Shown here: positions 1 through 64,000 of the stretch, in pieces
How the letters are laid out: the number at the start of each line of letters is the position of its first letter
How positions within the stretch are numbered: position 1 is the stretch's first letter
NCBI GenBank assembly: GCA_003999685.1
Contig: CP021227.1
Span: 1,550,001 to 1,614,000 of the forward strand
DNA: 64,000 bases
Reading direction: 5' to 3'
Source of the DNA: Taiwanofungus camphoratus
Taxonomy: Eukaryota > Basidiomycota > Agaricomycetes > Polyporales > Taiwanofungaceae
Notes under the pieces: model-generated
What the model saw: the letters and a program-made list of their open reading frames with translations, nothing else
Told to the model about the DNA's origin: nothing
Database searches by the model: none
Position numbers and translations under genes: made by a program

Positions 1-2828
1 GGAAAACAGACTAGACGCTTTTACAATGTGAGTTCATCCCACATAAAGGGGTGTAAGGAACATAACCTGTCAAATCTCGCCGCATGGCAAGGGTCTGCAC
101 AGAGATAAGCGGCGAAAACATAAGTCTAATCGACACCTACATAAGTTGCGAAAGTGATGATCATAGTGAGGAGCGGTATGATGTTGCTACGTAGGTCGTC
201 AGAGGACGATATTCACATGCATGAACGCGGCTCACTTAATGTAGGCGTTGAAGAGCTCCAACAACTTCAACTTCTTCTGATGTTCGATTTCTGCTGCGCG
301 TTTCTCCACCAACTGCTCTGTCACGCGTGGTTCCCAGCCGAAGACTTTGATCATGCGGATGACGCTCATAGCTGGAGGCCGTCAACGTAGCGAGCATGTG
401 TAGGTCGTAGACTACGTACTTTCGGTGACGGTTTGTACACGAGCATCGGTCTGGCCATGTTTGCACTGATTTCCTCTCAGAGGCGCGTAAAAACACTCAC
501 CTTGTTCATTTTCTCGACTTGGACCTTTTGAACAGAGATAGCTATGTACCCTGGTAAAGGTAGTAGAGCTACCGTGATGCCCATGCCTACAAAGGCACTG
601 CCGACTTGACGCTTGAGACACGTCGAGACATGTGAAGACAACGAGACAGACCTCCAGCCTAATATCGTATATAGGAACCAAATGCAGAGCGCGATCGTAA
701 TGGGTGCTTCGACGACTAATACCGACCGATTAGCAGCCCCCCGTCACAAATTCGTCCTCGATGATCAACTCACGAACGAGTGGGAAGTCGCTCGCTCTCT
801 GGATATTCGCTACATCAGAAGTGACCAAATTGTTGAGCCTGCCAACGAGATTGCTGGTCTTGTCGTCGCCCTCGGGAGCAGACTTGTATCTCATGCCCGT
901 GCCACCTTTCGACTTCTGCTTGCCTTTCGGGGCGCCCCGTTTGAGGCTTCCGGTACTAGAATGCATTGTCTCGTCCTCGCTTATGCCGCCATGAGGAGGC
1001 TCTGCAGAACTCTGGGGAGCGCTAGGCTCGACGAGGGAAACCGCGTCCGGGGTTGCCACAGCGGTTGTATCACCCTCGCTTGGAGGGGTGTCCGACACCT
1101 CAGCCTTTATCCGAATACGGAGAGCATGATCGAAGATAAGCTGGGTAACCATGGCCTGCACGCGTACTATGGAGCTGCTCTAATTGAGGGAGGAGGTTAT
1201 GCGTCGAGTGCATCCCAGAAGAAGGATATGTCGACATACTGAGTGGAAGACATACCATTGAAGCGCAATGGTATTTAGCAATGGCCCGAAGAATAGCCAT
1301 GCAATCCAGACCCATGGGTGCACGACTGCGCCTGCGCCACCGGTCTGCATGTAACTGTCGGTACAATTTTAACATGTACAGCCAAGGCCTGGAAGTGGTA
1401 CATACTCCAATAGTTGATATACGCTTACGGGGCCTGCGAAGAAGGTGATGGACTATATCTCACACTTGTGGAAAGCTGAGGGAGGCAGAATTACAGAAAG
1501 GACTCACTCGAAGGGCCAGCATCAGACATATGACAATGTATTCGTTGCCTGAACGTCAGTCATGTCAACTAGCGCCGTCGCTATGCAAGTGAACAACACG
1601 TACGGAATACTCTCATGAAGCCCCAGAAGATGTGCTCGTTCTTGTGCACCTGGAACGGGTCAAGGTGCTATGACAGGTCATGAGCATTACTCCTGTAACG
1701 CTACGAAGCATAACTCACGGGATAACTGCGTTGGACCAGATGTTTGGTGTGATCATAATCAGCCAAGGGAGGAAGCTGATCGAAGGAGGGGTGAGGCGTG
1801 CGATAAGCCTCGAAGACAACCTCGTCGAGCCAAGTATAGAGGACCAATGACAGTATCGAAGCCGTCTGCTCTGGAGTTGGTGGTATTAGATCCTATAAGC
1901 GCAGATAAGCAAAAACTAGGCTGTGACTGGGCGTCACCGTGCCTGACCTTGGGATTCAGAGGAATGTACTGTCGGGGCATACAGAGGGGAACTACTACAG
2001 CGGCAACAGTTAGTAGGGCAATCTTCACCCACAGTATACCTCCCTCTGCAGCGTCTACCGGGGCAAGCGTGAATGTTGCGAGAGGCCATATATCACGATA
2101 CACATAAACCGCCCAAGAGAGAAACAACACAAGAGCGAGATGGCGCGAGATCAGTCGGCTCAACCACGGCTTAGCAGTCATGGTTGCGATGGCAAGAAGC
2201 GACGCGTAGCCCTGTTGTTGCTGGTTCAGAAGGGTGTCTTTCAATTCCGACTGGACACTCACATATAGCCCACAGACTCCAATCTGGGACCAGTCATGAG
2301 GTCTCGTTAAGCCTGGGCCGGACCGTTTGTGCTCTTCCGAAACCATAGCGAGGACAGAGAGACACAAAAGGACCAGACAGGAGAGGAATCTAACGAATTT
2401 AAATGCAAAGATGGCAGAACCACCTAGTTGTCTGATATGCTGAGTAAAGCCAGATGGATGGCTTGTGCCCTCAAGGACCGGCTCTGCATGATCTGTACCA
2501 CCACCATCCGCGGAAACAAAGGTTGAAGAAATCTTTGCACGCAGTGTCCTAATAGATTTGGAGACAACCAAGAGCTGGCACACCAGGATGATAGCAGATA
2601 CACCAGCCGCGTAGGTAGGGATAATCAGTGTGTTTTTCACCATACTTCGTTTGATGATGTCGTTAATTGACAGATTACTGCATACATGTCCTGCTCGCAC
2701 CTCTGATCGCTCACGGGCCCAACCGTACTGCGAGATGGGACGTCGCCCTGAAGTAGAATAGGTTTTGTATTGAGTGCTGCTTGGAGCATGGTCCCCAGGC
2801 CAAAGTATCGAAGGATGCTGGCTAGCAC
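1..2828 (-). CDS. ABC transporter, class C (MRP/YBT1-like), N-terminal half, partial
   Basis: Multi-exon gene reading leftward off the window edge. The first clear exon (about 2700-1930) encodes several membrane helices of the extra N-terminal TMD0, ending in the linker motif PRQYIPLNPK. After an intron comes PPTPEQTASILSL, the start of the first core transmembrane domain, with LPPLADYDHTKHL and HKNEHIFWGFMRVFR. About 1161-730 encodes VTQLIFDHALRIRIKAE followed by a charged cytosolic insertion (KGKQKSKGG). Then come VGMGITVALLPLPGYIA (~590-540), VQKVQVEKMNK, TDARVQTVTE and IRMIKVFGWEPRVTEQL (~360-300), followed by IIPLLTMIITFATYV at the edge. These are family hallmarks of fungal class C ABC exporters of the vacuolar or plasma membrane, which move conjugated or organic anions. 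The nucleotide-binding domains lie outside the window. No disabling lesion was seen. The start codon is uncertain: ATG at 2828 or 2789, with a short first intron likely near 2710-2680. Confidence 0.85.
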
Positions 2829-4038
2829 CGATGTACGGCGAATCCGATGCTTACAGCGGTTTCACGTTGAGTCGCATGCACGTACTTATGTACTTACGAA
2901 GAGAAGGGCGCTATTACTGTCTTATCGAGTCTGGCAGCGATAGGGAGATACACCATGTGTGTAAAATTGAATGAAATACGGTGACGATCGCCGCCAGTGA
3001 AGCGCTTTCGAAATTCGAAGAGGGGGAAGTCGATGAATTGTAGGCTCGTCCAGCGAAAACTCAAGTTCGTTTTCGTCCCTAGTGGTGCACCAAGGCTTTC
3101 CATGGGTCAAGCAATGTATCATGAAGGAGAACCAGGAGTTGACTGAAGCTCCTAGAGCACAACTTCCGTAGGTGAAGCCTTAGCTTGTACAAGGGGAAAT
3201 GTCCATGATCATGTGATGCACGGTCGGCGACTGGTGACCGCGTGTGTTGAGAGACTGAATTGCGTTACGTCGTATCATAGACACCGTGACTCAATTCCTC
3301 TCCAGCCGATTATTTTCTTCGCAGCTGTGCGACGATGGCTCCGCGTTGATGTCGAATTTCAGATCCAGAAAATCGAACGTCATCATCTTGAGTTCAGGTC
3401 TGAATATGCTTACAGCGTTGAAACAAACCTCATACCCAAGCCATCAAATCATCGCTGTCCTGTCTGAAAATGTGATAAATCTATACGTGTTTTCTGTCCT
3501 TCCTGGAGCTAAGATCCTTACTGAGCAAGAGCCCCGTACTCTTTGCAACATCAGCTGGATATTGAGCAAAAGTAAGTCGTAGATCTCAGGAGAGAAGACG
3601 GGCATTCTACTCCATGCCTGCTCTCCCCTCCGCGCTTGTAGTGCCAGGGCGCGTCACACATACTCTTGTGCAGCGGTCTTTTTGCTCTCTCGCCCATGGC
3701 ACGTATTAGAGATATAGTCACGGAATTCAAGATGCGCACAGTGAACGTCGGCGTGCCATCAGCTCGTCTTCAGACGGCACTGGTGACTGCAAACCGAAAC
3801 CGGATCCACCACCCCCCGTCGGGAGAATCTAAATTCGATCGTACCGGTTCGATCGCGACCTTGCATCCGCGCTTCTCTCGATCGGAAGCCTCACGTCATA
3901 GCATTGGCATGGTATACCATCTGCTTTCGGTCCAACTCACAAAAACGAACCATCCCCACACCTTGAACCAAACACCTACCATTGCCTACATTTCCGATTT
4001 CCCCTCCAAGTGGACTATCTACCACTGACTTACCAGTC
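2829..4038. other. intergenic, no gene recognised
   Basis: About 1.2 kb between the divergent ABC transporter (minus) and the small membrane protein (plus), so it should contain both promoters. Open frames here are short, overlap on both strands and lack splice-linked continuations. I see no recognisable domain or repeat. Confidence 0.6.
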
Positions 4039-4827
4039 ATGAGCGCAAGTGCACCCGCAGGAAATCCCCTGCCCCACCCCAGGCCCACAAGCATCCCTGG
4101 CCCACGGCCGCCCCCTATCAGCGCAAAGGGCGGCAGCGGCACCGTATTTCTCCTTCCCTCTCTGAACGATGGCAGTAAAATGACCGCGTCCCCCTCACAG
4201 ACGATGTTCGCAGGCATGGCCATCGTCACCGCCGGCCTCTACGCCTTCTGGCGCACGCAGTTCCACGTGCAGGGCAAGCGCAACTCGGTGCAGGTAGAGG
4301 GCGCCACCCACGTGCCCTCCTGTGCGTCTCGCTCCTCACCCGTTCATCTCATCCGTTCTTTCCACGCTGACATTTGCCATTCCGACCGCGCCGCGGCGTG
4401 CAGGGCAGCTCCGCATGGCACAGCAGCAGCTTGGTACCACCTCATCCCCTAGCTCGGGCATATTCACGCCCGGTGCGCCCGAACCCGAGCCCAAGCCCCG
4501 CTCGTTGCCCCTCCCGGACAACAGCGCCGGTGGCGGCGGCATGCTCGCGGAGGGGCTGACGCGCATCAGCGTAAGTACTCGCTTCCCGAGACATGACATC
4601 GCGTTCACGAGAACTGCTTGTCGCGACTCTGCAGGGCAAGGGCTCCGAGCAGAGCCAGGCGGACGCGGCTCATGTCGCCCAGCCCGCTGCGCGCGCGTCG
4701 AACAGGACGAACGATCGCGGAGGCATTTACACGAAGGTGCGCTGGCGTGCTGTTAAGTAACTGCGCCGACCTTTGACGTAAGTGCATGTAGAACTCGGAC
4801 TACAAGGACGGGTACAAGAGGCAGTGA
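4039..4827 (+). CDS. unknown 195-aa single-pass membrane protein
   Basis: Four exons fit frame and splice signals: 4039-4321, 4404-4570, 4635-4736 and 4792-4827, giving 195 residues. Introns are 82, 64 and 55 nt with GT-AG ends. Residues 1-45 are rich in proline, glycine and serine. A single hydrophobic segment (TMFAGMAIVTAGLYAFW, about residues 55-71) is followed by a basic stretch, then a proline-rich, low-complexity C-terminal half (PGAPEPEPKPRSLPLP) and a charged tail ending DYKDGYKRQ. The ATG at 4039 lies just after in-frame sequence that could extend upstream to 3982, but the short start fits better. I do not recognise a family. A tail-like membrane anchor in the ER or mitochondria is possible but is inference. 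Confidence 0.65.
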
Positions 4828-6348
4828 TCGCGTTCTTCAAGCTCGCACCGGTTATGGCGGTTTTTGTGCGGTGTTTCAAGCAGACGCGATGGGATCGATC
4901 AACGAATTTCTCCTTCTCATGTTTATTTTTGGTCCTCTTTGTAGCGCAGCGTGTATGAATTGTAATATCAGGGCTCTTGGCAACGTTGGAGTGCAGACTC
5001 GCTGTCGTTCCAGTCCACGACTCGGATGTCAGGCTTGCGAACTGCAGCTGGCTGTATGCGTCTTAGGTGGTCTCCAGGACGCGTGCGAGGGGGGGACAGC
5101 AACCCTCCCGAGAAGGCAACATGAGGACGCTTGTAGTGGCGCTGCCGGCAGAGTGTGGTTGTACGATAGGGTGAGCTGGGAGCTGAGCTCGATGCGCGGG
5201 CAGCCCAGGCTGCCTTGCACATACCTTGAACAGCAGGTGGTGGAGTACAAGAGGGAGTCTGCACGTGATCGCACCCATTCCATTGCTGGATAAACCTCGA
5301 AGCCAGAAACGACAGCGGAAATACAGACAAGTAAGAGGACACATGTAGAGGACATTTGTGACCTCGAAACCCCCAGCAGTTGCCAACGGGACTGGGGGTC
5401 CCAGTGGACAGTGGCGCCACACACCTCTTCCAGTTGCGTCCTGGATCGAGCAGCGGGTAGCGACGTGAACGAAAGAGCGTCGACGGCAGGTTCGCAGAAA
5501 GGTGTCGACACCCTTAGCTGAGCTCATGAATCGGTACGGCGCGATGAGATATTTCCGCCTGCTGTCCCTCGGTACTTGGGCCCGATGGCCGCAGACCTCA
5601 TTGGCGCGCGCACACCTAGCAGGACGCCTTAATTCGAGTGCGCGTCCGGACCAGCCGTACCTGTGACGGTCCCGCTCGTGCCTCTAGATATTTCCATATA
5701 TGGTTTCAGCTCCTTGGTATCGGATGTCTCGGTGTAATACGGACCGGGGGGCCTGCCTTGCAGATTGTGACTAGCGTATTCAGAGGAACGGTATGACGCG
5801 AGCCACATTGAACTTGAGTATGATCGATCGATTCGCAAGGCCTCGAAAGAGACGCGGGGGAGAACAGAGAGCGAAGGGATTCGAGCATTGGCTGCGCAGG
5901 CAAGCCAGTTCTTGAAATGTACTTGATGGCTGCATCCGGTGCAAAACCCCCCAGCCAGCCGGGGGAATGGACATGGTGGTATGCAAGAATACAATGAACA
6001 GCAGAGCATCGCCGGTAGGGAGTTTGGTAGTTTGGTAAATGGCCTATGACTGCAAATTTCCGGATCAATGAATTCAGAGTTGTTGTCCGTTTCAGGCGAG
6101 CCGTGAATTGGATCAATCAGGCTTAGAGGATAGACGGTAGAGCTGACAAAATAGAAGTGGATGCGGAAATTGGGGTGTATAAGAAAAAATGGAAGGCGGT
6201 ATGATGGTTTAATTCAGCTTCTGATTGATGGGAGACATGTCTTACTCCATGTCTTCCTCCTCCTGTTTCCATCCAGACAACGACCATGATTCCCAGCGCT
6301 GTCTAGGGTATATAGGGTGGAAAAAATTAGCACTGCGGGAGGAACATG
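4828..6348. other. intergenic with unresolved coding-like fragments on minus strand
   Basis: Two minus-strand stretches look faintly coding but could not be assembled into a gene. About 5380-5230 encodes a signal-peptide-like start (MSSTCVLLLVCISAVVSG) followed by a good donor, GTATGTG. About 6180-5629 holds a long open frame ending in a hydrophilic tail. No family was recognised in either. They may be parts of a multi-exon gene or chance frames. Confidence 0.3.
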
Positions 6349-7829
6349 TCAGAATTGTTGTTCAACATGTAGTGACACCAGGTCGACGTACGAAACGATG
6401 TTACGTAAACTTAGTATGGGAAACCGGGCTCCACATTCTTTGTTCCATCGCGTCCGGTACCTGGTAGAAGTACGAAATATGTAAGGGATCTTGAAAGAGA
6501 CCTTCTGAAGTTTCGTGAATGTGTGAAGGATGAAATCGACATGCAGGCAAAGCTCTTTAGTGAATACCTCCAGCACCATGTCCATTTCGGTAACTTGGTT
6601 TGGGCGCGAAGGGACCTGTAGATAAATTGTGACACATTGCAAATGTTTCGGTGTGATCTGAGAGAACATTTGGGATATCCAACCCAAGTCAAGGATCTCC
6701 GGAATTCGACGGGATGTGGCTGGATCCACTCTACGCTCCACAATTAAATAAAGATCCAGAGTCGTAAGATTTACATTCGTAGCAAGGCTCAGCTGCTGTG
6801 CTGTTTGGGATGAGCATTGATAGCACGATGGGACCATGATAGCAACGCACCAACTATCTCCTCCGCTCGCATACTAGAGTGGTGTCCAACATCTAGAGTC
6901 AACTTAACGTGTCGGAGGGATTCACTAGCCGCCTGCCAAAGTCGTCCCGTTTGCCACATCTTCATATGCGCCATGGTCCCAAGAGGCAAGGTGATAGATT
7001 CGAGGTTACGATCGAGGTGCACAGCATCCAAAAGCTCAAGCATACTGCCAGTGTGCAGACTAGTACGCGATATCCACTGAAGGTCAATGTTTTTGAGTTT
7101 CATGCGTGATGCAAACTTCACCAACGCCCGTGCATCAAAATGGTCGCTCAGCCAGTCTATTGTGTGACATTCCAAAGTCCGCAGGTTTGGGATTGCACAA
7201 AGAAGTCGTCCAAATTGGTGAAGAGTCGGGAAAAAGTTCCCAACCAACTCAAGTTTCGTGGTGGACATAAAATCTGAAAGGTGCCGATAGAAGTTGGGAA
7301 GGGGGACAGTTTGCAGCCAATTAATTTGGTGTAGAGCAAGAGTCTCGACATTCGGATGCCTCCTCACAAACATTGATGGGAACATCGCCAGATGGGAAGC
7401 ATTCGACCAATCACCATGTATGTTAACAGCTCTCACAAAAGCAGCCAAGGCGGGCCTCATGGTGATCAGCTTTTCGAAAGTTAGCACAGCTTTTCGCCTA
7501 TCAAAGACAACACTGGCGAGAAGGACTGCACGACTTGTTGTATACCATGACCTACAGGTCAGAGCACAAGCCTGCAGAGCCCTATACTCCTCGGGAAAGT
7601 GGGTTTTTGATCTATAAGGCATCCGGGGGAGTAAATGGCCTATAATTTGCTCGAAAATTTCTATGGGGAAGGTTTCCTGTACAATTGAGCAGTATAACGA
7701 TCGGTATATCAAAGGCGATGCACGTGGCTGTATTTGAGTCCTTACTTGTCTAGCACATACTATCATAGTTTCCCCAATCAATCCGTGTACGGATTCATTC
7801 AGATCGTCGGCAAAGGATGTGTTTTCCAA
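6349..7829 (-). CDS. F-box-like protein, paralogue 1
   Basis: Two exons, 7829-6851 and 6800-6349, joined across a 50-nt intron, give 476 residues in frame. An N-terminal F-box-like segment starts near residue 55 (FPIEIFEQIIGHLL, then ACALTCRSWY), the usual Skp1-binding fold of SCF ubiquitin-ligase adaptors. The rest is a leucine-rich, degenerate-repeat region (NVETLALHQINWL, NLRTLECHTIDWL, LKNIDLQWISR) that in this family would recognise substrate. Paralogue 2 at 10.1-11.4 kb has the same layout and the same intron position and phase, which supports both models. The start is the first ATG of the frame; the F-box begins later than in paralogue 2, so the true start may lie downstream. The substrate is unknown. 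Confidence 0.75.
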
Positions 7830-10067
7830 CAGAGCCTGAATCTATGAATCAGACCAAGCTCGACGTCACTCTGCGCAGTAGACTCACGACAGCCGAGCCA
7901 TGGTGCTCCTGACCGACCATGACGTCGGATACAGTGGATAGAGTGTGGTAGCAATCGCAGAGGAGGAAAGTAGCAAGTAACTGAAATCTGGAAGGAAGAC
8001 AGGATTATAAACTTATCCTTTTGCTTCAAGTTTCCTTGCCCCGAGGCATTCCTCAGGCATTCCTGTGCTATCCGAAGACGAGTGCGTACCCACTAGAAGC
8101 ACGGTAGGTACGAACGACAGGGATCGATAAGCACCTCATTGCCGGCTCATGCAGACATCTGACACAGAGTATTGCCTAGGACCCTGTTCCTGCCAGCTCA
8201 CTTCAACAAGCAGGTGCCAGAATGAATTGACACAATGACCCATTCATGTACATAAGAACCCATACAACCAAACGAAACGCACGTAAGTTTCTGTTCGGAT
8301 GGTGCTCATATCTCAGCGCACGACATGAGCTAATGAGTAGACAAAACCACAATGGATCCCGTGAGCAGCAAGGACCGGCCAAGGGTACGTCGCTGCGATA
8401 GGTCTGGGCTTGCCAAAAGAAGGCGTAGAAGAGTTATAGTCAAGATGGCGCATTGGCATGTGCGCACATATATGTACTTCAGGAAAGCTATCAAGTACGA
8501 CACCTGTTCACGCCCGGCACACCCGGCTCCATTCATATATCGTTGCCCCTCCCGGGTCCGGACCACCACGCTTCTGAATCAGCGCTTGCGTCTCAAGATC
8601 AAATCGCGACAAGACGCGTTACTACGATGGTGCAAGGCGAGGTGTGCGCAATTCAGAGAAATTAGAGGCGAACCAAAGATAGGCCATGCCGCGGGGGTCA
8701 AATAAGACAGAAGGTGGCATCAGCATCTATACAACGGTATTGTCGAGTGACTTCGCTGATTTTGACATAGGGGACTGGCAGAGCTCGAGCTAAAATGATG
8801 GGTAAAAGAGGCATAAGTTATGTTCTCCAACCCGTAGTGGCCCTGAGTACGACTGAACACGGACTGAGCCAACGTACCACGACTTCTGGCAGGGAAACTG
8901 AGTTCAAAATTAGCCGGGTTCAAAATTGCTGTGGCGGAACCATACGTATAGTGCGGTGGGCAAAACTCCAAGAGACCTCGCCAATCGCTGGCAAGGCAAT
9001 ACTGTCGTCGGTGCTGCCTTCGGTGCTGCCTGGCGACTGCTGGCGATGATGGCGAAACTGGCGAAACTATGAAACTGCTCGTTTTAAAGGTTGAAACATA
9101 CTGCAGGTAGCTACAAGTGCAATGATAATAGTAAATGATGTTGAATCCCACTTCTCGGCGCCTGTCTCCATTGCGGTATGTGCTCCGGGCCTACTAACCA
9201 CGTATTCATCACCCCCCGCCAAGTCGGGGCTGCCGCAGATCATGTGAGCGCACATTTCACAGGCAGCTGAAACTCAGAGCAGGACAGGTAGACGGGGATG
9301 ATCGGACTTTGTCGTCAACAGCATACTCCGCTGGTGTGCAATGATTCCAAGGTGTACCGAGATGTCTGAACGACTAGAGAAGGTGGTATCTACAATCACC
9401 AGGAAGGTAGACGTGCCGGGGCAGGTCGTACTAGTAATGTGCCAGTGCGTGCTGTCACTATTTATAATATTTCTCCTGCTCGACTATGAACACCCCCCTC
9501 TCCCCAATTGATACGCCAATATAATATCCGGAAGGTATTGTACTGGTAGCGGCCTGCGGTCCAATGCACAAACAAGGTCCTGTACATTGAAGCCAGGGAT
9601 CTCACTGACTGCAATGTGATCTCCGGTTCGTGGTGATGGCAAACGTGAACAGTTTCGATACACGAAGAGCGACACGATCCTGTCGAGTCAGAAGGAAGGA
9701 AGGATATCGTAAAAGGTGCCGCCGGCCCAATCAAGCGCGTCTAAGGACCAGAGGGCACTCGGTCGGGAGGATTTCGAATAAGAGATGCGAGGAGGTAGGA
9801 GAACCTATGGTGGGAGTTTTCAGAATTCATATTGCTATCGGTGGCATGGTCGGAGATAAGGCACGAGAAAAGCTGTTTGTGAAGTCGCATACGGTGAAGA
9901 CGAGACATACAGTCCGTGGGGACAAAAATGAAGTAGGACATCATTGCGCAAAGTTCATGGTGTTGACAATTTAGGTAGACATGGTTTACCGCGTCGTGGG
10001 TCGAATCCACATCTTGACGCTGCAGAATTTGGGAATGTCAGAACTATCGCTCGAATTATGGGGCACG
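7830..10067. other. intergenic, no gene recognised
   Basis: Spacer of about 2.2 kb between the two F-box paralogues. Frames are short and without domains. A short run of CGGTGCTGCCT and TGGCGA/ACTGGCGA repeats at about 9010-9070 is simple-sequence-like. Nothing else is supported. Confidence 0.6.
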
Positions 10068-11365
10068 TCAATGCGATACATACGACAAAATGCCCTGTGC
10101 GCTCAACTTCGGCAGTCGTAGCATGAGCTTCGAACGCCATTCAACTTCATGCGGATATACCCTTGGGACATTATCACCGTACGCGATCCAAATCAGGTGG
10201 AAGACGACTTGTCTCAGCTTGGAGAATTTGGTGCAGGAAAGAACGTTGTCGATAGAAGCGCAAAGTTGATGGTCCAGAGCCTTCAACGTCTCATCGGCTG
10301 CATAGTGAACACCTGGACCCAAACAAACCACGAAAAGAAGGAGAACGTGGCATAACTGCTTTGATGTGATGTGCGACAATAGTTGAGGTAACCAATTTAG
10401 GTCCAAATTCGACCCGCGCGGTGTTGATTCCAGATTGCCGAAGACGGTCAGGTAAAACCGTTCAAGGTTGATGTTTGCGGACAAGTTGAGTTCTTGTGCT
10501 TGGAGGAGCATTTACTTTCAATACACCTCAGCAGATCTTCTTGAGAAGAACTGAACGTACCAACTGTTTGATCAGATGGCCTGAGGAGGTCTGACCTCAA
10601 ACCAAGCTTCAGATTTACTTCAAGGAGAGATTCACCGGCAGCCTTCAACAGACATCCCGCTCTAGAAGTTGCAATTTCCGCTACAGAGGGAAAATATAGA
10701 ACGACATTTTCAAGGTCCCTATCCAGAGCCATGACATTCAGGGGAATGACAAGGCTACGTCCGTCCGTTCCACTATTGATTTGAAGTTGAAGCTGGGTAA
10801 GCTTCGTGCCGAACTTGAAACGACGTAAATGCTGAGCATTGTACGCTGTCTTCCGACAAGAGGTATGGGCACATGAAAGCGCCTTGAGATTCGGTAGATT
10901 GCGGATGAGCCGAAGAAATTGGTGTGTTGTGCAAAAATGGACACCATAAAGGCTGATAGCCTTGACCGAAGTAAATGTTGAGAGCGCTCTGTAGACACTG
11001 GGGCGGACGACAGCGCAACACCATGTGGCGTCACTGACGCCGATATGCTCTACTCCAGTGAGCCTCCGCGCAAACATCACCGCAAACAGTCTGATAAGAG
11101 AGTCTTCTCCAGAACAAGTCACGCGCTTCACGAGAGGACCAAGGTGTGTGTGTAGAGTTATCATCTTGGATAACCTAAGTAACTTTTCATGGCTTGCAAA
11201 GTGAATGAAAGTGAGAAGGTGGACGCGACTTGGCCAATACCAGGCCCGGCACGTCAGAGCACAGGCCAACAAAGCCTTGCGGCAATCCTCATGCGTAGGC
11301 ACCAGGAAAGCTATAAATTCCTCAAATATCTCGATAGGAAACGCTGCCTGAAGAGACATCAGCAA
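10068..11365 (-). CDS. F-box-like protein, paralogue 2
   Basis: Exons 11365-10561 and 10498-10068, joined across a 62-nt intron, encode 411 residues. The F-box-like motif is at the very N-terminus (FPIEIFEEFIAFLVP, then LLACALTCRAWYWPSR, residues 9-45), followed by leucine-rich divergent repeats (LPNLKALSCAHTSC, FGTKLTQLQLQIN, LESTPRGSNLDLNWLPQLL). The post-intron exon resumes with AQELNLSANINL, matching AQQLSLATNVNL in paralogue 1, so both genes keep the same phase-1 intron. Both proteins end in a similar motif (GILSYVSH against NIVSYVDLV). Likely an SCF ubiquitin-ligase substrate adaptor with unknown target. The two genes lie in direct orientation 2.2 kb apart and are strongly diverged, which points to an old tandem duplication. 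Confidence 0.78.
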
Positions 11366-12660
11366 ACCTCAGGGTGGCACTGCCTGTTAGTGATGATACC
11401 TCATGGCTCTCCTTAAGCATTCCACCAGATCGATGCGCGAGGCTGGTGTCATCATCGGAGGATAAGCTGGACGTTCCTTCGCTCGGGCTGAGAACCTGGG
11501 CCCACACATTACAGCTGGATCAGAGCAGCCGTTGAATGAGGCTTACGGGCGACACGCAAAGGGACTTGTCACTAGCCATGGGGTTGAAAACGACGGTGCC
11601 CTCTCGCAGCGGTATATCGGTGCTTGGGCTGGAGGGTTACCAGCAGAAGCCAGGAGGCAGTACTTATCTGCCTGCAGGCATCCCATTCTGCATCTGCCAG
11701 GAGGTCATGGCGTCCTCTGCAGCCCACGCACGACGGTCAACTGGACGCGATAGACGCTCAATGGCATGCCGGAAGAAGACAGATGGAGGCAGAGATCAGG
11801 CTGCCTTCTGGTACTGTCCTTCGATCTCGCCCATCGATACACGAGCCGCGGCGTGGATTGCGATAACGCACCCACAGCACACCACAGGGACCCACCGCGT
11901 TACACAACGACACCGGCATCTGCAAAGTGACGGACGACAGAGATACCGTGTAAAAGAACCAACGGCCTGCAATGACTTTGATGATGATGTAGATATTTGA
12001 CGCGTGAGTTAGCGGCGTCGGTGAATTGCCATAATAACAATGTATCGATGAAACGGAAATCGTACCAGGAGGTTTATAACCACCTGCGCGTACTCCGCAG
12101 GAGGGCGGGAACGATTCTCTCAAGTTTAACGCGAAAACGGAACTGGTGACCGGTTTGTTATTGACAGAGAGGACGATAAATGTCGCAGTACATGCTCCTG
12201 CGTACAGAGAGAGCAGACCACACGAGACAAACAGTCATCGGACAAGTGGAGTGAACACACCTTCGGTTCCTGTCTAATCGCTAATTGATAACAAAAAAGA
12301 GCGGTACCCTGGCAGCCCGCCCGAAGGTCACAGGCACCAATAGGAAAAGGAAGAACGACCGAGTCTCAGAGGTGCCCTGAACTCGCCGTGATGGACGTCG
12401 CGCGTATCCCTGACGAGGCGCAACAGGGTGACTCGTAAGGGCAGAGGTGGGTTACGGCACCACTGAGACTCTTGCGTGGTTTCTCTCATATGAAATCTAG
12501 CGCTTCAAGGAGACCGACACGAATGTCTGTGAAGAGCACCGGCAGATGCGGCTGCACCGTGCATGCGGAGCAGGCGCGAGACGCTGTCCTGTCTCCTCCG
12601 CTATGTCACACACGTGGACGGAGATACGCTGCTCGCCTGATGGGGCATGCACAGTGTACA
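11366..12660. other. intergenic, no gene recognised
   Basis: About 1.3 kb upstream of F-box paralogue 2. Several overlapping frames of up to 155 codons exist on the plus strand, but none has a domain, a splice-linked extension or protein-like composition. Confidence 0.55.
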
Positions 12661-12669
12661 ACAGTGGTG

Positions 12670-12968
12670 GTAGGGTCAGTACCCGACCCCCTGACCCTTC
12701 GACCCCGTCAAATGGGTCTGACCGGGTCTGACCGCACCTCAATCACGGTCGAAGGTCAATGCGTGACCGCTGACAACACTTATACCATACGACCTTGGTT
12801 TCGGGACAAGTCTGGGTCAACAAGGCCGGACGGCCGACTCGAAGCACAGCAGCGGTGGCATCTCAGGGCACGGGAAGCTGGTGGTCACGCATTGGCCGTT
12901 GACCGGGGTCAGGCCTGTTGGGGTCAGACGGGTCAATGAGGTCTGAGTCAGACCCGGCCCAGCAGACC
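12670..12968. repeat. degenerate inverted-repeat element rich in GGGTCTGACC
   Basis: Two arms face each other. The left arm, about 12670-12768, contains GGGTCTGACCGGGTCTGACC and then CACGGTCGAAGGTCAATGCG. The right arm, about 12883-12968, carries the reverse complement of a related sequence. The best-matching blocks are 12744-12768 and 12883-12906, which share CAATGCGTGACC with a few mismatches on either side. The arms enclose about 115 bp. This looks like an old miniature inverted-repeat element or a foldback. Ends and any target duplication could not be fixed by eye. Confidence 0.45.
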
Positions 12969-15589
12969 ACTGGCCTACGGCACACTCGGCTCCTGCGCAT
13001 GCCCATCCCCCGCTAGGGAGCATCCGCAGGCGATGAGCGATGAACGGAGACCGAGGCACGCGCGTGGCCCGAAGCCTGGCGGCCGGCCTGTCGCGAGCGC
13101 ACGGGGATAGACGACGGACGACGGACGGCGAAGCGACCAGGAGCCGCGCGGATGGGCCTGCACGAGCGCTAGATGGCGCAGGCGGGGGGGAGGGGTACGG
13201 GGGTGTGCCGCCGCGACGCATGGAGGAGCGGCCCTCGAGTGTGGTTCCGCAGCCGTGCATGTTCAACAGCGGTCGGGGCCGCGCCGCGGGTGACGCGCGC
13301 GCACAAGCTGGGACGGGCCGCAGAGGGCCGTTGCATGCGCAAGGAGACACGGGCTAGTCGGCTGGTCGGGGCAGGGGCTGCGGCTTTGGATGGGGCCGAG
13401 TCGACAAGCGCAGGCGGGCGGGAGCCGGGACTAGGGTGGGCGGGCGTGAAGGATACGGCCGGGCGTCTCGAGGCTCGCTCCAGTGCCGCAGACGGAGACG
13501 GCCAGGCGGGGGCGAGTTACGGCAGGGGCGCGCGGTATCGCAGCAGCCCGAGGACCGGGCCACCGCACGCCACCTTTCAGCGGAAAAATACACTACGCAC
13601 TTGTGCGTGGCCAGCCGCCAGCGGCTCCGCGCGTGGGCGCGCGGGGGAGGGGGGGCCTCTGGGTCGCCGAAACGCGCATCGCGGGGTCGGGGTCGGTGCA
13701 GCGTGCTGTGCGCTGCGCGCGCTCAGAGGAAGATCACAGCAGTGTTGGAAATTCCAGTTTCTATGCTCGGTACATACAGATCACATGACCTAGCGTGGTA
13801 CTTTGCCTGTTCGTACGTACCTGGTTCGGTACGTATTCGCTGGCGGAGACCAGGTCAAACACAGCCTATTCTTCCTGTGTTGTGTGGTCCCAGCTAGACT
13901 CCAACGAGCGGCTTCGTGCTGCCGTGCTGCCTGTGTACGGGTGGGACGCGCCGGAAAGAACGAGCGGCTGGGGTTCTGTGGCAGTCAATTGCAGCTGCGC
14001 GGGAGACGGAGAACGGGCGACGGGCGACAAAGAGTTCGCCAGGCCTTACAGCGCACTTGGTTTGCATGCTAGATGGCCAATAAGAATCAGAAAGCACACA
14101 ACAGCGACCGTGAAAGGTGCACGCGCCGTGGGGCGCGCAGACATGCTGGGACGCGCTGCAGGGACGACCAAAGGCACGAGGGACGACGGCGGGGCCCATT
14201 TGATGGTTCGTCAATGTCTGTGTCGCGATCAAGGGGCGATGGAGGCTGCCCACACGCTGCGGCGTACGCCCGAACAGGTCGGAGGAGAGGCCGCGTGCGT
14301 TGACCCCTGCCCGGCCCCTCGCACCCGAGGCCGTGGGCAATGGGCACCCCAGTGCTGGAGGAACAGGGGAGGGCGAGGGCTAATGGCGGCTGTGCGCGCA
14401 AGAGGAGAGACGGGCTGGTTGTAGGCGGGATGCGGCGAGTAAAGGTGGCTGCAATGGGAGCGTATATCACAGATGGGCTTGCCAGTGTGTGTGTGTGTGC
14501 GTGTGTGCGCGCGCGCCAGACAGCGCGGGCTAGTGATGCGCAGTGGACCGATGGCACCGGAGGTCAAGGTGCGTGAACTCTGTGCAGTGTGCACATGCTT
14601 ATGTTCTCCAATGTATACCCGGCATTGTAGTGTTGTAAAAATCCTGAAGCATGATCCTCTGAAAGTACAGAGAATTGAGGTGCTTCAACCTTCAGAGGCC
14701 TGCGTCCGGGGTCAAGCACATCACTGGCGCGAGCAGCCGTCCGTGCGCGGACACGGAAATGGCAGGAGTAGTACCTACTGCGGTGACAATGGTGGGATAT
14801 ACACGAGCCCGTGATAAGAGTGCGCGATCACGCGATCTGGCGCAGAGGGACTGTCTGGGACAGTTCCGGACAGTTCGGAACTGACTCTCTGTGAGGCGGT
14901 CTGCAGCTTTGAAAACGAGGGACCGCCCGTCTTGTGTAATCGGATAAGCTGGGCTTACAGCGATCAGCGCCAGCTTAGTTATGGCTGAGAAACGGAGGAC
15001 TAATGTGGGCGTAACCATGGTGCGGGCCCGACAGCACGGCCTGGCAGGGCGCAGGAGCAACCAAGTTCACGTTTGCTGCTGATAGGAGGATGTGCGGTCC
15101 TGGATGCTGATGACAGTAGGGCGGTGGCGCCGAGAATTAGCCGACTGCGGAGAGGCGCGGCAAACGTGCGAGGGAAGGAGGGGCGGAGGGGGTCGAGACG
15201 GGGAGAGGAGATGGAGGGCGATGGCCCAAGGGGGCAGGCGAGGAGAGGGAGATTGGTGGACGATGGCCAAAGAGGGCAGGTCCCGCTGATCGAAGGTCGC
15301 ACACGCGGCGAGGGGCTCTCAATCCCGGCGAATCCGTGGCGATGGCGATGGCGATGGCGATGGCCAGAGACTGGAACGTTCGCGCAGGACGACTCGTCTG
15401 TGCTCTTTCCTGCCCACACTCTTCCTTGGCAGGCGTGTTCTCGATGACGTTGGACTCTGCGCACGTGACGCTGCAGGGGAGGCGTGCCTAATCTGGGCGA
15501 GGACGACAGTGATGCGGGACGCGATAGCCAGCCTGCCAGCCTAGACCCCCGCCGCCGCCTCCTTCTCCTCCTTCTCCTCCTCCTCACCC
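12969..15589. other. GC-rich stretch without a supported gene
   Basis: Strongly GC-rich DNA, so long frames occur by chance on both strands because stop codons are rare. Overlapping frames of 100-200 codons have arginine-, glycine- and alanine-rich composition and no recognisable motif. A (GT)n/(GC)n microsatellite lies at about 14485-14517 and a GGCGAT hexamer repeat at about 15340-15362. The last part is the upstream region of the TPS2-like gene. Confidence 0.55.
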
Positions 15590-15595
15590 CCAGCC

Positions 15596-15602
15596 TATAT
15601 AG
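15596..15602 (+). promoter_or_regulatory. TATA-box-like element of the TPS2-like gene
   Basis: TATATAG lies 94 bp upstream of the ATG at 15690, a normal distance for a fungal TATA element, and is followed by a pyrimidine-rich tract typical of fungal transcription-start regions. Confidence 0.5.
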
Positions 15603-15627
15603 CCTCTGCACGCATCTCGTCTTGTCT

Positions 15628-15675
15628 ATCCTCCCTCCCCTCCCCTCCCCTCCCCTCCCCCTCCCTCTCCCCTTG
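15628..15675 (+). promoter_or_regulatory. pyrimidine tract with repeated CCCCT (STRE-like) cores
   Basis: A run of CCCCT units sits just upstream of the start codon. CCCCT/AGGGG is the core of the yeast stress-response element, and trehalose genes are classic STRE targets there. Here the repeats may equally be a CT-rich 5' leader, so a regulatory role is inference. Confidence 0.35.
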
Positions 15676-15689
15676 ACCACACACCCGCC

Positions 15690-18600
15690 ATGGACAGCTT
15701 CGCCGAGCCGCACCGCGCACCCGAGCCCGTCTCCCTCGCCGCCGTCCGCGAGCAGGTCCGCAAGCTCGAGGCGGACCACCGCGCCAATGGCATCCCCCTC
15801 TCCGGCCGCATCATCCATGTCTGCCACTACCTCCCCGTCGCACCCGCCCTCACACGCCTCCCATCTACCCCAGCCCTCCCCAGCCCCCCTGCAACGCCCC
15901 CCGCCATGCCCGCCGACATCCCCGCCAGCCCCACAGAAGCCGCCTCGCCCGCGCCGCACCAGGGCGAGGGCGAGGGCGCGGACGTCCAGCCGACGCAGAG
16001 CGACGACGGGCGCTCGCCCCCCGTCGCCGTCGAGCAGCCGCAGCCGCAGCCCCCATCCCAGCCGCACTCCAAGTGGTCCCTCGCCGTGCGCTACGGCCAC
16101 TCCGCCATGATCAGCGGCATCGCCTCCCTCGCCGCGACGCACGAGCAGCTCGTCGTCGGCTGGACCGGCGACATCGCCGTCGGCCCCCCGCCCGCCGCCG
16201 CGTCCACGCCGCAGCCCGCCTCCCCCCCCGCCGCGGACGCCGCCGCGGGCAAAATCCCTGCGAGCGCGGTGCGCGGGGACGACCGCCGCGGCCTTGAGAC
16301 GCTCCTCGCCGAGTACCGCTCCCGCGAGGAGATTGACGCCGGCGGGAAGATCGCGTACGTCCCCGTGTGGCTCGACGACACGGTCGCGCACGGACACTAC
16401 GAGGGGTACTGCAAGCAGAGTGAGTGTCGCGTCTCTCTGTCTGGCATGCGTGGCTTGTTTCTCTGTTTCTTCTTTCTTTCTCTGTTTCTGTCTGCTTTGT
16501 GTCCCTGTCTGTCTGTGTCTGTCCCCTTTCCTGTGTCTGTATCTCCTCCTGGTGCCCCGTACGGGATCCTGCCGTACTCCGCGTACGTGCACGGGGCACC
16601 AGGGCGTGTGCGGGAGAAATATGGGCTCTACACTCTTCTCCAAACTCTGTCAACCTTCCCGGCTGTATATACTTCCTTTTCCGCACTTCTCGCCCACCGG
16701 ACGGTCCCACTGTATCCATCGTATACCACACCCGCGTCCCGTATCCGCACAGGGCCCCGTCCCCATCTGTCCTTCTATAACTTCCAATCGCGTCTTTCCT
16801 CGCGCTAATCGCATCTTTCCCTGCCCTGATCGCGCCCTTCGCTTACGTCCCGCTTCGTATCTCCCCGCACACGCGTCCGTATCGCGCGCATCTCCGTCTT
16901 CCCCACACAAGCGCTCCTGCTATAGGGTGCGAGCCTCGAGCCTCGAGCTAAGGGCAAGGGCAAGGGCTCCGGCGCCGGATCGCGCTCCGCCATCGAGGGG
17001 CGGTCGGTGGGTCCGGGCAGCACGCAGCACGCAGCACGCAGCCCGCAGCCCGCATTGCGGAACCTGTAAGCTATATACATAGCCTGTGTGCGCCTGCGGA
17101 CCTGGATCTTCCCAGCGGCCTGCCCGGATCCGCATCGGGCACTCGACGCGATCGGTGCGGTGCGGTGCGGTCGCGGCGGGCGTCTCGCCGGGCCGTCCTG
17201 TTCCCCGTCCTCGTTCTCTGCGCGTGTGTGCGTTCCCATTGCCTGCGCGACTGGTTCTGTACCTGCGCGCGCGCGTCTGTCCTCTTGTCCGAGCGCGTGT
17301 GTCGTGTGCGCTGGGACAGGGCGAGGGACGGTTGGGCGGCGTGCGGGGCCTGCTTACCCCGCCACGCACGCAGGCGCATCGTAACCCGCTCTCTCTCCTC
17401 TCCCGTATTCAACAGCACCCACTGACCTCCGTTTCCCATTTCCCCTTTCCCATCCCCCAGCGCTCTGGCCGCTCTTCCACTACCTCCTCTGGCAGGACGT
17501 CGCGACGGAGTACGCGTCCGCGGACACGCACTGGCCCGCGTACGCGGCGGCGAACGCGGCGTTCGCCGCGCGCGTTGCGGCGGTCGCGCGCCCGGGCGAC
17601 CTCGTGTGGGTGCACGACTACCACCTGCTGCTCGTCCCCGCGCTCCTGCGCCAGGCGCTGCCCGACGCGGCCGTCGGCCTGTTTGTGCACACGCCGTTCC
17701 CGAGCTCGGAGATCTTCAGGTGGGTCGGCGTTTTCGACGGGCGTGCGCGCTTGTCTCTGCTCCGCATATCGCTGACCGGTGACCCGCCCAGGTGCCTCCC
17801 GCGGCGCAAGGAGATCCTCGAGGGGATGCTCGGCGCGAACCTCGTCTGCTTCCAGGTGCGTGTTTTCCGCGTTCACCACATTGCAGCTGCTGACTCTCCC
17901 CGAGACGTACTCCTACTCGCGGCACTTCACCTCGTCCTGCGTGCGCGTGTGCGGGCACGAGATCACCGCGACGGGCGGGATCGACGTGCAGGGGCACGTC
18001 ACCGCGATCGCGTATTGCCCCGTCGGCGTCGACGCGGAGCGCGTCGCCAAGGACACGTGAGTACTCTGGTTCTGCGTGCGTTCGTTACTCGAGGCGCGCT
18101 GACCTCCTGTTTTCGCCGACGCGTGCAGCCTCCGGCCTGGGATCCAGCCCAAGCTCGAGGCGCTGCGCGCGCTGTACGAGGGTAAGAAGATCATCGTCGG
18201 CCGTGACAAGCTGGACGTCGTCAAGGGCGTCGTGCAGAAGGTGCGTTGTCGCTGCCCTTGGTCCGCCTTGCCAAGCCGATGTCCTCATGCGCTCTTCTCG
18301 CGGTCAGCTGCGCGCGTTCGAGAAGCTCCTGCAGGACTACCCGCAGTGGATCGGCAACGTCGTGCTCATCCAGGTGACCTCGCCCGCGCTGTCCGACTCG
18401 CCGAAGCTCGAGCGCCAGGTGTCCGAGCTCGTCGCACACATCAACGGCGAGTACGGCTCGCTGGACTTCATCCCCGTGCATCACTAGTGCGTGCCCCCCT
18501 TCTCGCGGCGCTGGCCACGCACTGACAGGCACGCGGTGCCGCAGCCACCAGACGATCAAGAAGGACGAGTTCTACGCGCTCCTGTCCGTCGCCGACCTCG

Positions 18601-20310
18601 GCGTGATCACGCCCCTGCGCGACGGGATGAACACGACGTCGATGGAGTTCGTCATCGCGCAGGACCGCACGAAGCACAGCCCGCTCGTCCTCTCCGAGTT
18701 CATGGGCATCTCAAACAACATGTCCGACGCGCTCCAGGTGAACCCGTGGAACCTCGGCGTAAGGACCTGGCATCCCCCCTGCTGCTGCTGACCGCGCGCG
18801 TGCTGACCAGTCTGCGTTGCGCCCTGCAGGAGGTCGCCGCGGCGATGCACCGCGGGCTGCTCATGCCCGACGAGGAGAAGCGCGCGCGGCACCAGACGCT
18901 GTACCAGACCGTGTCGACGCACACGTCGCACACGTGGGCCGCGGTGCTCGCCAAGACCCTCCTCGCGCAGATCGGGCGCTCGAACCTCGCGCGCCAGACA
19001 CCGTACATCCCGAGGGACCGCCTCGAGGACTGCTACCGCGCGGCGAAGAAGCGGCTGTTCCTCCTGGACTATGACGTACGCCGCTGTGTCTTGCTGCTCT
19101 CTCGGGCTGGCTGTATCTGACGTGTGGTGCCTCTCTTCAGGGCACGCTCGCGCCGATTGTGAAGGTCCCGAGCGCGGCCGTCCCGTCGCCCGACACCCTC
19201 GAGGCGCTCGCGCGCCTCACGGCGGACCCGAAGAACGTCGTGTTCATCATCTCGGGCCGGGATGGCGAGTTCCTCGAGCAGCACCTCGGGCACATCAAGA
19301 ATCTGGGCATGTCCGCCGAGCACGGCGGCTTCGTGCGCGAGCCCGGGCAGGCGGAGTGGTCCAACTTCACCGAGAACCTGGACATGGGCTGGATGAGCGA
19401 GGTGCTCGAGATATTCAAGTACTACACCGAGGTGCGTGCTCTCTCTCTCTCTCTCCCCCCCCCACCACGCGTGTGCACGTTCCGGTGCGGAGGCCGATGT
19501 CATGTGTGGACAGCGCACCACGGGGAGCCAGATCGAGGTCAAGAAGAGCTCGATAACGTGGCATTACCGCTCGAGCGACCCAGAATGGGGGTGAGTCCGG
19601 TCGCGGCGCTCTCGTGCGTGTGGCGCTGACGGTCCGGCCAACAGGCTGTTCCAGTGCCGCCAGTGCCAAGACCTGCTCGAGAACAACTTGGCGCGCAAGC
19701 GGCCCATCGAGGGTGAGCGCGTTTCTTCTTCTGGTGTGGTTTGTTGTGCGGTTTGGGCTCACGGACGGTATCAGTCCTTGTGGGCAAGAAGAACCTCGAG
19801 GTCCGCCCGATGGCCGTCAACAAGGCACGCATTTCTAGATTTGATGGTTGATTTACATGTAACTGAGTGAAGGGGACTCCAGGGCGAGATCGTCAAGCGC
19901 ATACTGTACTACAACCCTGATGCCGAATTCGTCTTCTGCGCCGGAGATGACAAGGCGAGTTGCCCATCATTCCGTTTTCTCCAGAGCACAGGAATTGACA
20001 GGCATCACGGAATCGCTAGACTGACGAGGACATGTTCCGTGCACTCCTTCTGTTCCCCGGCGATGCGAAGAAGGCACGACTGGACCCGCCCCTTTCCGTC
20101 ACGCTCATCGCGAAGGAGCCAGCGAGCAATTTTGAGCCGGTAGACCTCGCCATCAGTCACGACGCTGTCTTCACCACCGCCGTCGGCCACAGCAGTAAGC
20201 GCACGCTTGCTGCGTGGCACGTCACCGCCCCCGAGGAGGTCGTTGACCACATGCTTTACTTGGCCCGCCCACCTGCCGACGACAAAGAGGCCAAAAGCAG
20301 TAGTCTCTGA
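15690..20310 (+). CDS. TPS2: trehalose-6-phosphate phosphatase/synthase-like (Tps2 type)
   Basis: Two-domain trehalose enzyme of the cytosolic Tps complex. The N-terminal GT20 domain shows GRIIHVCHYLPV, WSLAVRYGHSAMISGI, LVVGWTGDI, YVPVWLDDTVAHGHYEGYC, then TLWPLFHYLLW, VWVHDYHLLLVP, LFVHTPFPSSEIFR, KLDVVKG, DGMNTTSMEFVIAQ and LSEFMGISNNMS. The C-terminal HAD phosphatase has motif I RLFLLDYDGTLAPIV and the late motif CAGDDKTDEDMFR, so the phosphatase step (trehalose-6-phosphate to trehalose) looks active. A proline/alanine-rich insertion of about 110 residues splits the N-terminal synthase part, as often happens in fungal Tps2. There are many short introns, plus one long one (16420-17460) lying exactly inside the conserved YCKQ-TLWPLF junction. 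The start at 15690 is the first ATG after the TATA and CT tract. It ends DDKEAKSSSL. Stress induction is plausible from the promoter. Confidence 0.93.
16420..17460 (+). other. unusually long intron (1,041 nt) of the TPS2-like gene
   Basis: Donor GTGAGT at 16420 and acceptor CCCCCAG ending at 17460 rejoin the GT20 motif without gap or insertion. Every other intron I traced here is about 50-110 nt. The intron holds CTGT-rich simple sequence (16430-16545), a hairpin with perfect 10-bp arms GGTGCCCCGT/ACGGGGCACC (16551-16560 and 16591-16600) and a GCACGCA/GCCCGCA short tandem repeat (about 17018-17052). Long frames inside it are GC-driven and show no domain. Confidence 0.75.
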
Positions 20311-20599
20311 ACGAGCTCGGCAGCGTTTTTCTCTTCTCATATCTCATACCTCACCATTTTCCTTCGCTCTATCTCCGGCACGTAATCGGTATCGCACACA
20401 CATTTCGCGTGGACTGACATGTACGAGTTTAATCGGGCAGACGGCAACTTCTTGTATATTCACACCATCAAGGGACTAGACAGCCATATAGCACACGAAT
20501 AGAAAATTTAACGGGGGTTGTATCGTAGAGGCTTTAATTTTAGAGCATTTTCACAAATACATGGTGAGAAGGAAGCAAGATTAAGAGATAACGAACAGA

Positions 20600-23010
20600 T
20601 CAGACACCGTCAGCTTGCATGGGCACGGTCTGGCCACCTTTGGCAGCACTAGGAGTGAAAGTGTGCCAGCGATCGTTGAAGCGGACATCTGTGAAGCATT
20701 GTATCAAGATCGTTTCCGAATGGTGAATCCTGAAAGTTACATACCTAAAGGTCGACCTCCGTACATGTACTGCTGGAATTTAGCTGCGGCAAATGTCAGC
20801 GACGAGCAAAGCGGTGAGGCGGCTGCGTGCATACCGATTGCCGTCTCAGCCTCTTGAACTTGGGCGAACTGCACGACACCACATCCCTTGGAGCGGGTGC
20901 CCTCAAAGAGGATCTCAGCCAATTCGACTTGACCCGTGGTTTCGAAAAGTTCCACGAGGTCCTCGTTCGCGGTCGACCACGGTAGCTAGAATTCAACGAC
21001 TGAGCAGACCGCATCGATCCGTGAATTCCGCGTACTTACATTTCTCACCATGATCTGCTGACTAGGCTCAGGCTCAAACCCATTATAGCCTCCGAAGCCT
21101 CCACCACCATACGCGTCCATCCTCAGCCCTGTACCTTGTTGGTCGGGGCCAGAATAGTCAGCGTAGAGGTTCTCACTGGAGAAGTCTCTCCCAGCTCCAG
21201 CCCCAGCCCCTGCATAGCCTCCACGGAAACCACCTCGGAGGCCGCCCCGGAAGCCACCACGGAGGCCGCGAAGGCCACCACGCAGTCCACCTCGGAAAGC
21301 GCCAGGGCCAGAAAGACCGGCATAGCGGTCCTATAATCGCGAATAGTAGCACCTTGCAGCCCTTCTGCCCAAATTTGACACTTACCTCTCGGACCTCCAA
21401 GGTACGACCATACCAATCAAAACCATTATACATGCCTTGGCAATATTAAACGCTCGCGGAAATAGACCAACTAGATGGGGAGTGCTCACTGATGGCCTGC
21501 TGGGCATCTTTTGATGTCTCGAAAATAACAGTCCCGGATCCTTTGGGACGTCCGTCGGCACCAATGTTGATATCAGCACGAATGATATTTCCCGCAGAGC
21601 GGAAGAGATCTTTTAGGTCTTGCCAGCCAGCCTGATACGGCAACTGTGCAAAATAGACGAGTTCAACTCAATCTCTTGCATGGTTTGAGATAGCTATTTG
21701 GACGCACATTACCAACGTAGAGCTGGTTGCCTGGATTTTGTCCTTGATGCCCGAAAAAGTTGTGGGACGGAGGACGCGGAGGTGGTGCAGCATGCAACCC
21801 TTGGCCAGCCATCGCCATGCCAATCTTACCTGGGACTGGTGTTGCACCGAACCGAGATTCAGTTTCACGGTCCTGACAAAAACGGTTAGCGAGGAGTAAG
21901 TACCACCGTGATACTCATATACCTCGCGTATGAAGACAGGCCTTCCTAGCAGTGACTGTTCCGAGAGCTCTCGGATAGCGCGTTGAGCGTCCTCTTGCGA
22001 AGCAAATTCGACGATGCTGCGAGATGATGAGACTCTGACGATAGCCTAAACCATGATTGACACTCACCCGCATCCCTTGGAGACGCCCGTGGGAGTAATG
22101 AGTACTTCGGCGAAGAGAACCTCACCAGCTAACAACCCCAAAAGAAAAGCTCCCATTAATAAAACCATCCTCTCAACTCGCCATCCGTCAGTAAACCGAG
22201 AAACCCCAACAAATCCACGGCCTCAAGAAACGACCTCTCTCCTCAAGCAGACTCTGATAGAATCGCCAGCCGGCCACGCCTTCTTTCTGAAGATTTCGAA
22301 AAACTAATCTGGGATTCCCCCACCCACCTCCCCTCATGAATTCCATCAGGTCCCTGTACTTGACGTCGTAGCTGAGATTGCCGACGTAGACCCGGTTTTC
22401 TCTCTTGCTTTGCTTGGCAAATTCAAGTGCTTCTTCATGAGGTGCGTTCATGGGACCGCCTAGAGAGCGCGCAAACGAATCCGCTGGCTTGCGGTCGCGA
22501 CTGCGTGAACGAGTGCGAGAACGGGTGCGAGATCTGGAGCGGGTGCGAGATCGTCGCGATCGTCGACGGGGAGAACCAGAGCGTCTCCTCGAACGAGAAC
22601 CAGAGCGACTGCGCGATCGCTTCGAACGACGCTTGGGGTAAATCAAGACATGTAAACCGAGAGGGTACTCATCATGAGACGGCCTATAAGGTACTCACAT
22701 CCCCGTTCCGCCTGTCATCAGGCTCCCAGTGATCACCACCGCTCCGGCGACTGCGGCCTTTTGCCAAAATATTCAGCTTCGGGTAGCCGGCGAAACGAGA
22801 TTGGGTGCATAATCGAACAATTAAGTACATACCAGAGTCTCGCCTGTCGCGGTCTCTGTCGCGGTCCTTGTCGCGGTCCCGACGCTCCCTGTCCCTGTCT
22901 CTGTCGCGCTCCCTGTCCCTATCACGGTCAGCGTCACGGTCTCTGTCCCGCTCTCTCTCACGGTCTCTCTTGTCGTCCGTATCGTCCTTGATCTTCATGT
23001 CGACGTCCAT
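20600..23010 (-). CDS. SR/RGG-type RNA-binding protein with three RRMs (GBP2/HRB1-like)
   Basis: Starts at ATG 23010 (MDVDMKIKDDTDDK) and ends TVPMQADGV at 20600, in many short exons. The N-terminus is a long Arg-Asp/Arg-Glu repeat followed by an Arg-Ser domain (SRSRSGSRSRRRSGSPRRRS). RRM1 begins with RNP2-like RVYVGNLSYDVKYRDLMEF and RNP1-like KGCGIVEF. RRM2 has QLYVGNLPYQAGWQDLKDLF and RPKGSGTVIF. A glycine/arginine-rich RGG linker (FRGGLRGGLRGL) precedes RRM3, with IMVRNLPWSTANEDLVELF and SKGCGVVQFA. This order, RS then RRM-RRM-RGG-RRM, matches yeast Gbp2/Hrb1, nuclear proteins that ride with TREX and quality-check mRNA export. Shuttling and Ser/Arg phosphorylation are family knowledge, not seen here. 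Confidence 0.88.
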
Positions 23011-23424
23011 GTTAGCAAATTTTGAGGGGCACAGAGATATAAAGAGCAAGCTAGGACGTGCGAGCGGTGGTGGCCAGAGTAAAAGAACACTAATTTTTAG
23101 CCCCCCTTTCTCCTCACCGATGTCAGCGCTGTGTGAATCGGACTTCACATACGTCCACTTCTGGTTGTTGTGTTTCCCACCCTAATTCTTTTTCCGACCC
23201 CGCGGCTTCGACAATCGGTCTCATCGTGTATTTCCTACTTCTACTATACAATTCAATTATAACCTGCTTTTGAAGTACGCAAAGAACTGCCAAGTATTTA
23301 TGCAGTGTGGTATTCATTTTACAGAACGACATGCGTACAGTACATAGATATAAACTAGGTTCACTTACGGTATCAGAGTAGTACATGTCGATCGGGTAAC
23401 CGGTGAGCATGAACAACTCAGGGC
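23011..23424. other. upstream region of the RNA-binding gene
   Basis: 413 bp between the start of the RNA-binding protein gene and the 3' end of the decayed DUF6533 gene. No gene or repeat is seen; it should hold the promoter of the former. Confidence 0.5.
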
Positions 23425-24728
23425 TCAGATTGGCTCAATGGCAATCTCGAGATCGTGCTGCATGAATGGAGATCCTCGCCCCAAAATCTCCTCAGAAGGC
23501 ATCTTAGGGTCGATACCTGAACCCTGCAGAACGATTTCATCCATTTGCCTGTCGTATGCATTAAAAATCACTCTTCTGCACACCAGCATCGCAGTCAACA
23601 TACCTTTCTAGCCTCTCAAATTCATCCACATCTTCCGGTAGCAAACCAACCATCAGATTATTTGACAATTGCAGTTTGACGATCTCCGAGGACCCTTCGG
23701 TATATGCTATCGTTGATGAGATCCACATGTCGTGCCCAAGCGGAGCGCCCAAGTTTCCTATGAAACTGGTCGCGAAGCGTGGCATCGTCAACCGCGATAG
23801 ATCCATGGACTCGGTAACCTGTTGTTCATCCTGGGTCAAGAAGACTTCTCTGAGGCAAATATTTTGACCTACTTAGCAATCTGGTCTGCGTCTAGTGCGA
23901 TGTTCTCCCCGCAGCCGTACAACGGTGGTTCCCAAATAGCATACGATGCTGGAAGGGAAATACTGTATTGATACTGGGTAGGCAGTTATCATTTCTGCGC
24001 TTCAGATAGACGATATAACATACGATATTTGACACAGGAACTACGAGAGCTACAATCAGCACAGGAAGGGCCGGACGCCAGCTTCTGTTCCAGGTTCCGT
24101 ATATACGGAGTGCGGAAAACACTTTGAGCAAGAGCGTTATAAGACATGACACAACTGAACGACTGTCGGACAGACCTGCAGCTACTATGTTTGCAATAAC
24201 AGTGAAGATCTGCTCTAATATGATCGGAGCGCGACAGCTACGATGAGCGTGAGAATGCAACCTCATCAGGAGAAGCTACGGATTGTACCTCTGAAAAATG
24301 ATTGCTAAGTGAGTCCTGACTCCACGTAGGAAAATATAGCATCCTTACCTGATCAGTCTGATTTGGACACGAGGAGGAGTCCACGACCAGGAGGGCCTTG
24401 TCGATCAAGGTGTCATAGCGGTTCATGGTAAACAGCAGAGTCACCGCAGAAAACTTCCGCTTCCAAACGAATTCGACCTCCCCAGGGAACGTGAGGAGGT
24501 GGTCGTAGAAGAGGAGCCTTATGCAGTAAATTATTGAATCATGACTTGTGCATGTCACGAAAGCTCCTTTCGACTCACCAAATGCGGCAACTTCACATAA
24601 ATTACCCGTGACACTGTTGAGTACGGAAATGACATCACTTTGGGCCCGGGAATAGCGGTAACAAAGACCTACTATAGACGATACGCCTCGATGAGCTCCT
24701 GAACTCAGTCCGGGTCTGTTGTAGACAT
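23425..24728 (-). pseudogene. DUF6533-type membrane protein, decayed paralogue
   Basis: Recognisable parts in order: MSTTDPD start at 24728; ELIEAYRLY; LLFYDHLLTFPGEVEFVWKR and FSAVTLLFTMNRY (the DUF6533 signature); CRAPIILEQIFTVI; VFSALRIYGTWNRSWRP; EPPLYGCG; MPRFATSFIGNLGAPLGHD; and a C-terminal tail ending LEIAIEPI at 23425. Compared with the paralogue at 45.0-46.9 kb it lacks the helix with LFLTWAKTYW and the following segment, roughly 150 residues. An in-frame TGA also sits at 24707-24705, seven codons after the first ATG. Fungal DUF6533 proteins are multi-pass membrane proteins of unknown role, common in Agaricomycetes. It shares with its paralogue a putative 2-nt exon, AG, at 24291-24290. 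A downstream start could still give a shortened product. Confidence 0.65.
24290..24291 (-). other. putative 2-nt micro-exon (AG) in the DUF6533 gene
   Basis: The exon ending ...QTDQ (CAG, phase 0) is followed by a 58-nt GT-AG intron, the dinucleotide AG, then a 51-nt GT-AG intron and an exon that starts one base before a codon (C TGT CGC). The AG is exactly what restores the frame (Q-S-C). The same arrangement is present in the paralogue. Confidence 0.55.
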
Positions 24729-25927
24729 GGCTGGAAGATGGTCTGCAGAACCTATGAAACAGCGGAGCTTATTGTTACGCATGCTTTTGACAGTAGCCGC
24801 TGTATTAGACGGAGCTATGTACATCCCATCTGTCGAAGTCTACGCGCCGGCCACTGACGCCCGCCAGCGAAAACTGGACGCGGGGAACGATGGAACGCTG
24901 GAGGAAACGAAGTCGACAGGTCCCAGGGTGACAGTAAGTACTTGTGCGCTCGTAGAGCAAAACTCTGGTTCAATTAATTGGCATAGAAACGCCGCATCGT
25001 ACCTATCATGATCTTTTACGAATCTCCTACCTTTGCAGAAAATTCTTGAAGGCCGAGAGGCTGAACTTTGAACTAGTGACTAACCGAGAAAGGTGCATAT
25101 GATCGATGATGCTTGCTTATGATCTGGGTGATCTTGCTTATCTTCGTCCATTGCAATCTGCTATCGACGCCCAGCGCTGAGCTACGACAATTCTCAAGGA
25201 CTGTCTTTGTAAACATTTAGATCTAGAGGGGCTGAATTTTATTGACTCACTGGAAATCGTTCGGTACTTCACGATGAGCACACGCCGACGTCAAGGTACA
25301 CGTTCGTTCTGTGACACAGCTATCCCCCCTACCTCTCTGATTGTAGCAAGCCTGAGATCTAGCGGGTTCGTTGAAGTATTGGTATAGCCGTTGTTATTTT
25401 CAGAACCGCGAGCTCGTAACCTCAGGATGAAGCTTTGGCTGAAGTGTGCGCTCAGGTACAACTCTCAAATCTCTAGTTCATGATGGAATCTGGCGGCCCG
25501 TCTCTACAAGGAACAACCTGGTTGATGTAAACAGGCCTCAGTTAGACATCAGCGTCCAGTAACGATTGGCAGCCAAGCCGTGCTGGTACGTCTTAGGTGT
25601 GTGCTTACTCAACGTCATTCGAGCTCATCATGCATCAGCGATGCTCATCATGGCTCAGCCCATCTGTGCATCCGATAGATAGACGGCGGTCCTTTTGTCC
25701 TGACGCTTTCCCCAGTCCATCCCTCGATGGATGGTATTGTGACTTTGAAGGCATCAACTCACATTCAGAATCACAGCATGCGAAGCTTAACCATCCACAA
25801 AATTGTACACTCTCTGTCAATAGTGGGTTGATAGCTATGCAATACACGAGTCGTGACTGATTACGATGCTATAAAAGCCGGCTGCAGAGTTCTATAGTCC
25901 ACGAGTATCCATTGTCATTGGACCATC
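24729..25927. other. intergenic, no gene recognised
   Basis: About 1.2 kb with only short frames and no domain. It lies between the 5' end of the decayed DUF6533 gene and the 3' end of the next minus-strand gene. Confidence 0.6.
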
Positions 25928-26571
25928 TCAGACAGACTTCGCAGAGCGCATAGCCCTCCAGTCATCCTCCAGGCGCCCATGAAACTTCTCTGTAGCGGCG
26001 CCCTGTGATAGCGCTACATGCTCTTGCCATCCCCAAGTTCCGCGCTGCCTTCGGCGGCTCTCAACATCAGCATTGGCATTGGCAGCGAGCTTCTTCCCAG
26101 TGCTGCCCTTCCTCCCGGCTCTGCGACGCCTCGGTGCCTGCTTGTCCGCAGCCACGCCAGTTCTTGGGACGATAGTCAAAATATGTTGATCAATATGCTC
26201 GCGTTGAGCTGATGAAATTTGAGCAAGCGGAGAAGATGATAAATAGAGGAGATCGGTGATTGAATATATGAAGGGTATCTTATATTGACGGGGTATAGGT
26301 GAAATCGATCCTGTGGAGAACGCGACCATTAACATGCCTTGATTCGTCCACGAATGAGAGGCTAGGACTTACGAGCTACAATCGAAGGTGCAACCGCGGT
26401 AATCGAGGGCGATTCTACACGCTTGACTCGTGTAGGGGCTACTGATTGTGACGGTGACGACGACGCTGTGGAAGCGTTGCGCTTATGGACAGGAACATAC
26501 AGGCCTGTCGGCGAGCTGGAAGACGTGGAGGCGGAAGACGTAGTGCGGTGGATACTGATGGGGCTAGACAT
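25928..26571 (-). CDS. unknown 193-aa protein, disordered N-terminus, basic centre
   Basis: Two exons, 26571-26373 and 26310-25928, are joined across a 62-nt intron with GTAAGT donor and CACAG acceptor, giving 193 residues. The N-terminal third is serine/threonine-rich and low-complexity (MSSPISIHRTTSSAS, with GLYVPVHKRNAS). The centre carries a more ordered stretch, IPFIYSITDLLYLSSSP then AQISSAQREHIDQHI. A strongly basic cluster follows (APRRRRAGRKGSTGKK), and the C-terminus has aromatic/charged WGWQEHVAL and RLEDDWRAMRSAKSV. No transmembrane helix. The YVPVHKR plus YSITDLLYLSSSPL layout looks like a conserved fungal short-motif protein, perhaps RNA- or translation-related. That is a guess; I do not recognise the family. 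Confidence 0.7.
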
Positions 26572-27259
26572 TGACAATGATACGAACAAGAGACGCAGGA
26601 TTCGAGGGCGTATCAAATATCTGTCAGAAGAGAATCCGCTGCAACGCTGTCTGGCTTGAAGATATCCTCACTCAGCGCTGACGTTCTTATAGTGAAGTGA
26701 GACCGCAGCGTGGCGCTCATGCACAGTCACCCAAGAGACAAGAGCACTGCGTACGTGTCCCAGCGCCAGTCAGCGAGAATAGTCAGATATCCAGGACGCG
26801 ATATCGTGCTCGAGCTCGGCCGCAGAACTGCCCAGAATGAGCTAGTGCACAAGACAAAGTACAGGTGGCCTTCCAGGACATTCGACCAATTGTCCAAGAC
26901 GGTGAGTCATGGCTGTTGCCGTCGAGGACATCGCCCCCAAATCCTGGTCTCGGGCGACGCATGACAATTCACGAAGGAACCAGAATCTTCCGAGCTCAAG
27001 GCTCAGGCGCCCGAGTGATACATAGGGCCTAACGCACGTGCTACAGGCAGTAGGCGTGCAGACACCGCCAAACAGTCATATACTGATATGCACCACAAAA
27101 TAATGGAAGAAGTTCGTGACGAGTAGAGAATGCACATTAGGTGGAGGTGATAACTGTGGATACAATACTGTCCACGATGACACAAACTTTTGGTGTGCAT
27201 GGAGCATGGACACTGAGGATATCGACGCTGTGTAGTTATCCAGTGTGGTCACATTTATC
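26572..27259. other. intergenic, no gene recognised
   Basis: About 690 bp holding the upstream region of the unknown 193-aa gene and the 3' flank of the p32 gene. No supported coding sequence. Confidence 0.55.
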
Positions 27260-28424
27260 CTAAGCCTCAATGAACGTCTTGACGTTCTGGAGCCAGCTGA
27301 CGTACTCCTAGGTACATGACACAGATAGAATCAGAGACCTCGTGTGGAATCCAATACAACAGAAACCAGACAAACCTTTTGCTCCTTGTACTCCGCGTAC
27401 TCGGGAATGAAGTGTGCAAGACTCTCACCAATGCCCCGCTCCTGCAAGAACTTCTCGAACTCTTCCTGGACACCTACATCCAGAGTATCGAACTAGGGAT
27501 TGCGGATGGTATCAGTATGGGGACAGAATCAGTCTACTGCACAACAGGGTACTGACCTGAGGTCCGATGTATAGACCGCGCCGTTTCCAGTCTGCTTCGG
27601 CAGTCAGCTCCGTGCCAACTTTAGAGTCGGTGTAGAACGAGAGGTTGTCGACAATGAAGGCGCCCTCTTGGCACATGGCGTCAATCGTAAGTGCGCCATT
27701 GGTAGCAGACTGCCACGGCAAATGAGCAACCGACAGATGCCAAGGAGGCGAAGAAGCACACCTTGGTGATCGAAAACGAACAGCGGATAGGGTATGGAGG
27801 CATGGCCTCTTCTTCCTGATTTGTCTCGCCCTCCTCCTGCTCGTACTCGGTTTCTTGCTCGTTCTGGATGTCAGCAATGGAGAACATCAAGCGGATGCTG
27901 TATCAAAGAAGGCAGATGAACGACCATGTAACAGCGCTGCGAGTCACACTAACGTCTCATTCCCAAATTTTCGCGTCAGCGCAATCTCATCGTTGCCAGC
28001 AGTGTCCTCGACCTAGAGACATACAAGTGAACTTAAACAAAAAACGAAAGAACAATTTTGCATGAAGTCACGTACCGACCACACTCCCTGAGCCTTGAAA
28101 GACTTCAAAAAATCGGGCTCAGCTGGAGAAGAGGCCTCCTTCTCATATTGAAGCTCCTCCCCGAGTTTTTGTGACAGTGATACATCAGCTACATAACGTA
28201 TACGTTAGAATGGATTTCCTGGCAGTAAGCGTTAAAAATCACGCACAAGCGCCTTCTCCCAATACGCGAGCAGACACGGAGAATGCTCTCGACGCAGAAA
28301 CTGGCGCAAGACGCGCAGCAAAAACTGGGAGAGCAACACGCGAGAGCGAGCGCGATGCACTGCGCGCAACAAGCGCACGGCTGGAGGAAAGGGTAGCCTG
28401 GCGGAAAGCACGAATAGCAGACAT
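27260..28424 (-). CDS. MAM33: mitochondrial p32/Mam33 acidic matrix protein
   Basis: Six exons running from ATG 28424 to the stop at 27260. The first 50 residues form a mitochondrial presequence rich in Arg, Ser and Ala (MSAIRAFRQATLSSSRALVA). The mature part follows family order: LSQKLGEELQYEKE, DFLKSFKAQGVWSV, the acidic loop after RKFGNETIR (NEQETEYEQEEGETNQEEE), YPIRCSFSITK, GALTIDAMCQEGAFIVDNL, then the C-terminal helix LDVGVQEEFEKFLQERGI and YVSWLQNVKTFIEA. p32 proteins (human C1QBP, yeast Mam33) are doughnut-shaped homotrimers of the matrix that support mitochondrial translation and respiratory complex assembly. All introns are 50-75 nt and keep frame. No anomaly was seen. Confidence 0.93.
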
Positions 28425-29368
28425 TATAGAGAGGAGAGGCTGAGCTGGAGTAGGAAATTTCGGTGTGACGCTCGGCCTACTAAATTGGAGGTATCTCGGG
28501 TCCTTGTTTGGCTACGGCCTTGAGAATAAACTAACGCCGCCTCGCGTCGTGAATGTGATCACTGGAAGTGTGCAGGGTCGTGAATCAAGCTTTGAGCCTC
28601 AAGCTTAGATATCAACCCAAAAGCTACTGTAGCTCAAATTTGGTGTGATCAAATTTCTCAAAAGACGGTAATTTCAAGGATATGCAACAACGACAGTAAA
28701 GCCCAACTTAAATAAATAACGAACTTCATCGATTGACTTTGACAGTCAGTAATAGTACAAACAGGTACAGACGAGAATATGTATATATCATTTTTGGCTG
28801 ACTATAGCAAGACGAAAGCATGCATATGGGAGAGCGTGACAGCGGAAGGGGGGGCATACCGAATTTCAGACTACATGTACAAGACGGAAAAAAAGGAAAC
28901 TCTATGACACCGAATGCATCTGTAGCTATTTCACATCCACAAAAGCATCACAAGTAGCAATTGAACCACAGGGACGCTGTTGCGGGTCAAATGAGCATAG
29001 CAGAAACGCTCGATCAGTAAAGTAAAGGAAGAATCCACAATCCCGCATTGCAAAACGTGACTACTAGTTGTTTGGCTGTCCAAAAGTGTCCCACCACTTG
29101 GCATATCCACCCGCGTATGGGTAGCTGCAACCGACCGAACACCGTTGGCGGTCAAACAACATATCAGACACATTAAGAACAAAGGGTTGATGGTGGACAG
29201 TGACTTCCCACAAGCTGTTCAATGTATGGGAAGAAATGAACTGAGATAGAATCAATCAGAAAACCAGGACTGTTCGCATCATCACGACGAAGACCGGAGA
29301 CATCGAATGCTGTCAGGAGGGTCTTGTAAGAATGGGTTTCGAGAACCTTTAGTAGAGCTGAAAATGAG
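28425..29368. other. intergenic, no gene recognised
   Basis: About 940 bp between the p32 start and the 3' end of the zinc-cluster gene. A 63-codon minus frame at 29255-29064 (ending KWWDTFGQPNN) has no support as a gene. Confidence 0.55.
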
Positions 29369-30604
29369 CTAGACGGCCACCATGGCTCTCGGTTCTATTC
29401 CATTGAATGCGGAACCACCTTCGTGGTGGCCGCCATGGGGGTCATCCTTCCCACGCACCGCGTCGCCATCAGCCTGAGAGGCGGCGGGAGAGGGTTTCGT
29501 CTTCCTCGCTTTGCTCCCACCCTCATCAACGTTCTTTGCTCGGGTCCGCTTCTTGCTCTTGGTCGTCCCAGCGCTGTCGCCATTGACTTCGTTGGTCCCA
29601 GCAGAATGCTCGTACCTCCCGTTAGTCGCCGGGGCGGCGCTTGTGGTAGGCGCTACAACCGGGGGAGGCGCGTAGGGGACGGGACCACCGGGGTACGGCG
29701 GGTAGGGATACATAGGCGGCGGGACGGAATAATACTGCGGATGGGGCATAGGTTGCCCATTACTATTCGGAACGCCTTCCGGGTGTGCCTGGCCATCGTG
29801 CGCAGCCTGCACATAACCCGGGGGATAAAAATAGGGATGATAATAACCTTCAGGCGGTGGAGGATACGGTACGGGAGGCGCTGAAGGGTCCCCTTCACCA
29901 GCGGAAGGAACAGGATAACCTGTGTGATTATGAGCGAAAATACATACCGGTGTCGGTTGATAAGCTTGCCTGGTACCGACGGCTCGCTGCCCGAGCCTCT
30001 GTTCTTGCGTTTGTATGGCCCGCGCTTAATTCCTTTCTTCCTCTCCTTGCGTACACCATCGCGGCAGGAGTCTGAAAGTCCGTACTTGACGCAACGTTCG
30101 CACGGGCGCGACTCGTCACATCGCTTGCACGCGCTTGCACAGTTGGTACACTACGCCAATAAATTAGCCAATATTTTTGGGAGTGAAAGACCAGTGACTC
30201 ACCGCCATCTTGACTTGCTTACGCTTGGGACGCGGTACAGGCTGAGACGGCGGCGGCGGAGGACTGAACGGTGGGTATCCTGAGCAAAACAATGAGAAGG
30301 CGCGGAAAAGGGTATGATGACTCAGCACGCTACCTTGGCCAGGGGGAGGGGCTGCATAAGCATAAATGATGCCAGGGTGCGGTGGCGGATAAGGCATCAA
30401 GTAGGGCGTGTGCGGAGGGCCTCCGTTTGGGGCATTTGGGTCGTGATTGGCGTCGGAAATAGGGGCGTATGCATAGTACGGCGGGTAAGCACCTGGCGGG
30501 GGATAATGACCGTTATATTGTTGAGGAGGATAAGGAGCTATTGGCGGTGGCTGAAGATGTTCCTGATTGCCAGAAGTCGAGGACTTTGAGTGCTCGCTGG
30601 CCAT
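29369..30604 (-). CDS. Zn(II)2Cys6 (zinc cluster) transcription factor
   Basis: Four exons (30604-30334, 30279-30203, 30150-29970, 29919-29369) sum to 1,080 nt, a 359-residue protein. A long N-terminal region is rich in Pro and Tyr (PPPGAYPPYYAYAP). The zinc cluster begins right after the second intron: KMACTNCASACKRC, then DESRPCERC and VKYGLSDSC, giving the six-cysteine spacing C-x2-C-x6-C-x5-C-x2-C-x8-C plus one extra Cys inside the x6 loop. A basic linker, RKERKKGIKRGPYKR, follows, as in a conserved group of fungal zinc-cluster factors. A second Pro/Tyr-rich region and a basic nuclear-localisation-like block (KSKKRTRAK) complete the protein. No middle-homology regulatory domain is present, so it is short for the class. 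The third intron uses a GC donor. Nuclear DNA-binding role by family; targets unknown. Confidence 0.85.
29920..29969 (-). other. GC-AG intron in the zinc-cluster gene
   Basis: 50-nt intron with donor GCAAGC and acceptor CACAG. Nearby GT donors (the GTACCAG and GTATGT sites) give the wrong frame, whereas the GC donor restores the Pro/Tyr-rich frame exactly and makes the total coding length divisible by three. Confidence 0.6.
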
Positions 30605-32179
30605 GATGCTGGGCAGTGTTGAGCCAAAAGCCGTGATGCTTTCGACGGCCGAATCGCGAAAGTGTTTGCGGATATTCTGGAGACATGGAAAACATTCTGT
30701 CAGACAGTTGTCCGCGGCAGACCACCGGTAGGATTGTGGTCTAAGAGCGGAGAACATGAGGAGGTAGCTCACTCCGACTCAAATCCCGTTTCCGATCTCG
30801 TCGCCGCTCAGAACTCACCGACACTCCTCCCTCTCCAATTCTTTTTCCCGACCAAACTGCTCTTCACCACGCTGCCGTTAACAGTGATGCTCTACGAGAC
30901 CACAAGGGCTGCGACTTACAAGATGCGTCAAGGACGTGCTGAGCAGTGCAAAAGCGCGAGGGTTTGATGGTCGGATGTCTCGAAGAAGAGCCCACGTGTG
31001 AAAGCAAACCTTATGTGGTCGCGCGAGCGCTACGCTGGCCCGTCGCCTCTCGACATCGACGAGCTCGTTCCCGCCGCCCGAGGCGGCTATACTGGTACTG
31101 GCGGCGTACAGGGTTGAGAAGTCGCGGCATCATGATCAACTTTTCCCTCTCCGCGATGTCACGTTGTGATTCTGCCTCAGTCTAGATACTCCCTTTCTCC
31201 GCCTCAACGTCCACGACTCCGATGCTTCCTACCTCCGGCGTGACAGCGTCTGCTCTCTTGCGCCTCTTCATCAAGGGCGCTAACAGGTTAACGATCTGTT
31301 CGTAATCTGACTGCTATCTATGCATCTCGATATACACTCTGCCTCGGTCACTTTCGAGGTGTCTGATGCTGGTGCGCGTCTATGACAGTAGTTTCATCCC
31401 TCTCGAAACCTCTTGTCGGAATTTCAGTTTTCATTCAGAAGGTACGAACAATTTTCTTTGGGTGGTGAAACTGAGTCCATCTTTGTTGGAATGATCGGCT
31501 GCCTCGGGGTTCTGGTCTTCAACTGGGCGCTTGGCATCGTGCTCTTGTTGCATTGATTTCACATCAGTCGAAAGGCAGCTGACTTGCTTGTGAGGGCTAA
31601 TCAGACCCCCACGGATGCTGATGCGAGGACCATCTTACCTGAGTCGCATTTCATGTCTCCAGGGTGAGATCTCTGTTCCGTCCTGTTTCCTGGACAGTAT
31701 TAGAAAGGTTGCGCAACTTCATACCTCACGTATTACTCGTGGTTATTCGCAGCAACGAATCATTGTCGAAGGATATGTCAGGATTCCCCATGCCTCGAAG
31801 GTGGGTGTATGCCGTAAAACTCAATTGCATAGGCTTTCTCATGACTGTTCGGCCTCGAACCGTCACTGAGGGAATTCTCTGTCATATCATCTCTTTCTTT
31901 CCAGACGAGCTTGCTGTATGATTCAGCTGTAGAACTAGTATCTACTTGTACATGTATCCAGGCAAGAATCTCCCGGGAATGTTAAGTACTGTCCGTGTAC
32001 AGGAAGCGCCTGCGGTAGATAGCCACAGCACGCTAGAAATGATGGCGTCCCGCGAGTTCTGCCTAGACTTGACCCGTGGAATGCGCTGCAACTGCGCTGC
32101 GGCACCCTTCTCATCTATTATAATCTGAACTGGAAACCTGAGACACTACCGCCATACTCTGCACCCATCTGAGAAATAC
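30605..32179. other. intergenic between divergent genes, no gene recognised
   Basis: About 1.6 kb separating the zinc-cluster gene (minus) and the carrier gene (plus), so it contains both promoters. CT-rich stretches occur at 30820-30850. Small frames lack domains. Confidence 0.55.
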
Positions 32180-34297
32180 ATGACTGACACACCCATAGGA
32201 CCGCTCCTCTCCACCGTTTTCCAAGTCAGTATACTTGTCCCCGAACCGCAGCTGGGGTTGATCCTGACATGATGCTCGGATTTGGGCAATCTAACATTCC
32301 TAGTCGATCCTTGAAGTCTTCTTGTTATGTTTGTCAGGATATGTACTCGCCACGAAGGGCATCCTTGACCGGAAGACCCAGAAGGTACTCTTGCGGATCG
32401 CTTACTTATGTCTTCCGATTACATCACTGATCCGCCTCTCGACAGCAACTCAATCGCCTCAATGTTTCGTTGTTCACGCCGTCTCTGCTGTTCTCGAAGG
32501 TAGCATTCTTCCTTTCACCAGGTATGTCGGCTCTCGATAGTGCGATTACATGTTCGTGAACACCTATGACCAGCGAAACTCCGGGAACTATGGATCATAC
32601 CAATATTCTTCGTCATCACAACTGGTGTTTCTATGCTTGTTGCATACTTGCTAGGGTGGATGTTGAGGCTCAAGAAGTCACAAAGGTGTGTACATTCTCT
32701 TCCCAAGATGGTGAAAGGCTGGAGGATTTGGATGGGAGTATGGGGAAAGGGGGTCATCTCACTGCCTCCGTCGGGCATTGTGTCTATCATTAGGTCCCTT
32801 GTCTTCTGAACGATCAGTCTATCACTGCTGATGCTACTGTCGGAAGTATCGAGCACTATTGACCAATGCTGCAATTGACAGGAGTTTCGCAGTTGCTGCG
32901 TCGATGTTCATGAATTCCAATTCACTGCCCATCGCATTAATGCAATCCCTCGTCGTCACTGTACCCGGGCTCAAATGGGGTGCGGACGACAATCAGAATG
33001 CCATGGTGGGCAGAGCATTGACCTATCTTGTTGTGTACTCGACACTTGGAATGATTGTGAGTGGCTTTGCTCGAATCTACGCTTAGAAGGATGATGGACA
33101 GAGGTGCTCATCTAGGTCAGATGGAGCTATGGCGTCCGATTACTATCTAATGCGGATCCGGAAGCTAATGCTGAGCAGCCTCAGCCTGCTAGTCCTCTAA
33201 TCGAATCCGACGAGACTGCCTTCCCTAATTCCGCAGAAGAACAGCGAATTTTGCATCATAGGCCGTCCACGCTCTCGGATCACACAGACGATTCAAAAAC
33301 GATAGCACACGAGCATGACCACGCCGCCGTATCCGTGGATGAGGTCGACCGTGCGGACCCCAAGATCTTCTCATTTCTGAGATCGCGGTCGCGGACGCCG
33401 CCGCCAGGCCCACCGCACGCCTCCACGTCCGCGACGCCATCAGAGTACTACGTCGACGGTGAAGATGATGACCTCGACGAGTTCCCTGGTCGGCGCGAGA
33501 TCCCGGAGCCAACGTCTACCTTATGGCAGTCCCGCATCCGCAGGACGCGCCACCGGGTTGCCAAGTGGTTGCACACCTTGAACGAGTTTATGACTGTCCC
33601 GTTATGGGCCGCGCTTGCCTCTCTAGTCGTCGCATGCATCCGTCCGTTGCAGCACGCGCTCGACGTACACCTCAAGCCCGTCAAAGGCGCTCTCAATAGC
33701 GCCGGCAACTGTTCGATCCCGCTGACGCTCGTCGTCCTCGGCGCCTACTTCTATACCCCGCCCGATCTCAGCGAAGCGCGGAGCCGTCAAGCATTGCCGT
33801 CACACAAGTCGGGCTCGCGCAGCCCGAGCTGCGCCTCGCGCGTGACGCTGTTCGATAACGTAAAGGAGATGTTCAGGATGACGCGGAGGCCCGGCCGTTC
33901 GACTAGAAATCCCACCAGCGAAAAGCGACCTGGGGAAACGAAGACGGTATTTGTCGCAGTGCTATCGAGGATGTTCATCACGCCTCTGTTACTACTGCCC
34001 ATGATGGCGCTTGCGACCAAATTCGACCTGCAGGCAGTATTTGAGGAGTGAGCGCTTTAGGAAGGGAGACCCATGCGATTCGCTAACACGATGTTTTGTA
34101 GCCCTGTGTTTGTGGTTGCCAACGTACTTTTGATCGCATCTCCGCCAGCTTTAACTCTGGCGCAGATCACACAAGCAGCATCGGGCGATGCCTTTGAACG
34201 ACTCATCAGTCGCACGATTTTCTGGTCCTACTGTGTTATCACCCCTCCATCGACCATCATTTTCGTGGTTATAGGCTTGTTACTGGCCAAGCTTTGA
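32180..34297 (+). CDS. auxin efflux carrier (AEC/PIN-like) family membrane transporter
   Basis: Starts MTDTPIGPLL at 32180; an intron after STVFQ leads into ILEVFLLCLSGYVLATKGIL, the first AEC helix. It continues with QLNRLNVSLFTPSLLFSKVA (the conserved N-x-x-L-F-x-P-x-L-x-F motif), LWIIPIFFVITTGVSM and SFAVAASMFMNSNSLPIALM (the N-x-x-x-L-P crossover). A hydrophilic loop of about 200 residues, rich in acidic and Ser residues, separates two five-helix halves. The C-terminal half has FMTVPLWAALASLVVACI, IPLTLVVLGAYFY, VAVLSRMFITPLLLLPMMA, ANVLLIASPPALTLAQI and a final helix ending VVIGLLLAKL. Fungal members sit mostly in the ER and are related to plant PILS proteins; the substrate is unknown. 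There are several short introns and the family topology is complete. Confidence 0.87.
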
Positions 34298-34917
34298 CCC
34301 GCGCTGTGTGTATGTATTCCTCCCTTTAATTCTCCGCGTGCTGAAATTTTGTTGGCATATTCTCATGCAAATCTAGTTGCAGGCATCATTTTATCATGCT
34401 CTAAATCTAGACAGGGTTTCACCGGACAGCGTTCAGGTGGCGTGGTAACCTGCAGATAGACTACTTGGTGTACTTGTATGCTACGTTGAATAAATCTTAC
34501 TATTTTGTATCCTACCGCCTTGGTCGCCGAGTCTCCTTGCATTGAATACTTGGGCCACATTCTCTAGTCAGAGAAGGCAGGTACTGTTGGTGCGCAGCAA
34601 AGCATCGATGCTCTTGTCTAGTGCTATAAATGTTTCGTGCGTGTAAGGGCCCCTCCTGTGGCCCACTTCTGGTTCGCAGGAGTATACCGTGTTGTAACCT
34701 TGCATCCAGACGCCAGGAAACGGCGCGAGCCTAGCTAATACGCGCTTTGCATTTTTCAAGATACGGACTACCATCGGCATGCGAGGGTGTGTTTAGTAAT
34801 TGTCGGGGTTCTTACTACCGTGGATCCAGCCAAAGGGTTCATAAGGTTAACCTATGCACAACATGTTACAGCAACGAGGATTGTTCTATTACCCAAGCAC
34901 TAGGTATGAATAAGTGG
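34298..34917. other. intergenic, no gene recognised
   Basis: About 620 bp downstream of the carrier gene. No supported gene; frames are short on both strands. Confidence 0.5.
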
Positions 34918-34999
34918 ACGTTTGAACTTTGTAGCGTATGCCATAAGAGTCTGACGCTCTATCCGATTGAGCTAGGCGGGCAGCTGAACGTTTGAACTT
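34918..34999. repeat. 12-bp direct repeats flanking the tRNA-half insert
   Basis: ACGTTTGAACTT occurs at 34918-34929 and again at 34988-34999, enclosing exactly the tRNA-derived 58 bp. This fits retrotransposition by a LINE-type machinery acting on a tRNA fragment. Confidence 0.6.
34943..34981 (-). ncRNA. tRNA-Lys(CUU)-like 5' half (retroposed fragment)
   Basis: Reading from 34981 leftward gives a 5' acceptor strand GCCCGCC, an A-box-like TAGCTCAATCGG, a D arm ending AGAGC and an anticodon arm GTCAGACTCTTA with CTT in the loop position. That is the first half of a eukaryotic tRNA-Lys. The 3' half (TCTGA stem, T arm, acceptor) is absent. A 12-bp direct repeat, ACGTTTGAACTT, flanks the 58-bp segment at 34918-34929 and 34988-34999, as expected for a target-site duplication. 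Not a functional tRNA gene. Confidence 0.6.
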
Positions 35000-35357
35000 C
35001 CAAGACAGCTCACTTACCTTCTACCCAGTAGCACAGCGTTCAAGGTTCATCATTTCTTTGAATCCTGTTTGTTATTTCTTGGCAGCGTATATATGCTGTC
35101 ACCTCACGTCAACGTTTGACCATGGCATCGACCTGGGTTTACGATGCTTTACATCTCGCTCACGTGACCACATTCAATGATATTAGAACTTGGCACCGTT
35201 CTTCAAGGACTTACATACAGATGTCTTCGCGCTCAGAATCCTGATTATAGTAGTGTGTATTGATATCTATTAGAATCAATCTTTATATACACATTTCACC
35301 AACGTCCGAAGGCTCTGTCGTGTTTGGTATATGCGACATTTATATGGCTACATATCA
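35000..35357. other. intergenic, no gene recognised
   Basis: About 360 bp of 3' flank of the following minus-strand gene. Nothing supported. Confidence 0.5.
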
Positions 35358-36215
35358 TTACTCCTGAGAGAAATAATCCTCAGCACGCTCAACCTCAAAA
35401 TCCATGTCGATACCAAGGCCCACTGGTGCGCCTAAGCGCGACGGTGGATGATGATACGAACTACCTTCGATTCCCTGGTTCGACCGCAAGCACCCAATTC
35501 GCGGCGCGCCCGGCGTGCGGGGGAAGTCGTCCTGCGACCTCCGGATGAGTGATTTCGGCCGGGCGATGACTCTGTCGAAGTCAGCCTTCGGGGTTGGGGG
35601 TGCAAGCGGGCTGAGGATGATGCCCAGGCCGACCCCGGGCCCGATGTCGGGAGGGAGGGACGGGTGCACCTGTGACGGAATGCGGGTCGCGGGGGGTAGG
35701 CGGGTGGGGAGGAGCGGGACATCAGGAGACGAGGTACACGGCTCCGTGTTCAAATTAGGAGATGAGACGGGCAGCGTAGATGACAAGCTGCGCGTGGGTG
35801 CGTGCGCGAGCTCATGGTTAGATAGCACCCCGGCATGTGCAAGCTCAGGAGAAAAAGGAGGTGAGGAGGGCGAGGACAACTCGGTGGGAGACTCAACCTG
35901 AAGAACGGGGCTTAAGTGGATGCCCAGGCCCACCAGTGCCGGCGCTGGGGGGCGGGAAGTAGTGCGAGACGTGCGCCCCGACACGCCTGAGGGAAGCACC
36001 AGCCCCAGGGTGGAGTATTCTTTGCGCGCCAGCGCGCGGACTTTGGCATGTGCGAGACTGGCTTCGAGCTCATGTTTGTTGAGGCGGCAGGGGGTTGCCG
36101 GCTCAGAGAGAGAGAGGACACGGGAAGTGTTCGGTGAGTTAGGGGGCGTGAAGATATTAGAAAGCGAGCGCGTGGTGCTTCCTGGGCCAGCCAGGGAAAT
36201 AGAAGTAGAAGTCAT
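35358..36215 (-). CDS. disordered Ser/Pro-rich protein with repeated VGLGI motifs
   Basis: One exon of 285 residues from ATG 36215 (MTSTSISLAGPGSTTRSLSN) to the stop at 35358. An upstream ATG at 36377 is in frame, but the intervening peptide looks like 5' leader. Composition is dominated by Ser, Pro, Thr and Leu, so the protein is probably disordered. A short motif recurs three times: VGLGIHLSPV, VGLGIILSPL and VGLGIDMDFE, spaced across the second half. A possible helical stretch (KHELEASLAHAKVRALARKE) precedes them. The tail is acidic (ERAEDYFSQE). No membrane segment or known domain. The open frame over 850 bp with protein-like repeats supports a real gene; function unknown. Confidence 0.7.
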   Translation of the reverse strand: MTSTSISLAGPGSTTRSLSNIFTPPNSPNTSRVLSLSEPATPCRLNKHELEASLAHAKVRALARKEYSTLGLVLPSGVSGRTSRTTSRPPAPALVGLGIHLSPVLQVESPTELSSPSSPPFSPELAHAGVLSNHELAHAPTRSLSSTLPVSSPNLNTEPCTSSPDVPLLPTRLPPATRIPSQVHPSLPPDIGPGVGLGIILSPLAPPTPKADFDRVIARPKSLIRRSQDDFPRTPGAPRIGCLRSNQGIEGSSYHHPPSRLGAPVGLGIDMDFEVERAEDYFSQE

Positions 36216-36954
36216 TATGATATATGAGGGGTTATTCGGGGTTGACAAATGCCAAGTCAGTGGGTATGATGATGCAACAGTGAGAAATGTGCTGAATGAG
36301 AAGGGAGACATACTGGGGTTTTTATGTGTTTTAGCAGCCTGCAGATCGGACGTGCAGGCGCATTGTCCTCGACACATCCGACTCGCAGAAACATCATTCC
36401 GAAAGTATGTGACAGCCTTCCGAGACCATGAGACATCCTTCCAGGGGTAACAGACATACGGGAGTGCGGCACAACCTTGCGCCTACAACACGGATGTCAC
36501 GGAATTCTTCCTTGCGCGGATGTGAACATTCCGCAAATGTGAGTTGGACAGAATTTAAATGATTTGAACTTTGTCACAGGTTTGCGGAATAGTCATTATC
36601 GAAATGCGTTGGATGTTCGGTTAACCCTGCTCTCGAAGCCAATCTGCGCACTATTGAAGTGGTCAAACTTTGAAGGAAATTCTGAATGCCAGGGGTAGGC
36701 ATAAATTGGATTTTCGACAGTGATGTCAGCATCACTTTCTTATCACGTGACGTTACGTATTACCAGGTCTTTGTACGAGTCTACTTTTGTAATGTCCCTG
36801 AGACAAAAGACAACTGGTCGGCATTCCGAAAGGTGGGTCTCGTTGGGACCTCGAAATTGTCGGTTGTGATCCTGACATTAACGCCATTTCCAAAACGAGA
36901 TTTTATAAGCGTTTCTGAAGTATAGTACGATCGGTACCGAGTTTCGAAACTGTT
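36216..36954. other. intergenic, no gene recognised
   Basis: About 740 bp upstream of the VGLGI-repeat gene. No supported gene. Confidence 0.5.
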
Positions 36955-37070
36955 CATCGGGGAAAATGCAGGTAACTGTGTAGCTGGTTATACTACGTCC
37001 CCACTATATGATGCTATAGATCTGGTTGTAGTTGTTGTAGTACTGGGAGCTACCCTGATTTTTCCTGATG
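36955..37070 (+). mobile_element. miniature inverted-repeat element, family CATCAGG, copy A
   Basis: 116 bp with near-palindromic ends: left CATCGGGGAAAATGCAGG, right CTGATTTTTCCTGATG. Internal sequence matches copies B and C (GGTAACTGTGTA, then CTACC near the right end). Flanked by TT on both sides, which may be a 2-bp target duplication. The most diverged of the three copies. Non-coding. Confidence 0.65.
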
Positions 37071-39754
37071 TTTTGCGAACTCTACCCTTCAGAAACACCT
37101 GTAATGATTGCACGCACGATACCAGAAGAGGCATGCTTTGGTTGTCCGGATGAGTACAGAGCACCACGAGCTGCCGGTAGATGATGTCAAGCACGATATT
37201 ACAGCTGGTTTCCATCCCTCAAATCGGTGCATAGAGAAAGTCAATGTCGGGAATCCAAAGCTCCTATTTCCGTTAGTGCCCCTATAAGCTGCAGTCCTTA
37301 CACTGCTATCTTGACCGTCTCGTACCAGCACGTGTTGCCAAGTATATGTACGGGAGAACTTGTAGTTAAGTATGCTTTCCCTTTCCGGACACGTGAAGCG
37401 TGTCGAGGACATCTATGTCGACGCTGCAGGATCGCGGAGGTTTCCTAACGGTTTCAGTACGATCATTTCCAAGCTATCAGTTTCATGTTGTTGCATGGCG
37501 TTGATCGTTGCGAGCCGTCTACTAATTCAGGATGCTCGAAGGGGACATTAGTGTCCGAGGAGCAGGAGTGCGAGGAACCTCTATCCTCTCTTGAGACTAA
37601 GCCTTCAGATTCCTATTCGGCCGATGTTGAATGCTACAGAAGGGAGCTTCAAAACCCATAGTGGAAGGATGAGGAACCTAGTGGATGATATCTTGTTAGC
37701 TCTGTATATTCTTCAGGGCTGAGAAACATAACACAGATGTTTTCTGCTTTCAGCACTGTTTGTGCCGATATCTCATAAATCGCCCGGATAAAGACCCGTG
37801 CTATAGGGCGAAAATTAAGTTGATTTTTTTTTTCGGTCCCCCAGAATTGAAGGGACAGATCGGCTGGGAAGAGAACGTACGTGCGTCGCGCATCCTGAGG
37901 GCTCGGGTTGCTGAGCCGGATCATCATGAACAGGAGAAGAGGCTCACCGGATTATCAACATGTCACGCCACTTATCCATCATGTAGAAGCCCCGCAATCA
38001 TTTTACACGATCCAGTTGTTCAGGCAGGAGCGAAATCATGATGAGTTCAGCGGTAGTCAAGAATCACTGTTCCCTCCTTGTAATGATGACTATCCAGGTG
38101 ATTGTATCTTCGGTGGTGCATTTTTGATAAATGACTTCTGATTATCCGGGCACTGTATCTGATAGCACAATTATTGACACACGGCGGCTTCATATAAATG
38201 CGAGTTATGTATAACTCGCCTGTCAGGATTACAACTGAAGGGTCGGCGTGTACATCTTTGTTGATGAGTGGAACAGGGATCATCGTCTGAAAGCCATCGA
38301 CTCACATCTGAAGCTTTCCGATGATTGTGTAAAGCTTCAGAGTTATATATTATTCAAGCTACCAGATTGGTCACGGATGCTTTTTCAAGCCTAGTATTAC
38401 AACGCCCGTGCAGATACTGGAAATATGAGTCAGTATACGAGAGACCTTGTGAACGATGCCCAATCCAACAACTTGGAGCTTGACGAGGTGGCGGCCAGGT
38501 GCTAGCACTTATTGACGGTGAATTTGCTAATCATAACACGACAACACCACGGTGATTCAGTGTGAGTGTCGGGCAGAAGCTATTTCGTGGTCACGTTAGT
38601 GTAGGTATACCGGCCCTTGACTTGAGAGCGTGAAAATCTGTAGTCAGGGACCGCAGAAGGTGAAGACTGGAAATTTCCTGCATTCCCAGTTGGGATGGTA
38701 CGAGTGCATGACCCGTGTACACGGTGGAGACAAATTGCCAACGAGGCGTCCACGAGGCAGACAAGGCCACAAATCGAACGGCCACTGATAGACATGTCTT
38801 TCAGAAATTTCAGCTACATCTGCACCCCGACTGAAGCGTAGAAAAAACTTACAAGCTCGGACTCGATTGTTCAACGTTGACCATCCCTGCATCTGTAGCA
38901 GGTTGTAGCTTAACGAGTGAGAGAGAACACGTCTACGTAGCCGCAATCGCCGCTCGGAGGATGACTAATGTTCATAGAAGAATGGAAGAGGAAAAATATT
39001 CTTGGAGCTTGGGCGCTGGGAGCGGCTGCTTAGAGCCTGCTCCGCCGTGAACTAGACCAGGTTTCGAGCGTTATGATACTCATATCGGACGAGTCCTTTG
39101 CTCGACACCAACCCGGCGTTGGTCAGGAAATCCAAGGCCTTGCACGCTTTGTTCTGAGGGTCATGAGGAAACGAGGTGAACAATACGAACCTAATGCCTT
39201 GGAAAAAGTGCCGTCAAGCCCGATCAAATCCCCGCGCATAAAGCATAGACACGCGCACATGCCCCGATGAATCGGCTGCTGGCGCCACCAGATTGTCGAC
39301 TTACGATTGTTTCACTGTGGGGGGACATTTGTTTGGCGGTTTCGATAAATTGTAAGTAGGGATTCAAGTTTGCGGTAACACTTGGCCGCAGACTCTTTTC
39401 CAAGGCGACACCACGGAGTCCGCCCGAAACCAAGGTGCGCGGAGATAGAGCCTTCTGAGGTTCTGATGCACATGCTGCTCGGAGGCTCACGAGATCTGCG
39501 TGCTCCCAAGTGGGAGGAGGCTAGCGCTTGCTGCTCGGATTAGGGAAGTGAAGTAGCCTCGCTGCAGCCTAAAACGGAAAGTCCACTGCCACCAGAAGTG
39601 GGTCGAGCGCCTGATTGGTCACGATTGCATTCTTCGCAGTCTTCGCCGTGTCGCATGGAGACTCCAGCCCGCCGGCCAGGCGAGTTCCCTCTGTCCTACA
39701 ACGTCCCACCCCCTCCTCTTTCTTCTCCCGGTTCACTGGTGGTCAAATTTCAAG
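37071..39754. other. gene-poor stretch, no gene recognised
   Basis: About 2.7 kb with scattered short frames on both strands and no domain. It may contain eroded repeats, but no end structure was recognised apart from copy A just upstream. Confidence 0.5.
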
Positions 39755-41001
39755 ATGGTCCTGTCCAACGACATCGCGGCTCTGATTGGCTTTGGATGTG
39801 AGGCAGTCTTGTATGGTGCGTGTCTCGCTTGCATGGTATGCGAGCAAGCAAATTGAAATTCACTGATTTTGCGGTCCATTTCACAAGGGGCTTACTGTAT
39901 TCTATTCCTCATCTCACTACATGTTCTCATATGGCGACGGCGGTCCCGAGATCTAAACACACCCCTCCTTTTCGCAAATTGTATGCTTTTCTTTTCTTGT
40001 ACCGCGCATTTCGCGCTGGAGTTCAATCATTACTACACTACTCTCGTGCGTGCTGTTGGCTAACAATTTTTTCGTTGAGCGTGGAATCTAACTCAGCCTA
40101 CTTGATATTCCACACCGACAGCAAGCGACGGGTGTCCCCAATTTTGCCAATGAAACCAAGAGGCTTTTTGGTGCAGACATCCTCATCTCGCTCATCGACT
40201 TCATGGGCGACATGGTCCTCATCTACCGCTGCTGGCTCGTATGGGGCAAGAACTACTGGGTTATCATCCTCCCATTCTTGACCGCGGTCAGCGGCTTCGG
40301 TGCGTCCGCGCAGCGCCGCCTGATCACACGCTTACCTGATCACCTTCCTGCTTCTGCCCGCAGCATGCTTGATGGAAGTTATGCACCTGCTGCTCTCCAT
40401 CGACCCGTCGGCACCCGTCGCCCCCGCGCAGGTCGTGCCGCTCGGCATTGCGGGCTACGCGCTCCCGCTCTGCACAAACGTGCTCGTCACCGCGCTCATC
40501 GTCGTGCGCATCTGGTACGCGTCGCTCAAGATCCCCGACGCGGGCCTCTCCCTCGGCACGCGGCGCACCACACGCCACGCGATGAGCATCGTCGTCGAGA
40601 GCGGCGCGCTGTACCTCGCGGTCCAGCTCGTCTTCGTCGTCCTGTTCTCTATTAAGCATCCCGCGCAGGCGATTGTTGCTGTGATGGCCGTCCAGATTTA
40701 TGTGCGTACCAAAGACTTTTCTGTAGCGCAGACGGTCCGGCTCACAGTCGGTTTCGCACGGCAGGGCATCGCGCCTACCCTGATCATCATCCGCGTCGGC
40801 CTCGGAATCACAACCGAGCCGACACACCCCATTCCGGGGACACATATTTCATGGGGCTTCCCCACAAGCAACCAGGACTCGACGACGCGAATCACCGCCG
40901 ATAGCAGGTTCGCGGTGATCACGAATGACATCGAACTTGGGTCGCGCAAGAGCCTGGACACCGGGAAGGAGATCTCGGTCTCGAGCAGCGTCGCGATATA
41001 G
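39755..41001 (+). CDS. seven-transmembrane protein of Agaricomycete type, unknown ligand
   Basis: Five exons linked by GT-AG introns start at ATG 39755 (MVLSNDIAALIGFGCEAVLY). Helices in order: FGCEAVLYGAYCILFLISL, LLFANCMLFFSCTAHFALEF, ADILISLIDFMGDMVLIYRC followed by WLVWGKNYWVIILPFLTA, then CLMEVMHLLLSI, VVPLGIAGYALPLCTNVLV, IVVESGALYLAVQLVFVVLF and IVAVMAVQIYGIAPTLIIIR. The Y-R-C-W-x-V-W motif after helix 3 is common in a large family of Agaricomycete seven-TM proteins. The C-terminal tail (about 50 residues) is cytosolic and Ser/Thr-rich. The last intron (63 nt, after VQIY) is a multiple of three, so retention would keep the frame. Plasma-membrane receptor function is only a suggestion. 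Confidence 0.82.
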
Positions 41002-41257
41002 GCGCGCCCCGCGGCTTATTATACCAAAATGCTTGGGCTCGCGTGTATGACTGTTTGTGGCGTGAGACCTGTACGATGCGAGGTGTATACCCCGGGACGC
41101 GCCATGTAAGTACGGACATACGGAATGCTGGGGCGTGCATGTAAGTTAGTTTGGTGGTACTTTATATCTTGGCATCATATGGACTTGCATCACAATACGA
41201 GTATTTGGTACGTTCAGATAGACGGAACGCAACGTTAGTGAAGGCGTTCCGGGCACG

Positions 41258-41383
41258 CATCAGGAAAAATGCAGGTAACTATGTACCTGGATTTGCTACC
41301 TACCCAGTCTGTAGCACTATATAGTGCTATGAATTTGGGTATAGTTGCTGTAGTACCGGGAGCTACCCTGGTTTTTCCTGATG
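41258..41383 (+). mobile_element. miniature inverted-repeat element, family CATCAGG, copy B
   Basis: 126 bp with terminal inverted repeats CATCAGGAAAAA / TTTTTCCTGATG and an internal palindrome GCACTATATAGTGC. Flanked by CG on both sides. It lies 256 bp after the stop codon of the seven-TM gene. Nearly identical to copy C, about nine mismatches by eye. Confidence 0.75.
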
Positions 41384-42140
41384 CGCGTAAGACGAGACAA
41401 GTCGAGAGGCGCCTCAGAATGATGAAAAATCAGTGATTATAGGTCTGAAGTGGTGGAAGTGCTCGATAGTAGTAGTACTGAGTCGTGGTCTCACAAAGGG
41501 CGATATGTCGTAAAACTCCTGCACTAGCAGCGGCAACACGTCTTTATGACAATACCCTCTCATCAAAGATGCACCAAACTGCAACCGTTCGCTGCCTTTC
41601 TTCCATCTCAGACCATTCTCCAAGATGCTTGTTCTGGCTAGTTTGGCTGCGGCGGCGAGTGATCATCATGTGTCTGATGAACTTTGCGCACAGACTTTAT
41701 GACGGTACCGCCCCATCGCATGATACTGTGGGATCCAAATTCTTAAGTCAAGCTTCTGGTGGCACTGCGCTGGATCGTTGTCCATGTCCGGAGCGGCGGT
41801 GTCCCGTCAGCGCCTCATGAGTGGCCATGGCCATTATCACCATCGGATACTTACTGCTGGAACTCGGATGTGTCGATGCGTTCAGTACTGGGTAGTCAAG
41901 ACACCCCATGATGAAGGTTTGCAAGTCATGATGAGTATCAGACTTGAGAAGCCCGCAAGAATTCGGTCCCAATTACCCTAGTACGTGGAAGCCAGGTCCG
42001 ACCGAACCAACTTGGTGGTCCTGAGCCTCACTTGACTCTGTATCATTGCTTACTGCATTCTCCCGTCTTGCTTCCATGTTCCATTTATGCCACCAACAAT
42101 GCATCATCCCTCGCTATTCTTCTGGCTGCTTCTATCAAGA
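41384..42140. other. spacer between element copies B and C
   Basis: About 760 bp between two inverted copies of the same element. Small frames are present without recognisable motifs. No gene is supported. Confidence 0.5.
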
Positions 42141-42266
42141 CATCAGGAAAAGTCAGGGTAGCTCCCGGTACTACAGCAACTACAGCCAAATTCATAGCAC
42201 TATATAGTGTTACAGATTGGGCAGATAGCACATCCAGGTACATAGTTACCTGCATTTTTCCTGATG
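42141..42266 (-). mobile_element. miniature inverted-repeat element, family CATCAGG, copy C
   Basis: 126 bp in the opposite orientation to copy B, with the same CATCAGGAAAA ends and internal ACTATATAGTG palindrome. Flanked by GA on both sides. Copies B and C together form an inverted pair 757 bp apart, able in principle to fold into a long hairpin. Confidence 0.75.
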
Positions 42267-44155
42267 GAACATCACAGCGAAGGGTACTTTGAAACCTGTA
42301 GCATTGACATTGTCACATTCCCTGACAATGTCATATTCTCCAACATTGTTTTGCTGTGCTGCTAAAAATATACAAGTATACTGCAGTGTCATGATTTCGT
42401 GGTATCTGCCTGTTCGATGTCCAGGACCTGATGCACCTGGAATCCCTTGTGCCGAGACTAGAGCAGCGACTCGCACGCTTGACCGTATCAGCGTGCTTCC
42501 AGCATGTAGCGCACCTTCTCCATTGGCGAGCTGCGGAGTTCGTCTTACTCGATGGTAGTTTTGGGTGGCCGAAACACCCTTAAAACCGCAGGCCAACTTG
42601 GTGGATCCCGGGACTGCAAGGATGCCCTCTTACTTGCCCTATTACATTCTCCTTTTGCTTTCTCTGTACTGTGTCTCATCAGTGCGTGCGGAAACTCTAG
42701 AAGGTTGGTCCGTTGTTCGTTTTTCCTACGTCTTGATATCGAGTGACGCTCCAAATGGCAGTACGTAGCAGGGTGTTGATATTGGGTCATGTTCATGAAG
42801 AGGTCACTTCGCACCATCCTCAGCCCAGTCGTGAGCCTCTGTTTTCGGCATGCTTATATCTTTGATTAGATTCTGACAAGTCTTATTAGCTCGCGAGACG
42901 TAAGGGTCTACTTATCCATTCCCGAAGGATTCTCTGCAATAAGTCCTTACCCCAGTTCTTCAGCGTTGCGAGGTGTCTGTCTCTTCGATTTATTTCCTCA
43001 TGAGTGATTGATGCGAAAACTTTATGGCTCGTACTTCCTCCGGAGATGACCGTTAGATATCTTGAAATATTTAGAACAAGTCCATGAATATCAAATCACT
43101 ACAGATGATTCTGTACCCGAAGGTGTCTATTTCGTGCATGATCTCATTTCGGAAGTGGTCGTTGATTGCGAGATGATGCGTAGGAACAACGTTACAGCTT
43201 TATTCTGCGGGTAAAAGCGAATAGCGTCAACTTAAATACACATGAACATCGGCAAATGTAACAACGGTCAATTGAGTCACATACTTGCTCGTGCTGAGAA
43301 GCCATGAGCTTTAGGTCTGCATGCAATGCATTATGGTTAATAGTCGAAGGCTTTCTCAACGAGAGCTGCGTTATGGATGTTCTGCTGGCCAGGCTCACAT
43401 GTCCAAGAATGTTTCAAGGCGTGAAGTGGACTTCTATCGCAAATGGGCATGTTACTGGTGACTGATGGTTGTCTCTGAAGAAGACGGTGATGCTATGGCA
43501 TATGTGCCATCTCATCGGGCGGTGTTTGACAACACCTCAAAAGGTCCTCAGGCTATTTGATGTACGTACTTGCAGTGATATGCATTGTATACCCTCAGCC
43601 ATGCTTCCCTTCATACCTCATTTTGATCTCTCACAGGTTTCTAACATAGGACAGGTGTAATCGCTGTCTTGCGTAAGAATCGTGCCTGTTGGGCATTTGA
43701 GACCCTTCTATTGTTGGCATGTGAGTTCCCGAGTGATCTTCCTTGTCAGAAAGGTGTCTTTCTGTCAGATTTTCGTTACTATCCTCTCCACTTAGCTTAT
43801 CTTCAAGGAGAATCTTACAACTGACGGTTATTGTGCACCTCGTGATCACATTTACTGGAATGTGTAGGGACGAGACGACCGCATTCTCTGTGATTATTCT
43901 CGATTATATAATGGGTCGATTGTGTGCACGCCCGGATAGCGATTGAGATTGTGCTGCCAAGGTCTAAGATGCTAGTGCTCTTTAACAGAAGTGTTTCTAC
44001 ACGTATAGTGACTTTTAATCGTGATAAGAAGGCTTTTTTTTTTCAGAATGGTCAATATCGAACAGTCCATGCATGCATCTGGAAATGTCTAACTTGTGAA
44101 GGTTTCGCATGAAACTGTCTACTTCGCGGTCAAGTGCGTCCCGTCACGCTCTGTA
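42267..44155. other. gene-poor stretch, no gene recognised
   Basis: About 1.9 kb without a supported gene. AT-richer than the flanking coding regions, short frames only, and a poly-T run at about 44035-44043. Confidence 0.5.
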
Positions 44156-44376
44156 AAAAAGGATAGTCAACCGTAGTCCCCAAATTGCGCCAGGTGACTA
44201 TTATGGTGACTAAATCAGGGAGCATAGTCACACATTAGTCGCTTGAATCGACTACACCTTGACTGATGGGTGACTGTTTTCTCCAAATTTGGACAGCGGC
44301 ATTCAAGAAAAATGACTAGTTAGTCCATTGGCGCAATTTGGGGACTAGGTTTGTGACTAGGTTGACTATCCTTTTT
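44156..44376. mobile_element. TA-flanked miniature inverted-repeat element (Tc1/mariner-like MITE)
   Basis: 221 bp with terminal inverted repeats AAAAAGGATAGTCAACC at both ends. The homology continues inward, with an inserted GTGACTAGG-type unit on the right, through TAGTCCCCAAATTGCGCCA. A TA dinucleotide lies immediately outside each end (44154-44155 and 44377-44378), the target duplication of Tc1/mariner/pogo elements. The interior repeats GTGACTA/TAGTCAC units. No coding capacity. Confidence 0.78.
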
Positions 44377-45016
44377 TATAGAGGATCACAGCTGAGAGAC
44401 AAAGCTAGGCTGCTGCAATTGTATAAAGGGGGTAATTTGAACAACTAAAATGCATCAGTAGCGCTAGGCTAAAGTGGATCACAGTTGAGCCGTGTGTACT
44501 CATTGGGTGCCAGTCTTCTGAGGTAAACTAAGCCTGCAAAGACATAGAACAATCAGGGTTTTCATTATTCAAAGAGTGCTTTGCTCCATGCACAAAGACA
44601 CTTCCACAAGCAGCTTGCTGACAGCGCAATGTAAGCTGCAGTTTGACTTCCGTAATAGACCATGACCATTTGGATTGTGGCGACCACTGCCTGAAGGAGT
44701 GATCTTAAGGCCTAGCTATACTACCTACTGACAAAGTTTGACAAGTACATAAAACCTAGTAAGATTCGGGAGATGTACCAGGGACACGACTTTAATTGAT
44801 GATCAACCCTTATTAATCAACATAATCATAGGATAGATCATTTGGGAATGGTAGTGCCAAATATGGATGAGCCTCTAGCTACCAGTTGCGTAACGCCAGC
44901 CCTTCACTGAGCTTCGAAGGTCCACTCCTCTTATACAAATGGTACATTAAACCGTATTGATAGCTTGCCACGCCGATATCATTGGAAGCTAAGACATGCA
45001 GAACACCTTGTGGGCA
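44377..45016. other. intergenic, no gene recognised
   Basis: About 640 bp downstream of the second DUF6533 gene. Nothing supported. Confidence 0.5.
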
Positions 45017-46930
45017 TCAAGTGTGGCAATCATTATTTATGTATAACCTGTCCATCTATAAAACAAAGGAAGAAGCCTTCTTCATTGAGTAAGACGAGTA
45101 AGCTAGAGCATAGTAATACTACTTACAGCTGTAGCTGTGATCGTGTGCAATTCAATATCAGTATTTTCCGGCATTAGGCCAGCCAGAAGAGGATTGTTCG
45201 CTACTTCTACCGCTGCCCAGTCCTCGGCTTCACGCGCGAATACCATTTGTTCGGACATCGTCGTCATGTTTCGTTTGTGATATAACGGTGCGCCTAAGTT
45301 GCCAACAACGTTTGATACGAACCGCACATCCGATATGCGACCAGTCTGCGTTGTTACTGAGGCACAGTCCGAGTTGGTGAGATAGACGCCTCGTAAGTCG
45401 AGCATAAAGCGTGAGGTAAAGATCACAAGAAAACTGTAACATAAATGGTAAGACAACAAAGTTGAGCTTTTTTAATTCAATACAACTGACACTTCATCAA
45501 AGTAGGTCCATACATCCCAAAGGATGAAGTCCTGAAAAGACATCAGGATTTGCTTCAAGAACAATCCATTTCCATACCGATCCCAGCTACGGGGTCCAAC
45601 GTTAATGAGTATGTATTTACCACCCGTGAACATACAGGATTCTTATAGTACTTACCCCATAACCTATGATGTCCAGAATCTCAATCAAGAGAAAGAGCCT
45701 AATTCAAGTGAGTGAGCATATGATCAGGAGTAGGACACATCCTCAACTCACATGAAATAAAGAGTACCTATTGATAGGCAAGGTTAACTTTGCTATAACC
45801 ATAGAACCTGGAGAATACTTACCATCACGAAGCAGTAGAGTAATTAGAGGAGTGTTCCATCCTAATCTAGATGACTCTCTGCTGATCCAGTATGTTTTGG
45901 CCCATGTCAGGAAGAGAACGATGGTATTTGAGGCAATCGCGGCTGCATTAGCCGCAATTCGTACTAGCATACTCATTATCGCAATCACTGTCAGGCATCA
46001 TAGAGACACCTACAACTAGTCCAACAACTCTCTTGAGTAAAGGCTGGTATATGTTTGCGTATGAACATACTTATCTATGGTTTCACTTGAAGCAATATAG
46101 AGAGCCCCGCATCCGTACAAGGGTGGTCCAAATGCTATTGGAATATATTCGACTTGAAGGTACTGGAAGCATTCCCATGAATAGTAAGTGTTAATTCAGA
46201 TTTGACTCACAATGCTGACAATCGGCGGGATGAGGCACAAGGGAGCCAACAGCAAAAATGGCCTCCAGTCACTTCCCCAGATGCCTCTTATGCGCAGAAC
46301 AATGAAGGCTGTGGCTCATCAATAAGCTCTTTGCGACATGAACAACTTATCTTCAAGAACCTACCTCCATTGACAAGCTTGCCTAGACTCGTCAAGCTAT
46401 CATCCAATCGTAAGACAGGTACACAGCTACGCAGCATTACATGGTGAATATTAGTTAACTTCCTGATGCCAACAAGAACATACCTCTACGTGGATCACGT
46501 CAGACCACGGAAGATACATAAGAGCAGAGTATGGGTAATACCTGATCTAGCGTCGCTCGTAACAAGACGCTTGTGACCAATGTTATCCTTTCCGCAAGTG
46601 CAGCATAACGGACAATAAGGAATATGATTGTTGCTCCGCTGAACCTGCGGCTCCAGATGCGTTGCACTTCCGTAGTGAAAGTGATACAAAAATCGAAGAA
46701 TAAGAGCGCTGCAGGTAAAGTAGAGAACGAGGGTCCACGATAAACGCTCAATCATCGACCTAGTAATCGGTACGCACCAGCAGATGCCATGATACAGTAA
46801 TTTTCCACTACGCTGGAGACTTGATATTAGCAATTGAGTCGAGGACATACCAGCGACCAACGGACACTTACAGTCTGCTATATGCCGCCAATATCTGCTG
46901 CTCAACGTTTGGATCGTTATCTGGTACCAT
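45017..46930 (-). CDS. DUF6533-type multi-pass membrane protein
   Basis: Start at ATG 46930: MVPDNDPNVEQQILAAYSRL, then after short introns VENYCIMASA, ALLFFDFCITFTTEVQRIW and RRFSGATIIFLIVRYAAL (the DUF6533 signature). Next come CVPVLRLDDSL, FIVLRIRGIWGSDWRPF, LLLAPLCLIPPIVSIV and FGPPLYGCGALYIASSE. NTIVLFLTWAKTYWISRESS and NTPLITLLLRDG cover the later helices. The C-terminal part is VVGNLGAPLYHK and NNPLLAGLMPENTDIEL, with the end near 45103 or, after a further intron, 45017. The splice between PPLYGCG and the LFLTWAK exon could not be phased by eye, so integrity there is unproven. It matches the decayed copy at 23.4-24.7 kb in intron positions. Function of the family unknown; six to seven helices. 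Confidence 0.72.
46450..46451 (-). other. putative 2-nt micro-exon (AG), same place as in the paralogue
   Basis: After ...ATLDQ (CAG, phase 0) comes a 56-nt intron (GTATTA...CACGTAG with CTGAC branch), the dinucleotide AG, then a 57-nt intron (GTATGT...GCGTAG with CTAAT branch) and an exon starting C TGT GTA. AG plus C gives Ser, yielding Q-S-C exactly as in the other copy. Confidence 0.6.
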
Positions 46931-47675
46931 AGCGAGATCACTGCTCTGTTGGAATCATTCCCCTGCTGTGAATATAACACTCCAATCCATTACCTGCGAA
47001 CATCTTCACACGGGGAAGTAGAACGGGCTTCCTTGTTCCCGAAGTCAGTGTGATACAATCAAAAGCAAGAGCCAGACCGTTAGACCATGAAGACTTGAGA
47101 ATCAGCAGACACACATTCCCACATAGCTAGGGATCCTAACCATTTCTAGGTAAAAAAAAAAGATGACCCTCAAACACCGCTTTGTGCAGAACCTTAAGCT
47201 GTCTATCCAATGAGTACCTTTAAGATCTTCACGAAAGTCTGCATTATACCAAGCAGAGAAGGTCAACTAGCGATTGGAGCTTCACGTAGAGGCATTCTAA
47301 GCAAGGATCAGAGCATAAACATTGCAAATGATATATGTACATGACATTTGACAAGTGTCCAGACTTCAGATGCAAGTTCCTATCGCGAGAACCGTTGATA
47401 CAGGCCATCGAGAAGTTTGATAAGAGCAGGGAAAAGGCCATAGGAGCAATCAACTGATGTAGGAAGAAGGAGTTGAACAAGCAACCGAATATTGATGGAG
47501 TGTCACGTTCGATTCAGAAGACCGCCTACTCTAGTTCAACTTGGGCTCAGACCATCATTATACGTCTCCTCAGCCATATCTATTTATCTATTCAGTATCT
47601 AACAGTCATCTCTGGCGTCGTTCACAGCCTTGTATTATAAACCAGTCGTGCGCGCGAACATTTTGGTGCTCCACT
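46931..47675. other. intergenic between divergent genes
   Basis: About 745 bp separating the DUF6533 gene (minus) and the LRR/F-box gene (plus); expected to carry both promoters. No gene recognised. Confidence 0.55.
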
Positions 47676-49267
47676 ATGAATCCGCAGGTCTTCTCGCTGC
47701 CAGGATACAGCCAAGCAGTCCATACTAGGCGAATGTCTGCAGCAAAGGTCCCGTTGTCGGCCAGGAGCCACATCGAGAATTTGGATGCAGGCTTGACATC
47801 CGTACAAGGTATACTCTCGTATGCGTGCAGTTGATAAACACAATTGCTAATGTGGATTCAGGTGCTCGAGAGGTCATAGCAGCAATCAAGTCGCGGCGGC
47901 TGGTAACGAAGCTTATTCTTGGGCACAATGAGCTAGGAGATGATGGTTGCCAGACGTTGTTTGGTTTTCTGAGCACTGAACAAGGGAGAAGATATCACAT
48001 ATCCGAAATCAGCCTCAACTCGAACAGAATTGGGGACCGCGGGCTACAAGCTATTAGCGAATACTTGAGGGACAACTCAACATTGAGGGAGTTGTTCCTG
48101 CAGAATGTATTTCTTCTATGCTACCGTCCGTTGCACAGTAGCTGATTACTATCGTAGAACGCCTTCACAGGCGACCCCGAAGTCATCGCTGCTCTCACGG
48201 AAGCGCTAAATTCTTCTTGTCTCGAGACGCTCTCCCTGACGACCAACAACAGACTTTCCGATGCTTTTATAGCGCAGATTTTCCCGGCTCTCGATGCTCC
48301 TTATCTCCGAGAGCTACAGATCTCCGTGCTTGGCCTGACCTACCTGTCGGCTCCATATATCATCGAATATATCACGTCCTCGCGCTGCCGTCTGAATGCA
48401 CTGAAGGCGAATGGGAATCGTCTCGGCCTGCGTGGAGCCCGCGCCATTATCCGCGCCATGCACCGGCGTAACTTCACGCTGACCAAGCTGGAGATGTATG
48501 CGAACGGGCTTGCAGACGCCGATGCGTCGAGCGAGACGACGGCGAGCGATGAGGACGGTACTAGACGTGTGGGCGCTGCCTTATGGCAGGAGAGCGAGAA
48601 GGAGTTGAAGCGGGTGTTACTACGGAATGAGCAGCTGAAGCGCGCCACGGAGCGGGAAGCACTCGCGCTACTTCGGTACGCGCGGACAGTGCTGCTGAGG
48701 CCACGAACCCAGGCGCATGGGTCGTCTTCTATGGCACTGGTACCGTGCTCTATCGAGAGTCTATTTTCTTCCATCGGGAACCCGCTGCTACTGCCTCCTC
48801 CGGGGCCTTCAGCGCCCACATTTCCGTTCAGCCACCTGCCCACCGAGCTCCAGCTGCACATCCTGTCGTTCCTTGCACCTACACTCTCATCTGCGCAGCG
48901 CATTCGCATCTACACGTATGCCGCGTCGCCAGCGACGTTACCGCAGCTCCTGCCTTCACTTTCGCGGCTGAACTGTATACCAAATCTGTCAAGGACGGAC
49001 TTTGGAAGTGCTAGCGGTATGCCCGGTTCGGAAATGGGTGTAGGGATGGTCCTTGGTATGACAATGCGCAAGAGGGGCATTTTCAGATCTGGGTCGGCGT
49101 CTGGCCGTACCGATGGGAAGTGCATGGGCGCGGGATACGGTGTGATCTGTAAGAGGGAAGAAGAACGGTCGAGATGGCTTACGCTTATGAGATGTAATGC
49201 CTTCGAATTGGAGGAAGAAGATTCTTGGAATGAGGACGACGCAAGGGTTTTGCTAGTATCTCCTTAA
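47676..49267 (+). CDS. leucine-rich-repeat protein with C-terminal F-box-like motif
   Basis: Starts MNPQVFSLPGYSQAVHTRRM at 47676; exons join after ..LTSVQ at about 47806/47862 and again near 48108/48157. An RNase-inhibitor-type LRR region follows: VTKLILGHNELGDDGCQTL, ISEISLNSNRIGDRGLQAI, LRELFLQNNAFTGDPEVIAA, LETLSLTTNNRLSD, LNALKANGNRLGLRGARAI and FTLTKLEMYANGL. A charged helix (ESEKELKRVLLRNEQLKRA) leads to an F-box-like motif, FSHLPTELQLHILSFLAP, about 100 residues before the end, and then a Gly/Met-rich tail and acidic C-terminus (ELEEEDSWNEDDARVLLVSP). Ubiquitin-ligase adaptor or RNI-type scaffold; in canonical F-box/LRR proteins the F-box comes first. Reasonably intact. Confidence 0.82.
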
Positions 49268-49597
49268 TGATTGGGACTAAACAATTGTACCTTCTCCCAG
49301 ATATCGATGTTTCTATAGTTTGTTCTGTATTACTTGATTTCTGTATATCTTGTATGTTTATTTGGCTGGAAGCTTGGCTGCGTCTTGTACACTTTCCGCG
49401 GTCGTGGCGCCACCTTGAGTAAACATTTACATACGCGTCGGTGTGTAAGTCGCGTTAGCTATCGCGCTTGTGTTGCAACCACCATTTGCCCTCTGTTGGC
49501 GCTCAAAAATTTCACCTAGACGATCTAGCTGTGTTCAACGCTGGAGTGGTAGCATTCAGCGCCGTGAATTTATCTCAGGCGGCCTCTGAGGCCTATA
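49268..49597. other. short intergenic region
   Basis: 330 bp between the LRR/F-box stop and the TFIIE alpha start, in tandem orientation. It contains the upstream gene's 3' end and the TFIIE promoter; no TATA box is evident. Confidence 0.5.
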
Positions 49598-51530
49598 GAT
49601 GTCAACGCTGACGAAGGACGAGCAAGAGACGCTCCGTTTGCTGGTGCAGCATGTCTCAAGGGCATTCTACGAGCCAAAGTACACCGTCGTCATGGACCAA
49701 CTCGTCCGTCATCCGGTGTAAGTGCAGTCGCATTGCAGGCGCCCCTGGCCCTTGCTAAAGTTCTAGTGCGAATTGTCTCTGCTTTCATGTTGGTGGCTGT
49801 GCTTGTGATGGTGGTGATGCGTTAGTCTCAAGGATGATGATCTGGCGGGGCGCATGGGCTTACAGCTGAAGGAGCTGAACAAGGTTATGGCTGTCCTGGA
49901 GGGTGACAGGCTGGTCCGAATGTAAGTGTGGTGCTTACAGTCGGTCTTGGCAGCCTTGACAGGCCGGCACAGTCATCGACAAAACGAGCTGAAGGAAGGT
50001 GCACAACGGTCTGTCGGCAGACAGTATTACTACATCGACTACCAACATTTCTGTAATGTCGTGAAATGGCGTATCGCAGAGATGCGGCGTATCATCGACT
50101 CTTCCCTTCGAAACGTACGTCTTTCATTCAATATCCAGGGCACGTTGATTCACTTCCTAACGGATTGATCAATAAACCATTAGGAACTCGATAATAAAGG
50201 TTACATTTGCCCTCAGTGTCACAAGTCGTTCTCACCGCTGGAGGCAGACAAGCTAATCGACTTTGCCGCCGGCACATTCAACTGCGACGTATGTCACGCA
50301 GAGCTCGTTGACAATGAGAATGCAGAAAGCGTGCGGGGAAGTCAGGATCGTATGCAGCGCTTCAACCGACAGATGCGCTTCATCCGCGAGGGCCTTCGAC
50401 GAACAGAGGACATGGTTCTTCCTGCGTACGTTTCCATTTTTTTTGTTTACTAACAGAGTAATGTAATAACCGAGTATACTGGTTTCGTAGCTTTGACGTT
50501 GCGCTTTGGGTCAAGACACATATCGTCGATGCTGAGAGAGCTAAAGCTGCAGCACAAAACGGCGGACTTAAAATCGCTGGATCGTCCGGAGAGAGCAAGC
50601 AGGAAGATATCGGTGTAGTATTATCTGTCGACAAGGATGATGAGACTCGACGTCGCGAACGCGACTTGGAGGCTGCCGCGAAGCGCCAGCAAAACGTTCT
50701 TCCTGCGTGGCATTTGAAGAGTACCATCACGGGAGATTTGACCGCGCTAGGTGTTAGGGAGAATGCACGTGTAGAAGCGCCGAGCTCAGCAACGGATGCG
50801 AACAAGTTACCGAGCTCGAACGATGCAATTCTGAGAGGATTGGGGATTGTAGGATCCCAACACACTGTAGTCACGGAGAATGGCGAGGATGTCAAACCGG
50901 TGATCGTGGAGCCACAAGAGGCCGACTGTGCGTCGATTATGTTTACCTCGTATTATTGTATTGAGATCAACTACTCTACCTTTCAGACTATGACCAATAC
51001 TATGCCTCGCTTGCTGCATCTGCTGTGCCCTCGCAGGACACGCCTGGCATGTTCAGCATGAGCAGTGATTTTGGAGACGGTGAAGAGGAGGATGTGAAAC
51101 CGTCAATAGAATACCTTGATTCACTGAATGACTATAGGAAAAGATCACGTTCACTAGAGGATGTTGATGGTGGGGTTGGGACACCAAAGATGGCACGGAT
51201 TAACGGTCATGTGGAAACGTCTAGCGCGGAAGCTCAGGTGCGGGAGGAGCCAGTAGCCGCAATAAATGGAGTAGCGGAACCAGTCGAGCAGTCAGCACTT
51301 TCAACGAGTGCAGATGAACGCATTGTTTATGGTACGCATTTCCTTCTCTTCGTCCATTTACCGCTCATTCGTACATCTTCACTCTCGTGTTCGTTGTCGT
51401 CGGTGGTGGGGCCCCACTAGTCAACGGCGAGCCTGTTTCCTTCTCGCAGGTCACGGAGGAGCACCAGGAGCTGATGACACCAGAAGAGTACACAGCATAC
51501 TTCGAGGTTTTCTCCGCACAGTCCGTGTAA
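49598..51530 (+). CDS. TFA1: transcription initiation factor IIE, alpha subunit
   Basis: Starts MSTLTKDEQETLRLLVQHVS at 49598. The N-terminal extended winged helix reads YEPKYTVVMDQLVRHPV (intron 49718-49825), LKDDDLAGRMGLQLKELNKV, GDRLVRIHRQNELKEG and YYYIDYQHFCNVVKWRIAEM. A zinc ribbon follows: CPQCHKSFSPLEADKL and FNCDVCHAEL, two CxxC pairs as in human TFIIE alpha and yeast Tfa1. Then comes a helical region, QRFNRQMRFIREGLRRTED, and a long less-conserved part with acidic C-terminal patches (DFGDGEEEDVKPSIEYLDSL). The end is EEYTAYFEVFSAQSV. It works with TFIIE beta to recruit and stimulate TFIIH at RNA polymerase II promoters in the nucleus. Introns are short and frame-consistent; a constitutive housekeeping gene. 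Confidence 0.93.
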
Positions 51531-51861
51531 TACAGACGCGGATATTCCCATTCATGCAACTGGATTGATGGTTGCAGTTGGACATTTACAGGCACCTCAT
51601 GTATCATTTAGAAGTACTGTATCATTTACGTTAAACAATAGCATAGCTTCCTTAATACCTCATACATCATGAGGCTCTTTAAGAGAGTGAGACAAGAAGA
51701 TTATGGTTGTACTTCACCGTAATACTCCATGTAACAGATACTGTTCTTATGCTACAGATTTCATATCCGGTGGGGTTGCATGTACAGTATATGGATAGTG
51801 TGAATCCCGGAGCTACAGTTACAACTTTCTCTTTCTCTTCTGGTTCCTAAACGACGCTTTC
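51531..51861. other. short intergenic region between convergent genes
   Basis: 331 bp between the 3' ends of TFIIE alpha (plus) and the dehydrogenase (minus); holds both 3' flanks. No gene. Confidence 0.5.
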
Positions 51862-53267
51862 TCAGTAGGACGAAGGGTGCTTCAGGAGTGTCTACAATTC
51901 GGAATTTGTCAGATCCCAAAAGTGCCAGGAAATGACAACAGAAGCTCACTCCTCCATCGATCAGCACTGTCTCGCCATTAACGAACCAATTCGACACTAG
52001 AAACAGCGCCAGCGAGCCCACATCTCTGTTCGACCCTCCCTTCAAAGGCTGTCCTCCCGGTGTAAGGGATGGCTGCGAGACGGGTACCTCGAAAGGAAAC
52101 TCCGGGGCGTTCGGCGGAAGATGGGATCGACCAACTACGTCAATTGTACCTGGGGCAGTCATCTCCGTAACAAACAGTCCTGCAATTGGAGGGGATCAGG
52201 TCTGAATTCCCTACGCTCCGCGGGGGAATATGATCAGAACGCACCAGGCGCAATTCCGTTCACTCGGATGCCGAGAGGCAGGAGCTCGTGAGCCAGAGTT
52301 GCTGTGGCTTGGCCAATAGCTGCCTTAGAATACATATACGGAAAAGATGAAGCCGATGTGCTCATGTCCTGGACGATTTTGGTCAACAATAGAGACAGGC
52401 GAAGGGCAAGGCAAAGGAGTCCTTGCCTTCGTCCATCCATTCATACTTGATGTCATTACAATCTGCGGTGCAAACTTTCTCGTACCGCCTTCATACTCCT
52501 TCCACTTTTCCAGCAAGGGCAGAAACGCGAAGCTGAGCCAATACGGACCGATCGCGTTGGTGCGCAGGGCATTGTCGAAGTCCTCCTGGGAAACAGTATC
52601 GAAGTAAGCGGCACGGAAAGCTTCAGCAGTGCTCGCTACCGGAGTCGAGAAGGCACCCGTTAGAATCCTTGTCACGCAAAGGTGTCATCTGAGGAAACTA
52701 CTAAGAAATAAGGGCGGGCATACCCTGCATTGTTGAAGAGGGCAGTGACATGTTTCTCCCGCTTTCCAACCTCGTCCGCTAGGCGTAAAGCTTCTGACTG
52801 AGGTATGTTCAAGGTGGATAAGGATGTCTCATTTGCATGACAATGCAGAAACAATCCAAAACGAACCTTGAGGCTGATGTCCCCCTCGATGCCATACATC
52901 CTTCCAGGCCTTCTGGTCCTTTCGGCGACATCATTGTACACCTTTGTAATTCTGCAAATGGGAATCAGAAAAGGGAGTAAATGGAAGGAAAGTAGTCAAC
53001 ACTAAGCTAAAACAACGCTACTCACTTATCCAGATCCGCCTGTTTTGGCCCAATGACGTACACAGTTGCACCGTTAGCCATCAGGGTAGAGCTAATCATG
53101 AGCCCTATACCCTACATGTGAAATCAAGTGTTGAGGTACAACTTCAGCTAAGACTTCGCGAACTGAGAAACTGTAATTACCGTCCCTCCTCCAGTGATGA
53201 CTGCGACAACGCCCCGTAGGTCGAACACATTACTTGCAGTAAGGTGGTCGAGCACAGCGTCCGCCAT
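51862..53267 (-). CDS. short-chain dehydrogenase/reductase (NAD(P)-binding)
   Basis: Start ATG 53267: MADAVLDHLTASNVFDLRG, then VVAVITGGGTGIGLMISSTL, the TGxxxGxG Rossmann motif split by an intron. Next come NGATVYVIGPKQADLDK, RMYGIEGDISLK, VTALFNNAG (NNAG motif), LRTNAIGPYWLSFAFLPLL, APQIVMTSSMNGW (catalytic Ser region), FPYMYSKAAIGQATATLAHEL (YxxxK catalytic pair), GIRVNGIAPG, then VGSLALFLVSNWFVNGETVL and IDGGTLLKHPSSY at the end (stop 51862). All SDR family landmarks are present in classical order and about 300 residues are predicted, so it is likely an active cytosolic oxidoreductase with an unknown substrate. A decayed paralogue sits directly upstream in the same orientation. Confidence 0.9.
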
Positions 53268-54046
53268 CCTGCTCTTTACAACTGGCACAGACAAGGGATA
53301 TAACAAGGGAAGCTTCCGCAAAGAATGCGCTTACATGTAAATAACTATCGGAGGTCAAGTGGGTAGCCTCTCCACTGGACTTGTAATTGTCTAGAGCTCG
53401 TCTTGATGACGGCGATAAGGGCTGGATGCCCATGCGATACGTCATGAGTCGTTCCATTTATCCTCAGAACAATTGTTGACTCTGAATAAGCTGACTTCTG
53501 TTCTGAACCAGTGTCACACTGACGTAGATCTTCGGCATGGTTGATTTTCCGTCGAGTCCTAGCTTCCCGGCCCTAATCCTGGTGAGGCTCGTGATTGACG
53601 TCTATTAGAGAAAAAACAATAAGAGCCCTGTGCTTACACTTCATAGGCCCCGCCGATTGACTTTGGTGGTAAAACTATCGTCGTCCAAGTTGTAAAAACT
53701 CAAGCAGTGGTAAGGACTCAGAAAAGGGTTGTCTCGGGACAATGTGATCGATTGAATGTCAACTTTGCTTCCGTGACCAAGCCATTCAATCCAGGCTTCC
53801 AGCGCTTCGCATTGCTCAAACCTTAACCGAGTTTGCCTTGCATTTGTGAATAAAAGTACATAAGATGTTACCGAACAGATGTAGGACTGAATTGCTTGGT
53901 CAGGGGCCACTGACCGGTTTTAATAGGACGAAGGATATTTGAGAAAGCTCTGCAGACAGACAACTCAATGTTAGCCTTAGGTATTCAATGCATGATGTCG
54001 GGAATGCTCACCCCACTGTCGACTAACAGTCTCATCTTTAACATAC
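53268..54046. other. spacer between the dehydrogenase and its decayed copy
   Basis: About 780 bp. A minus frame of 89 codons at 53910-53641 has no recognised motif. It should include the promoter of the intact dehydrogenase. Confidence 0.5.
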
Positions 54047-55235
54047 CAATTTCAGACCAAGAATAATGCGAGAGTACCCATGTCTCTGTTGATGCCGCCT
54101 TTCTGCGAAGCTGATCCCGGGGGTGATGGATGGGACGTGGGTGCCTCTAAAGGAGGCTGGAAGTTAGGAGGGAAGTGAGACTGCCCAGCAGTGTCCATCA
54201 AGCCCGGAACAACTCATTCCGAAGGAAGAAGGCCCGATCATGTGAGAAACGTTCGAATTCGTACAAAAAATGTAACTAGATTGCGAGCATGCATGAATAA
54301 AGATCAAAGGACGCACCTGGAGCAATCTCCTTGACGCGGATTCTAAGAGGTAGGGGTTCGCGTGCTGAGGAACTGGTAGCATGCCCTATCGCAGACTTTG
54401 ACGACATGTATAGGAATGAGGAAGTGACAAGTCGCTGGATCCTTGCTCCAACCATTCATATTGGCCGTCATCACGACGTGCGGGACGAACCTCCAGTATA
54501 CTCCCTCCATTTCTCCAGCAACGACAAGAACGCAAATGTGAGCCAGTACGGGCCGACGGTACTAGTGCAATAAACATTGTCGAAATGTTCCTGCGAAACC
54601 GAATCCAGATGGGCAGCGCTGTACACATTGGCATCGGGCATGGAGGGCAATTGGACGAAGCCGGATGCAATTCTTCAAAACAAATTGTCATTTCGAAATG
54701 CAAGAAGAGCGAAGTCATTCTCACCCTACGTTATTGAAGAGCACCGTGATACGCTTTTCGCGCTTGTCGACTATCTCGGCCAAACGTATGGCTTCTGACT
54801 GGAAACGTCACACCGAAAAGAAATCAGATGAGTGTTCAGATAATGCGAAGAGCGGTGTGTAGACCAACCTAGTGTCACCCTTGGTCCCGCACATCCTTCC
54901 AGGTTTATTGCCTTTGACGACAGCATCATTATACAATTTGCGAGTCCTTCCAATAGATCAAGGATGTGAGTAACACGAGCGAATGTGTATCACTGGTAAT
55001 CCACTTGTCCAATGCGGCTTTGTTTGGGACCAATGATGTATGTTGCGGCGTCTTCACCACTAGAGTGGAAGCAATCATCAAACCAATCCCCTTTTACTAT
55101 ACCATGAGCTCCAGTAACACGACACGAAAATTTGCAGTCACCGTTCCTCCCTCCCTCCCGTGACCACAGTAACAACGCCTCGCAAATTGAACATATTGCT
55201 CGGAGAAAGGTGATTGAGCGCAGCATCTGGGATTA
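54047..55235 (-). pseudogene. decayed tandem copy of the short-chain dehydrogenase
   Basis: Fragments in the right order match the neighbouring intact gene but lie in different frames: ALNHLSPSNMFNLRGVVTVV near 55220, YIIGPKQS/VPNKAALDKW near 55030, GRMCGTKGDT near 54890, KREKRITVLFNNVG near 54740, YWLTFAFLSLLEKW near 54540, QIVMTANMNGWS near 54450 and GGINRDMGTLALFLV near 54050. The NNAG motif reads NNVG, the catalytic SS has become AN, and the YxxxK region is disrupted by frame changes. Several independent lesions show it no longer encodes a full enzyme. Confidence 0.75.
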
Positions 55236-56588
55236 TGTCTCCGAAAGATCACAGGAGCACCACAAAGGACATCCGGGTCGAAAGCAGCTCAATATATGAT
55301 TCTTAGCCGGGCCCTCAGGCAATGGTGCTGGTAAGGGCCTCTCTCTTGGCATGGACCTCAAGATGCATTGTACAATGCTTGATTTATAATAGTGTGCCAA
55401 TGTCGGATGAACGCGTACAATTCACTCCTCATAGATTTGTGCCGAGCGAATTTATTTCCGTCAAGAAGAACGGTCCTTCGCGTTGCATCGGCAGTGAACA
55501 ATGCGCGGTTCTTATGTCATTGGTGTATCCCTGTATAGTTGCAAGCCCAATCATCGTGGGATGGGATTGGACAGCATTATCCTGCGGGCGTGGGCGGTCA
55601 ATATACCAACTCGAAACGAACGTAGCACGTACACCATTTTCAGTATTTCAGACATAGGATAACATCAACGGTAACTTTTTTGATTATCAATGGACACAAT
55701 CCTTGAAAGGATGGGAGCTCGATGTTCAGTGAATGAGGCAATAGACTCTACATTTGCTCTCTGACCGAAGCGCGCAGTGGCCCTGAATCTAAATGAAGTC
55801 TGAACTGTCCCCAAAATCTCACTAGGCATGTGCTGTGCCAGTTCATGCATGAAACTTTATGAGTCGAGTCAAAGTGACCAGTCCACTAGAGTGCAGTGCG
55901 GGCCGATATTGTGGTTATCTGTCAAAGGACTCGAGGCTACGAGAAGACGGCCGGTACAGCTTCCATTCTTCCATCCTCGCCACCGTTGTCTGATGCAGCG
56001 CTCTACCCTCACTCTCTCGACAACGACCCGAATCCGCATTCACCCACTTCCACCTTATCTTAACATTGCTATTGCAGACGCTCAGCTTTGCACAGCAGTG
56101 GTCAGAGAACCTATCAATCACCGGCATGACGGAACTTAGAACCTGACAGCTGATTGCACATATATCCTGTTCTGTTACCTGTACACTTGTACCGCCCCTA
56201 GATGTTGCGATTTCTAAGGTACATACAATCAGAGGGGGAAGTTGCCTGTCATGAGAAAGCTAACATGGCGTCCTGTGGTTTACATCACGCAGGGGAGGCT
56301 CCCGGCTATCAATAGCGTCTGAATCACGGCCTGTGGCTAATGACCAAACCACCATGATCGTCCCAGAGGCTGAGTGGGATGCGAATGCCAATGGTGTGCA
56401 AATCCACGTAACACCAGGCCCAAGCCCGCCTGAACCCCCAAGGTGAGCGAATGCACTCACTTCTTTGACGGATCTCATAACATCCTAGACCTACAGTTAT
56501 GATGATGCGATAGATCCCTCCTTTACGCGCCTCCCGGAAACCCACTCTTCCGACCCAGGCAGTCTCAGCAATTCAGAAGGGAGCAGTA
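55236..56588. other. intergenic, possible 5' exons of the next gene
   Basis: About 1.35 kb. Plus-strand sequence 56293-56442 (IVPEAEWDANANGVQIHV) and 56497-56653 (Ser/Gly/Asn-rich) look protein-like with good splice signals. A start at 56202 is possible, but joining them to the DUF6593-like exons shifts frame, so they are left unassigned. Confidence 0.4.
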
Positions 56589-57509
56589 ATGCGCGCGTCT
56601 ATTCCAATGGTCAAGCTACTGGTTCCAGTCCCGCTATTGTCGACAACGGACAAGTGTGCGTTACATATGTCCATCATTTTTCTAATATTTTCACTTACGA
56701 AATTCTTATAGCTACCTTTTTCCGCCGAGACACTTCGGCCCTGTTATCTATATATTCTCTCAAGAGACATTTCATTCAATGGTATTATGTGCTCGAGGAG
56801 AATCAACGCCTGATTACTATATCTCCGTCGCAATGAATTGCTTCATTCCTTCGTCATATATTACTACTATTCAGAGAGGCGGCAGCAGAGATGGAGAGCT
56901 CGTAGGGTCGTTCGAGTATGACGAGGGCTCCCTTGTGCAATCAAGCCAATACTGACAATGCTGCTCTGCTTTGTCTGACATACAGGATGGGGATCTCAAC
57001 AAGGAAGAATACTGTTACCGTTGATGGAAGAGAAAAACTCATGGACCTCGTACTTTGTCATGCAGGAAGCAAGTCTAACGTGCGTTCCCTTGGTGTTCGT
57101 CCCCTTGCTTTTCTGCACACGACTCCCAGATTCTCATCAATGTCACAGCGCGTCTGGCAATGGCGATGGCACAATGACGACAGCCTTCATCTTAGCTGGC
57201 ACAGCGACAGCCCAGTGCGATATGTCAGTCCTTGTATCCTTGAGTTCATACCTGTGACCACATACCTGATAATGAGTGTAGTGCTACTTAAGTTCCCAGA
57301 CGGGCACTCCCAATGCCACCCTACTTGCGTCTTACACTCCTGTACCCTTGTCTCCTCGTGCAGATGGTCAACCATCTCCTCCAGCTTCGCTCAAACTATT
57401 CCCGGAAGGCCGGCGATTATTCGATGATATCCTTATTTCAGCACTCATCATCGAAAGAAAGAGGCTCACGCCCGATTCGCGTGCAGCGTTGAAACCTTTG
57501 TTCAATTGA
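56589..57509 (+). CDS. DUF6593-like protein
   Basis: Five exons (56589-56653, 56712-56915, 56986-57079, 57149-57223, 57282-57509) sum to 666 nt, 221 residues, with all junctions in frame. Key stretches: LFPPRHFGPVIYIFSQETFH, STPDYYISVAMNCFIPSSYI, TTIQRGGSRDGELVGSFEM, RKNTVTVDGREKLMDLVL, RVWQWRWHNDDSLHLSW, then after a Pro-rich loop LKLFPEGRRLFDDILISALI and IIERKRLTPDSR near the end. The beta-rich core with a W-x-W motif and a final I-E-R/K-x-R helix matches the DUF6593 proteins frequent in Agaricomycetes; no biochemical function is established for them. The N-terminal exon is short and its start uncertain, see the flanking region. No membrane helix. Confidence 0.68.
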
Positions 57510-58242
57510 AAGTGACATCCCTATGTGCTTTTTGTGTGTTCCTTCAAACTCGCACTACCTACGCATGTTTTTACCTCCGGACTTCAAATCCTATCAACTT
57601 ATCACTTGGGACTTTCGATACAAAGCGTCATGTTTTTCCAGATGGTAGAAGGATATAATCGCACTCCTATTTTCGTCAATACGACAGTACTCTGGTACAA
57701 CGTGATACATGAAGGGTGTCGCGATAAGAATTCAGTTCTTAATCAAGGTAGCGAAGCAAAACGCCATTCACCTGAGATACGGAAAACGTCTCTCTCACCT
57801 CCTCGTTCTACGGCTCAATACGGTTTGGGAACCAAGTGGCGAAGAATGCCTGCATAGATTAGACCTACAGCCAGCCCGGCCAACCCACCGCAAAACTGGG
57901 ACGTGGGTGCTCAGCTCGTCGCGCGCGTCACTCTAACGCTCTGCCCAGCTCATGGTAGTGCGAACGTCTCCCCGATCAGTCAGACCGTCAGGAGAATAGG
58001 GAACTGACCAAATCTAGTCGAGACACCGCTCCAATCCAAGGTAGACAAGGGTGTACAACCAAACAACAGTAACAAAATGGCTTACCGCGGATTAACATTC
58101 CCGAGCCTACGTGCCTTCAGGCTGACATTAAACAAAACATATATTATTATAATTAAGAATATGCAAGGTCAATTATACTGGACAAGTCAGAACAGGGCCT
58201 ACATCTATAACACGCGATTTCGCCAGACTCGAGGCCGAGGTA
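57510..58242. other. intergenic between convergent genes
   Basis: About 730 bp between two convergent 3' ends. No gene recognised. Confidence 0.5.
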
Positions 58243-60437
58243 TTAATGCCATAGACCGTCGAACACCCGCTCCCCCATACCCAACAGGGCTCCGCCTACG
58301 AACTGGCTAACCCTTTTCCACTCCTTGCCGATGTCATGACGGTGGTGATGAGCATCCCCTGCGCTGCGAAACGGCCCCGACGGCCCCCCTGCCTGTATGC
58401 CATACACTGCCATCGCAACACCTAATACGAGCACTGCGCCCACCACCATTGTCTTGCGCTGGATGACCATATCCCCGAGCCGCCGCGGCTTGCGCAGTTT
58501 CCGCCGCCGCCTCCGCTCGGCTTCGTATTCCCTCCTTCTGCGCTTCCCCCAGGCAGCCGCCGAGTCGTCGTCCGATGCAACCTCGTCCTCCGGCTCGATG
58601 TACGGGAGGACGATCAGCTCCGGCTTCGTGACCATCAGCTCAGCGTCGTCGTCGTCCGGGAGCTCGGCAGGGTTTTCGGACCAGGTGAGCATGATGCTCT
58701 GGGGCCCCATGATGGACGACACTGCGATAGAGGGGTGCGACGGCGGATACTGAGAGTACAGCTCGTCGGCACGGGTGAACAGGGAAGTGAGCGATACCCG
58801 GGAACGTGGGAGGGAGTCTTCGGAGGATGTGAACGATGCCGAAAGAGGATTTTTTTCTGGTAGCTCTTGGTCTTCTGACTTCGCAGCAAGAAGGACTTCC
58901 GAGGTCTCTATATCACTACTCGAAGGTGATCGCAGAATGGGACCGGCAAATTCCGCATACTCTGATGGCGCATCTTCACTCTGGGCTGCATCGTCCACAT
59001 TTGAGTCGTTGGAAGGATATGATGGTAGCGATGCATCTGCGCGAGTTATCACCTCCTTGTCTACGCCGACATCCACATCCCCGCCATTGGTTTCTTCTGC
59101 GAGTGCTGTTTCCAGTGAGGTCTCGGGTTTGTTGTCCTCAATGGCTGTCGGCCCTTGTGTCTCTTCGGCAACGTCTTCAATATCATCCGCATCCATTGAC
59201 AATGCTTCCCCATTGACAGCGTCTTCATAAAGTTCTGGGAGACTGCTCAACAAGGAGTGAGTCATGCCTTCTTCTCCTTCCTTCTCTAACTCATAAACCT
59301 CTTCTCGACGTGACAACACAACCTATCAGGAGTAGACAAGGAAATACACATATCATGTGTTGAGAGTTACAGGCGCACGTGAGGATATAGGACACGTACT
59401 GCTGCGGCCAGATAGACTATTGCTATCGGGTGCCTACAGAGTAAGTAATCGAATACGTGTTGAATGAGCGGTAGGGTCGGTACGTCGTGTGAGAGTAAAG
59501 TTAATAGATTCGATAGTGCGAAGTATGGCAGCGGTGCATTCCTATGTGGCAACATGTCAAAATTACTCGGTGCTCATGAAGTAAAACAAACGCAAGACGA
59601 ACCGGTCAAGCAGCTCTGAGAATTTAGGGTCTGTCGCTTGAATGAGACGCTTCAGAATCCTGTACTAAATATCAGTCATGGTTCACCCTTTCAGACGAGT
59701 ATTAGCTACCGTAAGAGGCCGACGACGGGTTCAAGACTGGCGCCCATGGAGTCGCGCACCCTATGTAAACTAAGCTTTTCCACACAAGCCACTTGTAACT
59801 CTTTGGGCAGAGTGAGGAAAAGTACCGATACAATGTCGTGATACCCCTTAACAGTAAAAGATGCTGTTCAATACATATGCGAGCAAACAGCGAAGTCCTC
59901 CTCCCACCTGAAAGTAATTGAGGCGCTGTCTTTTCCGAAAGACAGTAACGATCAACTCGTGCAACTCAGCCTGCAAACGCTCCCTGCTCTGCAAGTGAGA
60001 TGAATCTAAGTAGGGTCTTCAGTGAATATCCGCGGCACATATCGAAAGACAGTTCACCTACTGGGTATAAAACGAAACTACGGTCAGTGTCTAAGCCAAT
60101 CTGCCGCTCGTCCCGGTGCGCAGATGATTCCATGCTTTCTTCATACGTTGGACATTCATCAGTGAGTTCCGGCTCTGACTGTTGGGAGACACTAGTCTGG
60201 TCATGCTCTGTCGAGGCCGTGTCAGGCGCAAGAGGGAGCGTTACATGCAAAAGCTTCGGCCTTTACTGGTGTCAGTACCTGAGCCCTTGCTCATGCATCA
60301 TTAACTCACCATATTGCTACGCGCTCATCCCGAAAGCCCCCAGGCTGCAAGCTCAACTTCCTCAGTGAATCCCAATCGGTGGTGGTGGAGGATTCTGATG
60401 CGGGGTCATGATTTTGAGAAGTATGGTCCGTGTCCAT
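58243..60437 (-). CDS. TBC-domain Rab GTPase-activating protein (TBC1D20/Gyp8 type)
   Basis: Start ATG 60437: MDTDHTSQNHDPASESS, with FRDERVAIWPKLLHV entering the TBC fold. The arginine-finger motif is RQIGLDTDRSFVLYPV (IxxDxxR) and the glutamine finger is in RLNYFQ before GYHDIVSVLF, so both catalytic residues are present. Next come LSLHRVRDSMGASLEPVVGL, PLPYFALSNLLTLLSHDVP, IQHVFDYLLCRHPIAIVYLA and AAVVLSRREEV. The C-terminal 350 residues are mostly acidic and disordered, then a basic patch (KRRRREYEAERRRRRKLRK) and a hydrophobic tail anchor, TMVVGAVLVLGVAMAVYGI, near the end. Family members are ER-anchored GAPs for Rab1/Ypt1-class GTPases. Multi-exon with short introns; no defect seen. It diverges head-to-head from the sulfur-pathway gene. 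Confidence 0.87.
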
Positions 60438-61037
60438 ACTAGGAGGTACAGAAAGGGTTCAAACCAAAGGAGACTGAGATGCGAGGCTGTGTATTCAGAC
60501 ACAACTGCACAATGCAGACTGACTGTGTCACACCCTGCTGCCCCGTGTCACAATGTAACCCGTATGACGATAGGTAGGTTCCCTTATATGGCAAGCTGGC
60601 TAGCTTCGGTTGAGATCCAGGACTCGAGCATCCAGCCAGACTCTAGCCAAAAGCGAGAATGCCTTCGCTTTCTGCCCTCTGGTCTGCGCTTTATTTGCAC
60701 TGTTCCCGGTCTCTGATCATGTCGTTATGCTATCATTCAGGAGCACGTTCGCGTTCACACTACTCGGTGCCAAATTTGCTGGTAAGGACCCCTGCCCCCC
60801 CGTCGCGGACTGTCCTTGGTGTTTAGCGGGTTGGCTGCACACAAGCACATGAACCTGCGACTCGGATGTCTGAGGGTGGCAAATGACACGATTATATAGA
60901 GCGGGTCGAGCTGGCATACATGCGTGCCCCTGCGAGTCATCTCATCAGCTGTTCAGTGTGACAAATCGAGGTAGAAGTTTCAGCCTCGCCGCCTTCGAAT
61001 TTGTCTCTCCCATTCCACTTTGCTCTCATCTGCTGCA
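60438..61037. promoter_or_regulatory. shared upstream region of the Gyp8-like and cystathionine gamma-synthase genes
   Basis: 600 bp separates the two divergent start codons, so it should carry both promoters. No clear TATA pair or known operator was identified by eye. Confidence 0.4.
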
Positions 61038-63112
61038 ATGAGTGCCACTGCGACTGCTACTCAGCAGAGCGACCAGAAAAGCATATTGGGCGCGTCCGTA
61101 CCTCCTTTTACTGCCCACGCCATCTCAGTATCGCTCCCGACATGGAGGGACACCGTTGGATACGAGGAGGGTGAGAAGCGTGTGATGGATGCAATGGTCA
61201 CCGGTTATCCGCGATTCTTCATTCATCTAAGCATCCAGAAAGTGAGTTCTGTCAAGTCTTACAAAGGCCCCTATACTAAGCCAAGGCTCTAGCTAGCGCG
61301 TATTTGTGAGCAGAAGTTTGGGGTGAACGGCGAGCGTTGTCTCCTCTGTCCCACGCGCAAGATCGCAGAACAGTGCCGAGCTTTCATGATCGACCGCTCG
61401 ACCAAGGCTGGATCTCCAGTTCCAGTTCACCTTGTCCAATTCCTCATATGCCCAGAGGATGAGCCCGACGCACTAGCCTCTGGCATAGAGCTGCACATCG
61501 TTCTCTTCCCAGGCGACTCTTTCCCATTCGCTAAACAATTCTGGCAACACACCGGCTTGTGCATATCGAGTCGGCGCGCCGAGCGTTGTCTGTCTATGCT
61601 GCCCGCCGAGTCCCCTGCATCCCCTCCGCCCACTTTCGCGCGCCCGCGGCCCAGAAAACCAAATCGGCACTACTCAGCCAAGAGCTACGGAAGGTCACCG
61701 CCTACGTCGCCCGTTCCGCCGTATTATAACGGCAACGGCGACGTTGGGCTCGCTGAGGACGCGTTGAGCGCGGATCAGGCCGTCTACGTCGAAGAACGAT
61801 ACGGCCGTAACCTGCCTCTCGAGTCCGCAGCCTCTGCGAAGCGGGCTCTGCGCCGTCGGATAGCAGGTGTCCTCATCCGAGACTCTCCGAATGATTGGTC
61901 TGCTGCAGGTGGGCAGGATGCCGAGCTGGGACCCAGCACGAGAGGTGTCGAGGATGTATCTGAGGAAGACGTATTTCTGTATTCCACTGGCATGGCCGCC
62001 ATATGGAGTGCTCACCAGTTGGCGCTGGGCACACGACCTGCTGCAAAGAGCATATGTTTTGGGTACGATCATTTTCGTCTATTGACTGAAATGTGCTCAT
62101 TTCATATCTTTCATTTTTTGCAGCTTCCCGTATACCGATACCCTTAAAATCCTGGAAAAATGGGGACCAGGGTGCCATTTCCTTGGACACGGCTTGGACG
62201 AGAGCATTGACGAGCTTGAGACGATACTTAAACGAGAATCTACTAATTTCACCAGCCCGCCAGCACTTGCGCTATTCACAGAATTCCCCTCGAACCCCCT
62301 CATGCGGTCCGCGGATCTTCCTCGTCTGCGTGCACTGGCTGATAAATACGACTTTTTGGTTGTGGTGGACGAAACCCTTGGCAACTTCGTCAACGTAGAA
62401 GTGCTGCCATATGCCGACATTGTTGTGAGCAGTCTCAGCAAGGTCTTCAGCGGCGATGCGAACGTAATGGGAGGAAGGTAACTGTCTAATTACTGTCTCG
62501 TTGGTAGCTTGCTCACCGTTGTCTAGCCTTGTTCTCAATCCCAAGGGTCGACATTATGCAGCGCTGAAGGCACACATGTCTCAAACATACGAAGACTCCT
62601 ACTTCGATGAAGATGCGATATACATGGAGCGGAACTCTCGCGACTTCAAGCGCCGAATTGAGATCATCGATGCCAATACCCTGGCCGTCTGCACCTTCCT
62701 TCGCGCACACTCTCTCGCCGGCCCGTCTCCCCCTGCGCACGCTGTCGTCAAAGAGGTGTTCTACCCTGCATGGACCACAACTTCACACTACGACCGCTGT
62801 CGCGTGCGCAAGGACGGTGTGCCAACAGGCGGCTTTGGCGGACTGTTCTCACTCACGTTCACCTCCACTGAAGCTTCGCGGGCGTTCTTCGATTCGTTGC
62901 CCTGTTACAAGGGCCCCAGCTTGGGGACGAATTTCACACTCGCGTGCCCGTACGCGATACTGGCGCATTATGCGGAGCTAGACTGGGCAGCAGAATACGG
63001 CGTAGAAGAGAACCTGGTCAGGGTCAGCGTGGGCATGGATGACAGGGTGGAGCTGCTGCGCGGGTTCGAAAAGGCGCTGCGGGCAGCTGAGGCGGCGGTA
63101 GAGGGCAAGTGA
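61038..63112 (+). CDS. STR2: cystathionine gamma-synthase (PLP enzyme)
   Basis: Start [20 protein letters not shown] at 61038, with introns after SIQK (61242-61291), after SICFG and after MGG. The fungal N-terminal extension contains [20 protein letters not shown] and [19 protein letters not shown]. The PLP-fold core shows [76 protein letters not shown] (Asp that pairs with the PLP nitrogen) and [18 protein letters not shown] with the Schiff-base lysine. The C-terminal part is [36 protein letters not shown] and [20 protein letters not shown]. It joins an activated homoserine ester with cysteine to form cystathionine in the transsulfuration route to methionine. Length and motifs match fungal Str2; an insertion rich in Pro/Ser follows residue 160. 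Intact. Confidence 0.92.
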
Positions 63113-63251
63113 TAAACGTGTTTCACCAAGGAACTGCAAAAGGCAGGTTGACACAGAGAATTCAACCACTCTGGGGACTGCTCTTGGGACTTTGTTTAGC
63201 AATATGTATGAAATATAGATGTAGCACAAGGGTACGACCATACATGCATTG
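63113..63251. other. short region between convergent 3' ends
   Basis: 139 bp between cystathionine gamma-synthase (plus) and the Vps39-type gene (minus). Only 3' flanks. Confidence 0.5.
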
Positions 63252-64000
63252 TCATGTACCGATTTGAACCTCAGAGCCCGGATCTGAGTCAGTCAGCTGT
63301 TCTTTCGCTCCTGCGACGCCAATATCGACCGCGTCTGAACCTTGCTCCACACTCTCGGCGGCGAGGTCATAGCCACGCAATGACACTTTCTCGTCGAAAG
63401 ACGCCGCCAACCCCTTCTCATTCAACTTCTCGTTATCGAGTGCTGCACCATCGTCTTCGCCGTCATCCACGGCCTCCTCGATGATCGCCCCTTGCTCGCG
63501 CAAGACAAGCCATGTTCGCTCGGCGACAGCAAGGTTCTCGCCTGCGCTGATCGCCTTGACGATTTGTCCTTCGTGCTTTGCATGCAATGTCCGGCGAAAA
63601 GAACGTGCTAGAAAGGTAGACAGAATGCGAAGAGGCCATTCGGGTGGAATGAGCGAGATGACCTAGCGAGCGCAATAAGCTGAGAGGGCCTTTGCAAACA
63701 AGACATAGGAAGAGAGAATACAGAGGACGTACATCCATTACATCTAAGTTCATTGCTTGAGCGTCGAGAAAGCGCGCTGTCCGGTCAGCCGTAACTTCCC
63801 TGTGATAAGATTCAGTTGAATATACTTCTCTATGAATCAAGTTATGCAACTGACCCGCCACTCATATACACCTCCAACAAAATTTTGATTAGACTCTTCT
63901 TCAATTCTGGATCCACTGTTACCAGCCTGCTCATGGGTACAGCACTCGGTTTTGTCTTTCCTGCCGGAAGAACTAGAAGGGAGGCCCAAGACTGCAGGTC
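63252..64000 (-). CDS. Vps39/TGFBRAP1-family vacuolar sorting protein, 3' end, partial
   Basis: Reads leftward from the right edge and stops at 63252. Exons are joined by short introns (about 63855-63803 and 63731-63665). Segments: MSRLVTVDPELKKSLIKIL, LEVYMSGG, EVTADRTARFLDAQAMNLDV, MDVISLIPPEWPLRIL, STFLARSFRRTLHAKHEGQ and IVKAISAGENLAVAERTWLV, then an acidic disordered tail ending DPGSEVQIGT. The helical repeat leading into a conserved ALDL/MNLDV-type and LIPxxWPL block matches the Vps39 domain 2 of CORVET/HOPS tethering subunits (Vps39 or Vps3/TGFBRAP1), which act at endosome and vacuole membranes. Which paralogue it is cannot be told from this fragment, because the N-terminal CNH and clathrin-repeat parts lie outside. 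Confidence 0.72.

Follow-up and report, generated by a model that had tools for sequence, protein, structure and literature searches.

Exons shorter than three nucleotides are known from both fungi and plants. A 1-nt exon in Fusarium CYP621A was deduced by phase reasoning in 2009 and later confirmed by 18 RNA reads, and the same source, in the excerpt consulted, mentions exons of 2–5 bp in Arabidopsis, Drosophila, and humans (PMC12940212). In plants, 1-nt exons have been proven in APC11 of Arabidopsis and others, and also in VPS55 (PMC4674806, PMC8831610, excerpts); for APC11, intron definition with stepwise removal was proposed by its authors, Guo and Liu. The P450 genes of the white-rot basidiomycete Phanerochaete chrysosporium have introns of 45–55 bp and frequent microexons, the shortest exon given in the excerpt being 6 bp (PMC1184071). 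Stwintrons, as described in part of PMC5639578, are pairs of fungal introns which lie at one place and are removed consecutively.

The locus studied here lies in a window of 64,000 nt, the whole stretch of Taiwanofungus camphoratus DNA that was analysed, where two DUF6533 membrane-protein genes, copy A and copy B, each probably contain a 2-nt exon between two ordinary introns. The proposed arrangement resembles CYP621A in being a fungal, phase-matching ultra-short exon with an AG-exon-GT core beside a conserved motif, in an intervening sequence of double length (139 nt there). It differs in having 2 nt where the ascomycete P450 gene has 1 nt, and CYP621A is backed by 20 orthologues in addition to its RNA reads, whereas the present exon is predicted from the DNA of two paralogues. 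APC11 likewise has an ultra-short exon between introns, and its proposed mechanism is the one put forward here, but APC11 and VPS55 are plant genes with 1-nt exons that were tested with constructs or RT-PCR. The P. chrysosporium genes are comparable in fungal group and intron size, though with a longer shortest exon; stwintrons are nested with nothing kept between them, whereas here two bases must stay. An exon of 2 nt is an extreme but not unprecedented splicing case, and the initial annotation was right to call such exons extremely rare, although even shorter ones, of 1 nt, have proof in plants and in a fungus. No paper on a 2-nt fungal exon was present among the literature matches listed, which is not proof of absence.

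Gene copies and their exon layout

Copy A was located on the minus strand from approximately 46.9 to 45.1 kb of the window, and copy B on the minus strand from approximately 24.7 to 23.6 kb. Profile matching of single exons assigned the large exon of each copy to DUF6533 (PF20151) with the scores listed below, against a gathering cut-off of 24.1 bits, and the joined copy A protein reached 49.7 bits. The two proteins were 37% identical over 132 residues, with an alignment running through D-Q-S-C. The lengths of exons 5 and 6 were identical in the two copies, and a P-P-L-Y-G-C-G motif was present in both, downstream of a Cys kept in both. The AG stood at the same place in both of the paralogues.

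Copy A
46542..46708, minus: exon 3 (DUF6533 core), ends ..L-D-Q (..GAT CAG) on a whole codon; PF20151 41.8 bits
46486..46541, minus: intron 3, 56 nt, CAG/GTATTA ... CACGTAG; CTGAC 14 nt before the acceptor; donor score 1.3
46484..46485, minus: AG, the proposed 2-nt exon; would form the Ser codon AGC together with the first base (C) of exon 5
46427..46483, minus: intron 4, 57 nt, GAG/GTATGT ... GCGTAG; CTAAT 24 nt upstream of the acceptor; donor strong, 8.9
46365..46426, minus: exon 5, 62 nt, starts C/TGT (Cys)
46211..46308, minus: exon 6, 98 nt, F-x-x-LRIxGxW..WRP
45988..46070, minus: intron 7, 83 nt; canonical outer sites, phase offset of 2 nt between exons 7 and 8

Copy B
24349..24518, minus: counterpart of exon 3, last residues ..T-D-Q with the final codon complete; PF20151 46.8 bits
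24291..24348, minus: intron 3, 58 nt, CAG/GTAAGG ... TTTCAG; CTCAC 19 nt before the acceptor; donor score 6.2
24289..24290, minus: proposed 2-nt exon AG between introns 3 and 4
24238..24288, minus: intron 4, 51 nt, GAG/GTACAA ... TCGTAG; CTCAC 12 nt before the acceptor; weak donor, 1.3
24176..24237, minus: equivalent of exon 5, 62 nt, starts C/TGT
24024..24121, minus: equivalent of exon 6, 98 nt, length as in copy A

The initial annotation had recognized this structure in both genes, and its intron pairs of 56+57 and 58+51 nt with GT and AG ends were recovered; however, the AG of copy A, which it placed at 46450–46451, was 34 nt off (position 46451 falls on an A within CTAAT), and that of copy B, placed at 24290–24291, was off by 1. 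All four introns flanking the AG started with GT, ended with AG, and carried a CTNAY motif 12–28 nt upstream of the acceptor; the CTGAC and CTAAT motifs previously reported for copy A were present, and the copy B introns also carried CTCAC. For reference, 13 introns were modelled by eye, comprising seven from copy A, two from copy B, three from a PLP-enzyme gene at 61–63 kb, and one from a transporter-like gene at 33–34 kb; intron 7 of copy A (83 nt) was kept out of this set because it is out of phase and its borders are doubtful. These introns were 48–69 nt long (median 54 nt), and 10 of the 13 contained CTNAY in the same comparison. Three of these four flanking introns had their proposed acceptor at the first AG downstream of the branch-like A (at 14, 24, and 12 nt); in intron 3 of copy B the acceptor, at 19 nt, came after one other AG, at 5 nt. 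Each copy had one weak donor scoring 1.3, GTATTA in the first intron of A and GTACAA in the second intron of B; the lowest of the 13 reference donors scored 4.1, and 32% of all minus-strand GTs reach at least 1.3.

The description of one copy as functional-looking is uncertain for copy A, where the exon 7 donor, placed by eye to match copy B in its distance from the Cys (an alternative donor of intron 7 lies at 46086), is out of phase with exon 8. A search for in-frame solutions at the exon 7/8 junction, allowing introns down to 38 nt, returned 19, none convincing. One of them has a 2-nt exon, TT, flanked by a 43-nt and a 38-nt intron; it is probably spurious and indicates that 2-nt fixes can arise by accident. 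The offset may come from unusual splicing, from a lesion in copy A, or from an error in its assembly, and the gene may not be intact. Copy B contained a stop in its putative first exon, and tblastn in the window found no match to exons 8–10 of copy A near copy B, where a tail (G-N-L-G-A-P-L region, 23830–23603, minus) followed soon after exon 7.

A tblastn search of the window with the A and B proteins revealed no third DUF6533 copy; a short, isolated match, PPLYNC at 44.4 kb, had an E value of 1.5. Contig scans and a plasmid tblastn found no homologue in viral, bacterial/archaeal, or plasmid collections, where fungal genes are not expected, so that these searches are uninformative on conservation in fungi.

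Just downstream of copy A, an element of approximately 235 bp (44149–44383) with a MITE-like look contained nested inverted repeats of 24 nt (96%) and 33 nt (85%). On the plus strand, an LRR_6 match (47729–48142, 33.3 bits) adjoined an F-box-like match below the cut-off (48158–49264, 16.7 bits), and 47729–49264 is perhaps one F-box/LRR gene. The two other genes that served as sources of reference introns, also on the plus strand, were a Cys/Met-metabolism PLP enzyme gene (61293–63112, 36.6 bits) and a Mem_trans transporter-like gene (33116–34101, 24.4 bits, just under the cut-off of 25.7). In the region 12000–20000 the G+C content rose to 63–68%, and numerous long ORFs overlapped one another on the two strands, including one of 549 aa on the minus strand; no Pfam match was found in the four ORFs scanned there.

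Reading frame and the proposed AG exon

For exon 3, the Pfam match itself, being in frame, sets the reading frame. The frames of the following exons were determined by comparing copies A and B, which gave BLOSUM62 sums of +15 for exon 5 in the frame needing two extra bases (−21 and −20 in the others) and +68 for exon 6 (against −39 and −8). In the chosen frames the third codon position was the least conserved, with an identity of 0.35 in exon 5 and 0.22 in exon 6 compared to 0.50–0.60 at the other positions. Since exon 3 ends on CAG and exon 5 begins one base before a codon, the gap must supply two bases (modulo 3). Direct joining of exon 3 to exon 5 resulted in a frameshift in both copies, and copy A with the entire gap removed ran into two stops after 8 codons. 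The AG would join the phases of the neighbouring exons and has GT/AG introns with plausible branch motifs on both sides, with one weak donor per copy; other in-frame splice solutions also exist. For copy A, the predicted mRNA junction would be ..GATCAG-AG-CTGTGTACC.., and with the AG both proteins read Q-S-C, as the initial annotation had proposed, and align through D-Q-S-C. The argument of that annotation from the frame holds for the chosen outer splice sites, and the 2-nt exon stands as the best single reading, but the necessity of the AG was overstated: within the limits searched, 33 others of the 34 solutions in copy A and 34 others of the 35 in copy B are also in frame and free of stops.

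The gaps between exons 3 and 5 were 115 nt in copy A and 111 nt in copy B, approximately twice the reference median, and the AG split them into 56, 57, 58, and 51 nt. The gap letters were shuffled 20,000 times per copy with the outer splice sites kept. A 2-nt exon between two introns of 45–75 nt arose by chance in 8.3% (A) and 6.6% (B) of the shuffles, and in 1.4% and 1.2%, respectively, when CTNAY was required in both introns. The exon was AG specifically in 0.035% and 0.115% of the shuffles, figures which are post hoc because the AG was known in advance. If the copies are treated as independent, which paralogues strictly are not, chance would give branch-bearing 2-nt solutions in A and B together in approximately 2 of 10,000 cases. 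There were 458 AG-NN-GT sites on both strands of the window, 56 of them with loose intron-like flanks. The bare motif is common and has no weight alone; the weight lies in the frame requirement and the occurrence in both copies.

The intron sequences of A and B aligned no better than shuffled ones, leaving the central AG-AG-GTA as the part retained. An origin by tandem duplication of one intron was considered and rejected, as introns 3 and 4 of the same copy were not significantly alike (98% of 1000 shuffles scored as high in A and 9% in B). The best reading of these sequences, and in our judgement a probable one though well short of certain, is that the AG is a 2-nt micro-exon common to both paralogues and older than their duplication, whose flanking introns are removed in sequence. 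The greater age, already suggested in the initial annotation, is a fair inference from the same layout in both copies.

Competing splice solutions

Splice solutions were enumerated from GT/GC donors up to 40 nt upstream of the CAG donor and from AG acceptors, with introns of at least 40 nt, in frame and free of stops. This yielded 34 solutions in copy A and 35 in copy B, the AG included, most of which use poor sites. By an ad hoc score the AG solution came first of the 34 in copy A. In copy B it came third of the 35, with a single intron of 73 nt and a solution containing an 11-nt exon ahead of it. When all 1190 pairs of solutions were scored at the protein level, the AG/AG pair was approximately 61st (117 against a best score of 133); among the 35 pairs with the full exon 3 and a GT first donor it was second (117 against 119). 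The protein comparison did not discriminate between pairs and does not decide.

The alternative that survives best, although we consider it unlikely, is a single longer intron with a later acceptor in both copies, which would lengthen the loop preceding the Cys by residues inserted after Q and ahead of S-C:

24276..24348, minus: copy B single intron, 73 nt, CCGTAG acceptor; adds 12 residues (LLLMRLHSHAHR) before S-C
46459..46541, minus: copy A single intron, 83 nt, GGAAG acceptor; adds 10 residues (LTNIHHVMLR)

Both versions are open and in frame, and their protein score of 115 is near that of the AG/AG pair. The CCGTAG acceptor of copy B, to which the initial annotation had drawn attention, proved a serious rival with good sites (donor 6.2, acceptor 5.8) that tops the ad hoc ranking in that copy. 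The acceptor required in copy A, however, is poor (−0.9), a score matched by 86% of all minus-strand AGs, and in both copies three earlier AGs follow the branch-like A. Both introns would be longer than any of the 13 used for reference. Conservation of the added stretch is also slight: upstream of exon 5, 13 of 33 bases are identical, and once the final six, with their shared CGTAG, are set aside, 8 of 27. For the latter count, in a small, ungapped sample, P was 0.026 when compared to 50% and 0.045 when compared to the identity of the pooled exons (47.6%). DUF6533 proteins tend to have a short loop at this position, which was likewise counted against the longer versions.

It is distinctly less probable that the frame offset is damage, in which a gene lineage on its way to extinction, with a single ancestral intron, suffered an indel of 2 nt that both copies inherited or that occurred in each, the AG-AG-GT being accidental. 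The stop in the putative first exon of copy B, the lack of a nearby match to exons 8–10 of copy A, and the phase offset at exon 7/8 of copy A would fit such decay, and 2-nt solutions without branch motifs appear by chance in 7–8% of the shuffles. Such damage must predate the duplication, yet the exon frames are conserved between the copies; moreover, the gaps are of double length, and the joint chance given above for branch-bearing solutions, if independent, is low.

Retention of intron 4 in copy A, which would add 19 residues (RYVLVGIRKLTNIHHVMLR) and leave the 2-nt exon as an annotation fix or a minor isoform, appears very improbable. The AG, the 57 nt, and the following C are open and in frame in copy A, but this intron has the best donor of the four together with its CTAAT motif, and the corresponding intron of copy B, if retained, would bring in a stop after four codons.

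Removal of the full 115 or 111 nt in two steps, by a nested stwintron or by recursive splicing via a zero-nucleotide exon, is hardly credible: the introns are adjacent with acceptor and donor almost fused, and stwintrons are abundant in some ascomycete fungi according to excerpts of PMC9024468 and PMC12403724, but excision of the whole gap leaves exon 5 out of frame, breaking the frame that a stwintron should keep intact, and recursive splicing retains nothing where the frame needs two bases. A [D1,2] stwintron starting one base earlier, which needs AG/T, was sought by eye and gave no workable arrangement; the options were GGAAG/T in A, leaving a 33-nt outer intron, and GGAG/T in B, with a 30-nt inner intron.

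Predicted splicing and relevance to the DUF6533 family

Under the 2-nt exon reading, the two GT-AG introns of 51–58 nt would each be recognized across itself (intron definition) and removed sequentially, because the first acceptor and the second donor lie within 6 bases (AG/AG/GT). With AG and GT only two bases apart, the factors on both could hardly be bound together, a view close to that of Guo and Liu on APC11. The order of removal would probably be set by the stronger donor, so that in copy A the second intron may leave first (GTATGT versus GTATTA) and in copy B the first intron (GTAAGG versus GTACAA). Use of the exon would be constitutive, and the AG would be completed by the C of the next exon to the Ser codon in D-Q-S-C.

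The Cys of D-Q-S-C probably lies at the top of the third membrane helix. A disulphide between helix 3 and loop 2 occurs in many receptors. Predictions for SNB1, another protein with DUF6533, give it seven membrane helices and an outside N-terminus (PMC10949477, excerpt), and on that basis the two Cys residues, in Q-S-C and in P-P-L-Y-G-C-G, may form such a bond. More speculatively, and with little probability in our estimate, the 2-nt exon could be an old selected feature of the whole DUF6533 lineage, in which the strong donor was swapped between the introns so that the order of removal flipped and the two bases were kept; the intron-4 retention of copy A, with its 19 additional residues in an outer loop, would then act as a switch between two receptor-like isoforms.

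Exons shorter than 3 nt test how the spliceosome handles a nearly overlapping acceptor and donor, and they are easily missed by automatic annotation; general read mappers, too, are prone to dropping them. If the present reading is true, a basidiomycete 2-nt exon would join the few known cases and show the upkeep of such an exon through gene duplication. Other gene models of the basidiomycete-specific DUF6533 family, whose member SNB1 is required for fruiting-body development according to the excerpt of PMC10949477, may then be wrong at the same junction.
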